IMG/VR virus record: IMGVR_UViG_3300043410_002484
Location: 1-36,975 of that record
Source: a virus
Direction: 5' to 3' (one strand)
DNA length: 36,975 nt
The notes under the pieces are model-generated. The model ran no database searches. It saw nothing but the letters and a program-made list of their open reading frames with translations, and had not been told where the DNA came from. The position numbers were made by a program, and so were the translations under genes. Positions 1-36,975 of this stretch are shown here, piece after piece. Each line of letters starts with the position of its first letter. Position 1 is the first letter of the stretch.

Positions 1-1
1 T

Positions 2-723
<722 letters not shown>

Positions 724-733
<10 letters not shown>

Positions 734-1728
734 CTGCAATCGCTCGCGAGGTACGCTACGCGGTTTCAGATCCGCGCAAGCTCTGCGATGCGCTCGGGCT
801 CTCGAAGGATTCGAAGCCACAGGGCGGAGGGCTCAGCGTGCGCTGTCCGGCACATGGCGAGAAGAACCCAAGCTGCTCGGTAACTCGAGGTCCAGACGGC
901 ACAGTTCGGGTTCGTTGCTTCGGGTGCGACTTTAGCGGTGACGCCCTGACACTGATCGCTCAAGTGCACGGGTTAACACTCCGCGGCGATGACTTTCGTC
1001 AGGTTCTTGCCGTGGGCGCCGAGATCTCGGGCCAGCTGGGATTGCGCGAGGAGATTCTCTCAGGACGCCCGATGCCTGAGCGCAAGCCAGTCGAAGCGCC
1101 GCCCCAGCAAGCGCCAGCGGAGTACCCGCCCCAAGACGAAGTCGCTCGACTCTGGAACGAAGCCCTGCCGGTCTGCTCCGACGCCGACGCGTGGGAGGCG
1201 CTGCGGGCTCGAGCAATTGACCCTGAGGCAGTGGATCGTGAGGGCGTGTTGCGTGTCTTGCCGACCGATTGCGACCTGCCATCTTGGGCGCGCTACCGCG
1301 GTCGTAGCTGGCTAGAGACCGGGCACCGACTGCTCGTCGCCATGTGGGACTGCAACGGGCGCCTGCTGAGCGTCAGGGGATGGCGGATCGGAGAAAGTGA
1401 TTCGCCCAAGCGCTTGCCGCCGGCGGGGCACCGGGCGACGGCGCTCGTTATGGCGAATCGCTTCGCGTGGCAGATGCTCACGAGGCGCGCGTGTCCGAGA
1501 AAGCTTGTGGTTGTCGAGGGTGAACCCGACTTCGTCACCGCGGCGATGAAGCTTCCGGACGCTGTCATCGGAGTGATCTCAGGTTCCTGGGATGAGTACT
1601 TCGCAGAGCAAGTTCCAAGCGGAACGCAGGTGATTGTCGCAACGCACAACGACGATGCCGGTGACCGCTACGCAGAGGGTGTGATCAAGACTCTGGGAGA
1701 ACGCTGCCCAGTCTGGAGGGCCGCTTGA
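724..1728 (+). CDS. Phage DNA primase, CHC2 zinc finger plus TOPRIM
   Basis: A 334-residue primase that would make RNA primers at the phage fork. The N-terminal zinc-binding module has C41-x2-H44 and C65-x2-C68, the CHC2 pattern (CPAH ... CFGC). A TOPRIM-type motif follows at about residues 261-270 (VVVEGEPDF), with the acidic metal-binding segment HNDDAGD near 308-314. Between them is a Trp/Arg-rich region (about 150-230) typical of the primase RNA-polymerase core. The ATG start overlaps the upstream gene by 10 bp, and the stop overlaps the helicase start. The protein is short compared with cellular DnaG and lacks a helicase domain, which the next gene supplies. Assignment to the DnaG/TOPRIM family is secure; the split primase and helicase arrangement is inferred from adjacency. 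Confidence 0.9.
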
Positions 1729-2840
1729 GCGAAGATCTGAACGATAAGCAACGCGCGGGCAGAATGCCCAGCGATCTGCGAGAAGGTGCGCAACCAGTCA
1801 ATCGACGCGCTCAGCAGACGGCCGAGCGGGAGCCCATCAGGATCTACACGGTTCGCGATCTGTTGACCGAGTCCGTCGCTCGAGCAACGCGAGCTGAGGG
1901 GGCAACGAAGGCGTGCACCACCGGGCACTACGAGCTCGACAACATCACCGGTGGATTCGCCCCCGGGTTCGTGTGGGTATTTGGTGCTGACACGAGTTGG
2001 GGAAAGTCGAGCTTCATCATCGCTGCTGCCGACGAGAACATCAAAGCGGGGCGTCGCGTCCTGATCGTGTCGGCAGAGGACCCGGCAGAGCTCTACGCCG
2101 ATCGCCTACTCGTTCGCCGCTCGCGCGTCGACGCAGATCGCTTTCGTAAGAAGCGCCTTGACCCGGACGAGATCGCCGCAATCAAGAAAGTGCGAGATGC
2201 TGCCGAGGATGTGCCGGTCTACTGCCACGCCGAGAACAAGACGATCGAGCGACTGCATAGCGAGCTAACAGCGATCGTGCGCCTCGAAGGCATCGACATG
2301 ATCGTGTTCGACTACCTGCAGGAGTTCACGAGCTCAAAGAAGCATCAGGACGAGCGTACACGCTTCAAGCACACGAGTCAGATCATGCGCGATCTGGTTC
2401 GCACGAACGGGAAGTCAGGCGCTATTCTGTCGCAGCTAACCATCAACAGCGACACGAAGGTGCCGAACAAGCAGAACATCCGAGAGAGTCGCGACGTGAG
2501 CAACGCAGCTGAGGTTGTCGCCATCGGGTTTACGCCAGAGACGGACGTCACGAAAGGGAATCCGGGTCGAGATGACCAAGGCCGAGCGCTTGCGCCAGAA
2601 GTGGTGTTCAAAGCAGGTGAGCGCTACATCCTGATCGACAAGAACAAGAACGGGCCACGCGGCAAGAAAGTCCAGATGCGCTGGGACGAAAAGTCGGCGT
2701 GTTTCGATACTGTTCACGATCCAGAGTTGGAGCGATTGCAGCGCGCTGTGGATGAGTACTCGAAGTTCACCGACGACTTCGACGACGGACTACCGAGCCA
2801 CCCCCACAACAACCCTGAGCACTGGGAGAACTACCGATGA
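1725..2840 (+). CDS. Replicative helicase-like RecA/DnaB-fold ATPase
   Basis: A 371-residue P-loop ATPase of the DnaB C-terminal / RadA / KaiC type, probably the phage replicative helicase working with the upstream primase. The Walker A segment is GADTSWGKSS at about residues 87-96, with the catalytic Lys near 94. A beta-strand and acidic motif (LIVSAED) follows near 110, and the Walker B is MIVFDYLQEF near 192-201. A Gln-containing sensor-like strand (AILSQLTINS) lies near 230. Roughly 65 residues precede the RecA core, so there is no full DnaB N-terminal domain. It starts at a TTG that overlaps the primase stop (TTGA), which suggests translational coupling. It could instead be a RadA-like recombination ATPase, but the neighbour favours a helicase. 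Confidence 0.85.
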   Translation: MSEDLNDKQRAGRMPSDLREGAQPVNRRAQQTAEREPIRIYTVRDLLTESVARATRAEGATKACTTGHYELDNITGGFAPGFVWVFGADTSWGKSSFIIAAADENIKAGRRVLIVSAEDPAELYADRLLVRRSRVDADRFRKKRLDPDEIAAIKKVRDAAEDVPVYCHAENKTIERLHSELTAIVRLEGIDMIVFDYLQEFTSSKKHQDERTRFKHTSQIMRDLVRTNGKSGAILSQLTINSDTKVPNKQNIRESRDVSNAAEVVAIGFTPETDVTKGNPGRDDQGRALAPEVVFKAGERYILIDKNKNGPRGKKVQMRWDEKSACFDTVHDPELERLQRAVDEYSKFTDDFDDGLPSHPHNNPEHWENYR

Positions 2841-3367
2841 ACGACCGAATCGCCCACCTCGAAGACCAGGTCGCGCGCCTTCAAGCTGCAGCCACTGAGG
2901 CGGTGCTGGAGCGCCGCGCCAACGACCTAACGCAACAGGTTACCAAGTTCCACCAGGCCTTCGGGTACCCGGTTCGCATTCAGCTCACGGAGCCCACGGC
3001 CGACGAATGCGCGCTGCGACTTCGACTGGTGACCGAGGAGTTTCTTGAGCTGCTCGAAGCCCACGGCGCACCCAAGAACCTACGCGACAAGGTATGGCGA
3101 CAGGTTACCGAGTGGGTCGCGTGGCAGCGTACTGGACCCGGGTTCAACATCGACCCGGTCAAAGTCGCGGACGCCCTCGGAGACATCGATTTCGTCAACG
3201 AGGGAACGCGCTTGACCTACGGTATTCCGCGGCAGCCAGTGGCGAACGAGATTGCGCGCAGTAACCTGGCGAAGGCCGGAGGTGAACTCGATGCGAACGG
3301 GAAACTCCAGAAGCCTCCAGGTTGGACGCCGCCCGACATCTCCGGCGTGCTTGCGAGGTACAGATGA
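2837..3367 (+). CDS. MazG-like nucleotide pyrophosphohydrolase
   Basis: A 176-residue all-alpha protein resembling the MazG / phosphoribosyl-ATP pyrophosphohydrolase-like superfamily, which removes pyrophosphate from nucleotides. Visible family features are the acidic helix VTEEFLELLE (residues 65-74, with E67, E68 and E71 as the expected metal ligands) and a second acidic helix DALGDID at 112-118, the usual ExxE ... D pattern. The C-terminal segment (GELDANGKLQKPPGW) is common in phage members. The N-terminal 30 residues form a heptad-like coiled coil (IAHLEDQVARLQAA), probably for oligomerisation. It overlaps the helicase stop by 4 bp (ATGA), which places it in the replication operon. A role in nucleotide-pool remodelling or in lowering a host alarmone is possible but not shown by the sequence. 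Confidence 0.8.
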   Translation: MNDRIAHLEDQVARLQAAATEAVLERRANDLTQQVTKFHQAFGYPVRIQLTEPTADECALRLRLVTEEFLELLEAHGAPKNLRDKVWRQVTEWVAWQRTGPGFNIDPVKVADALGDIDFVNEGTRLTYGIPRQPVANEIARSNLAKAGGELDANGKLQKPPGWTPPDISGVLARYR

Positions 3368-3561
3368 AGGCGTCTCAAATCCTCGAGGAAGCCCGAGCCC
3401 ACGGAGCAAACCCGCGCCTGGTTGACGGGATCGTCGTAACGAACTGGATCGCGGACAGGCAGCTGCGCAGTGTGGTGCTCGACGCGATGGACCCGATTGC
3501 GGAGCTGCTGCGTCGGGAAGAGTTGGAAGCGAAACCCGTGAGCGCGAGGAGTGAACGATGA
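3364..3561 (+). CDS. Small hypothetical early protein
   Basis: A 65-residue protein. I chose the ATG at 3364 because it overlaps the preceding stop as ATGA, the same coupling seen elsewhere in this operon; a longer frame from 3322 would run 46 bp into the MazG-like gene. It is predicted all-helical and rather charged (Arg and Glu rich C-terminus), with no cysteine pairs, signal peptide or membrane segment. Its stop overlaps the next gene by 4 bp. I do not recognise the family; presence in the early operon suggests a DNA-metabolism or regulatory accessory. Confidence 0.65.
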   Translation: MKASQILEEARAHGANPRLVDGIVVTNWIADRQLRSVVLDAMDPIAELLRREELEAKPVSARSER

Positions 3562-4130
3562 GCACAGGACTAGAACCAAATACCCAATGCAAAGGCGCTG
3601 ACTTACTGTTCCGCAAGAGCGCGCTGATGTGGCGCGTTCGGTGTGCATGCGGAATCGAGTTCAACCGCAGGGAGCGCGCGATCTTGGCTACGCGCGTGCT
3701 AGACTGCGAGGAATGTGCGCGTCGGCGCCGCGACCAAGTCCTGCGTCGCGCGGCCCACAACGCGCACAGACCCAAGACCATCACGCTCGCCGTCGGTCTC
3801 GATCTCCGCGGCTCAGTGCTGCTGGGACCGGAGGACGGCAACCGTCACCGCTGGCGCGTGCGCTGCAACTGTGGCGCAGAGTTCACGCGCAGCGATGGTT
3901 TGCTTCGGCGCCGCATGCAGGCTCGATGTGACGGGTGCCGCAAGATCGAGTGGGACAAGGCGCGCGCCGCGTCACCGAGACCTGCGAAGCGCTGCGAGCT
4001 GTGCGAGGGCATGGGACACCGCCGCTCACCCTCGGGCTGCCAGCGTTGTGGCGAGCCGTTCGTTCCCGAGACACTGGAGTCTCTCACCGGGTGGGAGCGG
4101 AGTGAAGAGATTGCGGGGTCTCGGCTGTGA
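3558..4130 (+). CDS. Cysteine-rich protein with three zinc-ribbon-like modules
   Basis: A 190-residue protein. Two similar modules share the pattern CxC, about 20 residues, CxxC: the first has CACG with CEEC at about residues 29-55, the second CNCG with CDGC at about 100-130. A third module near 150-170 has CELC and CQRC. All three look like zinc-binding ribbons, and the lengths between them are Arg-rich, consistent with nucleic-acid binding. It overlaps the previous gene by 4 bp. The two N-terminal modules may come from an internal duplication. Phage proteins of this kind are often annotated as HNH-like or zinc-ribbon proteins, but no HNH catalytic residues are evident here. Function is unknown; a DNA-binding or transcriptional role is inferred only from Cys spacing and basic charge. 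Confidence 0.65.
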   Translation: MSTGLEPNTQCKGADLLFRKSALMWRVRCACGIEFNRRERAILATRVLDCEECARRRRDQVLRRAAHNAHRPKTITLAVGLDLRGSVLLGPEDGNRHRWRVRCNCGAEFTRSDGLLRRRMQARCDGCRKIEWDKARAASPRPAKRCELCEGMGHRRSPSGCQRCGEPFVPETLESLTGWERSEEIAGSRL

Positions 4131-4192
4131 AGCGCAAGGCAGTTGGTCACCAGTGTGGACAACACGGCCTTGGTGATTGTTAGGAGTGAACG

Positions 4193-4507
4193 GTGAAATA
4201 CTACCTGATTCTGAACAACGATAAATGCGGGCGTCGCGTGGAAATCGTTTCCCTCTTGAATAACAAGAGTCTCTATGGAGCAGAAAGAGAGGCAGTTGGC
4301 CTGATTGGTTCGCGCTGGAAGTCAGGCTACGAAGGCTCAGTTGAGAGTGCAGAAATAGTTCGCGTGTATCAAAGAACAGAACTGGTCGTCATTCTCGACA
4401 AGATGAAAAGCGCACAAGCGCCCGTAGATCTGGAATTGTTGGCAACAGAACGGCGAGAGCGCGCCGAGTACGAGCGCCTGAAAGCGAAATACGGAATGCT
4501 TGCATAG
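4193..4507 (+). CDS. Hypothetical small protein with AT-richer codons
   Basis: A 104-residue protein starting at a GTG preceded by AGGAG at 4182-4186 (6-nt spacing). The N-terminal half is beta-rich (YYLILNND ... VVILDKM) and the C-terminal third is a charged helix rich in Glu and Arg. Codons ending in A or T are much more frequent than in the flanking genes (for example aaa, gaa, aat), so its composition stands out by eye, which may mean recent acquisition. A 62-bp gap precedes it, breaking the tightly overlapped run. I do not recognise the family. Confidence 0.6.
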   Translation: MKYYLILNNDKCGRRVEIVSLLNNKSLYGAEREAVGLIGSRWKSGYEGSVESAEIVRVYQRTELVVILDKMKSAQAPVDLELLATERRERAEYERLKAKYGMLA

Positions 4508-4561
4508 ACGTCGGCCCAGCCGAAGCCAGGCCTCCCGTCCGTCGCTGAACAGGAGGATTGC

Positions 4562-5311
4562 ATGCTGGCACTGAACACGCAAGTACCACTCAAGACACCG
4601 CCGCCACCGATCGCGAAGGAGCCGTGGCTTCTCGCGCTCTACTTCCAGAGCGAGGTAACCCTTGGCGATAAGTCCCCATTGGGACCAATGCTGGAACGAG
4701 CGGAGCTCTACAGCGCCGCATGGAAGGTCTGCAAGCGCTGCGATGGAAGTGGCATTGACTCGCGCGAGGAAGACAAGTGGATGCGCTCCAAGCGCGCGTT
4801 CGATCTGCTCTATCCAGACGCTCCCGCCTACGAAACCTTTCGGCCGCCCCCTGAGTCTGAGTCGTGCAAGAGCTGCCGAGGGACTGGGGCGAAGCGCGCC
4901 GTGCGTCGCAAGGAGGAAGAGACCGCGCGCCCAAGCGGCACGCAGCACGGTGGCGAGCCGCCAGAAGCGAACGATGATGCGGTTTTGCGTGTAGCGCGCG
5001 CATCACGGGTGATGCTCCGAGTTGGAAACGTGAGCCAGCAGCACCTTGCCGCGCTACTCGTGTACCACGGCGCCCCCGGCGACCACTGTGACGGCAACCA
5101 CGCGAATCGGCTCATCAGTCTCATCCCGCTGGTCAGCGACAGAGCAGCCGGGCAACTGCGCAGCAAAGGTGTGCTCGAGGTCTACAGGCGCCTGGCGGAA
5201 GCGTCGCGCCGAACCGATCGGGAAAGGGAGCGGTACCTCGTCGAAGAGACGGCTGCGCACCTCCTGCTCGTCGCAGCGACCACCACGTGGGATTCCTGTT
5301 TGGAGGTCTGA
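4562..5311 (+). CDS. DnaJ-like zinc-motif protein, candidate late transcription regulator
   Basis: A 249-residue protein with a strong Shine-Dalgarno, AGGAGG at 4551-4556, 5 nt before the ATG. Two CxxCxGxG motifs are visible: CKRCDGSG (C57, C60) and CKSCRGTG (C102, C105). Together they would bind one zinc as in the DnaJ central domain. The C-terminal half (about 140-249) is helical and basic. Late antiterminators of the Q type in some lambdoid phages carry a similar DnaJ-like zinc finger and sit, as here, at the end of the early region just before the terminase genes. The regulator call rests on that position and the motif; I see no other Q signature. It could instead be a structural zinc protein of unknown role. 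Confidence 0.5.
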   Translation: MLALNTQVPLKTPPPPIAKEPWLLALYFQSEVTLGDKSPLGPMLERAELYSAAWKVCKRCDGSGIDSREEDKWMRSKRAFDLLYPDAPAYETFRPPPESESCKSCRGTGAKRAVRRKEEETARPSGTQHGGEPPEANDDAVLRVARASRVMLRVGNVSQQHLAALLVYHGAPGDHCDGNHANRLISLIPLVSDRAAGQLRSKGVLEVYRRLAEASRRTDRERERYLVEETAAHLLLVAATTTWDSCLEV

Positions 5312-5313
5312 CC

Positions 5314-5547
5314 ATGGCGAAAGAATTCACCTGTTGGCAGATCGCTCAGCGTATTTACCCAGACGAAGCCAAGGGAGCATCGAAGGGCAAACGCAGGGCC
5401 CTCGTTCGACGCGTTCGCCGCCGGCTTCAGCGTCTCGGAATCGTTCGTCAGGACTCTACGGGCGGTCGCGTATTCACCACCGAGAACGATCTCCGCTCCC
5501 TCATGACCCACGTGTGGGCAGACGCAAACGAACGAGAGGCCGGATGA
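5314..5547 (+). CDS. Small basic winged-helix-like DNA-binding protein
   Basis: A 77-residue protein. I chose the ATG at 5314 because GGAGG at 5302-5306 is well spaced from it, whereas a GTG at 5287 would lie inside the upstream gene without a ribosome site. The sequence reads as helix (FTCWQIAQRIYP), then a strongly basic helix (KRRALVRRVRRRLQRLG), then a beta-wing-like segment (IVRQDSTGGRVFTTEN) and a final helix, which is the layout of a winged helix-turn-helix. It sits immediately upstream of the repeat/TATAAT control region and is the last gene before the terminase genes, so it is a plausible regulator of the late operon. The exact family is not recognised. Confidence 0.6.
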   Translation: MAKEFTCWQIAQRIYPDEAKGASKGKRRALVRRVRRRLQRLGIVRQDSTGGRVFTTENDLRSLMTHVWADANEREAG

Positions 5548-5550
5548 AAA

Positions 5551-5590
5551 ACGGGACCACTCGGGACCACTCGGGCCCATTCGGGCCCAC
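5551..5590 (+). repeat. Four 10-bp tandem direct repeats
   Basis: Four consecutive decamers are seen: acgggaccac, tcgggaccac, tcgggcccat, tcgggcccac (consensus TCGGGMCCAY). They are spaced by exactly one helical turn, so a protein bound to each would sit on the same DNA face. They end 12 bp before a TATAAT box. Candidate binding sites for a transcription activator or for the small terminase. Confidence 0.85.
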
Positions 5591-5608
5591 GGCTTACCCC
5601 CCTATAAT
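5580..5608 (+). promoter_or_regulatory. Candidate late promoter with perfect -10 box
   Basis: A perfect TATAAT lies at 5603-5608 in an otherwise GC-rich, gene-free stretch. With a 17-bp spacer the -35 position would be 5580-5585 (ttcggg), which is a poor match and falls inside the last 10-bp repeat. A good -10 with no -35 and upstream tandem sites is typical of activator-dependent phage late promoters. Transcription would begin near 5615, about 60 nt before the small terminase gene. No other convincing promoter precedes the packaging genes. Confidence 0.5.
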
Positions 5609-5673
5609 GGTAGGGCTCGCGAGCGCGTCTGGTCTGTACCTCCTTCAGACTGACCTGGCGGACCCGAACTCTA

Positions 5674-6150
5674 GTGGCACGCGGAAGCAAGGGACCGAGT
5701 CTCGAACGCATCGCCGAGATCCTCGTCGAGGCAACTCGTGGCAGGGATTGGCAGGGGACGGCAGCGAAGCACGGAATCTCCGAGCGAACGCTGTACCGAT
5801 GGCAGGCCCGTATCGCGACGGACCCGAAGCTGGCAGATCTTGTCAGCAAAAGAAGCGAACAGAGTTCGGCGACCTGGGCGAGCGAGGCGGACGCCACATT
5901 GCTCGAATGCGTGCGGTTCATCCGCAAGGCTGCAACCGAAGGCGACCCACAGAACCCGGACCAAGTCCACTCTGTCGCCGGTGCCATGAAACTGCTGGGC
6001 GAACTCGACACGGCCAAGAAGTTCTTGCAGCTGCGAATCGACAAGGCTCGAGCTGATGTTCGAGAGCCTGCTGCGCCTGGAGCGTCTGGAGCGGCAAATC
6101 GACCGCATCCTGGGTCCGGACGAGCCGGCGAAGAGCCGCGAGTCCACTGA
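5674..6150 (+). CDS. Terminase small subunit-like, helix-turn-helix
   Basis: A 158-residue protein with an N-terminal helix-turn-helix (about residues 25-48, GISERTLYRWQARI as recognition part), matching the DNA-recognition role of small terminases that bind cos or pac. A helical oligomerisation region follows (about 70-125). The last 30 residues are Pro/Gly/Ala-rich and overlap the large terminase gene by 95 bp in another frame, an unusually long overlap. The start is a GTG at 5674 with no strong Shine-Dalgarno, 66 bp after the candidate -10 box. A generic phage HTH regulator is the alternative, but adjacency to the large terminase makes the small subunit more likely. Confidence 0.75.
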   Translation: MARGSKGPSLERIAEILVEATRGRDWQGTAAKHGISERTLYRWQARIATDPKLADLVSKRSEQSSATWASEADATLLECVRFIRKAATEGDPQNPDQVHSVAGAMKLLGELDTAKKFLQLRIDKARADVREPAAPGASGAANRPHPGSGRAGEEPRVH

Positions 6151-7621
6151 ACTCGACGCGTTGAAGCTTCGGCTGATAGAGCGCTGGCGCGACGATCCAG
6201 TCCTCTACTGCCGCGAGCGACTCGGACTTGAGTTGGTCCCCGAACAAGAGCGCGTAGCTCTTGATGTTCGCGACAGCACCCACGTCGGTGTTCACTCGGG
6301 GCAGAAGACCGGCAAGTCGACGCTCGCGAACGGAATCGCCTGTTGGTGGTCCGAGACGCGCGAGAATGCGAACGCCATCATCACGAGCTCGACCGAGGAC
6401 CAGGTCAAGCTCATCAACTGGAAGGCGCTTCGCAAGCTAGTTGAGGCCGTCGCAAAGCTTCCGCGCGATCCGTCCAACTGGGTTGACGCAGCGATCGCGC
6501 AGCTTCCGTTCCCACGGTTGCCGCTCGATCCAAGTCTAGGGTTTGAATCGCCAATCACCGGGAACATGGTGATCGGTCGCGTCAGCGGCACGGCCGTCGG
6601 AACCCAGGGGTTCAGCGGTTCGAACCTGCTTATCATTGCCGATGAAGCCTCGGGTATCGACGAAGAGTTCTTCGCGGCCTTTGAGGGCAACAGCGCTGGC
6701 GGTGGTCGGCAGCTGTTACTCGGTAACCCAAACTTTACATCTGGCACGTTCTTCGATTGCGAACGCAAGTGCGTCGAGAACGGTGGTCTCTGGCGATTTC
6801 ATCGCCTCTCGAGCACGAACACGATCAATGCCCGCGAAGGGCGGATGGTCGTTCCTGGGCTCGCGCTGCGCGAGTGGTGCGAGGAGCGTCTCGCGGACTG
6901 GGGTGCTGACCATCCCGAATACCAGATCCGCGTGCTCGGTCGCCCGCCGGCGCAGGCGAGCAACTCGGTCATATCGCTCGCGGACGTCGAGCGCGCCATT
7001 GCGCGGTACGCAACCGCGAAACCCGATGGCCCGCTCAGCATAGGGGTTGACGTCGCTCGCTTCGGCGATGACGACAGCGTTGCGGCCCCTGTGCGCGGCT
7101 CGCTTTCGTGCCCAAGGCATCGGCGCAGCGGTTACGACTCGTTCCAAGTTGCCGAGATGGTCTTGGACCTCATCATTCGCGAGAAGCGCCTCGACGAGCC
7201 CTGCACGGTCATCGTGGACGTTGGCGGCGGTTACGGTGGCGGAGTCGTCGATCAGCTAGTCCGCATGATCGCCGCGCATGAACGCCGCGACATCAACGCT
7301 ATCGAAGTGATCTCGTTCAACGGCGCAGAGTCTGCTAGCGACGAAAGCTATGTCAACTGTCGCGACCAAGCGTGGTTTGCGATGGGCGAGTGGCTCAAGA
7401 CGACGGGAGCAATCCCGCGCGACGACAAGCTCGAAGGCGACATTCTCGCCCCGCGGTATCAGTTCGATGCCAAGGCGCGCCGCAAGGTTGAGCCGAAGAA
7501 GGACATCAAGAAACGACTGAAGCGCAGTCCAGATGACGGCGACGCGCTTGCGATCGCGCTGTGGGGTCGCAGCTCAGCAAGCCAATGGGTCATCGACCCG
7601 GAAGATCCTGACGAACACTGA
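6056..7621 (+). CDS. Terminase large subunit (packaging ATPase and nuclease)
   Basis: A 521-residue motor that pumps DNA into the prohead and cuts the concatemer. ATPase domain: Walker A-like HSGQKTGKST at residues 80-89 (K87), Walker B LLIIADEAS with D196 and E197, and the coupling motif GNP near 220. Nuclease domain (RNase H fold): first Asp in GVDVARFGDDDS (D332), a second acidic strand IVDVGGG near 387, and a final acidic motif DDGDALAIAL near 493. Length and motif order are standard. The start at 6056 lies inside the small terminase gene; a later start is possible, but the first residues (LLRLERLERQIDRI) look like genuine helix. Its stop overlaps the portal start (TGATG). Confidence 0.95.
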   Translation: MFESLLRLERLERQIDRILGPDEPAKSRESTELDALKLRLIERWRDDPVLYCRERLGLELVPEQERVALDVRDSTHVGVHSGQKTGKSTLANGIACWWSETRENANAIITSSTEDQVKLINWKALRKLVEAVAKLPRDPSNWVDAAIAQLPFPRLPLDPSLGFESPITGNMVIGRVSGTAVGTQGFSGSNLLIIADEASGIDEEFFAAFEGNSAGGGRQLLLGNPNFTSGTFFDCERKCVENGGLWRFHRLSSTNTINAREGRMVVPGLALREWCEERLADWGADHPEYQIRVLGRPPAQASNSVISLADVERAIARYATAKPDGPLSIGVDVARFGDDDSVAAPVRGSLSCPRHRRSGYDSFQVAEMVLDLIIREKRLDEPCTVIVDVGGGYGGGVVDQLVRMIAAHERRDINAIEVISFNGAESASDESYVNCRDQAWFAMGEWLKTTGAIPRDDKLEGDILAPRYQFDAKARRKVEPKKDIKKRLKRSPDDGDALAIALWGRSSASQWVIDPEDPDEH

Positions 7622-8928
7622 TGGCCGCAAGAAAGCCACGGCGACGCTCCAAGCCGAGCCCCGAGCTCATTGCGGATTCGCTCCCAACACTAGCACTTGT
7701 CGATCAGTTCGACAGGGTCGGCGGATCGCTCACCCCAGAGCGAGTGAGCATGATCCTTCGGGAGGCCGATACCGGAAGAATCTCTCGCCTCGTCGATCTC
7801 TTCCACGAGATGCGTCAGAAGGACGGCAAGCTTCACGCTGTCTGCCAGCTTGCTGAACTAGACGTCGCGTCCCTCGACTGGGATATCGTCGTTGAAGATG
7901 GCGCTGGAGCGCGCGCAAAGTCGTCAGCCAAGAAGGCAAAGGAAGCGCTGAAGCGCATTCCGCAGTTTCGCGAACGAATCGCTCATCTCATTGGCGAAGC
8001 GCGTTGGTTTGGTTTCTCGACGGTTGAGACGATCTGGAAGAAGGACGGCGCAGCGATCCTGCCGGCCCGCATGGTGCCGGTTCACTGCCGGCGGTTCTAC
8101 TTCCGAGAGAGCGATGGAGCTCTTCGATTCGGCGACAACGCGATCGAGGACATCGATCTCGTCGGCGACAATACAGCAGGCAAGTACATCCAGCACACCC
8201 AACGGGTGAACGGGGATGTCGCGGCCCGCGAGGGGCTAAGTCGCTTGCTCATCTGGCTCGCTCTGTTCCGTAATTGGGGCGTGCGCGATTGGCTCAAGCT
8301 TGCGGAGCTTGCCTGGAAACCGAAGCGCGAAGGCATCTACGAGAAGGGGCCAGGTACCTCCGACAAGGACATCCTGGCCGCCAAGCGAATGCTCGAGCGG
8401 TGGGGTGATACTGATTCCGCATATCACCCAAAGAACGTCGAGTACAAGCTCCACTGGCCCCAGAACGTTGGCAAGAGTTCTACCCATCGCGAACTCGTAG
8501 ACTTCTGCGGCGACGAAATGGCCGTCGCCGTGTTGGGCGCAACTGACGTGATGCAGCCCGGAGCGAACGGCGCTCGCGCAGCCGTTGAGACTCGCAGCGA
8601 AAACAAGACTGTCATCCGTAACTATATCGCGTCCGGCGGTGAGGAGACGCTGACCCGACAACTCGTCGCCCCGCTGATCGAAATGAACTGGGGCCCAGCG
8701 GACGGCATCCATTTCGCGTTCAACACTGACGACACGCTCGATCAGCTCAAGTTCGCGCAGACGATGGCGGCAGTTGGCGGCGCGGGAGTTCGCATCAGTC
8801 AGGCGTGGATCCGTGAGCAAATTGGTGCTCCTGAGCCAAAAGATGGTGAAGAAACAATTGGTGGCGCCCAAGCAGACGCCTCAAAACCAAACCAGCCAAA
8901 CACCGGCGCGTCCCAAGGTAACGCGTGA
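7621..8928 (+). CDS. Portal protein, Mu gp29-like (DUF935)
   Basis: A 435-residue dodecameric head vertex protein through which DNA enters and leaves. It resembles the Mu gp29/DUF935 portal family: an N-terminal basic stretch, an early helix (DLFHEMRQKDGKL), a central beta/alpha region (about 130-200, with VPVHCRRFYF), and the stem/crown helices with LIWLALFRNWGVRDWLKLAEL near 213-233. A variable C-terminus rich in Gly, Asn and Gln follows (from about 410). It is coupled to the terminase by a TGATG overlap. Normally a MuF-like minor head gene follows this portal type; here a prohead protease follows directly. Confidence 0.88.
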   Translation: MAARKPRRRSKPSPELIADSLPTLALVDQFDRVGGSLTPERVSMILREADTGRISRLVDLFHEMRQKDGKLHAVCQLAELDVASLDWDIVVEDGAGARAKSSAKKAKEALKRIPQFRERIAHLIGEARWFGFSTVETIWKKDGAAILPARMVPVHCRRFYFRESDGALRFGDNAIEDIDLVGDNTAGKYIQHTQRVNGDVAAREGLSRLLIWLALFRNWGVRDWLKLAELAWKPKREGIYEKGPGTSDKDILAAKRMLERWGDTDSAYHPKNVEYKLHWPQNVGKSSTHRELVDFCGDEMAVAVLGATDVMQPGANGARAAVETRSENKTVIRNYIASGGEETLTRQLVAPLIEMNWGPADGIHFAFNTDDTLDQLKFAQTMAAVGGAGVRISQAWIREQIGAPEPKDGEETIGGAQADASKPNQPNTGASQGNA

Positions 8929-8982
8929 GGTAGTGCGGCCAGGATACCTAGCCAGCAACGCGAGCAAGGGCCTCAGTCTGAA

Positions 8983-10062
8983 GTGAAGACGAAGAAGCAG
9001 GGCGCGCCTATGCCGCCCGAACAAGAGCCGTTGTCCGACGGCATCGTGCGCCGTTCGTTCGCCGTCGAGTTCAAGGCGGCGTCGATCGACAAGGCGAACC
9101 GCTCTGTGCGCGTCGTTGCCTCTACGGAAGCGCTCGACAGCCACGGTGAGAACGTCAAACAGAACTGGCGTCTCGAGCGGTTCAAAAAGAACCCAGTCGT
9201 TCTGTGGAACCACAACCGAAGCTCATTCTTCGGAGGTGATCCTGAGGATTACTTCCCTATTGGGCATGCATCAGACATCGCGGTTGGCTCAAGCCTAGAA
9301 GCTACGCTCAACTTCGTTGACGAGAAGGCAAACCCCATTGCAGAGCGCGTGTTCCAGGGCTTCAGCCAGGGCTCACTGCGAGCGGTGAGCGTTGGTTTTC
9401 GTCCCGGGAAAGTGACCGTAGAGCGCGACGCCGAAGGCGACGTGCTGTCGGTAATCCTAGACGACAACGAACTCTATGAAATCTCGGTCGTGCCCATGGG
9501 TTCGAACCCGGAAGCGGTCGCTCTGAGCGCCGAATTCAATGCCAAGGAGCGCGCCGCGCTCATCAAACGCGCGGAAGCGCTGACCACCAAGGACACCATG
9601 AAGCTGACTCTAGAAGAGTTGACGGCCAAACTGGCCGAGGCTGAGGCGGAGCGCGACAAGTTCAAGACTGCCGCCTCAACCTTCGAGACCCAAGTGATCG
9701 CCGAGAAGGCGCGCGCGGATGGTCTGCAAACCAAGCTTGCTGACGCCGAAAGGGCGCTCGGCATTGCAAACGAACAGATCGCAAAGGCCGCAACCAAGGC
9801 GATCTCCGACGACGTCGATGCGTTGATCGGGAAGAAACTGAAGCCGACGCAGCGTGAGGACTTCATCAAGCTGCGCACGAACAGTCTGGAACTGTTCAAG
9901 AGCGTCGTCGCAGGTCTCCCCGATCTGAAGCTCGACGAGTCGACGACGCCGCCGGATCCGAGTCCGACGGAGAACAAGTCCACAACCAAGCGCGCCCCCA
10001 GCACCCTGCTGAAGAACGCGCAAGCGGCTGGCGAAAAAGCTGCCAGCGAAGGAGCTAACTAA
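8983..10062 (+). CDS. HK97-type prohead protease fused to scaffold-like domain
   Basis: A 359-residue protein in two parts. Residues 20-190 match the S78 (HK97 gp4-type) maturation protease: the VVLWNHN strand carries the candidate catalytic His (H77), GSLRAVSVGF carries the candidate Ser (S136), and NELYEISVVPMGSNPEA closes the fold. Residues 205-359 are a long Ala/Glu/Lys coiled coil followed by a Pro/Ser/Thr-rich tail, typical of scaffold proteins that are digested after assembly. The GTG at 8983 is the first start after an in-frame stop at 8926-8928; an ATG at 9010 is an alternative. A 54-bp gap precedes it. An internal start near 9598 could release the scaffold alone. Confidence 0.9.
   Translation: MKTKKQGAPMPPEQEPLSDGIVRRSFAVEFKAASIDKANRSVRVVASTEALDSHGENVKQNWRLERFKKNPVVLWNHNRSSFFGGDPEDYFPIGHASDIAVGSSLEATLNFVDEKANPIAERVFQGFSQGSLRAVSVGFRPGKVTVERDAEGDVLSVILDDNELYEISVVPMGSNPEAVALSAEFNAKERAALIKRAEALTTKDTMKLTLEELTAKLAEAEAERDKFKTAASTFETQVIAEKARADGLQTKLADAERALGIANEQIAKAATKAISDDVDALIGKKLKPTQREDFIKLRTNSLELFKSVVAGLPDLKLDESTTPPDPSPTENKSTTKRAPSTLLKNAQAAGEKAASEGAN
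9589..9600 (+). promoter_or_regulatory. Candidate internal ribosome site and start for free scaffold
   Basis: AAGGA at 9589-9593 lies 4 nt before an in-frame ATG at 9598, exactly at the border between the protease fold and the coiled-coil region. Translation from here would give a ~154-residue scaffold protein, by analogy with lambda Nu3 made from within gene C. Confidence 0.4.
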
Positions 10063-10511
10063 TGTCCGATACTCGCCCACAGCAACGGCTGGACAAGCTC
10101 GACATTGGTGTTTACCAGGTCCAGGCAAGCAACACGGTTCGCAAGGGCTTTCCAGTCAAAGCCGGAACCGGTGACACGATCGTGGAGGCTGCTGCGGTTG
10201 GAGACAACATCATCGGCATCGCGCTCGAAGCTGGTAACGGAGACGCGACAGACAAGTACGGCACCGTTGGCACCGTGGGCCACACCATCAAGGTAGCTCG
10301 ACCCGGCCCTGGAGCAGTACCCGTGCTCGTCGGCACTGGCGGTGCAACCCGTGGGGCGCCGCTCAAGTGGGTCAGCGACGGCGTGACCAACGCAACGGTC
10401 GGCGGAGCCACCACCAAGCTCACGGTCATCGGTCAGGCCGAAGAGACCGGCGTCGCAGCGGACTTGATCTCCTGTGACCTATCCAAGTTCTCGTTCACGG
10501 TCGGCAGCTAA
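10062..10511 (+). CDS. Capsid decoration/stabilisation-like protein (DUF2190-like)
   Basis: A 149-residue, beta-rich, Gly/Val/Thr-rich protein with little charge in the centre. The pattern of short strands (VRKGFPVKAGTGDTIVEAA, IIGIALEAG) resembles DUF2190/head-decoration proteins that reinforce the capsid surface. Its position between protease/scaffold and major capsid is the usual one for lambda gpD-like or DUF2190 genes. The ATG overlaps the upstream stop by 1 bp (TAATG). The exact family should be treated as probable rather than certain. Confidence 0.7.
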   Translation: MSDTRPQQRLDKLDIGVYQVQASNTVRKGFPVKAGTGDTIVEAAAVGDNIIGIALEAGNGDATDKYGTVGTVGHTIKVARPGPGAVPVLVGTGGATRGAPLKWVSDGVTNATVGGATTKLTVIGQAEETGVAADLISCDLSKFSFTVGS

Positions 10512-10538
10512 GCCGGCGCACCCAGAGGAACACATCGA

Positions 10539-11708
10539 ATGATCATCGAACGAATGATTGGGCGGGCCGACACGGCCGGCATGCCCAACCAATCGACCCC
10601 CGAGGGTCGCGCCTACAAGGCGTTCATGGGCCACATGCGCAAGGCCTTCGCGCGCGGAAACTTCAACAAGGAGACCGTTTCGATCGATTTCGATCGCGAC
10701 AAGGAACTCTCCGAGTTGGCCGAGCAGAACAAGGATTTGCTCGAGCTCAAACAGATCGGCCCGGGTGCCGTGCACTACAACGAAGTGCTGCGCACCATGT
10801 CGGTCATGTACACCAACGACGACTTCATCGCGACGCGATGTATGCCACAGGTCATGACGAACGGTGCTCTGTCTGGCGTGTACTTCACGTACGACAAGCG
10901 CGACAAGTTCGCTTACCCCGACGACGACATGACCGATCGGACGGAGCCGAACGAGCTCAATCAAGGTCGCGGAAAGTCGTCGTACGGCCTGACGCTGCGT
11001 GGGTTGCAGGAGTATCTCGACTACTCGACGATCCAGAATCAGTCGGCTCCGCTCAACGAGCTCGTCGATCTGCACGAGAACTGTCTATACGCGCTCGATT
11101 TCAATCGGGAGCTGCGTGTGGCCTCAAAGGTCATGACGTCGGGCAACTACTCTGGAAACACGGTCGCATTGACCGGCGCAGATCGTTGGAATGCCTCGAC
11201 GGCGACGGCGACAGACGCGGACTCCAATCCTGGTCAGGATGTCGACACCGGCATGGCCGCAATGTGGCCCGGTGCTGGTCCCGGCAGAAAGATCGGCGTC
11301 ACTTCACTGTCCGTGCACAATGTGCTGAAGCGTCATCCCAAGATCTTGGAAACGTTCAAGTACTCGGGGACCGGACCGAAGTTCGCGACGCGTCAGATCA
11401 TCGCTGAGTACTTCGAGCTCGACGAGTACTACGTCGGCGCATCGCGCAAAGACACGGCGAACATCGGCCAAACAGCGAGCTACTCGCGCATTTGGGGCGA
11501 TTCGTTCGCGATTCTTCGCGTGGCAGCTCCGAGTCTGCGCAACGCGGGCTTCGGGTTCATCCTGCAAGACGCTCCTGTCGTCAATCAGACGTTCTGGCAG
11601 CCCGACAAGGGCTGGAAGGGCGCCTACAAGCAGAAGGTCGCGCGCGCCGATCAAGAACTGATCGTAGCGGGCGACACCAGCTACCTCATCACCACCCCGA
11701 TCGGCTGA
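10539..11708 (+). CDS. Major capsid protein
   Basis: A 389-residue protein with a well-placed ribosome site (AGAGGAA at 10524-10530). Size and order (protease, decoration, this gene, connector genes) identify it as the major head subunit. An N-terminal helical arm (about 20-70) is followed by a beta/alpha body containing the TGADRWN segment near 210 and a C-terminal region ending in DTSYLITTPI. The last part (about 315-370, SFAILRVAAPSLRNAGFGF) looks like the axial-domain strand region of HK97-fold capsids. The fold assignment is inference from context and length; no diagnostic motif is visible. This should be the most abundant protein in virions. Confidence 0.85.
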   Translation: MIIERMIGRADTAGMPNQSTPEGRAYKAFMGHMRKAFARGNFNKETVSIDFDRDKELSELAEQNKDLLELKQIGPGAVHYNEVLRTMSVMYTNDDFIATRCMPQVMTNGALSGVYFTYDKRDKFAYPDDDMTDRTEPNELNQGRGKSSYGLTLRGLQEYLDYSTIQNQSAPLNELVDLHENCLYALDFNRELRVASKVMTSGNYSGNTVALTGADRWNASTATATDADSNPGQDVDTGMAAMWPGAGPGRKIGVTSLSVHNVLKRHPKILETFKYSGTGPKFATRQIIAEYFELDEYYVGASRKDTANIGQTASYSRIWGDSFAILRVAAPSLRNAGFGFILQDAPVVNQTFWQPDKGWKGAYKQKVARADQELIVAGDTSYLITTPIG

Positions 11709-11710
11709 TC

Positions 11711-11899
11711 ATGAGTCAAAACGACCCGAAGACCAAGATTGAAGCGGCGCCCGATACAGTTGGCGGACTGCGCGTGACCAAGTTGGGTAGCGTGAAGTGG
11801 AAGGGCCAGGTTTACGCACCTGGGTCCACGCTGCCCAAGGTCGACACGGTGACCGCCAAAGAGCTCACCGAAGCCGGCTACGTCGAAACTCGAGATTGA
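11711..11899 (+). CDS. Small hypothetical head protein
   Basis: A 62-residue protein. The ATG at 11711 is 2 bp after the capsid stop; a longer frame upstream would lie inside the capsid gene and is ignored. The sequence contains a short beta motif (VKWKGQVYAPGSTLPKV) and a helix with ELTEAGYVE, the pattern of small phage head proteins. Located between capsid and gp36-like genes, it is probably a head accessory or connector component. Function unknown. Confidence 0.6.
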   Translation: MSQNDPKTKIEAAPDTVGGLRVTKLGSVKWKGQVYAPGSTLPKVDTVTAKELTEAGYVETRD

Positions 11900-11902
11900 C
11901 CA

Positions 11903-12376
11903 ATGCCCTGGCCTCTAATCACCGAAGAAGAGGCCAGGCGCCGCATCGGTACGGTCACGTTCGATCGCTGTCTCGATGACGACAATGTTGGTGAGGCCGA
12001 TCCGGGACGCGCAAGCGAGCTACTGCTCGACGTGTCATCAATGGTGCTGGCCCGTCTGACTGGTGTGTATCCCGTCGATCAGATTCGCTCTATGGCGGAC
12101 GAGGACATGCCTCGCGAGCTGAAGCGAATCGCCCTCAACGCACTCGATGGGCTTCTTTCACAATTGCACCCCGAGGTCATGCAGGGGCGAGATTGGGAAG
12201 CGATGCTCAAGCGCGTCGATGCCGATCTGATCGCCTTTCGCAAGGGCGAGACGGGCATGGGGACAACGGCAGCCCCAGAGCCTCCGGCTAACGTTGGCGG
12301 CGAGGTGTTGACGGCTTCCGGTCTCGTTGAGACAGAGCCAACGGGGACATTTCTCCGTGGCTTTGGCGACTACTAA
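11903..12376 (+). CDS. Head-tail connector, Mu gp36-like (DUF1320)
   Basis: A 157-residue protein. Its N-terminus has ITEEEARRRIG, then DVSSMVLARLTGVYPV, then RELKRIALNALDGLLS, which fits the all-alpha DUF1320 / Mu gp36 head-completion family that docks on the portal. The C-terminal 40 residues are Gly/Pro/Thr-rich and probably disordered. It lies directly after the capsid genes, as gp36 does in Mu. The stop overlaps the next ATG by 1 bp (TAATG). Confidence 0.72.
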   Translation: MPWPLITEEEARRRIGTVTFDRCLDDDNVGEADPGRASELLLDVSSMVLARLTGVYPVDQIRSMADEDMPRELKRIALNALDGLLSQLHPEVMQGRDWEAMLKRVDADLIAFRKGETGMGTTAAPEPPANVGGEVLTASGLVETEPTGTFLRGFGDY

Positions 12377-12927
12377 TGCTCACGACCGTGGTCGCGGTTG
12401 ACCTACGCGAATTCGACAAGCTGGTGCAGCGCACAGCGCGCCAGCTCGAGACCGCGATGTCGACCGAGACGCTGAAGGCGGCCGAGCGCGGCGCGACCTA
12501 CGCGCGCACTCACCATTCGCACAAGCGTCGCACTGGCAAACTGACGTCGAAGGCGATGCTCTACGCGCGCCGCGCGCGATCTGATCGCAATGGCGCGACG
12601 GCCGAGCTTCGAAATGACGCGCCTTATGCCCGCTTCGTCGAGTACCCGACGCGCCCGCACATCATCCGCCCCAAAGAGGGCTACGGATTCACGGGCCCGC
12701 TGAGGCGCGGTCAATCCCGACGCGCCATCGACGACATCGGAACGCATCGCGTTGCGCTTCGTTGGTACGTCGGCCGCCGCCCGGTGTTCGCCAAGATGGT
12801 TCGCCATCCTGGAACGCCAGGCTTCGCATTCATGCGACCCGCGGGACACGAAGCGGGACGAGAGCTCGAACGCGCGCTTCGGTTGCGCATTCGGAAGATC
12901 TCGAAAGACGTTTGGAGGAGCCCATGA
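12376..12927 (+). CDS. Tail completion/connector protein, HK97 gp10-like
   Basis: A 183-residue basic protein. The HK97 gp10-like pattern is visible: an N-terminal helix (DKLVQRTARQLETAM), the central NDAPYARFVEYPTRPH segment (about 94-110), and the typical MVRHPGTPGFAFMRPA region (about 141-156) followed by a C-terminal helix. Family members form the ring between connector and tail tube. It is coupled upstream by TAATG and overlaps the next gene by 4 bp. Confidence 0.8.
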   Translation: MLTTVVAVDLREFDKLVQRTARQLETAMSTETLKAAERGATYARTHHSHKRRTGKLTSKAMLYARRARSDRNGATAELRNDAPYARFVEYPTRPHIIRPKEGYGFTGPLRRGQSRRAIDDIGTHRVALRWYVGRRPVFAKMVRHPGTPGFAFMRPAGHEAGRELERALRLRIRKISKDVWRSP

Positions 12928-13142
12928 CGGACGCGGAGTTCACGGCTGAGTTGGCGGCGCGCATGAACGCGCTGATCGGAGAACCGGGTCTGCAGGGCGA
13001 CGTATCGCGACTCTTCCAAGTTGGTGTTCCCGAGGGCCATCTCTCCGTTCATTCGATGCTCAACAGCATCTGCGGAACCGCGACTCTGGGCGTCGAGATC
13101 GAAGACGGTCACGCGCAAGTCGTTGCGTTCCGCGCTGTCTAG
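12924..13142 (+). CDS. Small hypothetical connector/tail protein
   Basis: A 72-residue protein. The ATG at 12924 is chosen because GGAGGAG at 12914-12920 lies just upstream and the start overlaps the preceding stop as ATGA. It has a helical, acidic N-terminus (DAEFTAELAARMNALIG) and a beta-rich C-terminal half (LGVEIEDGHAQVVAF). Position between the gp10-like gene and a tail gene suggests a head-tail joining role. Family not recognised. Confidence 0.6.
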   Translation: MTDAEFTAELAARMNALIGEPGLQGDVSRLFQVGVPEGHLSVHSMLNSICGTATLGVEIEDGHAQVVAFRAV

Positions 13143-13144
13143 CA

Positions 13145-13858
13145 ATGACACATCGGCTTGGCGGTACAGCACTGCCGCTGACAGGCGAGGCCACTGGTCC
13201 AGCGGGAGCGCCTTGGCTCTGCAGGCTGATGGATGGGTTCGATCTCACGATCGAAAAGCTCTGTAGCGAAGCATGGGCCAACCTCGCTCCGAACGAGCCG
13301 ATCTGCAAGACGCATGTAGCGCGCAATCCCTATCGCTACAGGTTCAACACGCAGTGGCTGCCGGGGCTGTTTCTTTGGGTTGACCGCTCGCAGCCGGTGA
13401 CAGTAGAGAGGCTCTCTGCTGGGCTTGCAGTTCGCAGTTACGAGCTGAGCCTACTGTGGATGCCGAGCCCGGCGGCTTGGGAGAAGTCCGAGAAGTGGAC
13501 GGAGTTCTGGGTCGCGCTCGATGGCGTGGCGGAGCTCGCGATCAACACGGAGTTCTCGCCGTGGACGACCAGTACGGCGTGGGGCCAGTCACTCGTTGAC
13601 GCCGCCGATCTGATGAAGCTCACGCTCGGCAGCGGCTCGCAAGAGCCGATCAAGCTCGATGGAATCGACAGCCCGTTCGAGGGCTACCTCTGGAAGCTGC
13701 AGGCTCAACTGCTCGTTAGCTTCGACCCCACATTCAAATCAACGGCGCTTCCCGCGCCTGTTTCACCCAACAAGCTCGCAGCGGACTTCGAAGGCGGCGA
13801 CGACGGCTCTTTCGTGCTGGCGTCGCGTCTGCCCAAAGACGCTGAGCAGTGGACCTGA
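13145..13858 (+). CDS. Hypothetical tail protein, possible tail terminator region
   Basis: A 237-residue protein rich in Trp and Leu, with mixed alpha/beta character. The centre (about 75-135, LFLWVDRSQPVTVERL to FWVALDGVAELAI) looks like alternating strands, resembling tail-terminator or Mu gp37-type proteins that cap the tail tube. There are no cysteine clusters, signal peptide or membrane helices. It starts 2 bp after the previous stop and precedes the sheath genes by one gene, the slot where the Mu tail terminator sits. The role is inferred from position only. Confidence 0.5.
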   Translation: MTHRLGGTALPLTGEATGPAGAPWLCRLMDGFDLTIEKLCSEAWANLAPNEPICKTHVARNPYRYRFNTQWLPGLFLWVDRSQPVTVERLSAGLAVRSYELSLLWMPSPAAWEKSEKWTEFWVALDGVAELAINTEFSPWTTSTAWGQSLVDAADLMKLTLGSGSQEPIKLDGIDSPFEGYLWKLQAQLLVSFDPTFKSTALPAPVSPNKLAADFEGGDDGSFVLASRLPKDAEQWT

Positions 13859-13861
13859 TCA

Positions 13862-14449
13862 ATGCCCAAAGCGCTGAAAGTCTACCCCAATCCATGGGGC
13901 GTATCCCCGTTGTCGCTGCAGGGGGGCGGTCAGTCGGACCATGGCCTCGACAAGCACGGAAACCCCTGCAACACGCTCGCCACCGAGCCGGACGGCACCC
14001 CCGTCATGCGCTACGTCGGAGCACGGGTGAACCGCGAGCGCACAGTCGTATTCGACGGGAACCGCGAAACGCGACCCGCGAAGATCACGGCCGATCAAAA
14101 CGACTACTCGCAAGCCAGTCCACCCCAGAAGACGACTTGGGAGTTTCTCGGTGTGCCCGCCGATGAACCGGACTTCTGCTCCAAGTTCTCGGCACAGCAG
14201 CCCGTAGAGGTGCCATGCACCCACTACTACCTGCACGAACTCCGCGCCGGCGGGCTGTTGCCCGGAGACGGCTACACCGCGCGCCTCGCGGGGTACTCAT
14301 TCCGTCCCGACCAGTTCCACTTGCTCGAAGCCTACGCTCGCAAGTTGACATCCTGGGAAGACACTACCGAGCCGCCGAATCCTGCTGGTGACGCTCCTGC
14401 CGCGCCGAAGAAATCGCGCGCGACTTCTCTAACCACGGAAAGCGCCTGA
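13862..14449 (+). CDS. Hypothetical tail-region protein
   Basis: A 195-residue protein with Pro/Gly/Asn-rich beta-like N-terminal half (VYPNPWGVSPLSLQGGG), a central stretch with ADEPDFCSKF near 100, and a C-terminal Pro/Ala/Lys-rich tail. It starts 3 bp after the upstream stop and ends 4 bp before the sheath gene. The N-terminal PNPWG segment recalls the short DUF2635-type proteins found before sheath genes in Mu-like phages, but this protein is much longer. Function unknown. Confidence 0.5.
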   Translation: MPKALKVYPNPWGVSPLSLQGGGQSDHGLDKHGNPCNTLATEPDGTPVMRYVGARVNRERTVVFDGNRETRPAKITADQNDYSQASPPQKTTWEFLGVPADEPDFCSKFSAQQPVEVPCTHYYLHELRAGGLLPGDGYTARLAGYSFRPDQFHLLEAYARKLTSWEDTTEPPNPAGDAPAAPKKSRATSLTTESA

Positions 14450-14453
14450 TCAG

Positions 14454-15947
14454 ATGCTGGTTCCCATTGGGTTTACAGGCTCGAGTAAAACGCCCGGCGC
14501 CGTCAGCGAAGTCCGTTACGGGCAAGGCTCAGGGACGATCGGGCAGTTCCCACGCATGCTCCTGCTCGTCGGGCACAAGGGCAGCACCAGCACGGTGGCG
14601 GACTACGCCGTCGAGCCAGTCACCGACGTGACGTCTGCGATCTCTCGCCTACAGGAGGGCTCCGAGCTCTCCGGCATGGTACGGATTGCGTGCAAGATGC
14701 CGGGCTTGCTAGTTTCGTACTGCGCTGTGCCTGAGCCTTCCGGAGGCACACAAGCGACAGCAACGATCACGATCGCCGGGGCGTGGACGCAGGGCGGATC
14801 GTGGGGCCTCGACCTCGACGATCACCACTTCGAAGTCCCGATCTACGCGAGTGACACGGTCACGACGGCGGCAGCCAATCTCGTTGCAGTTGTCGGCGCT
14901 GAGTACGACGTATTTTGCACCGCGTCGCAGTCGTCCGGAGTGGTCACCCTCACGGTCCGAAACAAGGGCGCACGCGGGAACGATCACACCATCTACGTCG
15001 ACAAGACGAACCTGCCATCGGGTGCGACCGTTACGGTTGCAGGAGGAACCGCGCTGAGCAATGGCGCTGTCCCATTCGCTTCGGGCGCTGGGACCGACAC
15101 GATCGCAACGATCCTGGCTGCTACCGCAGCGGCTCGCTACGACTACACCGCATGGGCGATGAACGAGGCGGCGAACGTCGACGACATCGCTGCGCAGACG
15201 GCCTCCAAGGCGGGTCCCTTTGGCCCCGGTCCCGAGAATGTGATCGTGGGTTTCCACGGCACCCTGAGCGCAGCCGGAACGCGGTCGCAGGTGATGAACC
15301 AACAGCTCTGCCAACTCGTGTGGCTAGAAGCGATCGTTCACCCGTCGAAGCTCGCGGCAGCCATGGGCGCGATGCGCAGCGTGGTCGAGGCGTCGCCCGT
15401 GACCGAACTCGGCAACCCCAACGCGCGCCACGACTTCACGGCGCTATTCGGCATTCCTCCGCACCGCAAGCCGGAGCATTCGCCCTCGCGCTCGCAGACG
15501 GATACGGCGCTCAATACGGGCGTCACCCCGATCATCACGCGCAACAGCCAGGCCGTGGTGCTCCGCTCAATCACCTCGCGCTCGCTCAATGGATCGCTGC
15601 CCGACTACAGCACGCTGGACACGGGTGATGCCGTCGTCCCCCAGCGCGTCCGAGAGGACAACGACGTCTGGTGGACAACCGAGCATGCGCCGAACAACCC
15701 ATACTGCGGACCAGATCTGCCGAGTGGAGACCTGCCGCCCGAGGGATTGTCGACGCCAAAGCTGGTGCTAACGCGGGTGAACGGTCGACTCGAAGAGCTC
15801 AAGCGCCTCAATCTGATCGCCAACGACAACGCGGCCGCGATCGCCGAATACAACACGACGCTGAAATGCATCGTGGTCAACATCCCGTGCAAGGTGACGA
15901 AGCAGAATCACCAATACGCCACGGTGATTCGCCAGATTGCTGGCTGA
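14454..15947 (+). CDS. Contractile tail sheath protein, Mu gpL-like
   Basis: A 497-residue subunit forming the sheath that contracts on infection. N-terminus (GFTGSSKTPGAVSEVRYGQG) and the following strand with LLLVGHKG match the Mu gpL type. A long Thr/Gly/Ala beta insertion domain (about 95-215) precedes the conserved body, which contains the IVGFHGTLSAAG strand, RHDFTALFGIPP near 325 and the C-terminal helix ERLNLIAND-type region followed by KCIVVNIPCKVTKQNH, the strand that interlocks neighbouring subunits. Directly followed by the tube gene, as in all contractile tails. It identifies the phage as a myovirus. Confidence 0.9.
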   Translation: MLVPIGFTGSSKTPGAVSEVRYGQGSGTIGQFPRMLLLVGHKGSTSTVADYAVEPVTDVTSAISRLQEGSELSGMVRIACKMPGLLVSYCAVPEPSGGTQATATITIAGAWTQGGSWGLDLDDHHFEVPIYASDTVTTAAANLVAVVGAEYDVFCTASQSSGVVTLTVRNKGARGNDHTIYVDKTNLPSGATVTVAGGTALSNGAVPFASGAGTDTIATILAATAAARYDYTAWAMNEAANVDDIAAQTASKAGPFGPGPENVIVGFHGTLSAAGTRSQVMNQQLCQLVWLEAIVHPSKLAAAMGAMRSVVEASPVTELGNPNARHDFTALFGIPPHRKPEHSPSRSQTDTALNTGVTPIITRNSQAVVLRSITSRSLNGSLPDYSTLDTGDAVVPQRVREDNDVWWTTEHAPNNPYCGPDLPSGDLPPEGLSTPKLVLTRVNGRLEELKRLNLIANDNAAAIAEYNTTLKCIVVNIPCKVTKQNHQYATVIRQIAG

Positions 15948-15957
15948 AGGGTAACGC

Positions 15958-16335
15958 ATGGCCGCACGCGTCACAGCGATCAAGATCTACTACACCGACC
16001 GCATGTGGGTCGACGCCACGAGCAACGACGCCAACATGCAGGGCGGTTCTGGGGTCGTGCAGACCGCCGGTGGCCCTGTCTCGCAAGATACCATTCAGGA
16101 GACGACGTTCTCCGTTGAGGGTGTCGTTCGTCGAGGCGCAGGCGTCACCAAGAACCTCATCCTCAAGTGGAAGAACAAGGAGTCTTTCCGCGTGACGATG
16201 GGCCCAGTCGATGACTGCACGCTGACCGCGATGTGCACGTTCGACTCGTTCAACGTGAAGTCGCAGCACACCGATGGATCCGCGACGTTCTCGGCAACCT
16301 TGCGCGTGACCAACGGCTCTCCGGACGTCGTGTGA
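15958..16335 (+). CDS. Tail tube protein, Mu gpM-like
   Basis: A 125-residue beta-rich protein of the size of Mu gpM. It shows the alternating-strand tube fold (TFSVEGVVRRGAGVTKNLILKW) and ends in FSATLRVTNGSP. It follows the sheath gene by 10 bp and its stop overlaps the tail-chaperone GTG (GTGA). It would form the inner tube through which DNA passes. The size and sheath-tube-chaperone order make the call strong even without a motif. Confidence 0.88.
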   Translation: MAARVTAIKIYYTDRMWVDATSNDANMQGGSGVVQTAGGPVSQDTIQETTFSVEGVVRRGAGVTKNLILKWKNKESFRVTMGPVDDCTLTAMCTFDSFNVKSQHTDGSATFSATLRVTNGSPDVV

Positions 16336-16919
16336 AGCTCGCGCAAGTAGACCCCGCGTCGACACCGACGCAACTGATCGATTTGCCGCTGTTTGGATCG
16401 GCGCAGAAGGTGCCGGTCGGCATCAGGCTACTCACGATCAGTGAGCGCTCTGGCGTCTACAAGCGGGCCAAAGCGAAGGCCAAAGAGCTCGGTGTTGAGA
16501 CGTGGTCTGACGAGGATCATGTCTGCGCGCTCGAGCTCTACGTCGAAACCGTCGCGGCCTGCACGTTCGACGGCGAAGAGGGGTCGTTCGAGCCATGGGC
16601 AACGGCTGACCAGCTTCGCAATGATCGATCGATTGGCCAGGACAGCCTTCTGTTCATCTACGAGGCATACGAGGCGTTTGAGCAGAAGCATTCGCTTCGT
16701 CCCGAAGATCTGCAGGGCGAGAACTTCCTCACCACTCTCCTGAAAGCAGGCGCGGGCGACCTCCGCCCTTTAGGGCGTATGCGGCGTGGCACGCTGGAGG
16801 CCTTTACGGCTATTTTGGCAAGCGAGCTGCTGAGCTCACAGATCGCGAAGTCCTCGAGTACCTCCAGCTCAGGATCGACTGCTGGATCCACGCCAATGAC
16901 TGCTGGCGCGACAGCGTGA
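16332..16919 (+). CDS. Tail assembly chaperone, zero-frame product (Mu gp41-like)
   Basis: A 195-residue product. The GTG at 16332 overlaps the tube stop and is preferred over an ATG at 16233 inside the tube gene. Residues 1-147 are compact alpha/beta and charged, whereas the last ~25 residues (SSSTSSSGSTAGST and on) are low-complexity Ser/Thr/Gly/Ala, as expected when ribosomes run past the proper coding frame. Genes between tube and tape measure commonly encode two chaperone forms related by frameshifting, which hold the tape measure during tail polymerisation. The C CCT TTA heptamer at codons 145-147 provides the shift. This is the form made without shifting. Confidence 0.8.
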   Translation: MKLAQVDPASTPTQLIDLPLFGSAQKVPVGIRLLTISERSGVYKRAKAKAKELGVETWSDEDHVCALELYVETVAACTFDGEEGSFEPWATADQLRNDRSIGQDSLLFIYEAYEAFEQKHSLRPEDLQGENFLTTLLKAGAGDLRPLGRMRRGTLEAFTAILASELLSSQIAKSSSTSSSGSTAGSTPMTAGATA

Positions 16920-16990
16920 AAGACCGCGAAGACAACGAAAAGCGCAACATCGGGCACCTGTTCGAGCAAGCGCTGCTACCCAAAAGTTAA
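16332..16990 (+). CDS. Tail assembly chaperone, -1 frameshift product (219 aa)
   Basis: Joined reading: 16332-16772 in the zero frame (147 codons), then 16772-16987 in the -1 frame (72 codons), stop TAA at 16988-16990. The -1 segment has no ATG start, so it was reachable only by frameshift. It reads as ordinary protein: aromatic and Gly-rich first (RAYAAWHAGGLYGYFGK), then an amphipathic helix (LTDREVLEYLQLRIDCWI) and a charged C-terminal helix ending LFEQALLPKS. Its stop lies 3 nt before the next gene, whereas the zero-frame stop would leave a 74-nt gap in an otherwise packed operon. This is the G-T type organisation known from lambda and other phages. Only the shift frequency is unknown. 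Confidence 0.82.
16766..16772 (+). other. Programmed -1 ribosomal frameshift heptamer C CCT TTA
   Basis: The heptamer has the X XXY YYZ form with codons CCT and TTA in the zero frame; a -1 slip re-pairs the tRNAs on CCC and TTT. A short GC hairpin, GCGT (16784-16787) with ACGC (16791-16794) and a 3-nt loop, begins 11 nt downstream and could act as a weak stimulator. Confidence 0.8.
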
Positions 16991-16993
16991 CCC

Positions 16994-17530
16994 GTGAAAC
17001 TCACGGAACAGAATCTAACGCTCCCGCGGGAGGCGCCCGGAACCATTTTGGTCGACCCGAGCGCTTGGACCAGTGAATGGGGCGATGCGCCCCGAGATCG
17101 CTCGATCTTGGGGCTTCGTCTCGTTTCAGCGACCGAACGCCATGAAGCCATTCGCTTGGCGCGCGAGCGCATCGGGGCTGGCGACAGCGAGTCTCCGGAT
17201 GCGGGCGAGGGTTTTGCCCTTGCGCTCATGCGCCTCTACGTGTGGTTCGGGGTTTGCGATCCGAACGACTGCAACCGCACGAGTGAGCTGATTCGGGACC
17301 CCGAACACGTGTTCTCGCGGCTCACCGAGTCGTGGGCTCGCCGCGTGTTCGACGCGATCCAAAAGCTGGAAGTCGAGAAGTCGGCGCAGTTTTTGGAAGC
17401 GACGGACGACGACCTTGTCGATCTCGTTGAGCGCCTTGGCACCGGAGAGATTGCGGAGCTCGAACCCGCGACCCAGTCGACAGTGCTTCGGCACCTGCGC
17501 TTCGCACTCGACGCCCTGCGCTCTAGTTGA
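16994..17530 (+). CDS. Hypothetical tail assembly protein
   Basis: A 178-residue, acidic, mostly helical protein starting at GTG 16994, 3 nt after the frameshift stop. It contains a helix-rich core (LALMRLYVWFGVCDP near 76-90) and acidic C-terminal helices (ATDDDLVDLVERLGTGEIAELEP). It lies where a second chaperone-like gene or tail accessory is expected, before the tape measure. No membrane segment or signal peptide. I do not recognise the family. Its end overlaps the end of a minus-strand ORF tail to tail. Confidence 0.6.
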   Translation: MKLTEQNLTLPREAPGTILVDPSAWTSEWGDAPRDRSILGLRLVSATERHEAIRLARERIGAGDSESPDAGEGFALALMRLYVWFGVCDPNDCNRTSELIRDPEHVFSRLTESWARRVFDAIQKLEVEKSAQFLEATDDDLVDLVERLGTGEIAELEPATQSTVLRHLRFALDALRSS

Positions 17531-17852
17531 GCAGGCGCTCAACTTCGACGCGGGCCTCACGCTGCTCGACCTGCACGGCGGAATCCTCGAGCTCGGGCAA
17601 CTCAATGCCTGCGACTGGGTAGCCGTTGGCGAGCAGCCTGGCCTTCGTTTCGAGCCAGTCGACGCGCTGCTCGACGAGATAGTGGTCACGCAGGCCCGGA
17701 TTGAGCCGTTGCTCTTGGAAGTGCAGCCGTTGCAGATGCGCCAGAGCATCCCTTCGCTCCACCAGCAAACTGACGGGGCCTGGGTCGCGATAGCTCGCTA
17801 CAGGCCGCAGGACGCGTAACAGGAGGGCGGCAGTGCGACGCAGCAGGCTCAT
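17523..17852 (-). CDS. Possible minus-strand hypothetical gene in the tail operon
   Basis: A 109-residue minus-strand frame with a regular ATG start at 17852. The product is Leu/Arg-rich, with a hydrophobic N-terminus (LLRRTAALLLRVLR) and charged amphipathic helices (DALAHLQRLHFQEQRLN, VDWLETKARLLANG). It meets the preceding + gene tail to tail with an 8-bp overlap. The + strand frame through the same bases (to 17819) is also open and has even higher GC at codon third position, but it lacks a start codon. I therefore slightly favour the minus-strand gene, with real doubt. No good promoter is visible upstream. Function unknown. Confidence 0.42.
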   Translation of the reverse strand: MSLLRRTAALLLRVLRPVASYRDPGPVSLLVERRDALAHLQRLHFQEQRLNPGLRDHYLVEQRVDWLETKARLLANGYPVAGIELPELEDSAVQVEQREARVEVERLLN

Positions 17853-17870
17853 CCGTCAACCGTAACCACG

Positions 17871-18038
17871 GCCCGCTCGGCGGGCAAGCACTTGGCCTCG
17901 GGATGGCTCCGCGTCTCCCCCTCCCGCGCGCGAGCCGCCCGAGGCCATCTAGACCGCCCGCCGGCTCCGTGCGGGCTGCAGCCAACCTTCCTGAAGGCTG
18001 CAGCAAACGGGCAACTCGTTCGGGCGCGCGGTGCGCCC
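17871..18038 (+). other. Hairpin-rich leader upstream of the P63C gene
   Basis: Three inverted repeats occur in 168 bp that lack a convincing gene. (1) GCCCGC / GCGGGC, 17871-17885, 3-nt loop. (2) GCTGCAG at 17975-17981 with CTGCAGC at 17998-18004, enclosing an inner CCTTC / GAAGG stem. (3) GGGCGC / GCGCCC, 18022-18038, ending one base before the ribosome site of the next gene. None has a T-tract, so they are not classical terminators; attenuation, RNA processing or translation control are possible. The longer open frame starting at 17903 through this stretch is Arg/Pro/Ala low-complexity and is not believed. Confidence 0.55.
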
Positions 18039-18052
18039 AGGAAGGTAGAACT

Positions 18053-18814
18053 GTGTCTGATTCGAAGATCGTTTACCTAGAAGGCTACAGAGTCAGTGCC
18101 GAAGGGCGTGTGCGCGATGTCGAGCTCGCCGAAAAGCTTGGTTCGCCGTTGCGTGCGCTTCGGCGTCTGATTGCTGCAAACACAGAAGAGCTCAATGATT
18201 ACGGAGTTTTGCCGTTAAACGGCGGCCTCGCGGCCGGCTCCGGAGACCATGGCCAAGGTGGGCGCCCGTCGCGGGGCTGCTACTGGCTCAACCGCGAACA
18301 GGCACTCTTATTGTGCACTTGGAGCCAGGCGCCAAAGGCCCGCGCAATCCGCGCCGAGATCGTCCGGGTCCTCACCGCCGTTCTCGACGGTCTGCAGTTC
18401 AAAGGTGAAGTCCCCTGGATCGCACGGGTCCTCTTCTTGGAAGCACCCGCTGACTGGGAGCGAATGTGGCCAGACACCTTCGTGCAGGCCGTCTGCAAAC
18501 TGAAGGGTCAGCAGTTCACCGGACAGCAACCCGGTGGCTGGATGGGCAAGGTTTACGGAGACATCTACCGGTTGCTGTTGGGTGACCGCGTCTACGACAC
18601 CATCCGCGAACTGAACCCGAATCCCAAGCGTGGGTCCAATCATCACCAGCGACTTCGCGAAGAAGCGCGCGCTCGGGTGAACGAGCAGATCGAAGGCATC
18701 ACGGCGCTCGCCAACACAAGCATCACGTTCGCCGAGTTCATGTCGAAAATGAAGCACGTCTATCGGGGCGCGCCGCTGCAGCTCGGGTTCTGGGCTGCCA
18801 ACAAATCAAACTGA
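18053..18814 (+). CDS. P63C-domain phage protein
   Basis: A 253-residue protein. The GTG at 18053 is chosen because AGGAAGG (18039-18045) lies 7 nt upstream; a frame from 17903 would have a low-complexity N-terminus. Residues 130-235 match the P63C pattern: DWERMWPDTFVQAVCKL, then a GWMGKVYGDIYRLL segment, LNPNPKRGSNHHQRL with the His-rich turn, and a final helix ending in FMSKMKHVYR. The N-terminal part (about 20-120, ending CYWLNREQALLLCTWS) resembles the DNA-binding/antirepressor portion often joined to P63C or Rha-type domains. P63C proteins occur in phages and mobile elements, with unknown function, often near regulators. Its position just before the tape measure is unusual and suggests an inserted accessory gene. 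Confidence 0.8.
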   Translation: MSDSKIVYLEGYRVSAEGRVRDVELAEKLGSPLRALRRLIAANTEELNDYGVLPLNGGLAAGSGDHGQGGRPSRGCYWLNREQALLLCTWSQAPKARAIRAEIVRVLTAVLDGLQFKGEVPWIARVLFLEAPADWERMWPDTFVQAVCKLKGQQFTGQQPGGWMGKVYGDIYRLLLGDRVYDTIRELNPNPKRGSNHHQRLREEARARVNEQIEGITALANTSITFAEFMSKMKHVYRGAPLQLGFWAANKSN

Positions 18815-20983
18815 ATGGCAGACGAAGCAATCAAGATCACGATCGGCGCGGTCAAGACGGCCAGCGTCGATCGCGTCTTCGACAGCATTCGGCGCCAAGC
18901 CGCGCGCATCGGGCAGGATCTGAATCGCTTCCTCGACCCCAAGAAGGCGCTCAAGGGCATCACGCTCTACAAGGACGAGATCACGGCTGCCGCCGGCGCC
19001 GTGCGCGCCCAGCGCGAGCGAATTCGTCAGGTCTACACCGACGAAGAGCGCGCTCAGCGTCGCGTCCAGCGCGAGCGCGAGAAGTCCGAGCGATTCGTTC
19101 ACACGTTGCGGATGCGTCAGCTGGGAGAAGAGAGTAGAGCGCGCACGCGTGAGGAGAGCCGAGCCGCTAGAGAGTCTGCATCGCGCATCCAGCGCTATGC
19201 CCGGATGACCTCGTGGCAAGCGGCTCGATCCTTCGGGCATGGGCTCAACGCTGGACGTCGCTTCCTCGGCGAGATCGGACGCGGCATCGGTCTAGATCTC
19301 ACGCCCGCAACCTACCTGCAGCAGGCGATTGCGACCCAGTCGGCAGCGATCAAGCTTTCGAACGCGGGCTACATGCCCGGCAGCGCTCGCAACGGCGAGA
19401 TGGTGCCAGCGTCAGTGCTGCAAAGCGAGGCACTGGACACGGCTCGTAGCCTGAAGGGCACGATCACGGCCGACCAGGTGCTTGCTGGCCAAGAGCAGTA
19501 CCAGAAGCGCACAGGCGACCTGCGAGACACGCGCGACATGCGCGGCGAGCTGTCACGCCTTGCGGTCGCCACCGGCTCGGACGCGGCAAGCCTGTTCGGC
19601 ACAGCGGGGGAGCTCGCCAACCAGTTCAAGGACGTCTCTCCGGAGGAACGTCGGAAGACCATTTCGGACCTGCTCCGCACATTCGCGCGGCAAGGCCAAG
19701 AGGGGGCTGTTGAGCTCGAGGACCTCTCCAAGTACGGGGCGCGCATCGCGGCGAGCGCAGGCCTTTACGAGGGCGACAAGGGCGACATCATCAAGTCGCT
19801 TGGAGCGATCGGTCAAGCCGCTCGTTCATTCGGCGGAGCCGACTCTGCAGCCCAAGCGGCAACATCCGTGTCGCGTCTAGCGACTACGTTCAAGACGGGG
19901 GCGCGCGCCAAAGAGTTCCAGGCGATCACTGGCAAGTCGGTGTTCTCCGAGTCCGGCAAAATTCGCAACCCCGTCGAGCTAATCAAAGAGGCTCTCGTGG
20001 CCACTCAGGGCGATCCGCTCAAGTGGAATAAGATCTTCATGAACGTCATGTCCGAGCGCGCCGCGGGCGGCCTCGGGTCGAAGTATCGGGAAGCGTACGA
20101 AAAGGCGGGCGGCGGAGAATCCGGCAAGGCCGCAGGACTCAAGGCCATCGACGAATTCTTGGCGTCGATGAAGCAGGCACAGATCGGCGAGAGCGAGATC
20201 CAGCAGAAGATAGATCAGGTCTCTCAGGGATACGAGGCGCAGGTTAACGACCTGAACACCACATTCCAGGGGATCGCTACCGAGTTCCTGCACGAGTTCC
20301 TCCCTGCACTCAAAGAAGTTGCGCCATCGCTCAAAGGCCTCGCCACGTTTCTCGGCAAGACCGCGATCATGGCCATCGAGCACCCGCTCTTGGCGCTCGG
20401 CGCGGGAGTCACGGCTTCGTTGGCCAAGGCTGGCATCGAGACGGCGTTCCGCGCTGGCGTAGAGCGCATGTTCATGGGCAGCAATGAGTTGCTGCTCAAA
20501 AAGCTGGCAGAGTTGGCCGCCGGTGGCGGCGTGCCAGACAGGCCACCGGGCGCCATCGTACCTGGCGGTGGCGGCAGAAAGCTGCCGTTCATCGGGTTGG
20601 GTATTGCGCCAGCTGCACTCGCAGTCGCGGCCGGATTGCTGGCTCCGGATTCATCAGATACCGAACTCTCTCCCGAGCAACGCGCCGCTAAAGCGAAGGC
20701 CACCGCCGATCAACGGTTGCAGGGGATCTTGCAAGGTGGAGATCGGGAATCACTCTCCAGTGAATTCGGAGCCCGCATCAGCCGACAGGTGTTTCTCGAG
20801 GACCGCGTCAAGTCAGACACGGCTGCGGCAGCAGCCGGAAACCAAGGCGCCGGAGTTCGTGCCGAAGCCTACTCAAAGGAGTTGGCCGAGAACAAGGCGG
20901 CCCTCCAAGAACTCACGCGCGCGTTGCGCGGCATCGCAAACGATCGCGGCCTGACGACTCAAGCGGGCGGCGCAAACCGCTAG
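18815..20983 (+). CDS. Tail tape measure protein
   Basis: A 722-residue protein that sets tail length and is ejected with DNA. The N-terminal 130 residues form a long charged coiled coil (with RAQRERIRQVYTDEERAQRR). The central part (about 190-470) is helical and carries Gly/Ala patches. Two hydrophobic stretches, about 505-540 (AIMAIEHPLLALGAGVTASL) and 590-615 (FIGLGIAPAALAVAAGLLA), are typical membrane-insertion segments of tape measures. At about 0.15 nm per residue the length predicts a tail of roughly 108 nm. It starts directly after the P63C stop (TGA then ATG). The gene order, with hub genes following, is that of Mu-like phages. Confidence 0.92.
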   Translation: MADEAIKITIGAVKTASVDRVFDSIRRQAARIGQDLNRFLDPKKALKGITLYKDEITAAAGAVRAQRERIRQVYTDEERAQRRVQREREKSERFVHTLRMRQLGEESRARTREESRAARESASRIQRYARMTSWQAARSFGHGLNAGRRFLGEIGRGIGLDLTPATYLQQAIATQSAAIKLSNAGYMPGSARNGEMVPASVLQSEALDTARSLKGTITADQVLAGQEQYQKRTGDLRDTRDMRGELSRLAVATGSDAASLFGTAGELANQFKDVSPEERRKTISDLLRTFARQGQEGAVELEDLSKYGARIAASAGLYEGDKGDIIKSLGAIGQAARSFGGADSAAQAATSVSRLATTFKTGARAKEFQAITGKSVFSESGKIRNPVELIKEALVATQGDPLKWNKIFMNVMSERAAGGLGSKYREAYEKAGGGESGKAAGLKAIDEFLASMKQAQIGESEIQQKIDQVSQGYEAQVNDLNTTFQGIATEFLHEFLPALKEVAPSLKGLATFLGKTAIMAIEHPLLALGAGVTASLAKAGIETAFRAGVERMFMGSNELLLKKLAELAAGGGVPDRPPGAIVPGGGGRKLPFIGLGIAPAALAVAAGLLAPDSSDTELSPEQRAAKAKATADQRLQGILQGGDRESLSSEFGARISRQVFLEDRVKSDTAAAAAGNQGAGVRAEAYSKELAENKAALQELTRALRGIANDRGLTTQAGGANR

Positions 20984-20987
20984 CCGC

Positions 20988-21911
20988 ATGGCCACAGACA
21001 TTACGTTCGAGAACTGGGTCATACCTGCGACCCGCCTTGGCATCGGATCAGATTGCCGCGTCGCGATCCACGAGTACCGCTTCGTCAAGGGGGGCTCAAT
21101 CGAGGACCACGGGCGTGGTCTCTACACGTTCCGGATGAACGCTACGTTCACGAACGATCCGCGCTATCGCCCCGCGCTCTACCCCGATCAGCTCTCGCAG
21201 CTGCGCGCGCTCTATGACTCGCGCAAAATTGGAACACTTGTCCTGCCGGACATTGGGCGCGTGCTCTGCAGGATCGTGCAATGCGACTCCGAGCAAGAGT
21301 TTCGAAACCCAAACTCTGCTGACGTATCAATCGCGTTCCTCGAGGATTTGGGGAACCGGTTCCTGCCTGTCGTCACCTCAGCCGCAACGCAAGCTGGCTT
21401 TCAGGACTCGGCGCAGAAGTGGGCCAGCCTCGTCGACTCGAAGCGTCCGGAGCAGTACGAATCAACGGCATCGCCCGATGTACAGAGCCAACAGAAGCGC
21501 GCGTTCGACCTGTTCGACCAGCTCACCAACGCGGCGAACGCGATCATCGGGATACGCGACCAAATCCAACTGCAGAACGAGTTGCTCGCCGCGAAGATCC
21601 AAGGCTTCAGGAGTCTGCTCGAGGAAGTCGATCACGCCCTGTGGCTCAACGACCCCATGAACTTCGAGTTCGTGTATGCGCTCAAGGACCTATGGGCAGC
21701 GACGCTTGCACTCGCAAATGAACCTCAGCAGCAGGGACAACAGGGACTCCCGCGCACCTACAAGGTGCAGCGCACTAGCACGGTGACGCAGATCTCGGCC
21801 GCGATCTATGGCGACACATCGCGCGCACGTGACCTGCTCGGTCTCAACGACTTCCCTGACGCAATGGCGATCCCGGCGGGCACCGACGTGCTTTACCTGC
21901 AGGCCGCGTAG
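20988..21911 (+). CDS. Baseplate/DNA circularisation-type protein, Mu gpN-like, with LysM domain
   Basis: A 307-residue protein. The N-terminal region (about 8-120, with the strand set VAIHEYRFVKGGSIEDHGRG) matches the DNA-circularisation/gpN N-terminal family, which forms part of the tail tip between tube and hub. A helical middle follows (170-245). Residues 257-305 (TYKVQRTSTVTQISAAIYGD and on) form a LysM-like module, common in tail proteins that bind or anchor to other tail parts or peptidoglycan. It lies immediately after the tape measure, the expected position for Mu gpN. Stop and start of the next gene overlap (TAGTG). Confidence 0.82.
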   Translation: MATDITFENWVIPATRLGIGSDCRVAIHEYRFVKGGSIEDHGRGLYTFRMNATFTNDPRYRPALYPDQLSQLRALYDSRKIGTLVLPDIGRVLCRIVQCDSEQEFRNPNSADVSIAFLEDLGNRFLPVVTSAATQAGFQDSAQKWASLVDSKRPEQYESTASPDVQSQQKRAFDLFDQLTNAANAIIGIRDQIQLQNELLAAKIQGFRSLLEEVDHALWLNDPMNFEFVYALKDLWAATLALANEPQQQGQQGLPRTYKVQRTSTVTQISAAIYGDTSRARDLLGLNDFPDAMAIPAGTDVLYLQAA

Positions 21912-23347
21912 TGACGGACACGGTTTCGATTCGACTCGATGGGCGCGAGACGATCGACATCGCGAGCTACAGCGTACGGCTAGGCATCTTCGAGCAACCC
22001 GGATCGTTCGGGTGCACGATCGGCAGACCATACAAGTTCCGTTCACTCGCTGAGGCGTTTCCCCCGAAGACGCGCTACGAGGTATTCCTCAATGACCGTC
22101 GCATTCAAGTCGGGCTGACAGACGGCTTCACGCAGCAGAGTTCTTTGAACAAGACAGAGATCGTGCTCAGTGGGCGCGACCCGCTTTCCAAGCTCGTCGA
22201 CACCGAACTCGACAAGAAGGTCTCGTTCACGGACGTCACCTATCGGCAACTGGTAGAGTTTGCGATCGAGCGCTCCGGGCTCGATGCAATGGCCTCGCGC
22301 TTCGGCGTTGACGAGCTCTTGCTCTTCGCGCTCAACAATGCTGCCAACCGCAAGGCGACGACTGGAAGCGCAAAGCTCAGCTCGCTGTCGAGCGACGAGA
22401 TCGAATTCGTCGAGACGGACGTCGGACCTGGACCAACGCGCGCGTCGCGCAAGATGCGAGGTTCGCTTCGGGTCGATGTCGGTGAGCGCTGGTGGGATTT
22501 CCTCGTCAAGCAACTGCGCCGTGTCGGGCTGTTCCTGTGGTGCGGCGCTGACGGCACCCTGGTGCTCGCGAGCCCCAATGTCACGCAGTCGCAGCTCTAT
22601 CGCCTGGTGCGTACGGACGGGCTCTCGAACATCGAAGACAGCTCGTTCAGCAACGACACGACGCAACGACATTCGGAATGCCGAGTCTACGGCGCAACGA
22701 GCGCTGGCAAAGACGGGAGCGACAACTTCGACGGTCGATTCATCGACGACGAAATGGTCGCGTACCTCAACCCGCTCGAAGCCGATCGAGTCGACGGCGG
22801 CAAGATAAAGATCGCCAAATCGATTCGCGACAAGGAGTGCAAGTCCAAGGAGCAGGCGGCTAACCTCGCGCGACGAGAGATCGCGGAGCAGCGCCGCAAC
22901 GGCTGGCGATTGACCTATACGATCCAAGGGCACACGCTTCCGGAGCTTGGAGGCAGCGCAAAGATCGCGGTCATGCCCGACACGGTCGTGGACGTGCAAG
23001 ACGATGACCTTGGCGTCTATGGCCCCATGTACGTCGAGGCCGTCGCGCTCGAGGGACAAGGCAACAGGACGATTTCGGTCCTCAGTCTCTTGCGCCTCGA
23101 AGACGTATTCTTTCAGAGCGAAGTCGAATCGAGCAAGAAGGCCACTGGTGCGAAGCTGAAGCCCGTTGGCATCAACGCCAACGTCTTCATCCCAGGGATC
23201 GCGACGACCCCGAATCTGTACGGACCAGCTCCGGGCCTCGACAAGAACTGGAAGCATCCGGCGAGCGGTGACGCGTTGGCGAACCTGCCAGAGGCCCCTT
23301 CGCGCGAGCCCACCCGCAATCAGATCTACACGCGCAAAGGCAAGTAG
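21911..23347 (+). CDS. Baseplate hub protein, Mu gpP-like (gp44)
   Basis: A 478-residue protein in the family of Mu gpP / T4 gp27-like hubs. It has an N-terminal strand-rich domain (ASYSVRLGIFEQPGSFGCTI), the TEIVLSGRDPLSKLVD segment (about 77-95), which is characteristic of gpP-like proteins, and a conserved helix (ERWWDFLVKQLRRVGLFLW) near 190-212. It would form the trimeric ring at the tail tip that holds the spike. The GTG start overlaps the previous stop (TAGTG), and the next gene is the spike, the standard order. Confidence 0.88.
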   Translation: MTDTVSIRLDGRETIDIASYSVRLGIFEQPGSFGCTIGRPYKFRSLAEAFPPKTRYEVFLNDRRIQVGLTDGFTQQSSLNKTEIVLSGRDPLSKLVDTELDKKVSFTDVTYRQLVEFAIERSGLDAMASRFGVDELLLFALNNAANRKATTGSAKLSSLSSDEIEFVETDVGPGPTRASRKMRGSLRVDVGERWWDFLVKQLRRVGLFLWCGADGTLVLASPNVTQSQLYRLVRTDGLSNIEDSSFSNDTTQRHSECRVYGATSAGKDGSDNFDGRFIDDEMVAYLNPLEADRVDGGKIKIAKSIRDKECKSKEQAANLARREIAEQRRNGWRLTYTIQGHTLPELGGSAKIAVMPDTVVDVQDDDLGVYGPMYVEAVALEGQGNRTISVLSLLRLEDVFFQSEVESSKKATGAKLKPVGINANVFIPGIATTPNLYGPAPGLDKNWKHPASGDALANLPEAPSREPTRNQIYTRKGK

Positions 23348-24189
23348 TGGCCACCTTCGACGGTCTCAAGTGGGACATCAGCCGAGCCGTCTGGAGCGGC
23401 CGCGATGACGACGGTCATCCGCTCGTCCAAGAGAAGGCCTACGGAGACGACATCGAAGCTGGAAACGGCAACGCCGCATTTCACCTGCAGCACGCCTACG
23501 GCAGCTATTCGCGCCCGCATGATCCGGCGCCTGGAAACAACGGACTGGATGCGTGGTGCACGCTGCTCGTCGCCCAAGACGGTTCGACGTACATCGGGTT
23601 TCTCGGATACGACCCGCGCTTCATTGGGTTGATCCCGCTGCCCCCAAAGGGCAGTCAGATGAACTACGCGGCGTTCCAGGAGAACGGGCGCTGGCGTTGC
23701 TCGTTCGACTTCATCAGCGGCGACAACGGGACGAAGCAGTTCTACCTACCGATTGGTGATTCGTCTCTTTCTGTTACCTTCGGGTTAACGCAAGGCAAGC
23801 CAGTCATCAGTTTCCTGCATCCTGACGGTTCGCTCGTCAGCATGTACGAGGGCGAAATCCTCCTGAAGTCGCCGAGCGGCGAGAACTACATCCAGGTCAG
23901 CGACAAGGGCATAGTCTTGAAGGGCAGCATCACCCAGCAGGGTGGGTTGTCTACGGTGGGCGGAGTGACGCTCACCAGGGGGCCTGAGTTCGCAACGTTC
24001 GCGAGCAACGTTTTGGAGGCCATCCAGGCAATATCAGCGGCTCTGGCATCTGCCACGCCATCTATTGCTCTGACTGATCAAGCGGCAGCGACAGCAATCA
24101 GAGCAGCGATCTCGGCCATCAGTGCACTGATGACGGCGGCGACGACAGCGGCAGCCGTGGCCCAGACGGCGGTTACTCGAGGCTCATGA
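23347..24189 (+). CDS. Baseplate spike protein, Mu gp45/P2 gpV-like
   Basis: A 280-residue protein that punctures the outer membrane. It has an N-terminal OB-like region, then the segment PIGDSSLSVTFG (about 138-150) and the repeating beta-helix strip ILLKSPSGENYIQVSDKGIVL (with SITQQGG) near 170-200, typical of spike shafts. After residue 215 it becomes Ala-rich helical (about 60 residues), which is unusual. I see no HxH iron-binding tip motif of the P2 gpV type. GTG start coupled to the hub (TAGTG). Confidence 0.85.
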   Translation: MATFDGLKWDISRAVWSGRDDDGHPLVQEKAYGDDIEAGNGNAAFHLQHAYGSYSRPHDPAPGNNGLDAWCTLLVAQDGSTYIGFLGYDPRFIGLIPLPPKGSQMNYAAFQENGRWRCSFDFISGDNGTKQFYLPIGDSSLSVTFGLTQGKPVISFLHPDGSLVSMYEGEILLKSPSGENYIQVSDKGIVLKGSITQQGGLSTVGGVTLTRGPEFATFASNVLEAIQAISAALASATPSIALTDQAAATAIRAAISAISALMTAATTAAAVAQTAVTRGS

Positions 24190-24836
24190 ATTGGCAGAAG
24201 CCGCCTCCTGTTGCGAGGGCGCCAAAGGCTCGATCGGGGAACCCTTCGGAGCTCTATGTCCCGCCAGCGCGGACATTGGCCACGGGGTTCGGTCTATCTG
24301 GTGGAGGTGATCTGTCGGCAGACCGTACCCTGATCGTCGATCAGCAGTTCGCCGGTTTCGCCGTCATCCCAACGAGCTTCACGGGCGGCTTTCCGAATCC
24401 GAAGTTCACGCAAACGACGGCGCTGTCCGCGGACACGATGTCGTCGCTGGACGTCCCGGTTGCCCAGCGCGGCAACCAATGGGCGACGTCGCTGTTCTCG
24501 ATCGATGCGACCGACACGGGCCCCATCCGTTATCTCGGAAGCGACATCCGCAAGGCGACGTTTCACTATCGTTGGTACGCCAAGCTCAAGACCGCCAACC
24601 CCAACATCACGATCTGGGTGGGCATTCGCTTCCTCGGGCAAACGCTGCCCAAATCGATGACCGAGGTTTACCTGACGGGAGCGATCGGCACGACGTTCCT
24701 GGTGCAGGGCTTCTACCCGGGCTTCGTGGTCCCGAGTCTTCAGATTTGGATTGGCGCCCGTACCGTGAGCGGCGGCGCGCTACCCGCCAGCACGGTCGAT
24801 GTGATCGAAACGCTCTGTTACTGCAACGTGGTGTGA
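24186..24836 (+). CDS. Hypothetical tail structural protein
   Basis: A 216-residue beta-rich protein coupled to the spike by an ATGA overlap. It contains GFGLSGGGDLSADRTLIVD near 35-53, a linker often found at the joints of phage tail fibres, followed by a globular beta domain with many aromatic residues. No signal peptide. It may be a fibre-like tip or a baseplate attachment module. Family not recognised. Confidence 0.6.
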   Translation: MNWQKPPPVARAPKARSGNPSELYVPPARTLATGFGLSGGGDLSADRTLIVDQQFAGFAVIPTSFTGGFPNPKFTQTTALSADTMSSLDVPVAQRGNQWATSLFSIDATDTGPIRYLGSDIRKATFHYRWYAKLKTANPNITIWVGIRFLGQTLPKSMTEVYLTGAIGTTFLVQGFYPGFVVPSLQIWIGARTVSGGALPASTVDVIETLCYCNVV

Positions 24837-24839
24837 GCG

Positions 24840-25205
24840 ATGAGCAACTGCGCGTTCCCATCGTTCGAGATTCCTGCGCTCGGTGACCTGCTCGCTTGGT
24901 TGCCTGAGTTGCCGAGTATCCCGGCGATTCCAGCATTTCCACCGATCCCTGCAGTCGACGTCGATCTTGGTTTCCTCGTGCTCAGCATCAGCGGGCCTTC
25001 GTTGGGCGATCTTCTAGGATTCTTGCCAGAGCTCCCAGAGCTCCCAAAGTTACCGCCGTTGCCTTCGTTCGAACTCTTCGACCAAGTGCCGCGGTTTCCA
25101 GATCTGAAGCTGCCAGCGTTGTCGCTCGATCTTGTGGCGTTCATCCCTGAGCTACCGGGGCTTCCCGCGCTTCCGTCCCCAATCTGCTTTCTCGATCTCA
25201 ACTGA
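24840..25205 (+). CDS. Pro/Leu-rich repeat protein in the baseplate region
   Basis: A 121-residue protein made almost entirely of Pro-Leu/Ile units such as PELPSIPAIPAF and PELPELPKLPPLPSF, with two similar halves each beginning (P)SLGDLL or ALGDLL. Pro is about a quarter of all residues; it has three Cys but no signal peptide. Such a sequence favours polyproline-like extended rods or beta-stacks. The + strand frame is preferred because it continues the coupled operon (its stop overlaps the next ATG); the antisense frame is Gly/Ser/Asn-rich. Function unknown. Confidence 0.65.
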   Translation: MSNCAFPSFEIPALGDLLAWLPELPSIPAIPAFPPIPAVDVDLGFLVLSISGPSLGDLLGFLPELPELPKLPPLPSFELFDQVPRFPDLKLPALSLDLVAFIPELPGLPALPSPICFLDLN

Positions 25206-25645
25206 TGGCACTCGGCTCAGGCGTTGACCCAGCGGGCATAGCTCGCGCTGGGCTCGACGTCATACAGATTCCGCCGCGTTACGCGCTCAAGCCCATCGCG
25301 GCCAAGCTCTTCGACCCCAAAGCGAAGGCATATGTCGTCAACGCCGACGGTCAGTACGTCGGCACGCATCCCATCGATCAGTGGGTCGTGCAGCAGCTCG
25401 TGTTCATGCGCGGCACGATCCTGGCCGCGCTGAACGTTGGCAATGCGGCGCTCCGCTACTCGCACATCGGGCCCGATCACGTCGCCAAAGTCACGAAGGA
25501 TCTCGAGTCCCTGTTGGCCCCTCGAGTCAACGCAAACGAGATTCTCGTGCACGCCATTGAGGTCGCTGCCCCCCAGTACGCCACGCTCATGCAGGTCGAC
25601 TACACCAACATCCTGACCGCAACGCGGATGAAGGCGGAGGCGTGA
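25205..25645 (+). CDS. Baseplate wedge protein, Mu gp46/gp25-like
   Basis: A 146-residue protein. The hallmark is VVNADGQYVGTHPIDQWVVQQLVF near residues 44-67: in these wedge proteins a strand with a G-T-x-P-x-D turn initiates baseplate-sheath contacts. The gene starts with TGATG coupling and precedes the baseplate J gene, the conserved Mu and P2 order. It would link the baseplate to the first sheath ring. Gp46-like is more probable than the T4 gp25 family because of length and context. Confidence 0.75.
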   Translation: MALGSGVDPAGIARAGLDVIQIPPRYALKPIAAKLFDPKAKAYVVNADGQYVGTHPIDQWVVQQLVFMRGTILAALNVGNAALRYSHIGPDHVAKVTKDLESLLAPRVNANEILVHAIEVAAPQYATLMQVDYTNILTATRMKAEA

Positions 25646-27144
25646 CCTTTCCTCCTGAACTCGTCATCCCAACGCGGACCGAGCTAGTCGATCAGCACCT
25701 GAAGTTTCGGCGTGTTGCCAACCCGCTGATCGACGTCTCCGAGGGCGGAGAGCCATTCAACGATGCCAGCGTCGCCGCAGACATTCAGCTGCCGATCATC
25801 GCGCAGGCACGGCGGATCACGAACGCCGCGTTCCCTTGGACGGCGCAGGCCGCTGACGTCCCCGAGTGGGGAGATAAGCTCGGGGTTCCCCCGTCGCCGG
25901 CAACCGGTGCGATTGGGTTCGTCAAGATCTCGGCTAGCGTCGGTGGCGGAGAGATCCAGCAAGGCGCTTTCCTCACGATCAAGGATCGGTCAAACGGTCC
26001 ACGTTTCATGTGCCAGATTACCGGTCGCTACTTCGATGGCGACTGGGTACCGATCACCGCCTACGACACAGGGCGCGAGACCAATCTACCGCCCGGCACC
26101 AAGCTAACCTGGTCATTCCCTTCGCCCGCCGGCATTGGTCCGGTTGCTACGGTGGTCGATCAGGACGGCGAGGGGCTCACCGGCGGACGGGACGAGTCCA
26201 CAGCTGCAGAGCAGCAAGCCGCCATCCTCGACAAGCTGCGCGAGCCGCCTGGTGCCGAGAATGATGCCCACTATCGCTTCGAAGCGCGTCGCCTTGGTGT
26301 CCCTGTGCAGCAGGCGTTCACGTACCCCGCGATCATCGGCGCAGGCTCGATCGGGATCGTCTTCACCGTGTTCCCGACGCGTCGCGGCGGCTCCCGTATT
26401 CCCACGGGCGCCCAAATGCGTCGCATTGGAGCGGGACTCGAGTACGCATTCGGCGCCGACGACTCCGTCTTGATGACGGCACTCGTCGAGTACCCCGTCA
26501 CGGTCGCCTACAAGATCGACTGGGCACAGGGTGCAGGAGGCTGGGCAAGCACAGCGCCCTGGCCTCGCTTCTACGAGGGCTCTGCTCCCATCGTCATCAA
26601 GGCCGTCACGGATGCGCTCACGTTCTCGGTTGGCACCATGGCGAGCGGCTACGGTGGCATCGTGGCACCGAGCGTTGGAAAGCGCATCGCGCTGTTCGAC
26701 AGGGTCAATGGTCGCTTCATACAGAAGCGCATTTCCACAGTCTCCGGCTCCGGGCCGTGGGACATCACCATCGACACGACCAACCGCGTGAGCGACGAGA
26801 ACTACACGCCCGTCGCTGGGCAGCGGGTCTCGCCTTGGTCCGATTCGCTGCAGGCCGTCGCTGATAGTCTGGCTGGAGTGTTCGATGGGCTGGGTCCGGG
26901 TGAACTCGTCTACCCGAATCCACTCGAAGGCACCCGACGCATTAGAACGCCGTTCGCTCCGGCGCAATGGCCTTACCGACTCACCGAGGACGCGCTTGAG
27001 GCTGCAGTGTCCACGTCGCGAATCTCGCAAGTTTTCGATCACGCCGTCGTGTTGGGAGCCGGAACTAGCCCACCCGTCGGAACCCCTGGAACTGTTGCCT
27101 ACGTCGTAGCACTTGGCGACCTTGCCGTGCACCCAAAGACCTAA
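25642..27144 (+). CDS. Baseplate J-like protein, Mu gp47
   Basis: A 500-residue wedge protein that forms the baseplate with gp48. N-terminal helix (RTELVDQHLKFRRVANP) and a motif rich in ADVPEWGDKLGVPP (about 70-85) match the baseplate J family. The long beta-rich middle (170-400) includes TGGRDESTAAEQQAAILDKL (about 180-200), the conserved helix preceding the trimerisation part, and GVPVQQAFTYP near 220. GTG start overlaps the wedge stop. No unusual feature. Confidence 0.85.
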   Translation: MTFPPELVIPTRTELVDQHLKFRRVANPLIDVSEGGEPFNDASVAADIQLPIIAQARRITNAAFPWTAQAADVPEWGDKLGVPPSPATGAIGFVKISASVGGGEIQQGAFLTIKDRSNGPRFMCQITGRYFDGDWVPITAYDTGRETNLPPGTKLTWSFPSPAGIGPVATVVDQDGEGLTGGRDESTAAEQQAAILDKLREPPGAENDAHYRFEARRLGVPVQQAFTYPAIIGAGSIGIVFTVFPTRRGGSRIPTGAQMRRIGAGLEYAFGADDSVLMTALVEYPVTVAYKIDWAQGAGGWASTAPWPRFYEGSAPIVIKAVTDALTFSVGTMASGYGGIVAPSVGKRIALFDRVNGRFIQKRISTVSGSGPWDITIDTTNRVSDENYTPVAGQRVSPWSDSLQAVADSLAGVFDGLGPGELVYPNPLEGTRRIRTPFAPAQWPYRLTEDALEAAVSTSRISQVFDHAVVLGAGTSPPVGTPGTVAYVVALGDLAVHPKT

Positions 27145-27629
27145 TGCCGATCGACTATCTCTGCTACGACGGTAACCCGTCGGACAACGTTGCTCCGCAC
27201 AGACCGTCAATCGACGATCTTGGCTCTGACCAATATGAGGACTTTCCGAGTGAGCCGGTGGATCCGACTCGCGAATGGCCGGCCGCGTGCTGCAACGAGA
27301 TGTGCGGCGTCGTGGCCTCGCTCTCGCGAATGAGCAACGTCGTCGCCATCACCGTGCACTTCACATCCGGCACGCCATTCGTGCAGAGCTCGGCGCAGCC
27401 GCGCACAACTCCTGTTGTGATTCAGCCGCTGGACAACGGGGTTGGTGATGTATCGCTGACCTGGCCAGCTAACAGCTTCCCGCCGGCGCTCAACGATCCA
27501 AAAGCCTACGTGACTGGTGCAACGGTGGGAGCCGCGTCCGCCATCGCCATCTCAAACGGCGTGCGCGTCCGCGTTAAGGACCTCACCAACACGGCTGCAG
27601 ACCTTCCGTTCGTCGTCGAACTAGCATGA
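27144..27629 (+). CDS. Hypothetical baseplate/tail protein
   Basis: A 161-residue protein. The N-terminal 45 residues are acidic and Pro-rich; then CCNEMCG supplies three closely spaced cysteines (about 49-54), and the C-terminal half is beta-rich (ITVHFTSGTPFVQSS). It starts with TAATG coupling and lies between baseplate J and the gp48-like gene, where a small extra baseplate component is inserted. Its stop overlaps the next start by 4 bp. Family not recognised. Confidence 0.55.
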   Translation: MPIDYLCYDGNPSDNVAPHRPSIDDLGSDQYEDFPSEPVDPTREWPAACCNEMCGVVASLSRMSNVVAITVHFTSGTPFVQSSAQPRTTPVVIQPLDNGVGDVSLTWPANSFPPALNDPKAYVTGATVGAASAIAISNGVRVRVKDLTNTAADLPFVVELA

Positions 27630-28555
27630 AGAAGTTCACGCGCTTCTCGCCCTTCGGGCACGGAGCTTACCCGGGGATTCCGCTTGGGAAGCGGATCTAT
27701 CAGGCCATGCTTGAGGCCTACGGGTACGATGACAACTTCAACGACGAGAATCTGAAGGGGAAGCTCTTTGCTGACGCCATGATCGCGGCGAGCGCTCGCT
27801 TGATGGTCGAGAAGGCCAGGGCGGAGCTACACCCGCTCAAAACGAGCCAGTTTCTCGAGCTTCATGAGCGCCAGAACGGAATAAACCCACCACCTGTAGC
27901 AACGCTCCACGATCGGCGTAAGGTGCTTTACGCGATCGGTAGACTTGACCTGAACGGCAGGGTCTCAACGATCCACCAAACACTTCAGGAGTTCCTCGGT
28001 GACGACATGGTCGGGTATCGAACGATCCGCGTCAACGAACTCCCATCACAGGCGAGAACACCGAACCCCGCTGGCAATCAGTCGACCTGGGAGACGCCGC
28101 TGCGAACCGTGCGCATGCTCGCCGGGGTCTCTCGCCTGCGCACCGATTTGACGATCCCGGTCGAATACGTCGCGGGTGACACAGAGCTTTTCTCTGTTGG
28201 CCAGAGCGTTGTCGTCGATCCGTCCTACGGGCGCGCCGAAGTCGTTCAGATTTTGAGTCGTACGAACACGACGATCACGGCGCAGTTCACCAAGCCACAT
28301 GATCGCGGGATCTGCATCGTTGGCGGTCACCATCCACGCAACTGGAGCACGAAGCGCACGCACCTAATCATGCTGCGCAACGGCAAGGCACTCGACGCGA
28401 TCGTTCGCAGCTCGATTGAGTTGCTCATGCGACGAATGATCAAGGGCTCCGCGCGTTGGTACATTCTCGATGAGAGCAGCGCGTTCACTTCAGGCCCATT
28501 CAAACTCGGTGAGTCCCCGCTCGGCGTGACTTCCCTCGGTGCAACAAGCGTATGA
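27626..28555 (+). CDS. Tail baseplate protein, Mu gp48-like (DUF2313-like), candidate
   Basis: A 309-residue protein. The N-terminal half (about 20-125) is helical with the pattern LELHERQNGINPPPVATLHDRRKVL, which resembles the DUF2313/gp48 core, where a W/E-E-x-x-x-G turn is followed by a Arg-rich helix. The C-terminal half adds a beta-rich domain not usual in the small family (members are about 200 residues), so it is an extended version. Position after baseplate J supports the call. ATGA overlap at both ends. Confidence 0.55.
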   Translation: MKKFTRFSPFGHGAYPGIPLGKRIYQAMLEAYGYDDNFNDENLKGKLFADAMIAASARLMVEKARAELHPLKTSQFLELHERQNGINPPPVATLHDRRKVLYAIGRLDLNGRVSTIHQTLQEFLGDDMVGYRTIRVNELPSQARTPNPAGNQSTWETPLRTVRMLAGVSRLRTDLTIPVEYVAGDTELFSVGQSVVVDPSYGRAEVVQILSRTNTTITAQFTKPHDRGICIVGGHHPRNWSTKRTHLIMLRNGKALDAIVRSSIELLMRRMIKGSARWYILDESSAFTSGPFKLGESPLGVTSLGATSV

Positions 28556-29754
28556 GCTTCGACAGAATTCGAGAGCCGGGTGAGTGGGTCAACGGCACGC
28601 CGATCGACGCATCCGAGATGGATGCCCTAGACGCACGCCAGCCGGGCATTCTAGATGGCGCTTCCGGAGGATCCTGGGCACCAACGCAATCGATCACCGT
28701 CGGCGGCAAAGGCATACAGGACGCCTACCAACAGCACGTCGCCCCGACGATCACCTCTGGTAGCGCGACCGTCAACAACATTGAAGCACACCGCACTTGG
28801 GTAACGGGCGTCGCAGCAGCGAACGCATACCTGACATTTCAGTTCAAAGCCGACGACGAAGGCACGTCTCGCGAGCTTATGGTCGAAGAGCTTGGGGCCG
28901 GCGTTACGGTGGTTCTGCGCGACGAGAACAACGATATCATGTCGCACGGTCAGTGGAAGAACCACGACCCTTCGACACTCCTGATCGTCAAAATCGAACG
29001 CGTCAGCGGCGCCTGGGTCTGCACGCATCGCGCCTCTGACCAACAGACGCTCTTCAAGATCTATGAAGCCGACGCAGTCCAGGGTCCAGATCGCAACCCC
29101 CTGCCCGCGGTAGAGAATCTCTACGGCCCCGACGATGGCGCCGGAAGGGTCTTGTTCTTCACCCTGCCATCCGGGGTGAGCGGCATGGTGCGCCGCGTTC
29201 GCTTCAAGCGCCTGCTGCCGTTTTCAGAGGTTCTGTTCGAGTCGGTCGGTGCCTCGAGCATCGTGTACAACGTTGGCGGTGGCGGAGAGATCAACGTAAC
29301 GATCGAACTCATGTATGCGTTGTGGGGATGGCGCATCACCAACGTCATCAAGAACGTTCGTCCGCAGGGCGAGTTGACATTACCGCTTTCCTCGATCCCT
29401 GAGGACCCAGTAGCAGTCGATACCGACATCTACTCGGTCGTTGCGGTCAACACGCCGCTCACCAATACGGGAAACAACGCGAAATTCACGCTCAAAGATC
29501 CACTGTTCGAGCACCAAACGCTGTCGATCTATTTCCAGGCAGTTACGGGCGTCGATCAGGCTCCCCAAATCGAAGTGCGCCCAGCGAGTGCGCTGAACAG
29601 CGTGATCTACGCCTGGGACTTCTCGGTGTTCCGAGCGAACTACTACTCCTACCCGTACGCGCCGACTGTCCAGCAGTGGGGCGGAGGGTTCCCGATGGCA
29701 ATGCACTTTCGCGTGATTGACGGCCATTGGCAGTACATCGGTTTCACACCGTAA
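28552..29754 (+). CDS. Tail fibre-type structural protein
   Basis: A 400-residue, beta-rich protein starting as ATGA overlap with the gp48-like gene. The N-terminus (IREPGEWVNGTPIDASEMDALDAR) resembles the tail-attachment region of fibre and collar proteins, and the C-terminal 100 residues include aromatic, Gly-rich strands (AWDFSVFRANYYSYPYAP, FPMAMHFRVIDGHWQYIGF) that fit a receptor-binding head. It lies exactly where Mu gp49/fibre genes sit. Exact structural role unknown. Confidence 0.65.
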   Translation: MSFDRIREPGEWVNGTPIDASEMDALDARQPGILDGASGGSWAPTQSITVGGKGIQDAYQQHVAPTITSGSATVNNIEAHRTWVTGVAAANAYLTFQFKADDEGTSRELMVEELGAGVTVVLRDENNDIMSHGQWKNHDPSTLLIVKIERVSGAWVCTHRASDQQTLFKIYEADAVQGPDRNPLPAVENLYGPDDGAGRVLFFTLPSGVSGMVRRVRFKRLLPFSEVLFESVGASSIVYNVGGGGEINVTIELMYALWGWRITNVIKNVRPQGELTLPLSSIPEDPVAVDTDIYSVVAVNTPLTNTGNNAKFTLKDPLFEHQTLSIYFQAVTGVDQAPQIEVRPASALNSVIYAWDFSVFRANYYSYPYAPTVQQWGGGFPMAMHFRVIDGHWQYIGFTP

Positions 29755-29758
29755 ACCC

Positions 29759-32700
29759 ATGACAGCAAACATCAAACTGCAGGTTTCGATCAACTCGGGG
29801 CCGCAGCAACAAGGACCTGTGTCCGGTGGCATCGCCGTGGCGTCGAACGACGTCATCGGGCTGTCGGGTTTCAATGTCTCGGGCGCAAAGCGCTACCGCT
29901 ACGAGATCTTCGACTACCCGCCTGGCTTCACGACGCCATCGGGCTGGTCGCAGGACAGCGGAACGCTAGCCATCTACTACGAGGGACCCAATCCTCCATC
30001 ATGGGAGATCCCGTCCGACTCGCAGATCTGGGGCAAGTGGGGCCTTTCGCTGATCATCGATGGCGGGGTACGCCCTGATGCCGCGCACAACAACGCGCCC
30101 ATCAATGCGCCCGACTTACGCGATGAGTCGATTGTTCTGGTCAAGGAAGGGCCGCTCCACGACGGACTCTTCAAGGAGACCAATCAGGTCGATCAGCTCC
30201 GGCAGCACGAAGGAGACTACAAGCGCAACCTTCGGATCATGGGGGCGCTGGTTATCTCCGCTGGGGGAGAGGCGAACACCGCGTCGAACGTCGGCACTGC
30301 TGGCGTCGGCGTTGTAGACGGCAAGGATGGAACTGACCTGCAGTTCCGCAATATCGCTCCTGGCGACCTCATCCTCGTCACGCTCGACGGCACCAACATC
30401 GTCGTAGCGATCAACCGCGACGCGTTGCTCGACCTCATCAACACGGGCTCCGTCACGATCCCACCGGTTGGCGGCGATGCGGTCGACGGTGGCGATCCGC
30501 TCGAAGATCTGCGCGTCATCGCGGTGCACTCGGGCGGTGCCAGCGGTGAACAGCTGACGATCGACACGATGATCGATGGACAGCTCGTCGCTCGCGCCGG
30601 TTCCGGGCTCACGACGATCGACTGGATCCGACGCATCGTTGGCGATCCCAATGGCGTGGAGACGGGCACGGGCGGAGAGTTCGCGCTCTCGACGGATGGT
30701 CGCGCTTGGATCAATGCGGGCGGAACCGTTTGGTACGAGGTCTCTCTCTTCGGGCTCGCGGGCGGCGACCTGGACGGCAATTACCCGGATCCCAGCGTCA
30801 TCGCCCTGCACATGGGCGGCGTGCGCGTTGCGCTCGGCCCCATCTCTGAGGGCCAATTCCTTCGCCTGGTGAACGGCGTGCTCATCGGATCCACTTTCGC
30901 AGGTGGCGGCGGAAGCGGAGCGAGCAACGGAATCCCGTTTACCTACGACGACTCGTCTACCACAATGGCGGACCCGACGCCGGGGAAACTGCGCCTTAGT
31001 AGCGGAACGCTCTCGGCAGTCACGACGATCGCATTCGATCACCAGGACGCCAACACGACCAACGTCGAAGCGTGGCTCGACGCGCTGAACGCGTCTCAGA
31101 GCGCCGTGAAGGGCCGCATTCGGCTCGCCAGTGCCAGCGACTCGACTCGCTGGGCCGAGTTCGACGTCGTCACCGTGACGAACCAGAGCGCTGGCTCAGG
31201 CGGTTGGCAACAGCTCACCGTGGTCTACGTCGCGGGCAACGGCACGCTGCAGACCACCGCAGCCGACACGATCGTTTCGTTCACGCGCTCCGGCGATCCT
31301 GGCTCGTCCGGCATCCCTTACACCTACGACAACTCCGGCACGACGAGCACCGATCCGGGCAACGGAAAGATCCGCTTCTCCAGCGCGACCGTCGCTAGCA
31401 TCACGCATCTCTACGCGGACCTGCTCGACGCCAATGGGCGCGACGTAACGGCGTACCTCGACACGCTCGACGACTCGACGTCGACGGTCAAGGGCTACGT
31501 CACGCTGCGGCGTCGCACGGACCCGACGGCGTTCGCCTTGTTCCAGCTGACTGCCGTCACGACGCAGACGGGTTACCGCGATCTGACCGTCGTACATATC
31601 AACAGTGGCGGCACCTTCGTCACGACCGCGGCCGACATCTTCCTGCAGTTCTCGCGCACGGGCGACAAGGGCGCAGACGGCAACGTCATCAGTGTTCTGG
31701 GTGTACAGTACACCTACTCGACGACGACAACGAACAGCGACCCCGGCAACGGGAACGTCCGGTTCAACGCGGCGGTTAGCGGCGCCAGCTACTCGTCCGT
31801 CACGGCGATCTACATCGACAACCTGGAAGGCGGCGGTGCGGACGTTACGGGTTGGTTTGCCACATGGGATGACTCGACTTCGACGGTCAAAGGCCAGCTC
31901 GTTCTGCAGTCCAATGCAACGCCCGGCAAGCTCGTCATATTCAACGTCACGGCAGTCTCGGCGCAGTCCGGCTACTACCTCATCACCGTCTCGCACGTCG
32001 CTTCGAACGGTCCTCTGCCGACGACCGCAAACGACATCCGCGTGTTCTTCACTCGCACGGGTGACAAGGGCAACAACGGTGCAGACGGCGCTGATGGTGC
32101 CGGCGGACTAACGTCCGTCAACGCGTACGACGGAGTCGCTGCGTCGCTGGCCAGCAACGTTCTCACGGTTCGACGCAGCCGCGTCGTGTTCAGTCCGGCG
32201 TCGTTCTCGACTGATCAGCATGACTTCAACGGCGGCAACAGCGCGTCATTCCAGGATGCTGACGAGGTTGAATTAACTCCGACGGCCAACGTTGATCTGA
32301 CCGGCATGGAGGCGTGCACTTCGAACGGCAAGTCGCGCAAGAAGCTGCGCAACAAGTCCGGGACATTCACGGTAACGCTCAAGCACATCAACACGGGCTC
32401 GGCTGCGGCGAACCGCTTCGGTTGCCCAGGATCAACCAACTGCAGCCTCGGATACAACAACGACGAACTGCTCGTTGAATACGACTTCGTTGGACAGGGT
32501 TGGCGCCCCGTAGATCGCCACGTCATCCTCGCTAGCGGTGCCCACACGTTCAAGGGCAACCAAAGCATGGGCGACAACGCCCTGCTGAATTGCCGAACCA
32601 TTGAACTCAACAACTCTGTGCCTGGCGCTGCCGGCACTGGCCAATCGCGTGCACATGCCTTCGCTGGATCTGGAGGTAAGTCCCCGGGCTGGGTGAACGC

Positions 32701-33154
32701 TCGCCCTGCTGATGGGCGCATGCTCATCGATCAGTGCGTCGGCTACGTCGAAGACTCGGGAACAGGTACATCGCGCAGCGGCACGCTTGCGCTCGACTTC
32801 TCCAGCATGATGGGGCGCGACCTGAGCAACGGCGCGTTCATGATCAAAGTGATCATCACGTCGCGCTGCGTGACTGACTCGACGTCGTACCCGTACATCG
32901 CTGCCGAGGCGTGGTTCTTCTACCCGGGCAAAGGCATGGGTGTGACGTACATGAAGCAACAGGGCTCCACGACGCGCGCCTATTGGACGCCGTCCGCGAC
33001 CCTGAGCGGCAGTGGTCAGACGACGCAAGCGACGCTGGATGCAACCAAGTCGGGTGACACCGTCAATGTCGCGTGGGCCATCGCTCCCGGCGGCGCCGGC
33101 TCGAACACCTGGGAGACCTGGATCGAAGCCCGCATCACTGGCGGCGCCCCGTGA
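29759..33154 (+). CDS. Large tail fibre protein with three tandem repeats
   Basis: An 1131-residue protein; ATG at 29759 is 4 bp after the previous stop. N-terminal ~380 residues are beta-rich with Gly linkers. Three homologous ~128-residue domains follow, at about 391-517, 518-647 and 648-770; each begins with Y-T-Y or F-T-Y, includes an STVKG- or SAVKG-type strand and ends TTA-[AN]-D-x-x-x-x-F-[TS]-R. Collagen-like linkers occur at the ends of domains 2 and 3 (GDKGADG and GDKGNNGADGADGAGG). The C-terminal 350 residues are Ser/Thr-rich beta domains, ending in the VN(V)AWAIAPGGAGS segment; they probably bind the host. It is the longest gene in the window and a probable trimer. Confidence 0.85.
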   Translation: MTANIKLQVSINSGPQQQGPVSGGIAVASNDVIGLSGFNVSGAKRYRYEIFDYPPGFTTPSGWSQDSGTLAIYYEGPNPPSWEIPSDSQIWGKWGLSLIIDGGVRPDAAHNNAPINAPDLRDESIVLVKEGPLHDGLFKETNQVDQLRQHEGDYKRNLRIMGALVISAGGEANTASNVGTAGVGVVDGKDGTDLQFRNIAPGDLILVTLDGTNIVVAINRDALLDLINTGSVTIPPVGGDAVDGGDPLEDLRVIAVHSGGASGEQLTIDTMIDGQLVARAGSGLTTIDWIRRIVGDPNGVETGTGGEFALSTDGRAWINAGGTVWYEVSLFGLAGGDLDGNYPDPSVIALHMGGVRVALGPISEGQFLRLVNGVLIGSTFAGGGGSGASNGIPFTYDDSSTTMADPTPGKLRLSSGTLSAVTTIAFDHQDANTTNVEAWLDALNASQSAVKGRIRLASASDSTRWAEFDVVTVTNQSAGSGGWQQLTVVYVAGNGTLQTTAADTIVSFTRSGDPGSSGIPYTYDNSGTTSTDPGNGKIRFSSATVASITHLYADLLDANGRDVTAYLDTLDDSTSTVKGYVTLRRRTDPTAFALFQLTAVTTQTGYRDLTVVHINSGGTFVTTAADIFLQFSRTGDKGADGNVISVLGVQYTYSTTTTNSDPGNGNVRFNAAVSGASYSSVTAIYIDNLEGGGADVTGWFATWDDSTSTVKGQLVLQSNATPGKLVIFNVTAVSAQSGYYLITVSHVASNGPLPTTANDIRVFFTRTGDKGNNGADGADGAGGLTSVNAYDGVAASLASNVLTVRRSRVVFSPASFSTDQHDFNGGNSASFQDADEVELTPTANVDLTGMEACTSNGKSRKKLRNKSGTFTVTLKHINTGSAAANRFGCPGSTNCSLGYNNDELLVEYDFVGQGWRPVDRHVILASGAHTFKGNQSMGDNALLNCRTIELNNSVPGAAGTGQSRAHAFAGSGGKSPGWVNARPADGRMLIDQCVGYVEDSGTGTSRSGTLALDFSSMMGRDLSNGAFMIKVIITSRCVTDSTSYPYIAAEAWFFYPGKGMGVTYMKQQGSTTRAYWTPSATLSGSGQTTQATLDATKSGDTVNVAWAIAPGGAGSNTWETWIEARITGGAP

Positions 33155-33780
33155 GAGTCTCTGCGCTCTGCTTGAGCCGTGGCGATCAAGCGATGCTTGA
33201 CGCCGCCTACGCCGATTGGACCCTGCAGTCCCGACGTGGCGACGAGTTCGTTGTAGTTCATGATGGCTCGCGTTCGCTTCGATGCCCGGGTGTCGCAGTG
33301 GTCTGCAGCGCGGTGGCAAATCTAGGAGTCCGCCGCAACCTCGGCGTAGCGCACGCTACCGGAGACGTCATTGCCGTTTGGGACGACGACGACGGCCACG
33401 AACGCGAGCGCCTTGCCGAGCAGCTGGAGCCGATTGACACGGGCTGCGACGCCAGCGTCATCCGCGACGTCTTACTCGAGGCCACGGGCAAAAAAGCGTG
33501 CGGCTGGATGCCATGTGGCTGGCCTCAGACTCTCGTCGTCACGCGTGACGCGTTGCTGGCTGCCGGCAGGTGGCCAGAGGACAAGCGCTGGGACGACGAC
33601 ATCGCGCTGCTCATGCGACTGCGCACGCGATTTGTCGTGCGTCGGATCGAGAGCGAGAAGCTGCTTTACCGATATCGCCAGCACGACTCCAACGTGACGG
33701 GTAGTGTGCACTGGGATGCGATCTGGCAGCGCGCCATCCCGCTTTCACAATCCCCTTGGGCCGAGCATGTCCAAAACTGA
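33151..33780 (+). CDS. GT2-like glycosyltransferase (GT-A fold)
   Basis: A 209-residue protein starting at GTG 33151, which overlaps the fibre stop (GTGA). The family-2 pattern is clear: N-terminal nucleotide-binding strand (VSALCLSRGD), the helix and strand NLGVRRNLGVAHATGDVIAVW, then the acidic metal-binding motif DDDD at 78-81 and HERERLAEQL after it. The later segment GRWPEDKRWDDDIALLMRL (about 145-163) matches the acceptor/catalytic E-D region. It is short and lacks a membrane segment. Tight coupling to the large fibre gene suggests it modifies fibre or host surface glycan, but the target is unknown. Phage serotype-conversion enzymes are related by fold. Confidence 0.85.
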   Translation: MRVSALCLSRGDQAMLDAAYADWTLQSRRGDEFVVVHDGSRSLRCPGVAVVCSAVANLGVRRNLGVAHATGDVIAVWDDDDGHERERLAEQLEPIDTGCDASVIRDVLLEATGKKACGWMPCGWPQTLVVTRDALLAAGRWPEDKRWDDDIALLMRLRTRFVVRRIESEKLLYRYRQHDSNVTGSVHWDAIWQRAIPLSQSPWAEHVQN

Positions 33781-34198
33781 CGAATTGAAGACCCTGCGCG
33801 ATCAGGTCGAACGCCTCACGTCACTGGTTGAACGCCTCACGCGGGGTCGCGAGCCCACGGTACTGGAGAGCATCTTTCCGGGTCGCTGGCGCAAAGAGTG
33901 GAGTGGGCGCGGCAAGGACTGGGACGCCCACGGCTCCGAAGAGTTCGTTGCCGTCGAGAACCGAATCGATATCGGCGAGACGACCGCTGTTGCGACGTCC
34001 TGGAACGTCGACGTCATCGAGAGCGGAGACAAGATCCGTCTGCGACAACACCACGACGTCACGGGGTGCACGGGTCTCGCTGACATCGAGATCGCGATCT
34101 CTGGCTCGCCAGCCGTCGGCTACAGCGGTTTCGAACTCGTGCACGGTCACCGAGTGGCCGTAAAATACTCGCCCATCAGTGAGCCTGTGGCCAGCTGA
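33767..34198 (+). CDS. Coiled-coil-headed hypothetical protein, possible fibre accessory
   Basis: A 143-residue protein. ATG at 33767 overlaps the glycosyltransferase stop by 14 bp. The first 30 residues form a heptad coil (LKTLRDQVERLTSLVERLTRG), a likely trimeric or dimeric stalk; the remainder (about 50-143) is a small beta domain (IDIGETTAVATSWNVDVIE). No cysteine cluster and no signal peptide. The layout coil plus beta head is typical of small fibre tips or chaperone-like fibre accessory proteins. Tail-to-tail overlap of 23 bp with the minus-strand lipoprotein gene. Confidence 0.5.
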   Translation: MSKTDELKTLRDQVERLTSLVERLTRGREPTVLESIFPGRWRKEWSGRGKDWDAHGSEEFVAVENRIDIGETTAVATSWNVDVIESGDKIRLRQHHDVTGCTGLADIEIAISGSPAVGYSGFELVHGHRVAVKYSPISEPVAS

Positions 34199-34661
34199 AG
34201 CGCTGCACCGGTCCCTGGCAGTGAACGGCGATGAAACCGTGCTGCTTGAGCGCGCCCCAGATTGGCGCGACGTTGCTATCGAGCCACGCGTCTGAGCACC
34301 CGTCCCCAAAGGCAACGATGCCGCGCGCGCCGTCACCGAACGTCTGAACTCCGGTGATGCCGGGGCCGGCGTGAGCAGACCAGTCGGCGGCGAGCGTGGC
34401 CCGTCGCTTCAGATCACCCTCGGACCAAGCCGGAGCCGACGGCGCGATTGTTGCGACTTGTACGACCGAAGCGCTAGGCGCTAGCGCCGCTAAATCCGCG
34501 GCAGGCGTCATGTCGACGCTTGACGCTGGTGCAGCCGGCGGGGCCCAGTTGAACATCCCGAAAGAGCGCTCCCGTTCCTCGATTCGCCCGGGGTCGATGT
34601 TGGTTCGGTGCTGAGCCGCGCAAGCGAGCAGCAACACTGGCGCTACGAGATGGGTCCTCAT
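34176..34661 (-). CDS. Minus-strand lipoprotein, candidate lysogenic-conversion gene
   Basis: A 161-residue protein on the opposite strand to all tail genes. Its N-terminus is a lipoprotein signal: MRTH, hydrophobic VAPVLLL, lipobox L-L-A-C with the modified Cys at 14. After a polar linker (about 20-55) come Pro/Ala/Ser-rich segments, then a C-terminal domain with GVQTFGDGARGIVAFGDGCSDAW (about 100-122) containing a second Cys, and a third Cys near 148 that could form a disulfide. Orientation against the operon implies its own promoter, in 34662-34732. Phage lipoproteins expressed from prophages often block superinfection or change the host envelope; outer spanins are also lipoproteins but are usually Pro-rich and shorter. 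Function inferred. Confidence 0.65.
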   Translation of the reverse strand: MRTHLVAPVLLLACAAQHRTNIDPGRIEERERSFGMFNWAPPAAPASSVDMTPAADLAALAPSASVVQVATIAPSAPAWSEGDLKRRATLAADWSAHAGPGITGVQTFGDGARGIVAFGDGCSDAWLDSNVAPIWGALKQHGFIAVHCQGPVQRFSWPQAH

Positions 34662-34732
34662 GGTGCCTGATCCTGCCCACTATTCCTAAGCCCCGCAAGT
34701 GAACGCCTGAGCAAGGATTCGAATTTTCTCAC
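34662..34732. promoter_or_regulatory. Divergent intergenic region with ATTCGAAT palindrome
   Basis: A 71-bp gap separates the divergent starts of the lipoprotein gene (minus) and the next + gene. It contains the perfect 8-bp palindrome ATTCGAAT (34717-34724), part of an AT-rich patch that stands out in GC-rich surroundings. I see no consensus -10/-35 pair; the palindrome is a possible operator. AAGG at 34713-34716 lies about 16 nt before the + gene ATG, too far for a good ribosome site. Confidence 0.35.
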
Positions 34733-34984
34733 ATGCCCGCCAAAGTCGACAACCCGAGGGCCCCGGTACCGGACGCGGAGCACATCCCTCTGCGTCCGAA
34801 CGAGACGCTTACGCTTGTATGCACGTCGTCTATCGGGACCACTCCTTTTGTGCTCCCTGCGGCCCAGCGGGGGCAAGTCATGGCCAACTTGGGAGCGCGC
34901 CAGCGGCGCGATGCGAACGTGGTCGTCGAGAAGGACGATAACGGAGCCTCGAGCCTGACGGTGTTCGTCGACCTGGGAGCATGA
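34733..34984 (+). CDS. Small hypothetical protein
   Basis: An 83-residue protein, beta-rich with a short Arg cluster (GARQRRDANVVVEKDD). Start ATG 34733 follows the divergent gap. Its second half ends in strands LTVFVDLGA, resembling small phage surface or fibre-related proteins. It is closely followed by another structural-looking gene. Not recognised. Confidence 0.5.
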   Translation: MPAKVDNPRAPVPDAEHIPLRPNETLTLVCTSSIGTTPFVLPAAQRGQVMANLGARQRRDANVVVEKDDNGASSLTVFVDLGA

Positions 34985-34985
34985 T

Positions 34986-35669
34986 GTGTCGGTAGCGTCG
35001 TTCACCAATTTCCACGAGCAGAACGCGCTGGATTTTGCTGGCGGGTCAACGACGATCACGTCCAAGACGTACACGTCTGGGCGTCTCTACATCATCGCGC
35101 TCGACCTGTTCAACATCGCGAGCAGTGGAGACTGGTCCGCAATCTCAATCAGTAACGGCTCCGGGGTAACGGGAACCTGGACCAAGCTCGCCAATACCTA
35201 CCAGGCCCAGGGTATCCTGCGTTTCTGGAGCAAAGATGTCTCCGGAACTGGGACTCTCTCGTTCAATCGCGGCACGAGCTCCACAGGGTACAACTGCAAC
35301 ATTGGTGAGAGCACTGGTGGCTTTGACACCAGCAACCCGATCGTTGCGTCGAGCGACGTCGACTCATCGAGTACGACGCCGACTGTCCCTGCGTTGGCAA
35401 GCGCTGGAAACGTAACCTACGGGCACGTGTTATCCAGCGGCACCAACTCTATCGCTGCGTGGACCCAATACTACAGCTTAAATTTCGCTGGGTTTCTCTG
35501 CAACGACTACAACGGGACGACCTCAAACCCGACGGTTACGAGCAGCGATCTGAAGCGGTTCACGTCGATCCAGATCGCTGAGGCGTCTGCAGCTGCAGCC
35601 AGCGGGATGGCCGAGTTTTCCACGTCGATGCGACGTCAACGCTCCGTGTACGCCCGCTATCGTCGTTGA
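34986..35669 (+). CDS. Beta-rich hypothetical structural protein
   Basis: A 227-residue protein starting at GTG 34986, one base after the previous stop. It is Ser/Thr/Gly/Asn-rich with alternating strands (GRLYIIALDLFNIAS, GVTGTWTKLANTY, VTYGHVLSSGTNSIAAW), the composition of virion surface or fibre proteins. C-terminal segment is Arg-rich (MRRQRSVYARYRR). No signal peptide. Probably a virion component, but no family is recognised. Confidence 0.6.
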   Translation: MSVASFTNFHEQNALDFAGGSTTITSKTYTSGRLYIIALDLFNIASSGDWSAISISNGSGVTGTWTKLANTYQAQGILRFWSKDVSGTGTLSFNRGTSSTGYNCNIGESTGGFDTSNPIVASSDVDSSSTTPTVPALASAGNVTYGHVLSSGTNSIAAWTQYYSLNFAGFLCNDYNGTTSNPTVTSSDLKRFTSIQIAEASAAAASGMAEFSTSMRRQRSVYARYRR

Positions 35670-35718
35670 AGAGTAACGGGCACTCTGGATGCTCAAAGAC
35701 CGTCCGCTCACTGCGGAC
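35670..35718. other. Two short inverted repeats between genes
   Basis: In the 81-bp gap before the next gene, AGAGT / ACTCT (35670-35686, 7-nt loop) and the GC-rich GTCCGC / GCGGAC (35702-35718, 5-nt loop) can each form a hairpin. No T-tract follows, so intrinsic termination is doubtful; an mRNA processing or stability element is possible. Confidence 0.4.
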
Positions 35719-35750
35719 CCAAGCGCCCTCGTGTGCGCTGAAAGAGAACT

Positions 35751-36224
35751 ATGGCATACGGCAGAATTTACAACGTCGTGATCGAAGCGGTGGCGGTAAC
35801 CGCGATCCAAGATCTGTTCGAAGTCACTAACGCTTCTACGAAGATCACAGTGCTGCGCTCGCTGGAGATTGGTCAGAGTTCCGACGCGGCGGACGCGCAA
35901 GATGAGCAGCTCTATGCGCGTATCATCACGGGCTACACAACAAGTGGGTCGGGCGGTTCCTCGGTAACCCCGATCCCAAGAATGATCGGCATGTCTGCGT
36001 ACTCGGGCACGTGTGAACGCAATAACACGACAGTGGCAAACACCGGCACGGCCGTCGTTCACCGAGCCTTCGCGTTCAATGTTCGCGCTGGGTACGTCTG
36101 GCAGCCTAGCGAGGACGAGATGATTGTTCTGGCGCCCAGCGAGCGCGCGGTAGTTCACCTGCCTGCGGCTCCAGCGGACTCCCTCACCATCTCCGCGACA
36201 TTGACTATCGAAGAGATCGGCTGA
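35751..36224 (+). CDS. Phage structural protein of unknown function
   Basis: A 157-residue protein that starts at ATG 35751 after AGAGA about 5 nt upstream. It begins AYGRIYNVVIEAVAVTA and ends in a conserved-looking Pro/Ala/Leu segment (VVHLPAAPADSLTISATL followed by IEE). I recall proteins with this start and ending in many proteobacterial phages and prophages, always of unknown role, often near fibre genes. It is beta-rich and has no signal peptide or membrane segment. The family link is from memory, not a search. Confidence 0.6.
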   Translation: MAYGRIYNVVIEAVAVTAIQDLFEVTNASTKITVLRSLEIGQSSDAADAQDEQLYARIITGYTTSGSGGSSVTPIPRMIGMSAYSGTCERNNTTVANTGTAVVHRAFAFNVRAGYVWQPSEDEMIVLAPSERAVVHLPAAPADSLTISATLTIEEIG

Positions 36225-36227
36225 TTC

Positions 36228-36975
36228 ATGGCGTGGTTTCGGCGAAAACAGCCGAGGCGACCTCGCCGGGTTAGCGCTGCTCTCTTTGGTGTTGGCAGCG
36301 GCAGTAACGCGAGCGCATTCGCCACTGTATCGGCGCAGGGGACCGTTTCCCCGAGCGGCGGCACTCTCGCGGCAAGCTCAGCGTCGATCGCGGCAACGGG
36401 ATCCGTAAGTCCGTCTGGCGCGTCGCTCGCCAGTGTTGCTGGCACGGTTGCGGCAATCGGCGGCGCCAATCCGGCTGCGGCAAGTCTCGCGAGCTCAAGC
36501 TCCAGTGTTACTGGCGCCGGAACCGTCGCAGGAACCTCAGCAAGTCTAGCAGCGCCATCTGCCAGCATATCCGCCATCGGTGCGGTTAGCGCAGCAAGCG
36601 CGTCCAGCGCGGTATCAAGCTGCACTGTCGCTGGCGTCGGAACTTGCTCCGGAGTCGGCGCAGCACTCGCCTCGAGCAGCGCTTCGATTGCTGCCGTGGC
36701 AACGATCGTCGGGGCACCACAGTCCGCGGTTGCAAGCGTCGCGATCGCGGCAACAGGATCCGTTTCCCCGGGCGCGTCATCGCTGGCCACGACCTCGGTT
36801 GCAGTTTCCGCCACGGGCTCCGTCAACGCAACTGCACTCGCTAGCGCGCTGACAAGTTGCACGATCTCCGCGACCGCGTCCGTTACACCAGTCGCCGGGT
36901 CCCTAGCGGCAGCCGGCGCGACGATCGCTGCGTCGTCGACGGTGTCACCCGTTGGCAACAGCTCCACGAGTGGCG
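36228..36975 (+). CDS. 20-residue tandem-repeat Ala/Ser/Gly protein, 3' end outside window
   Basis: A + strand frame opens at ATG 36228 (3 bp after the previous stop) and stays open to the last base: at least 249 codons. After a basic N-terminus (WFRRKQPRRPRR) and a 20-residue linker, the protein settles into tandem units of 20 residues (one of 19) from residue 38. The pattern is G-[TS]-V-x-P-x-x-x-S-L-A-x-x-x-x-x-[IV]-x-A-[TIV], for example GSVSPSGASLASVAGTVAAI. More than ten units are visible. Hydrophobic residues recur at fixed positions, as in stacked beta-strands of a rod or beta-helix. The antisense frame (36155-36967) is the shadow of this regularity. Probably a fibre-like or secreted filament protein. 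Confidence 0.78.
   Translation, partial: MAWFRRKQPRRPRRVSAALFGVGSGSNASAFATVSAQGTVSPSGGTLAASSASIAATGSVSPSGASLASVAGTVAAIGGANPAAASLASSSSSVTGAGTVAGTSASLAAPSASISAIGAVSAASASSAVSSCTVAGVGTCSGVGAALASSSASIAAVATIVGAPQSAVASVAIAATGSVSPGASSLATTSVAVSATGSVNATALASALTSCTISATASVTPVAGSLAAAGATIAASSTVSPVGNSSTSG
36339..36975 (+). repeat. 60-bp coding tandem repeat (20-residue units)
   Basis: From 36339 to the window end, about 10.6 units of 60 bp encode a degenerate 20-residue motif. DNA identity between units is low, but the residue pattern is kept, which points to old duplication with selection on structure. The array continues beyond the window. Confidence 0.8.

Follow-up and report, generated by a model that had tools for sequence, protein, structure and literature searches.

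A probable programmed -1 ribosomal frameshift in the tail chaperone gene of a phage with a Mu-like tail module

The sequence under study is an IMG/VR virus record of 36,975 bases, which at its full length is called the window here. Its tail module is Mu-like, with a sheath (phrog_165), hub genes (phrog_184/177), DNA_circ_N and a GpP-like gene, while the left part of the phage carries a primase, a DnaB-like helicase, a terminase, a portal and a head maturation protease of non-Mu families. On the + strand, the tail sheath gene (14454-15947, phrog_165 with E 2.6e-45) is followed by a probable tail tube gene (15958-16335, + strand) that has no family match and was assigned from its position and size between sheath and chaperone. 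The flanking sheath and chaperone are 59% and 63% identical between the window and the related contig L003; by eye, the tube protein is far more divergent, a sign of rapid evolution or of an exchanged module. Next come the tail assembly chaperone gene G (16332-16919, + strand), a second chaperone gene, G' (16994-17530, + strand), and two further genes. Inside the tail operon, between G' and the tape measure, a 109-aa ORF runs on the opposite strand (17523-17852, - strand); it is 71% identical in L003 and has no family match above the cut-off. Also located between the chaperones and the tape measure is a regulator-like gene at 17903-18814, present in L003 at 9732-10529, whose domain type differs per relative: P63C with a weak Rha match in the window, and a P22_AR_N antirepressor in L003. 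The probable tape measure protein of 722 aa follows (18815-20983, + strand); it also has no family match, is 67% identical in L003, and was assigned from its length and its position before the DNA_circ_N and hub genes. By these assignments from position and size, G lies between the probable major tail protein and the probable tape measure, as the gpG/gpGT type of chaperone requires.

G encodes a 0-frame product of 195 aa, beginning at a GTG codon (16332) that overlaps the stop of the tail tube ORF and ending at 16919. The slippery heptamer C CCT TTA (16766-16772, + strand) is situated in its 3' part, a feature expected of gpG/gpGT-type chaperones. The codon context CGC CCT TTA places it in the X XXY YYZ phase, and it is the sole in-phase XXXYYYZ anywhere in G. 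Between 16682 and 16990 the -1 frame has no stop, which takes it past the 0-frame stop and on to the next gene. A shift at the heptamer would give access to the T segment of this frame (16772-16990, + strand), which comprises 72 residues, including an Arg from AGG at 16772, plus a stop. The resulting GT fusion would have 219 aa, with 147 residues from G and 72 from T. Only 3 nt separate the end of the -1 stop (16990) from the GTG of G' (16994). Past the slip, the 0-frame C-terminal tail of G (16773-16919, + strand) is Ser/Thr/Ala-rich, of low complexity and weakly conserved. A first-pass annotation of this DNA had described a correctly phased C CCT TTA, a 72-residue -1 protein ending 3 nt ahead of the next gene and a low-complexity zero-frame tail, and all of these were found again here. 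It had also described the -1 frame as devoid of a start codon, which is nearly exact: the lone ATG, GTG or TTG in that frame is the GTG at 16916, which would yield just 24 residues.

Direct homologs of G were found neither in phage records searched with tblastn nor in GTDB genome contigs, and G had no match in Pfam (E up to 1), PHROGs or PDB sequences. The usable relatives, found via two-sequence alignments and the sheath, all came from IMG/VR: L003/L004 (one gene sequence in two samples, 63% identical to G), L002 (63% identical, on a contig that ends before the slip) and L023 (39% identical). The comparison of frames and heptamers rests on three independent sequences, namely the window, L003/L004 and L023. 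CCCTTTA is present in L003 (8441-8447) and in L023 (6814-6820), in phase and encoding the same Pro-Leu dipeptide as in the window. A 32-nt block around the slip differs by one base between the window and L003, and CCCTTTAG followed by GTATGCGGC is kept in all three sequences. Directly past the slip, several residues (YAA..A.GL) are invariant, and this is the best conserved part of T. The -1 frame extends as far as G' without a stop in all three sequences; stops breaking this frame in relatives, which the first-pass annotation had named as contrary evidence, were looked for and did not occur. In L023 a -1 stop is located 7 nt before the heptamer (the frame is open from 6808, the heptamer starts at 6814), so that the shift cannot be earlier there.

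Which frame is under selection was determined with a substitution test, in which the observed substitutions were compared with the same ones placed randomly on matching bases, and the translations of all frames were scored with BLOSUM62. Between the window and L003, the 0 frame was protected before the slip, with z values of 6.0 (16587-16691) and 4.1 (16692-16766), and the -1 frame was unprotected (z -2.1 and -2.7). Past the slip, z for the -1 frame was 3.8 within the overlap and 4.7 overall, and the 0 frame was hardly protected (z 1.4 and 1.3). Scanning the same pair placed the best switch point at about 16752-16791, an interval with the heptamer inside. Comparison of the window with L023 gave 0-frame z values of 3.0 to 5.3 before the slip and about 0 after it; the -1 frame after the slip scored z 2.1 to 2.6 (34 and 49 codons) and 1.4 over the first 25 codons. 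The last 24 residues of T, past the 0-frame stop, are weakly conserved (z 0.95). Protection passes from the 0 frame to the -1 frame at the heptamer, and the -1 frame beyond it is under selection at the protein level. The slip site, the open frame, the conservation of both and this change of constrained frame are direct observations.

That ribosomes shift here, and how often they do so, we infer. Judged by the comparison of sequences, it is highly probable that standard -1 programmed ribosomal frameshifting makes both G (195 aa) and GT (219 aa), according to the gpG/gpGT tail-chaperone strategy. The first-pass annotation had proposed the same, and the conservation of the heptamer and the frame switch strongly support it. 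Further support comes from the genomic order of sheath, tube, G and, further downstream, tape measure, and from the predicted fold of the paralog G', which is like that of known tail chaperones. Most ribosomes would stay in frame 0 through G and produce the 195-aa protein. In a minority, the tRNA-Pro and tRNA-Leu paired with CCU and UUA of C CCT TTA would both slip one base back, so that Pro is paired on CCC and Leu on UUU. Translation would then continue in the -1 frame to yield the 219-aa GT fusion. The A-site move from UUA to UUU is the same as that in the HIV-1 U UUU UUA site. If the system works as in lambda, the G part common to both products would bind the tape measure protein, while T would recruit the tail tube subunit, so that the tube polymerises around the tape measure.

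A tentative candidate for a stimulator is a hairpin immediately 3' of the heptamer (16773-16837, + strand), the main stem of which begins 8 nt past the heptamer. All three sequences are compatible with it, and 8 of the 18 pairs in the consensus structure are changed on both sides. This three-way consensus performed well against column and slide controls, but an equally good fold was obtained for 29 of the 157 other three-way coding windows. Since the hairpin is not exceptional by this standard, we do not claim it as a stimulator and keep it as a lead. Single-sequence folds of the RNA downstream of the heptamer were not significant. Shine-Dalgarno-like matches upstream of it were weak and differently placed among the relatives, with none consistent.

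A heptamer is on its own not rare, and its presence is hence not decisive. The main genes, with 11,108 codons, contain 38 in-phase XXXYYYZ heptamers, which corresponds to a chance expectation of 0.27 per 79-codon overlap, or about 0.10 if YYY is restricted to AAA/TTT. If G were the only product, with a heptamer present by coincidence and a -1 frame that GC-rich DNA happens to leave open, this expectation and the failure to find a strong stimulator would both fit. We consider such a coincidence highly improbable because the heptamer, with its rare codon, is conserved in three lineages and the -1 protein sequence is selected after the slip. It is the exact conservation of the heptamer in the relatives that takes the site beyond chance. 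Of 700 Leu codons in the sampled genes of the window, 6 are TTA (0.9%), as are 8 of 231 in L003 (3.5%) and 1 of 93 in L023 (1.1%); since it is so rare, its retention is unlikely to be mere codon choice. A frame change within a gene is a usual sign of an indel error, and the two frames could in principle belong to a single gene that was split by a mistake in sequencing or assembly, or by mutation to a pseudogene. We give this explanation barely any credence, since the two-frame layout and the slip site recur in contigs of three other samples (63% and 39% identity) and the 0 frame remains open for at least about 48 codons past the slip in all three.

Two further explanations accept that T is translated and differ in how its frame is entered. 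The 0-frame TGA of the window overlaps the -1 frame GTG in the sequence GTGA (16916-16919), where termination followed by reinitiation might produce the T segment separately. Reinitiation at this site would give a product of only 24 residues, leaving YAA..A.GL, the best conserved part of T, unexplained along with the conserved heptamer and the change of constrained frame there. In L003, moreover, the 0-frame stop is TAA and no GTG is found at that place, and we regard this route as very unlikely. The -1 and +2 frames are identical, and comparison alone places the switch to about 40 nt, so the same frame could also be entered by a +2 shift, by slippage during transcription or by a slip elsewhere in the gene. 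Within the mapped interval the heptamer is the invariant element, G has no second in-phase XXXYYYZ, and there is no long A or T run on which a polymerase could slip; the chance that one of these routes is used is accordingly slight. From the sequence evidence as a whole, the -1 frameshift at C CCT TTA is very probably real and belongs to a well-known kind of system.

G' directly follows T in all three relatives, and the T stop and G' start overlap (ATGA, GTGA) or lie 3 nt apart; these junctions are at 7044-7047 in L023, 8665-8668 in L003 and 16988-16996 in the window. Such close junctions may couple G' translation to the ribosomes that have shifted frame. Comparison of G with G' by hhalign gave a probability of 87% over 154 columns and a score of 43.8; none of 100 column shuffles scored above 23.2 and a reversed version scored 16.5, which identifies G' as a paralog of G. 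The AlphaFold model of G' (pLDDT 70, pTM 0.58) had as its best solved match the HK97 tail assembly chaperone 2ob9 (Z 8.9, 96 residues, rmsd 6.3, 14% identity), followed by YqbN 3klu (Z 6.5). Among predicted viral structures in BFVD, its best named matches were tail assembly chaperones (E 0.01 to 0.04). Foldseek alone returned nothing significant for this model against the PDB. We take these matches as moderate support for a chaperone-like predicted fold in G'. The predicted structure of G itself (pLDDT 42) was too poor and was not used.

No T-like frameshift extension of G' was seen; the operon encodes two tandem chaperones, only the first of which is frameshift-extended. This tandem paralogous chaperone is the most unusual feature here, and a literature search on duplicated tandem tail chaperones returned nothing on point. 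We lean slightly towards the view that this contractile-tail lineage has two tandem paralogous chaperones of a family absent from Pfam and PHROGs, with only the first -1-extended, and that its tape measure is coated by a three-part set (G, GT and G') and not by the usual two. The paralog would offer a testable variation on tape measure chaperoning. Near the G' start, at 17021-17037 in the window, we also noted CTCCCGCGGGAGGCGCC, which contains a 12-nt palindrome. Its letters are unchanged across the window, L003 and L023, although protein identity is 46%, and it is possibly an RNA or DNA regulatory element or the result of dual constraint.

Mu is among the closest known systems. Its frameshift is annotated as a verified -2 shift (Mu gp41; PMC5009743). 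Like G, gp41/FS-gp41 of Mu is placed after sheath and tube and is extended by a frameshift. Unlike in G, the +1/-2 frame of Mu and its close relatives continues without a stop up to the tape measure gene, as was the case in all five gp41 relatives that we compared (Pasteurella Pmp9, Alteromonadaceae B23, Vibrio 1.028.O, Shewanella MuM16-2 and Vibrio martha 12B12). In the window the +1/-2 frame becomes open just 19 nt ahead of the stop of G and continues for 82 nt beyond the next start; the L003 frame ends 13 nt after G. This layout does not fit a Mu-like -2 frameshift for G, which calls for a +1 frame open to the next gene. The two chaperones also lack detectable homology: the profile comparison of G with Mu gp41 (PF10109, Phage_TAC_7) gave an hhalign score of 18.2, within the column-shuffle range of a similar comparison (maximum 23.2). 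Kinship of G with gp41 is unsupported, with a score no better than shuffled controls and no Pfam match.

The first-pass annotation had regarded a -1 shift as notable in a Mu-type tail. The tail module is indeed Mu-like and the Mu shift is -2, but the phage is otherwise not Mu and G shows no gp41 homology. In addition, a chaperone with a -1 extension and an in-phase heptamer is seen in Serratia phage BZS1 (T TTT TTA) and in Chromohalobacter phage YPCBV-1 (T TTT TTG), both of which have Mu-type tails, so the -1 shift in such a tail is not unique. Their heptamers are unlike C CCT TTA, and a single chaperone gene is annotated in each. These apparent extensions are unannotated (L025 2166-2375 in YPCBV-1, L026 2092-2268 in BZS1), and the T frame of YPCBV-1 is annotated as a separate hypothetical protein. 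Burkholderia phage KS10 was reported to lack a frameshift (PMC2628397). We observed in KS10 (L027 2471-2707) that the +1/-2 frame is open from within the chaperone gene to the tape measure start, as in Mu. The direction of the shift would seem not to be fixed among Mu-type tails.

The present case adds a -1 frameshift with comparative support, in a chaperone family new to Pfam and PHROGs. Standard annotation misses this family entirely, as it has no Pfam or PHROGs match and its second frame is start-less. Known systems of this kind include gp13/gp14 of HK97, likewise a -1 extended tail chaperone, whose 2ob9 structure is the best fold match of G'; HK97 is a siphophage, its slip region is another one, and identity is 14%. 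In lambda, -1 slippage yields the minor product gpGT with a C-terminal T domain, in which G binds the tape measure and T binds the tail tube protein (PMC5009743). G and GT have the same arrangement as gpG and gpGT. The two systems differ in heptamer sequence and in tail type, here a contractile Mu-type tail, and no sequence similarity between them was found; in the window, a second chaperone paralog and two further genes also stand before the tape measure.
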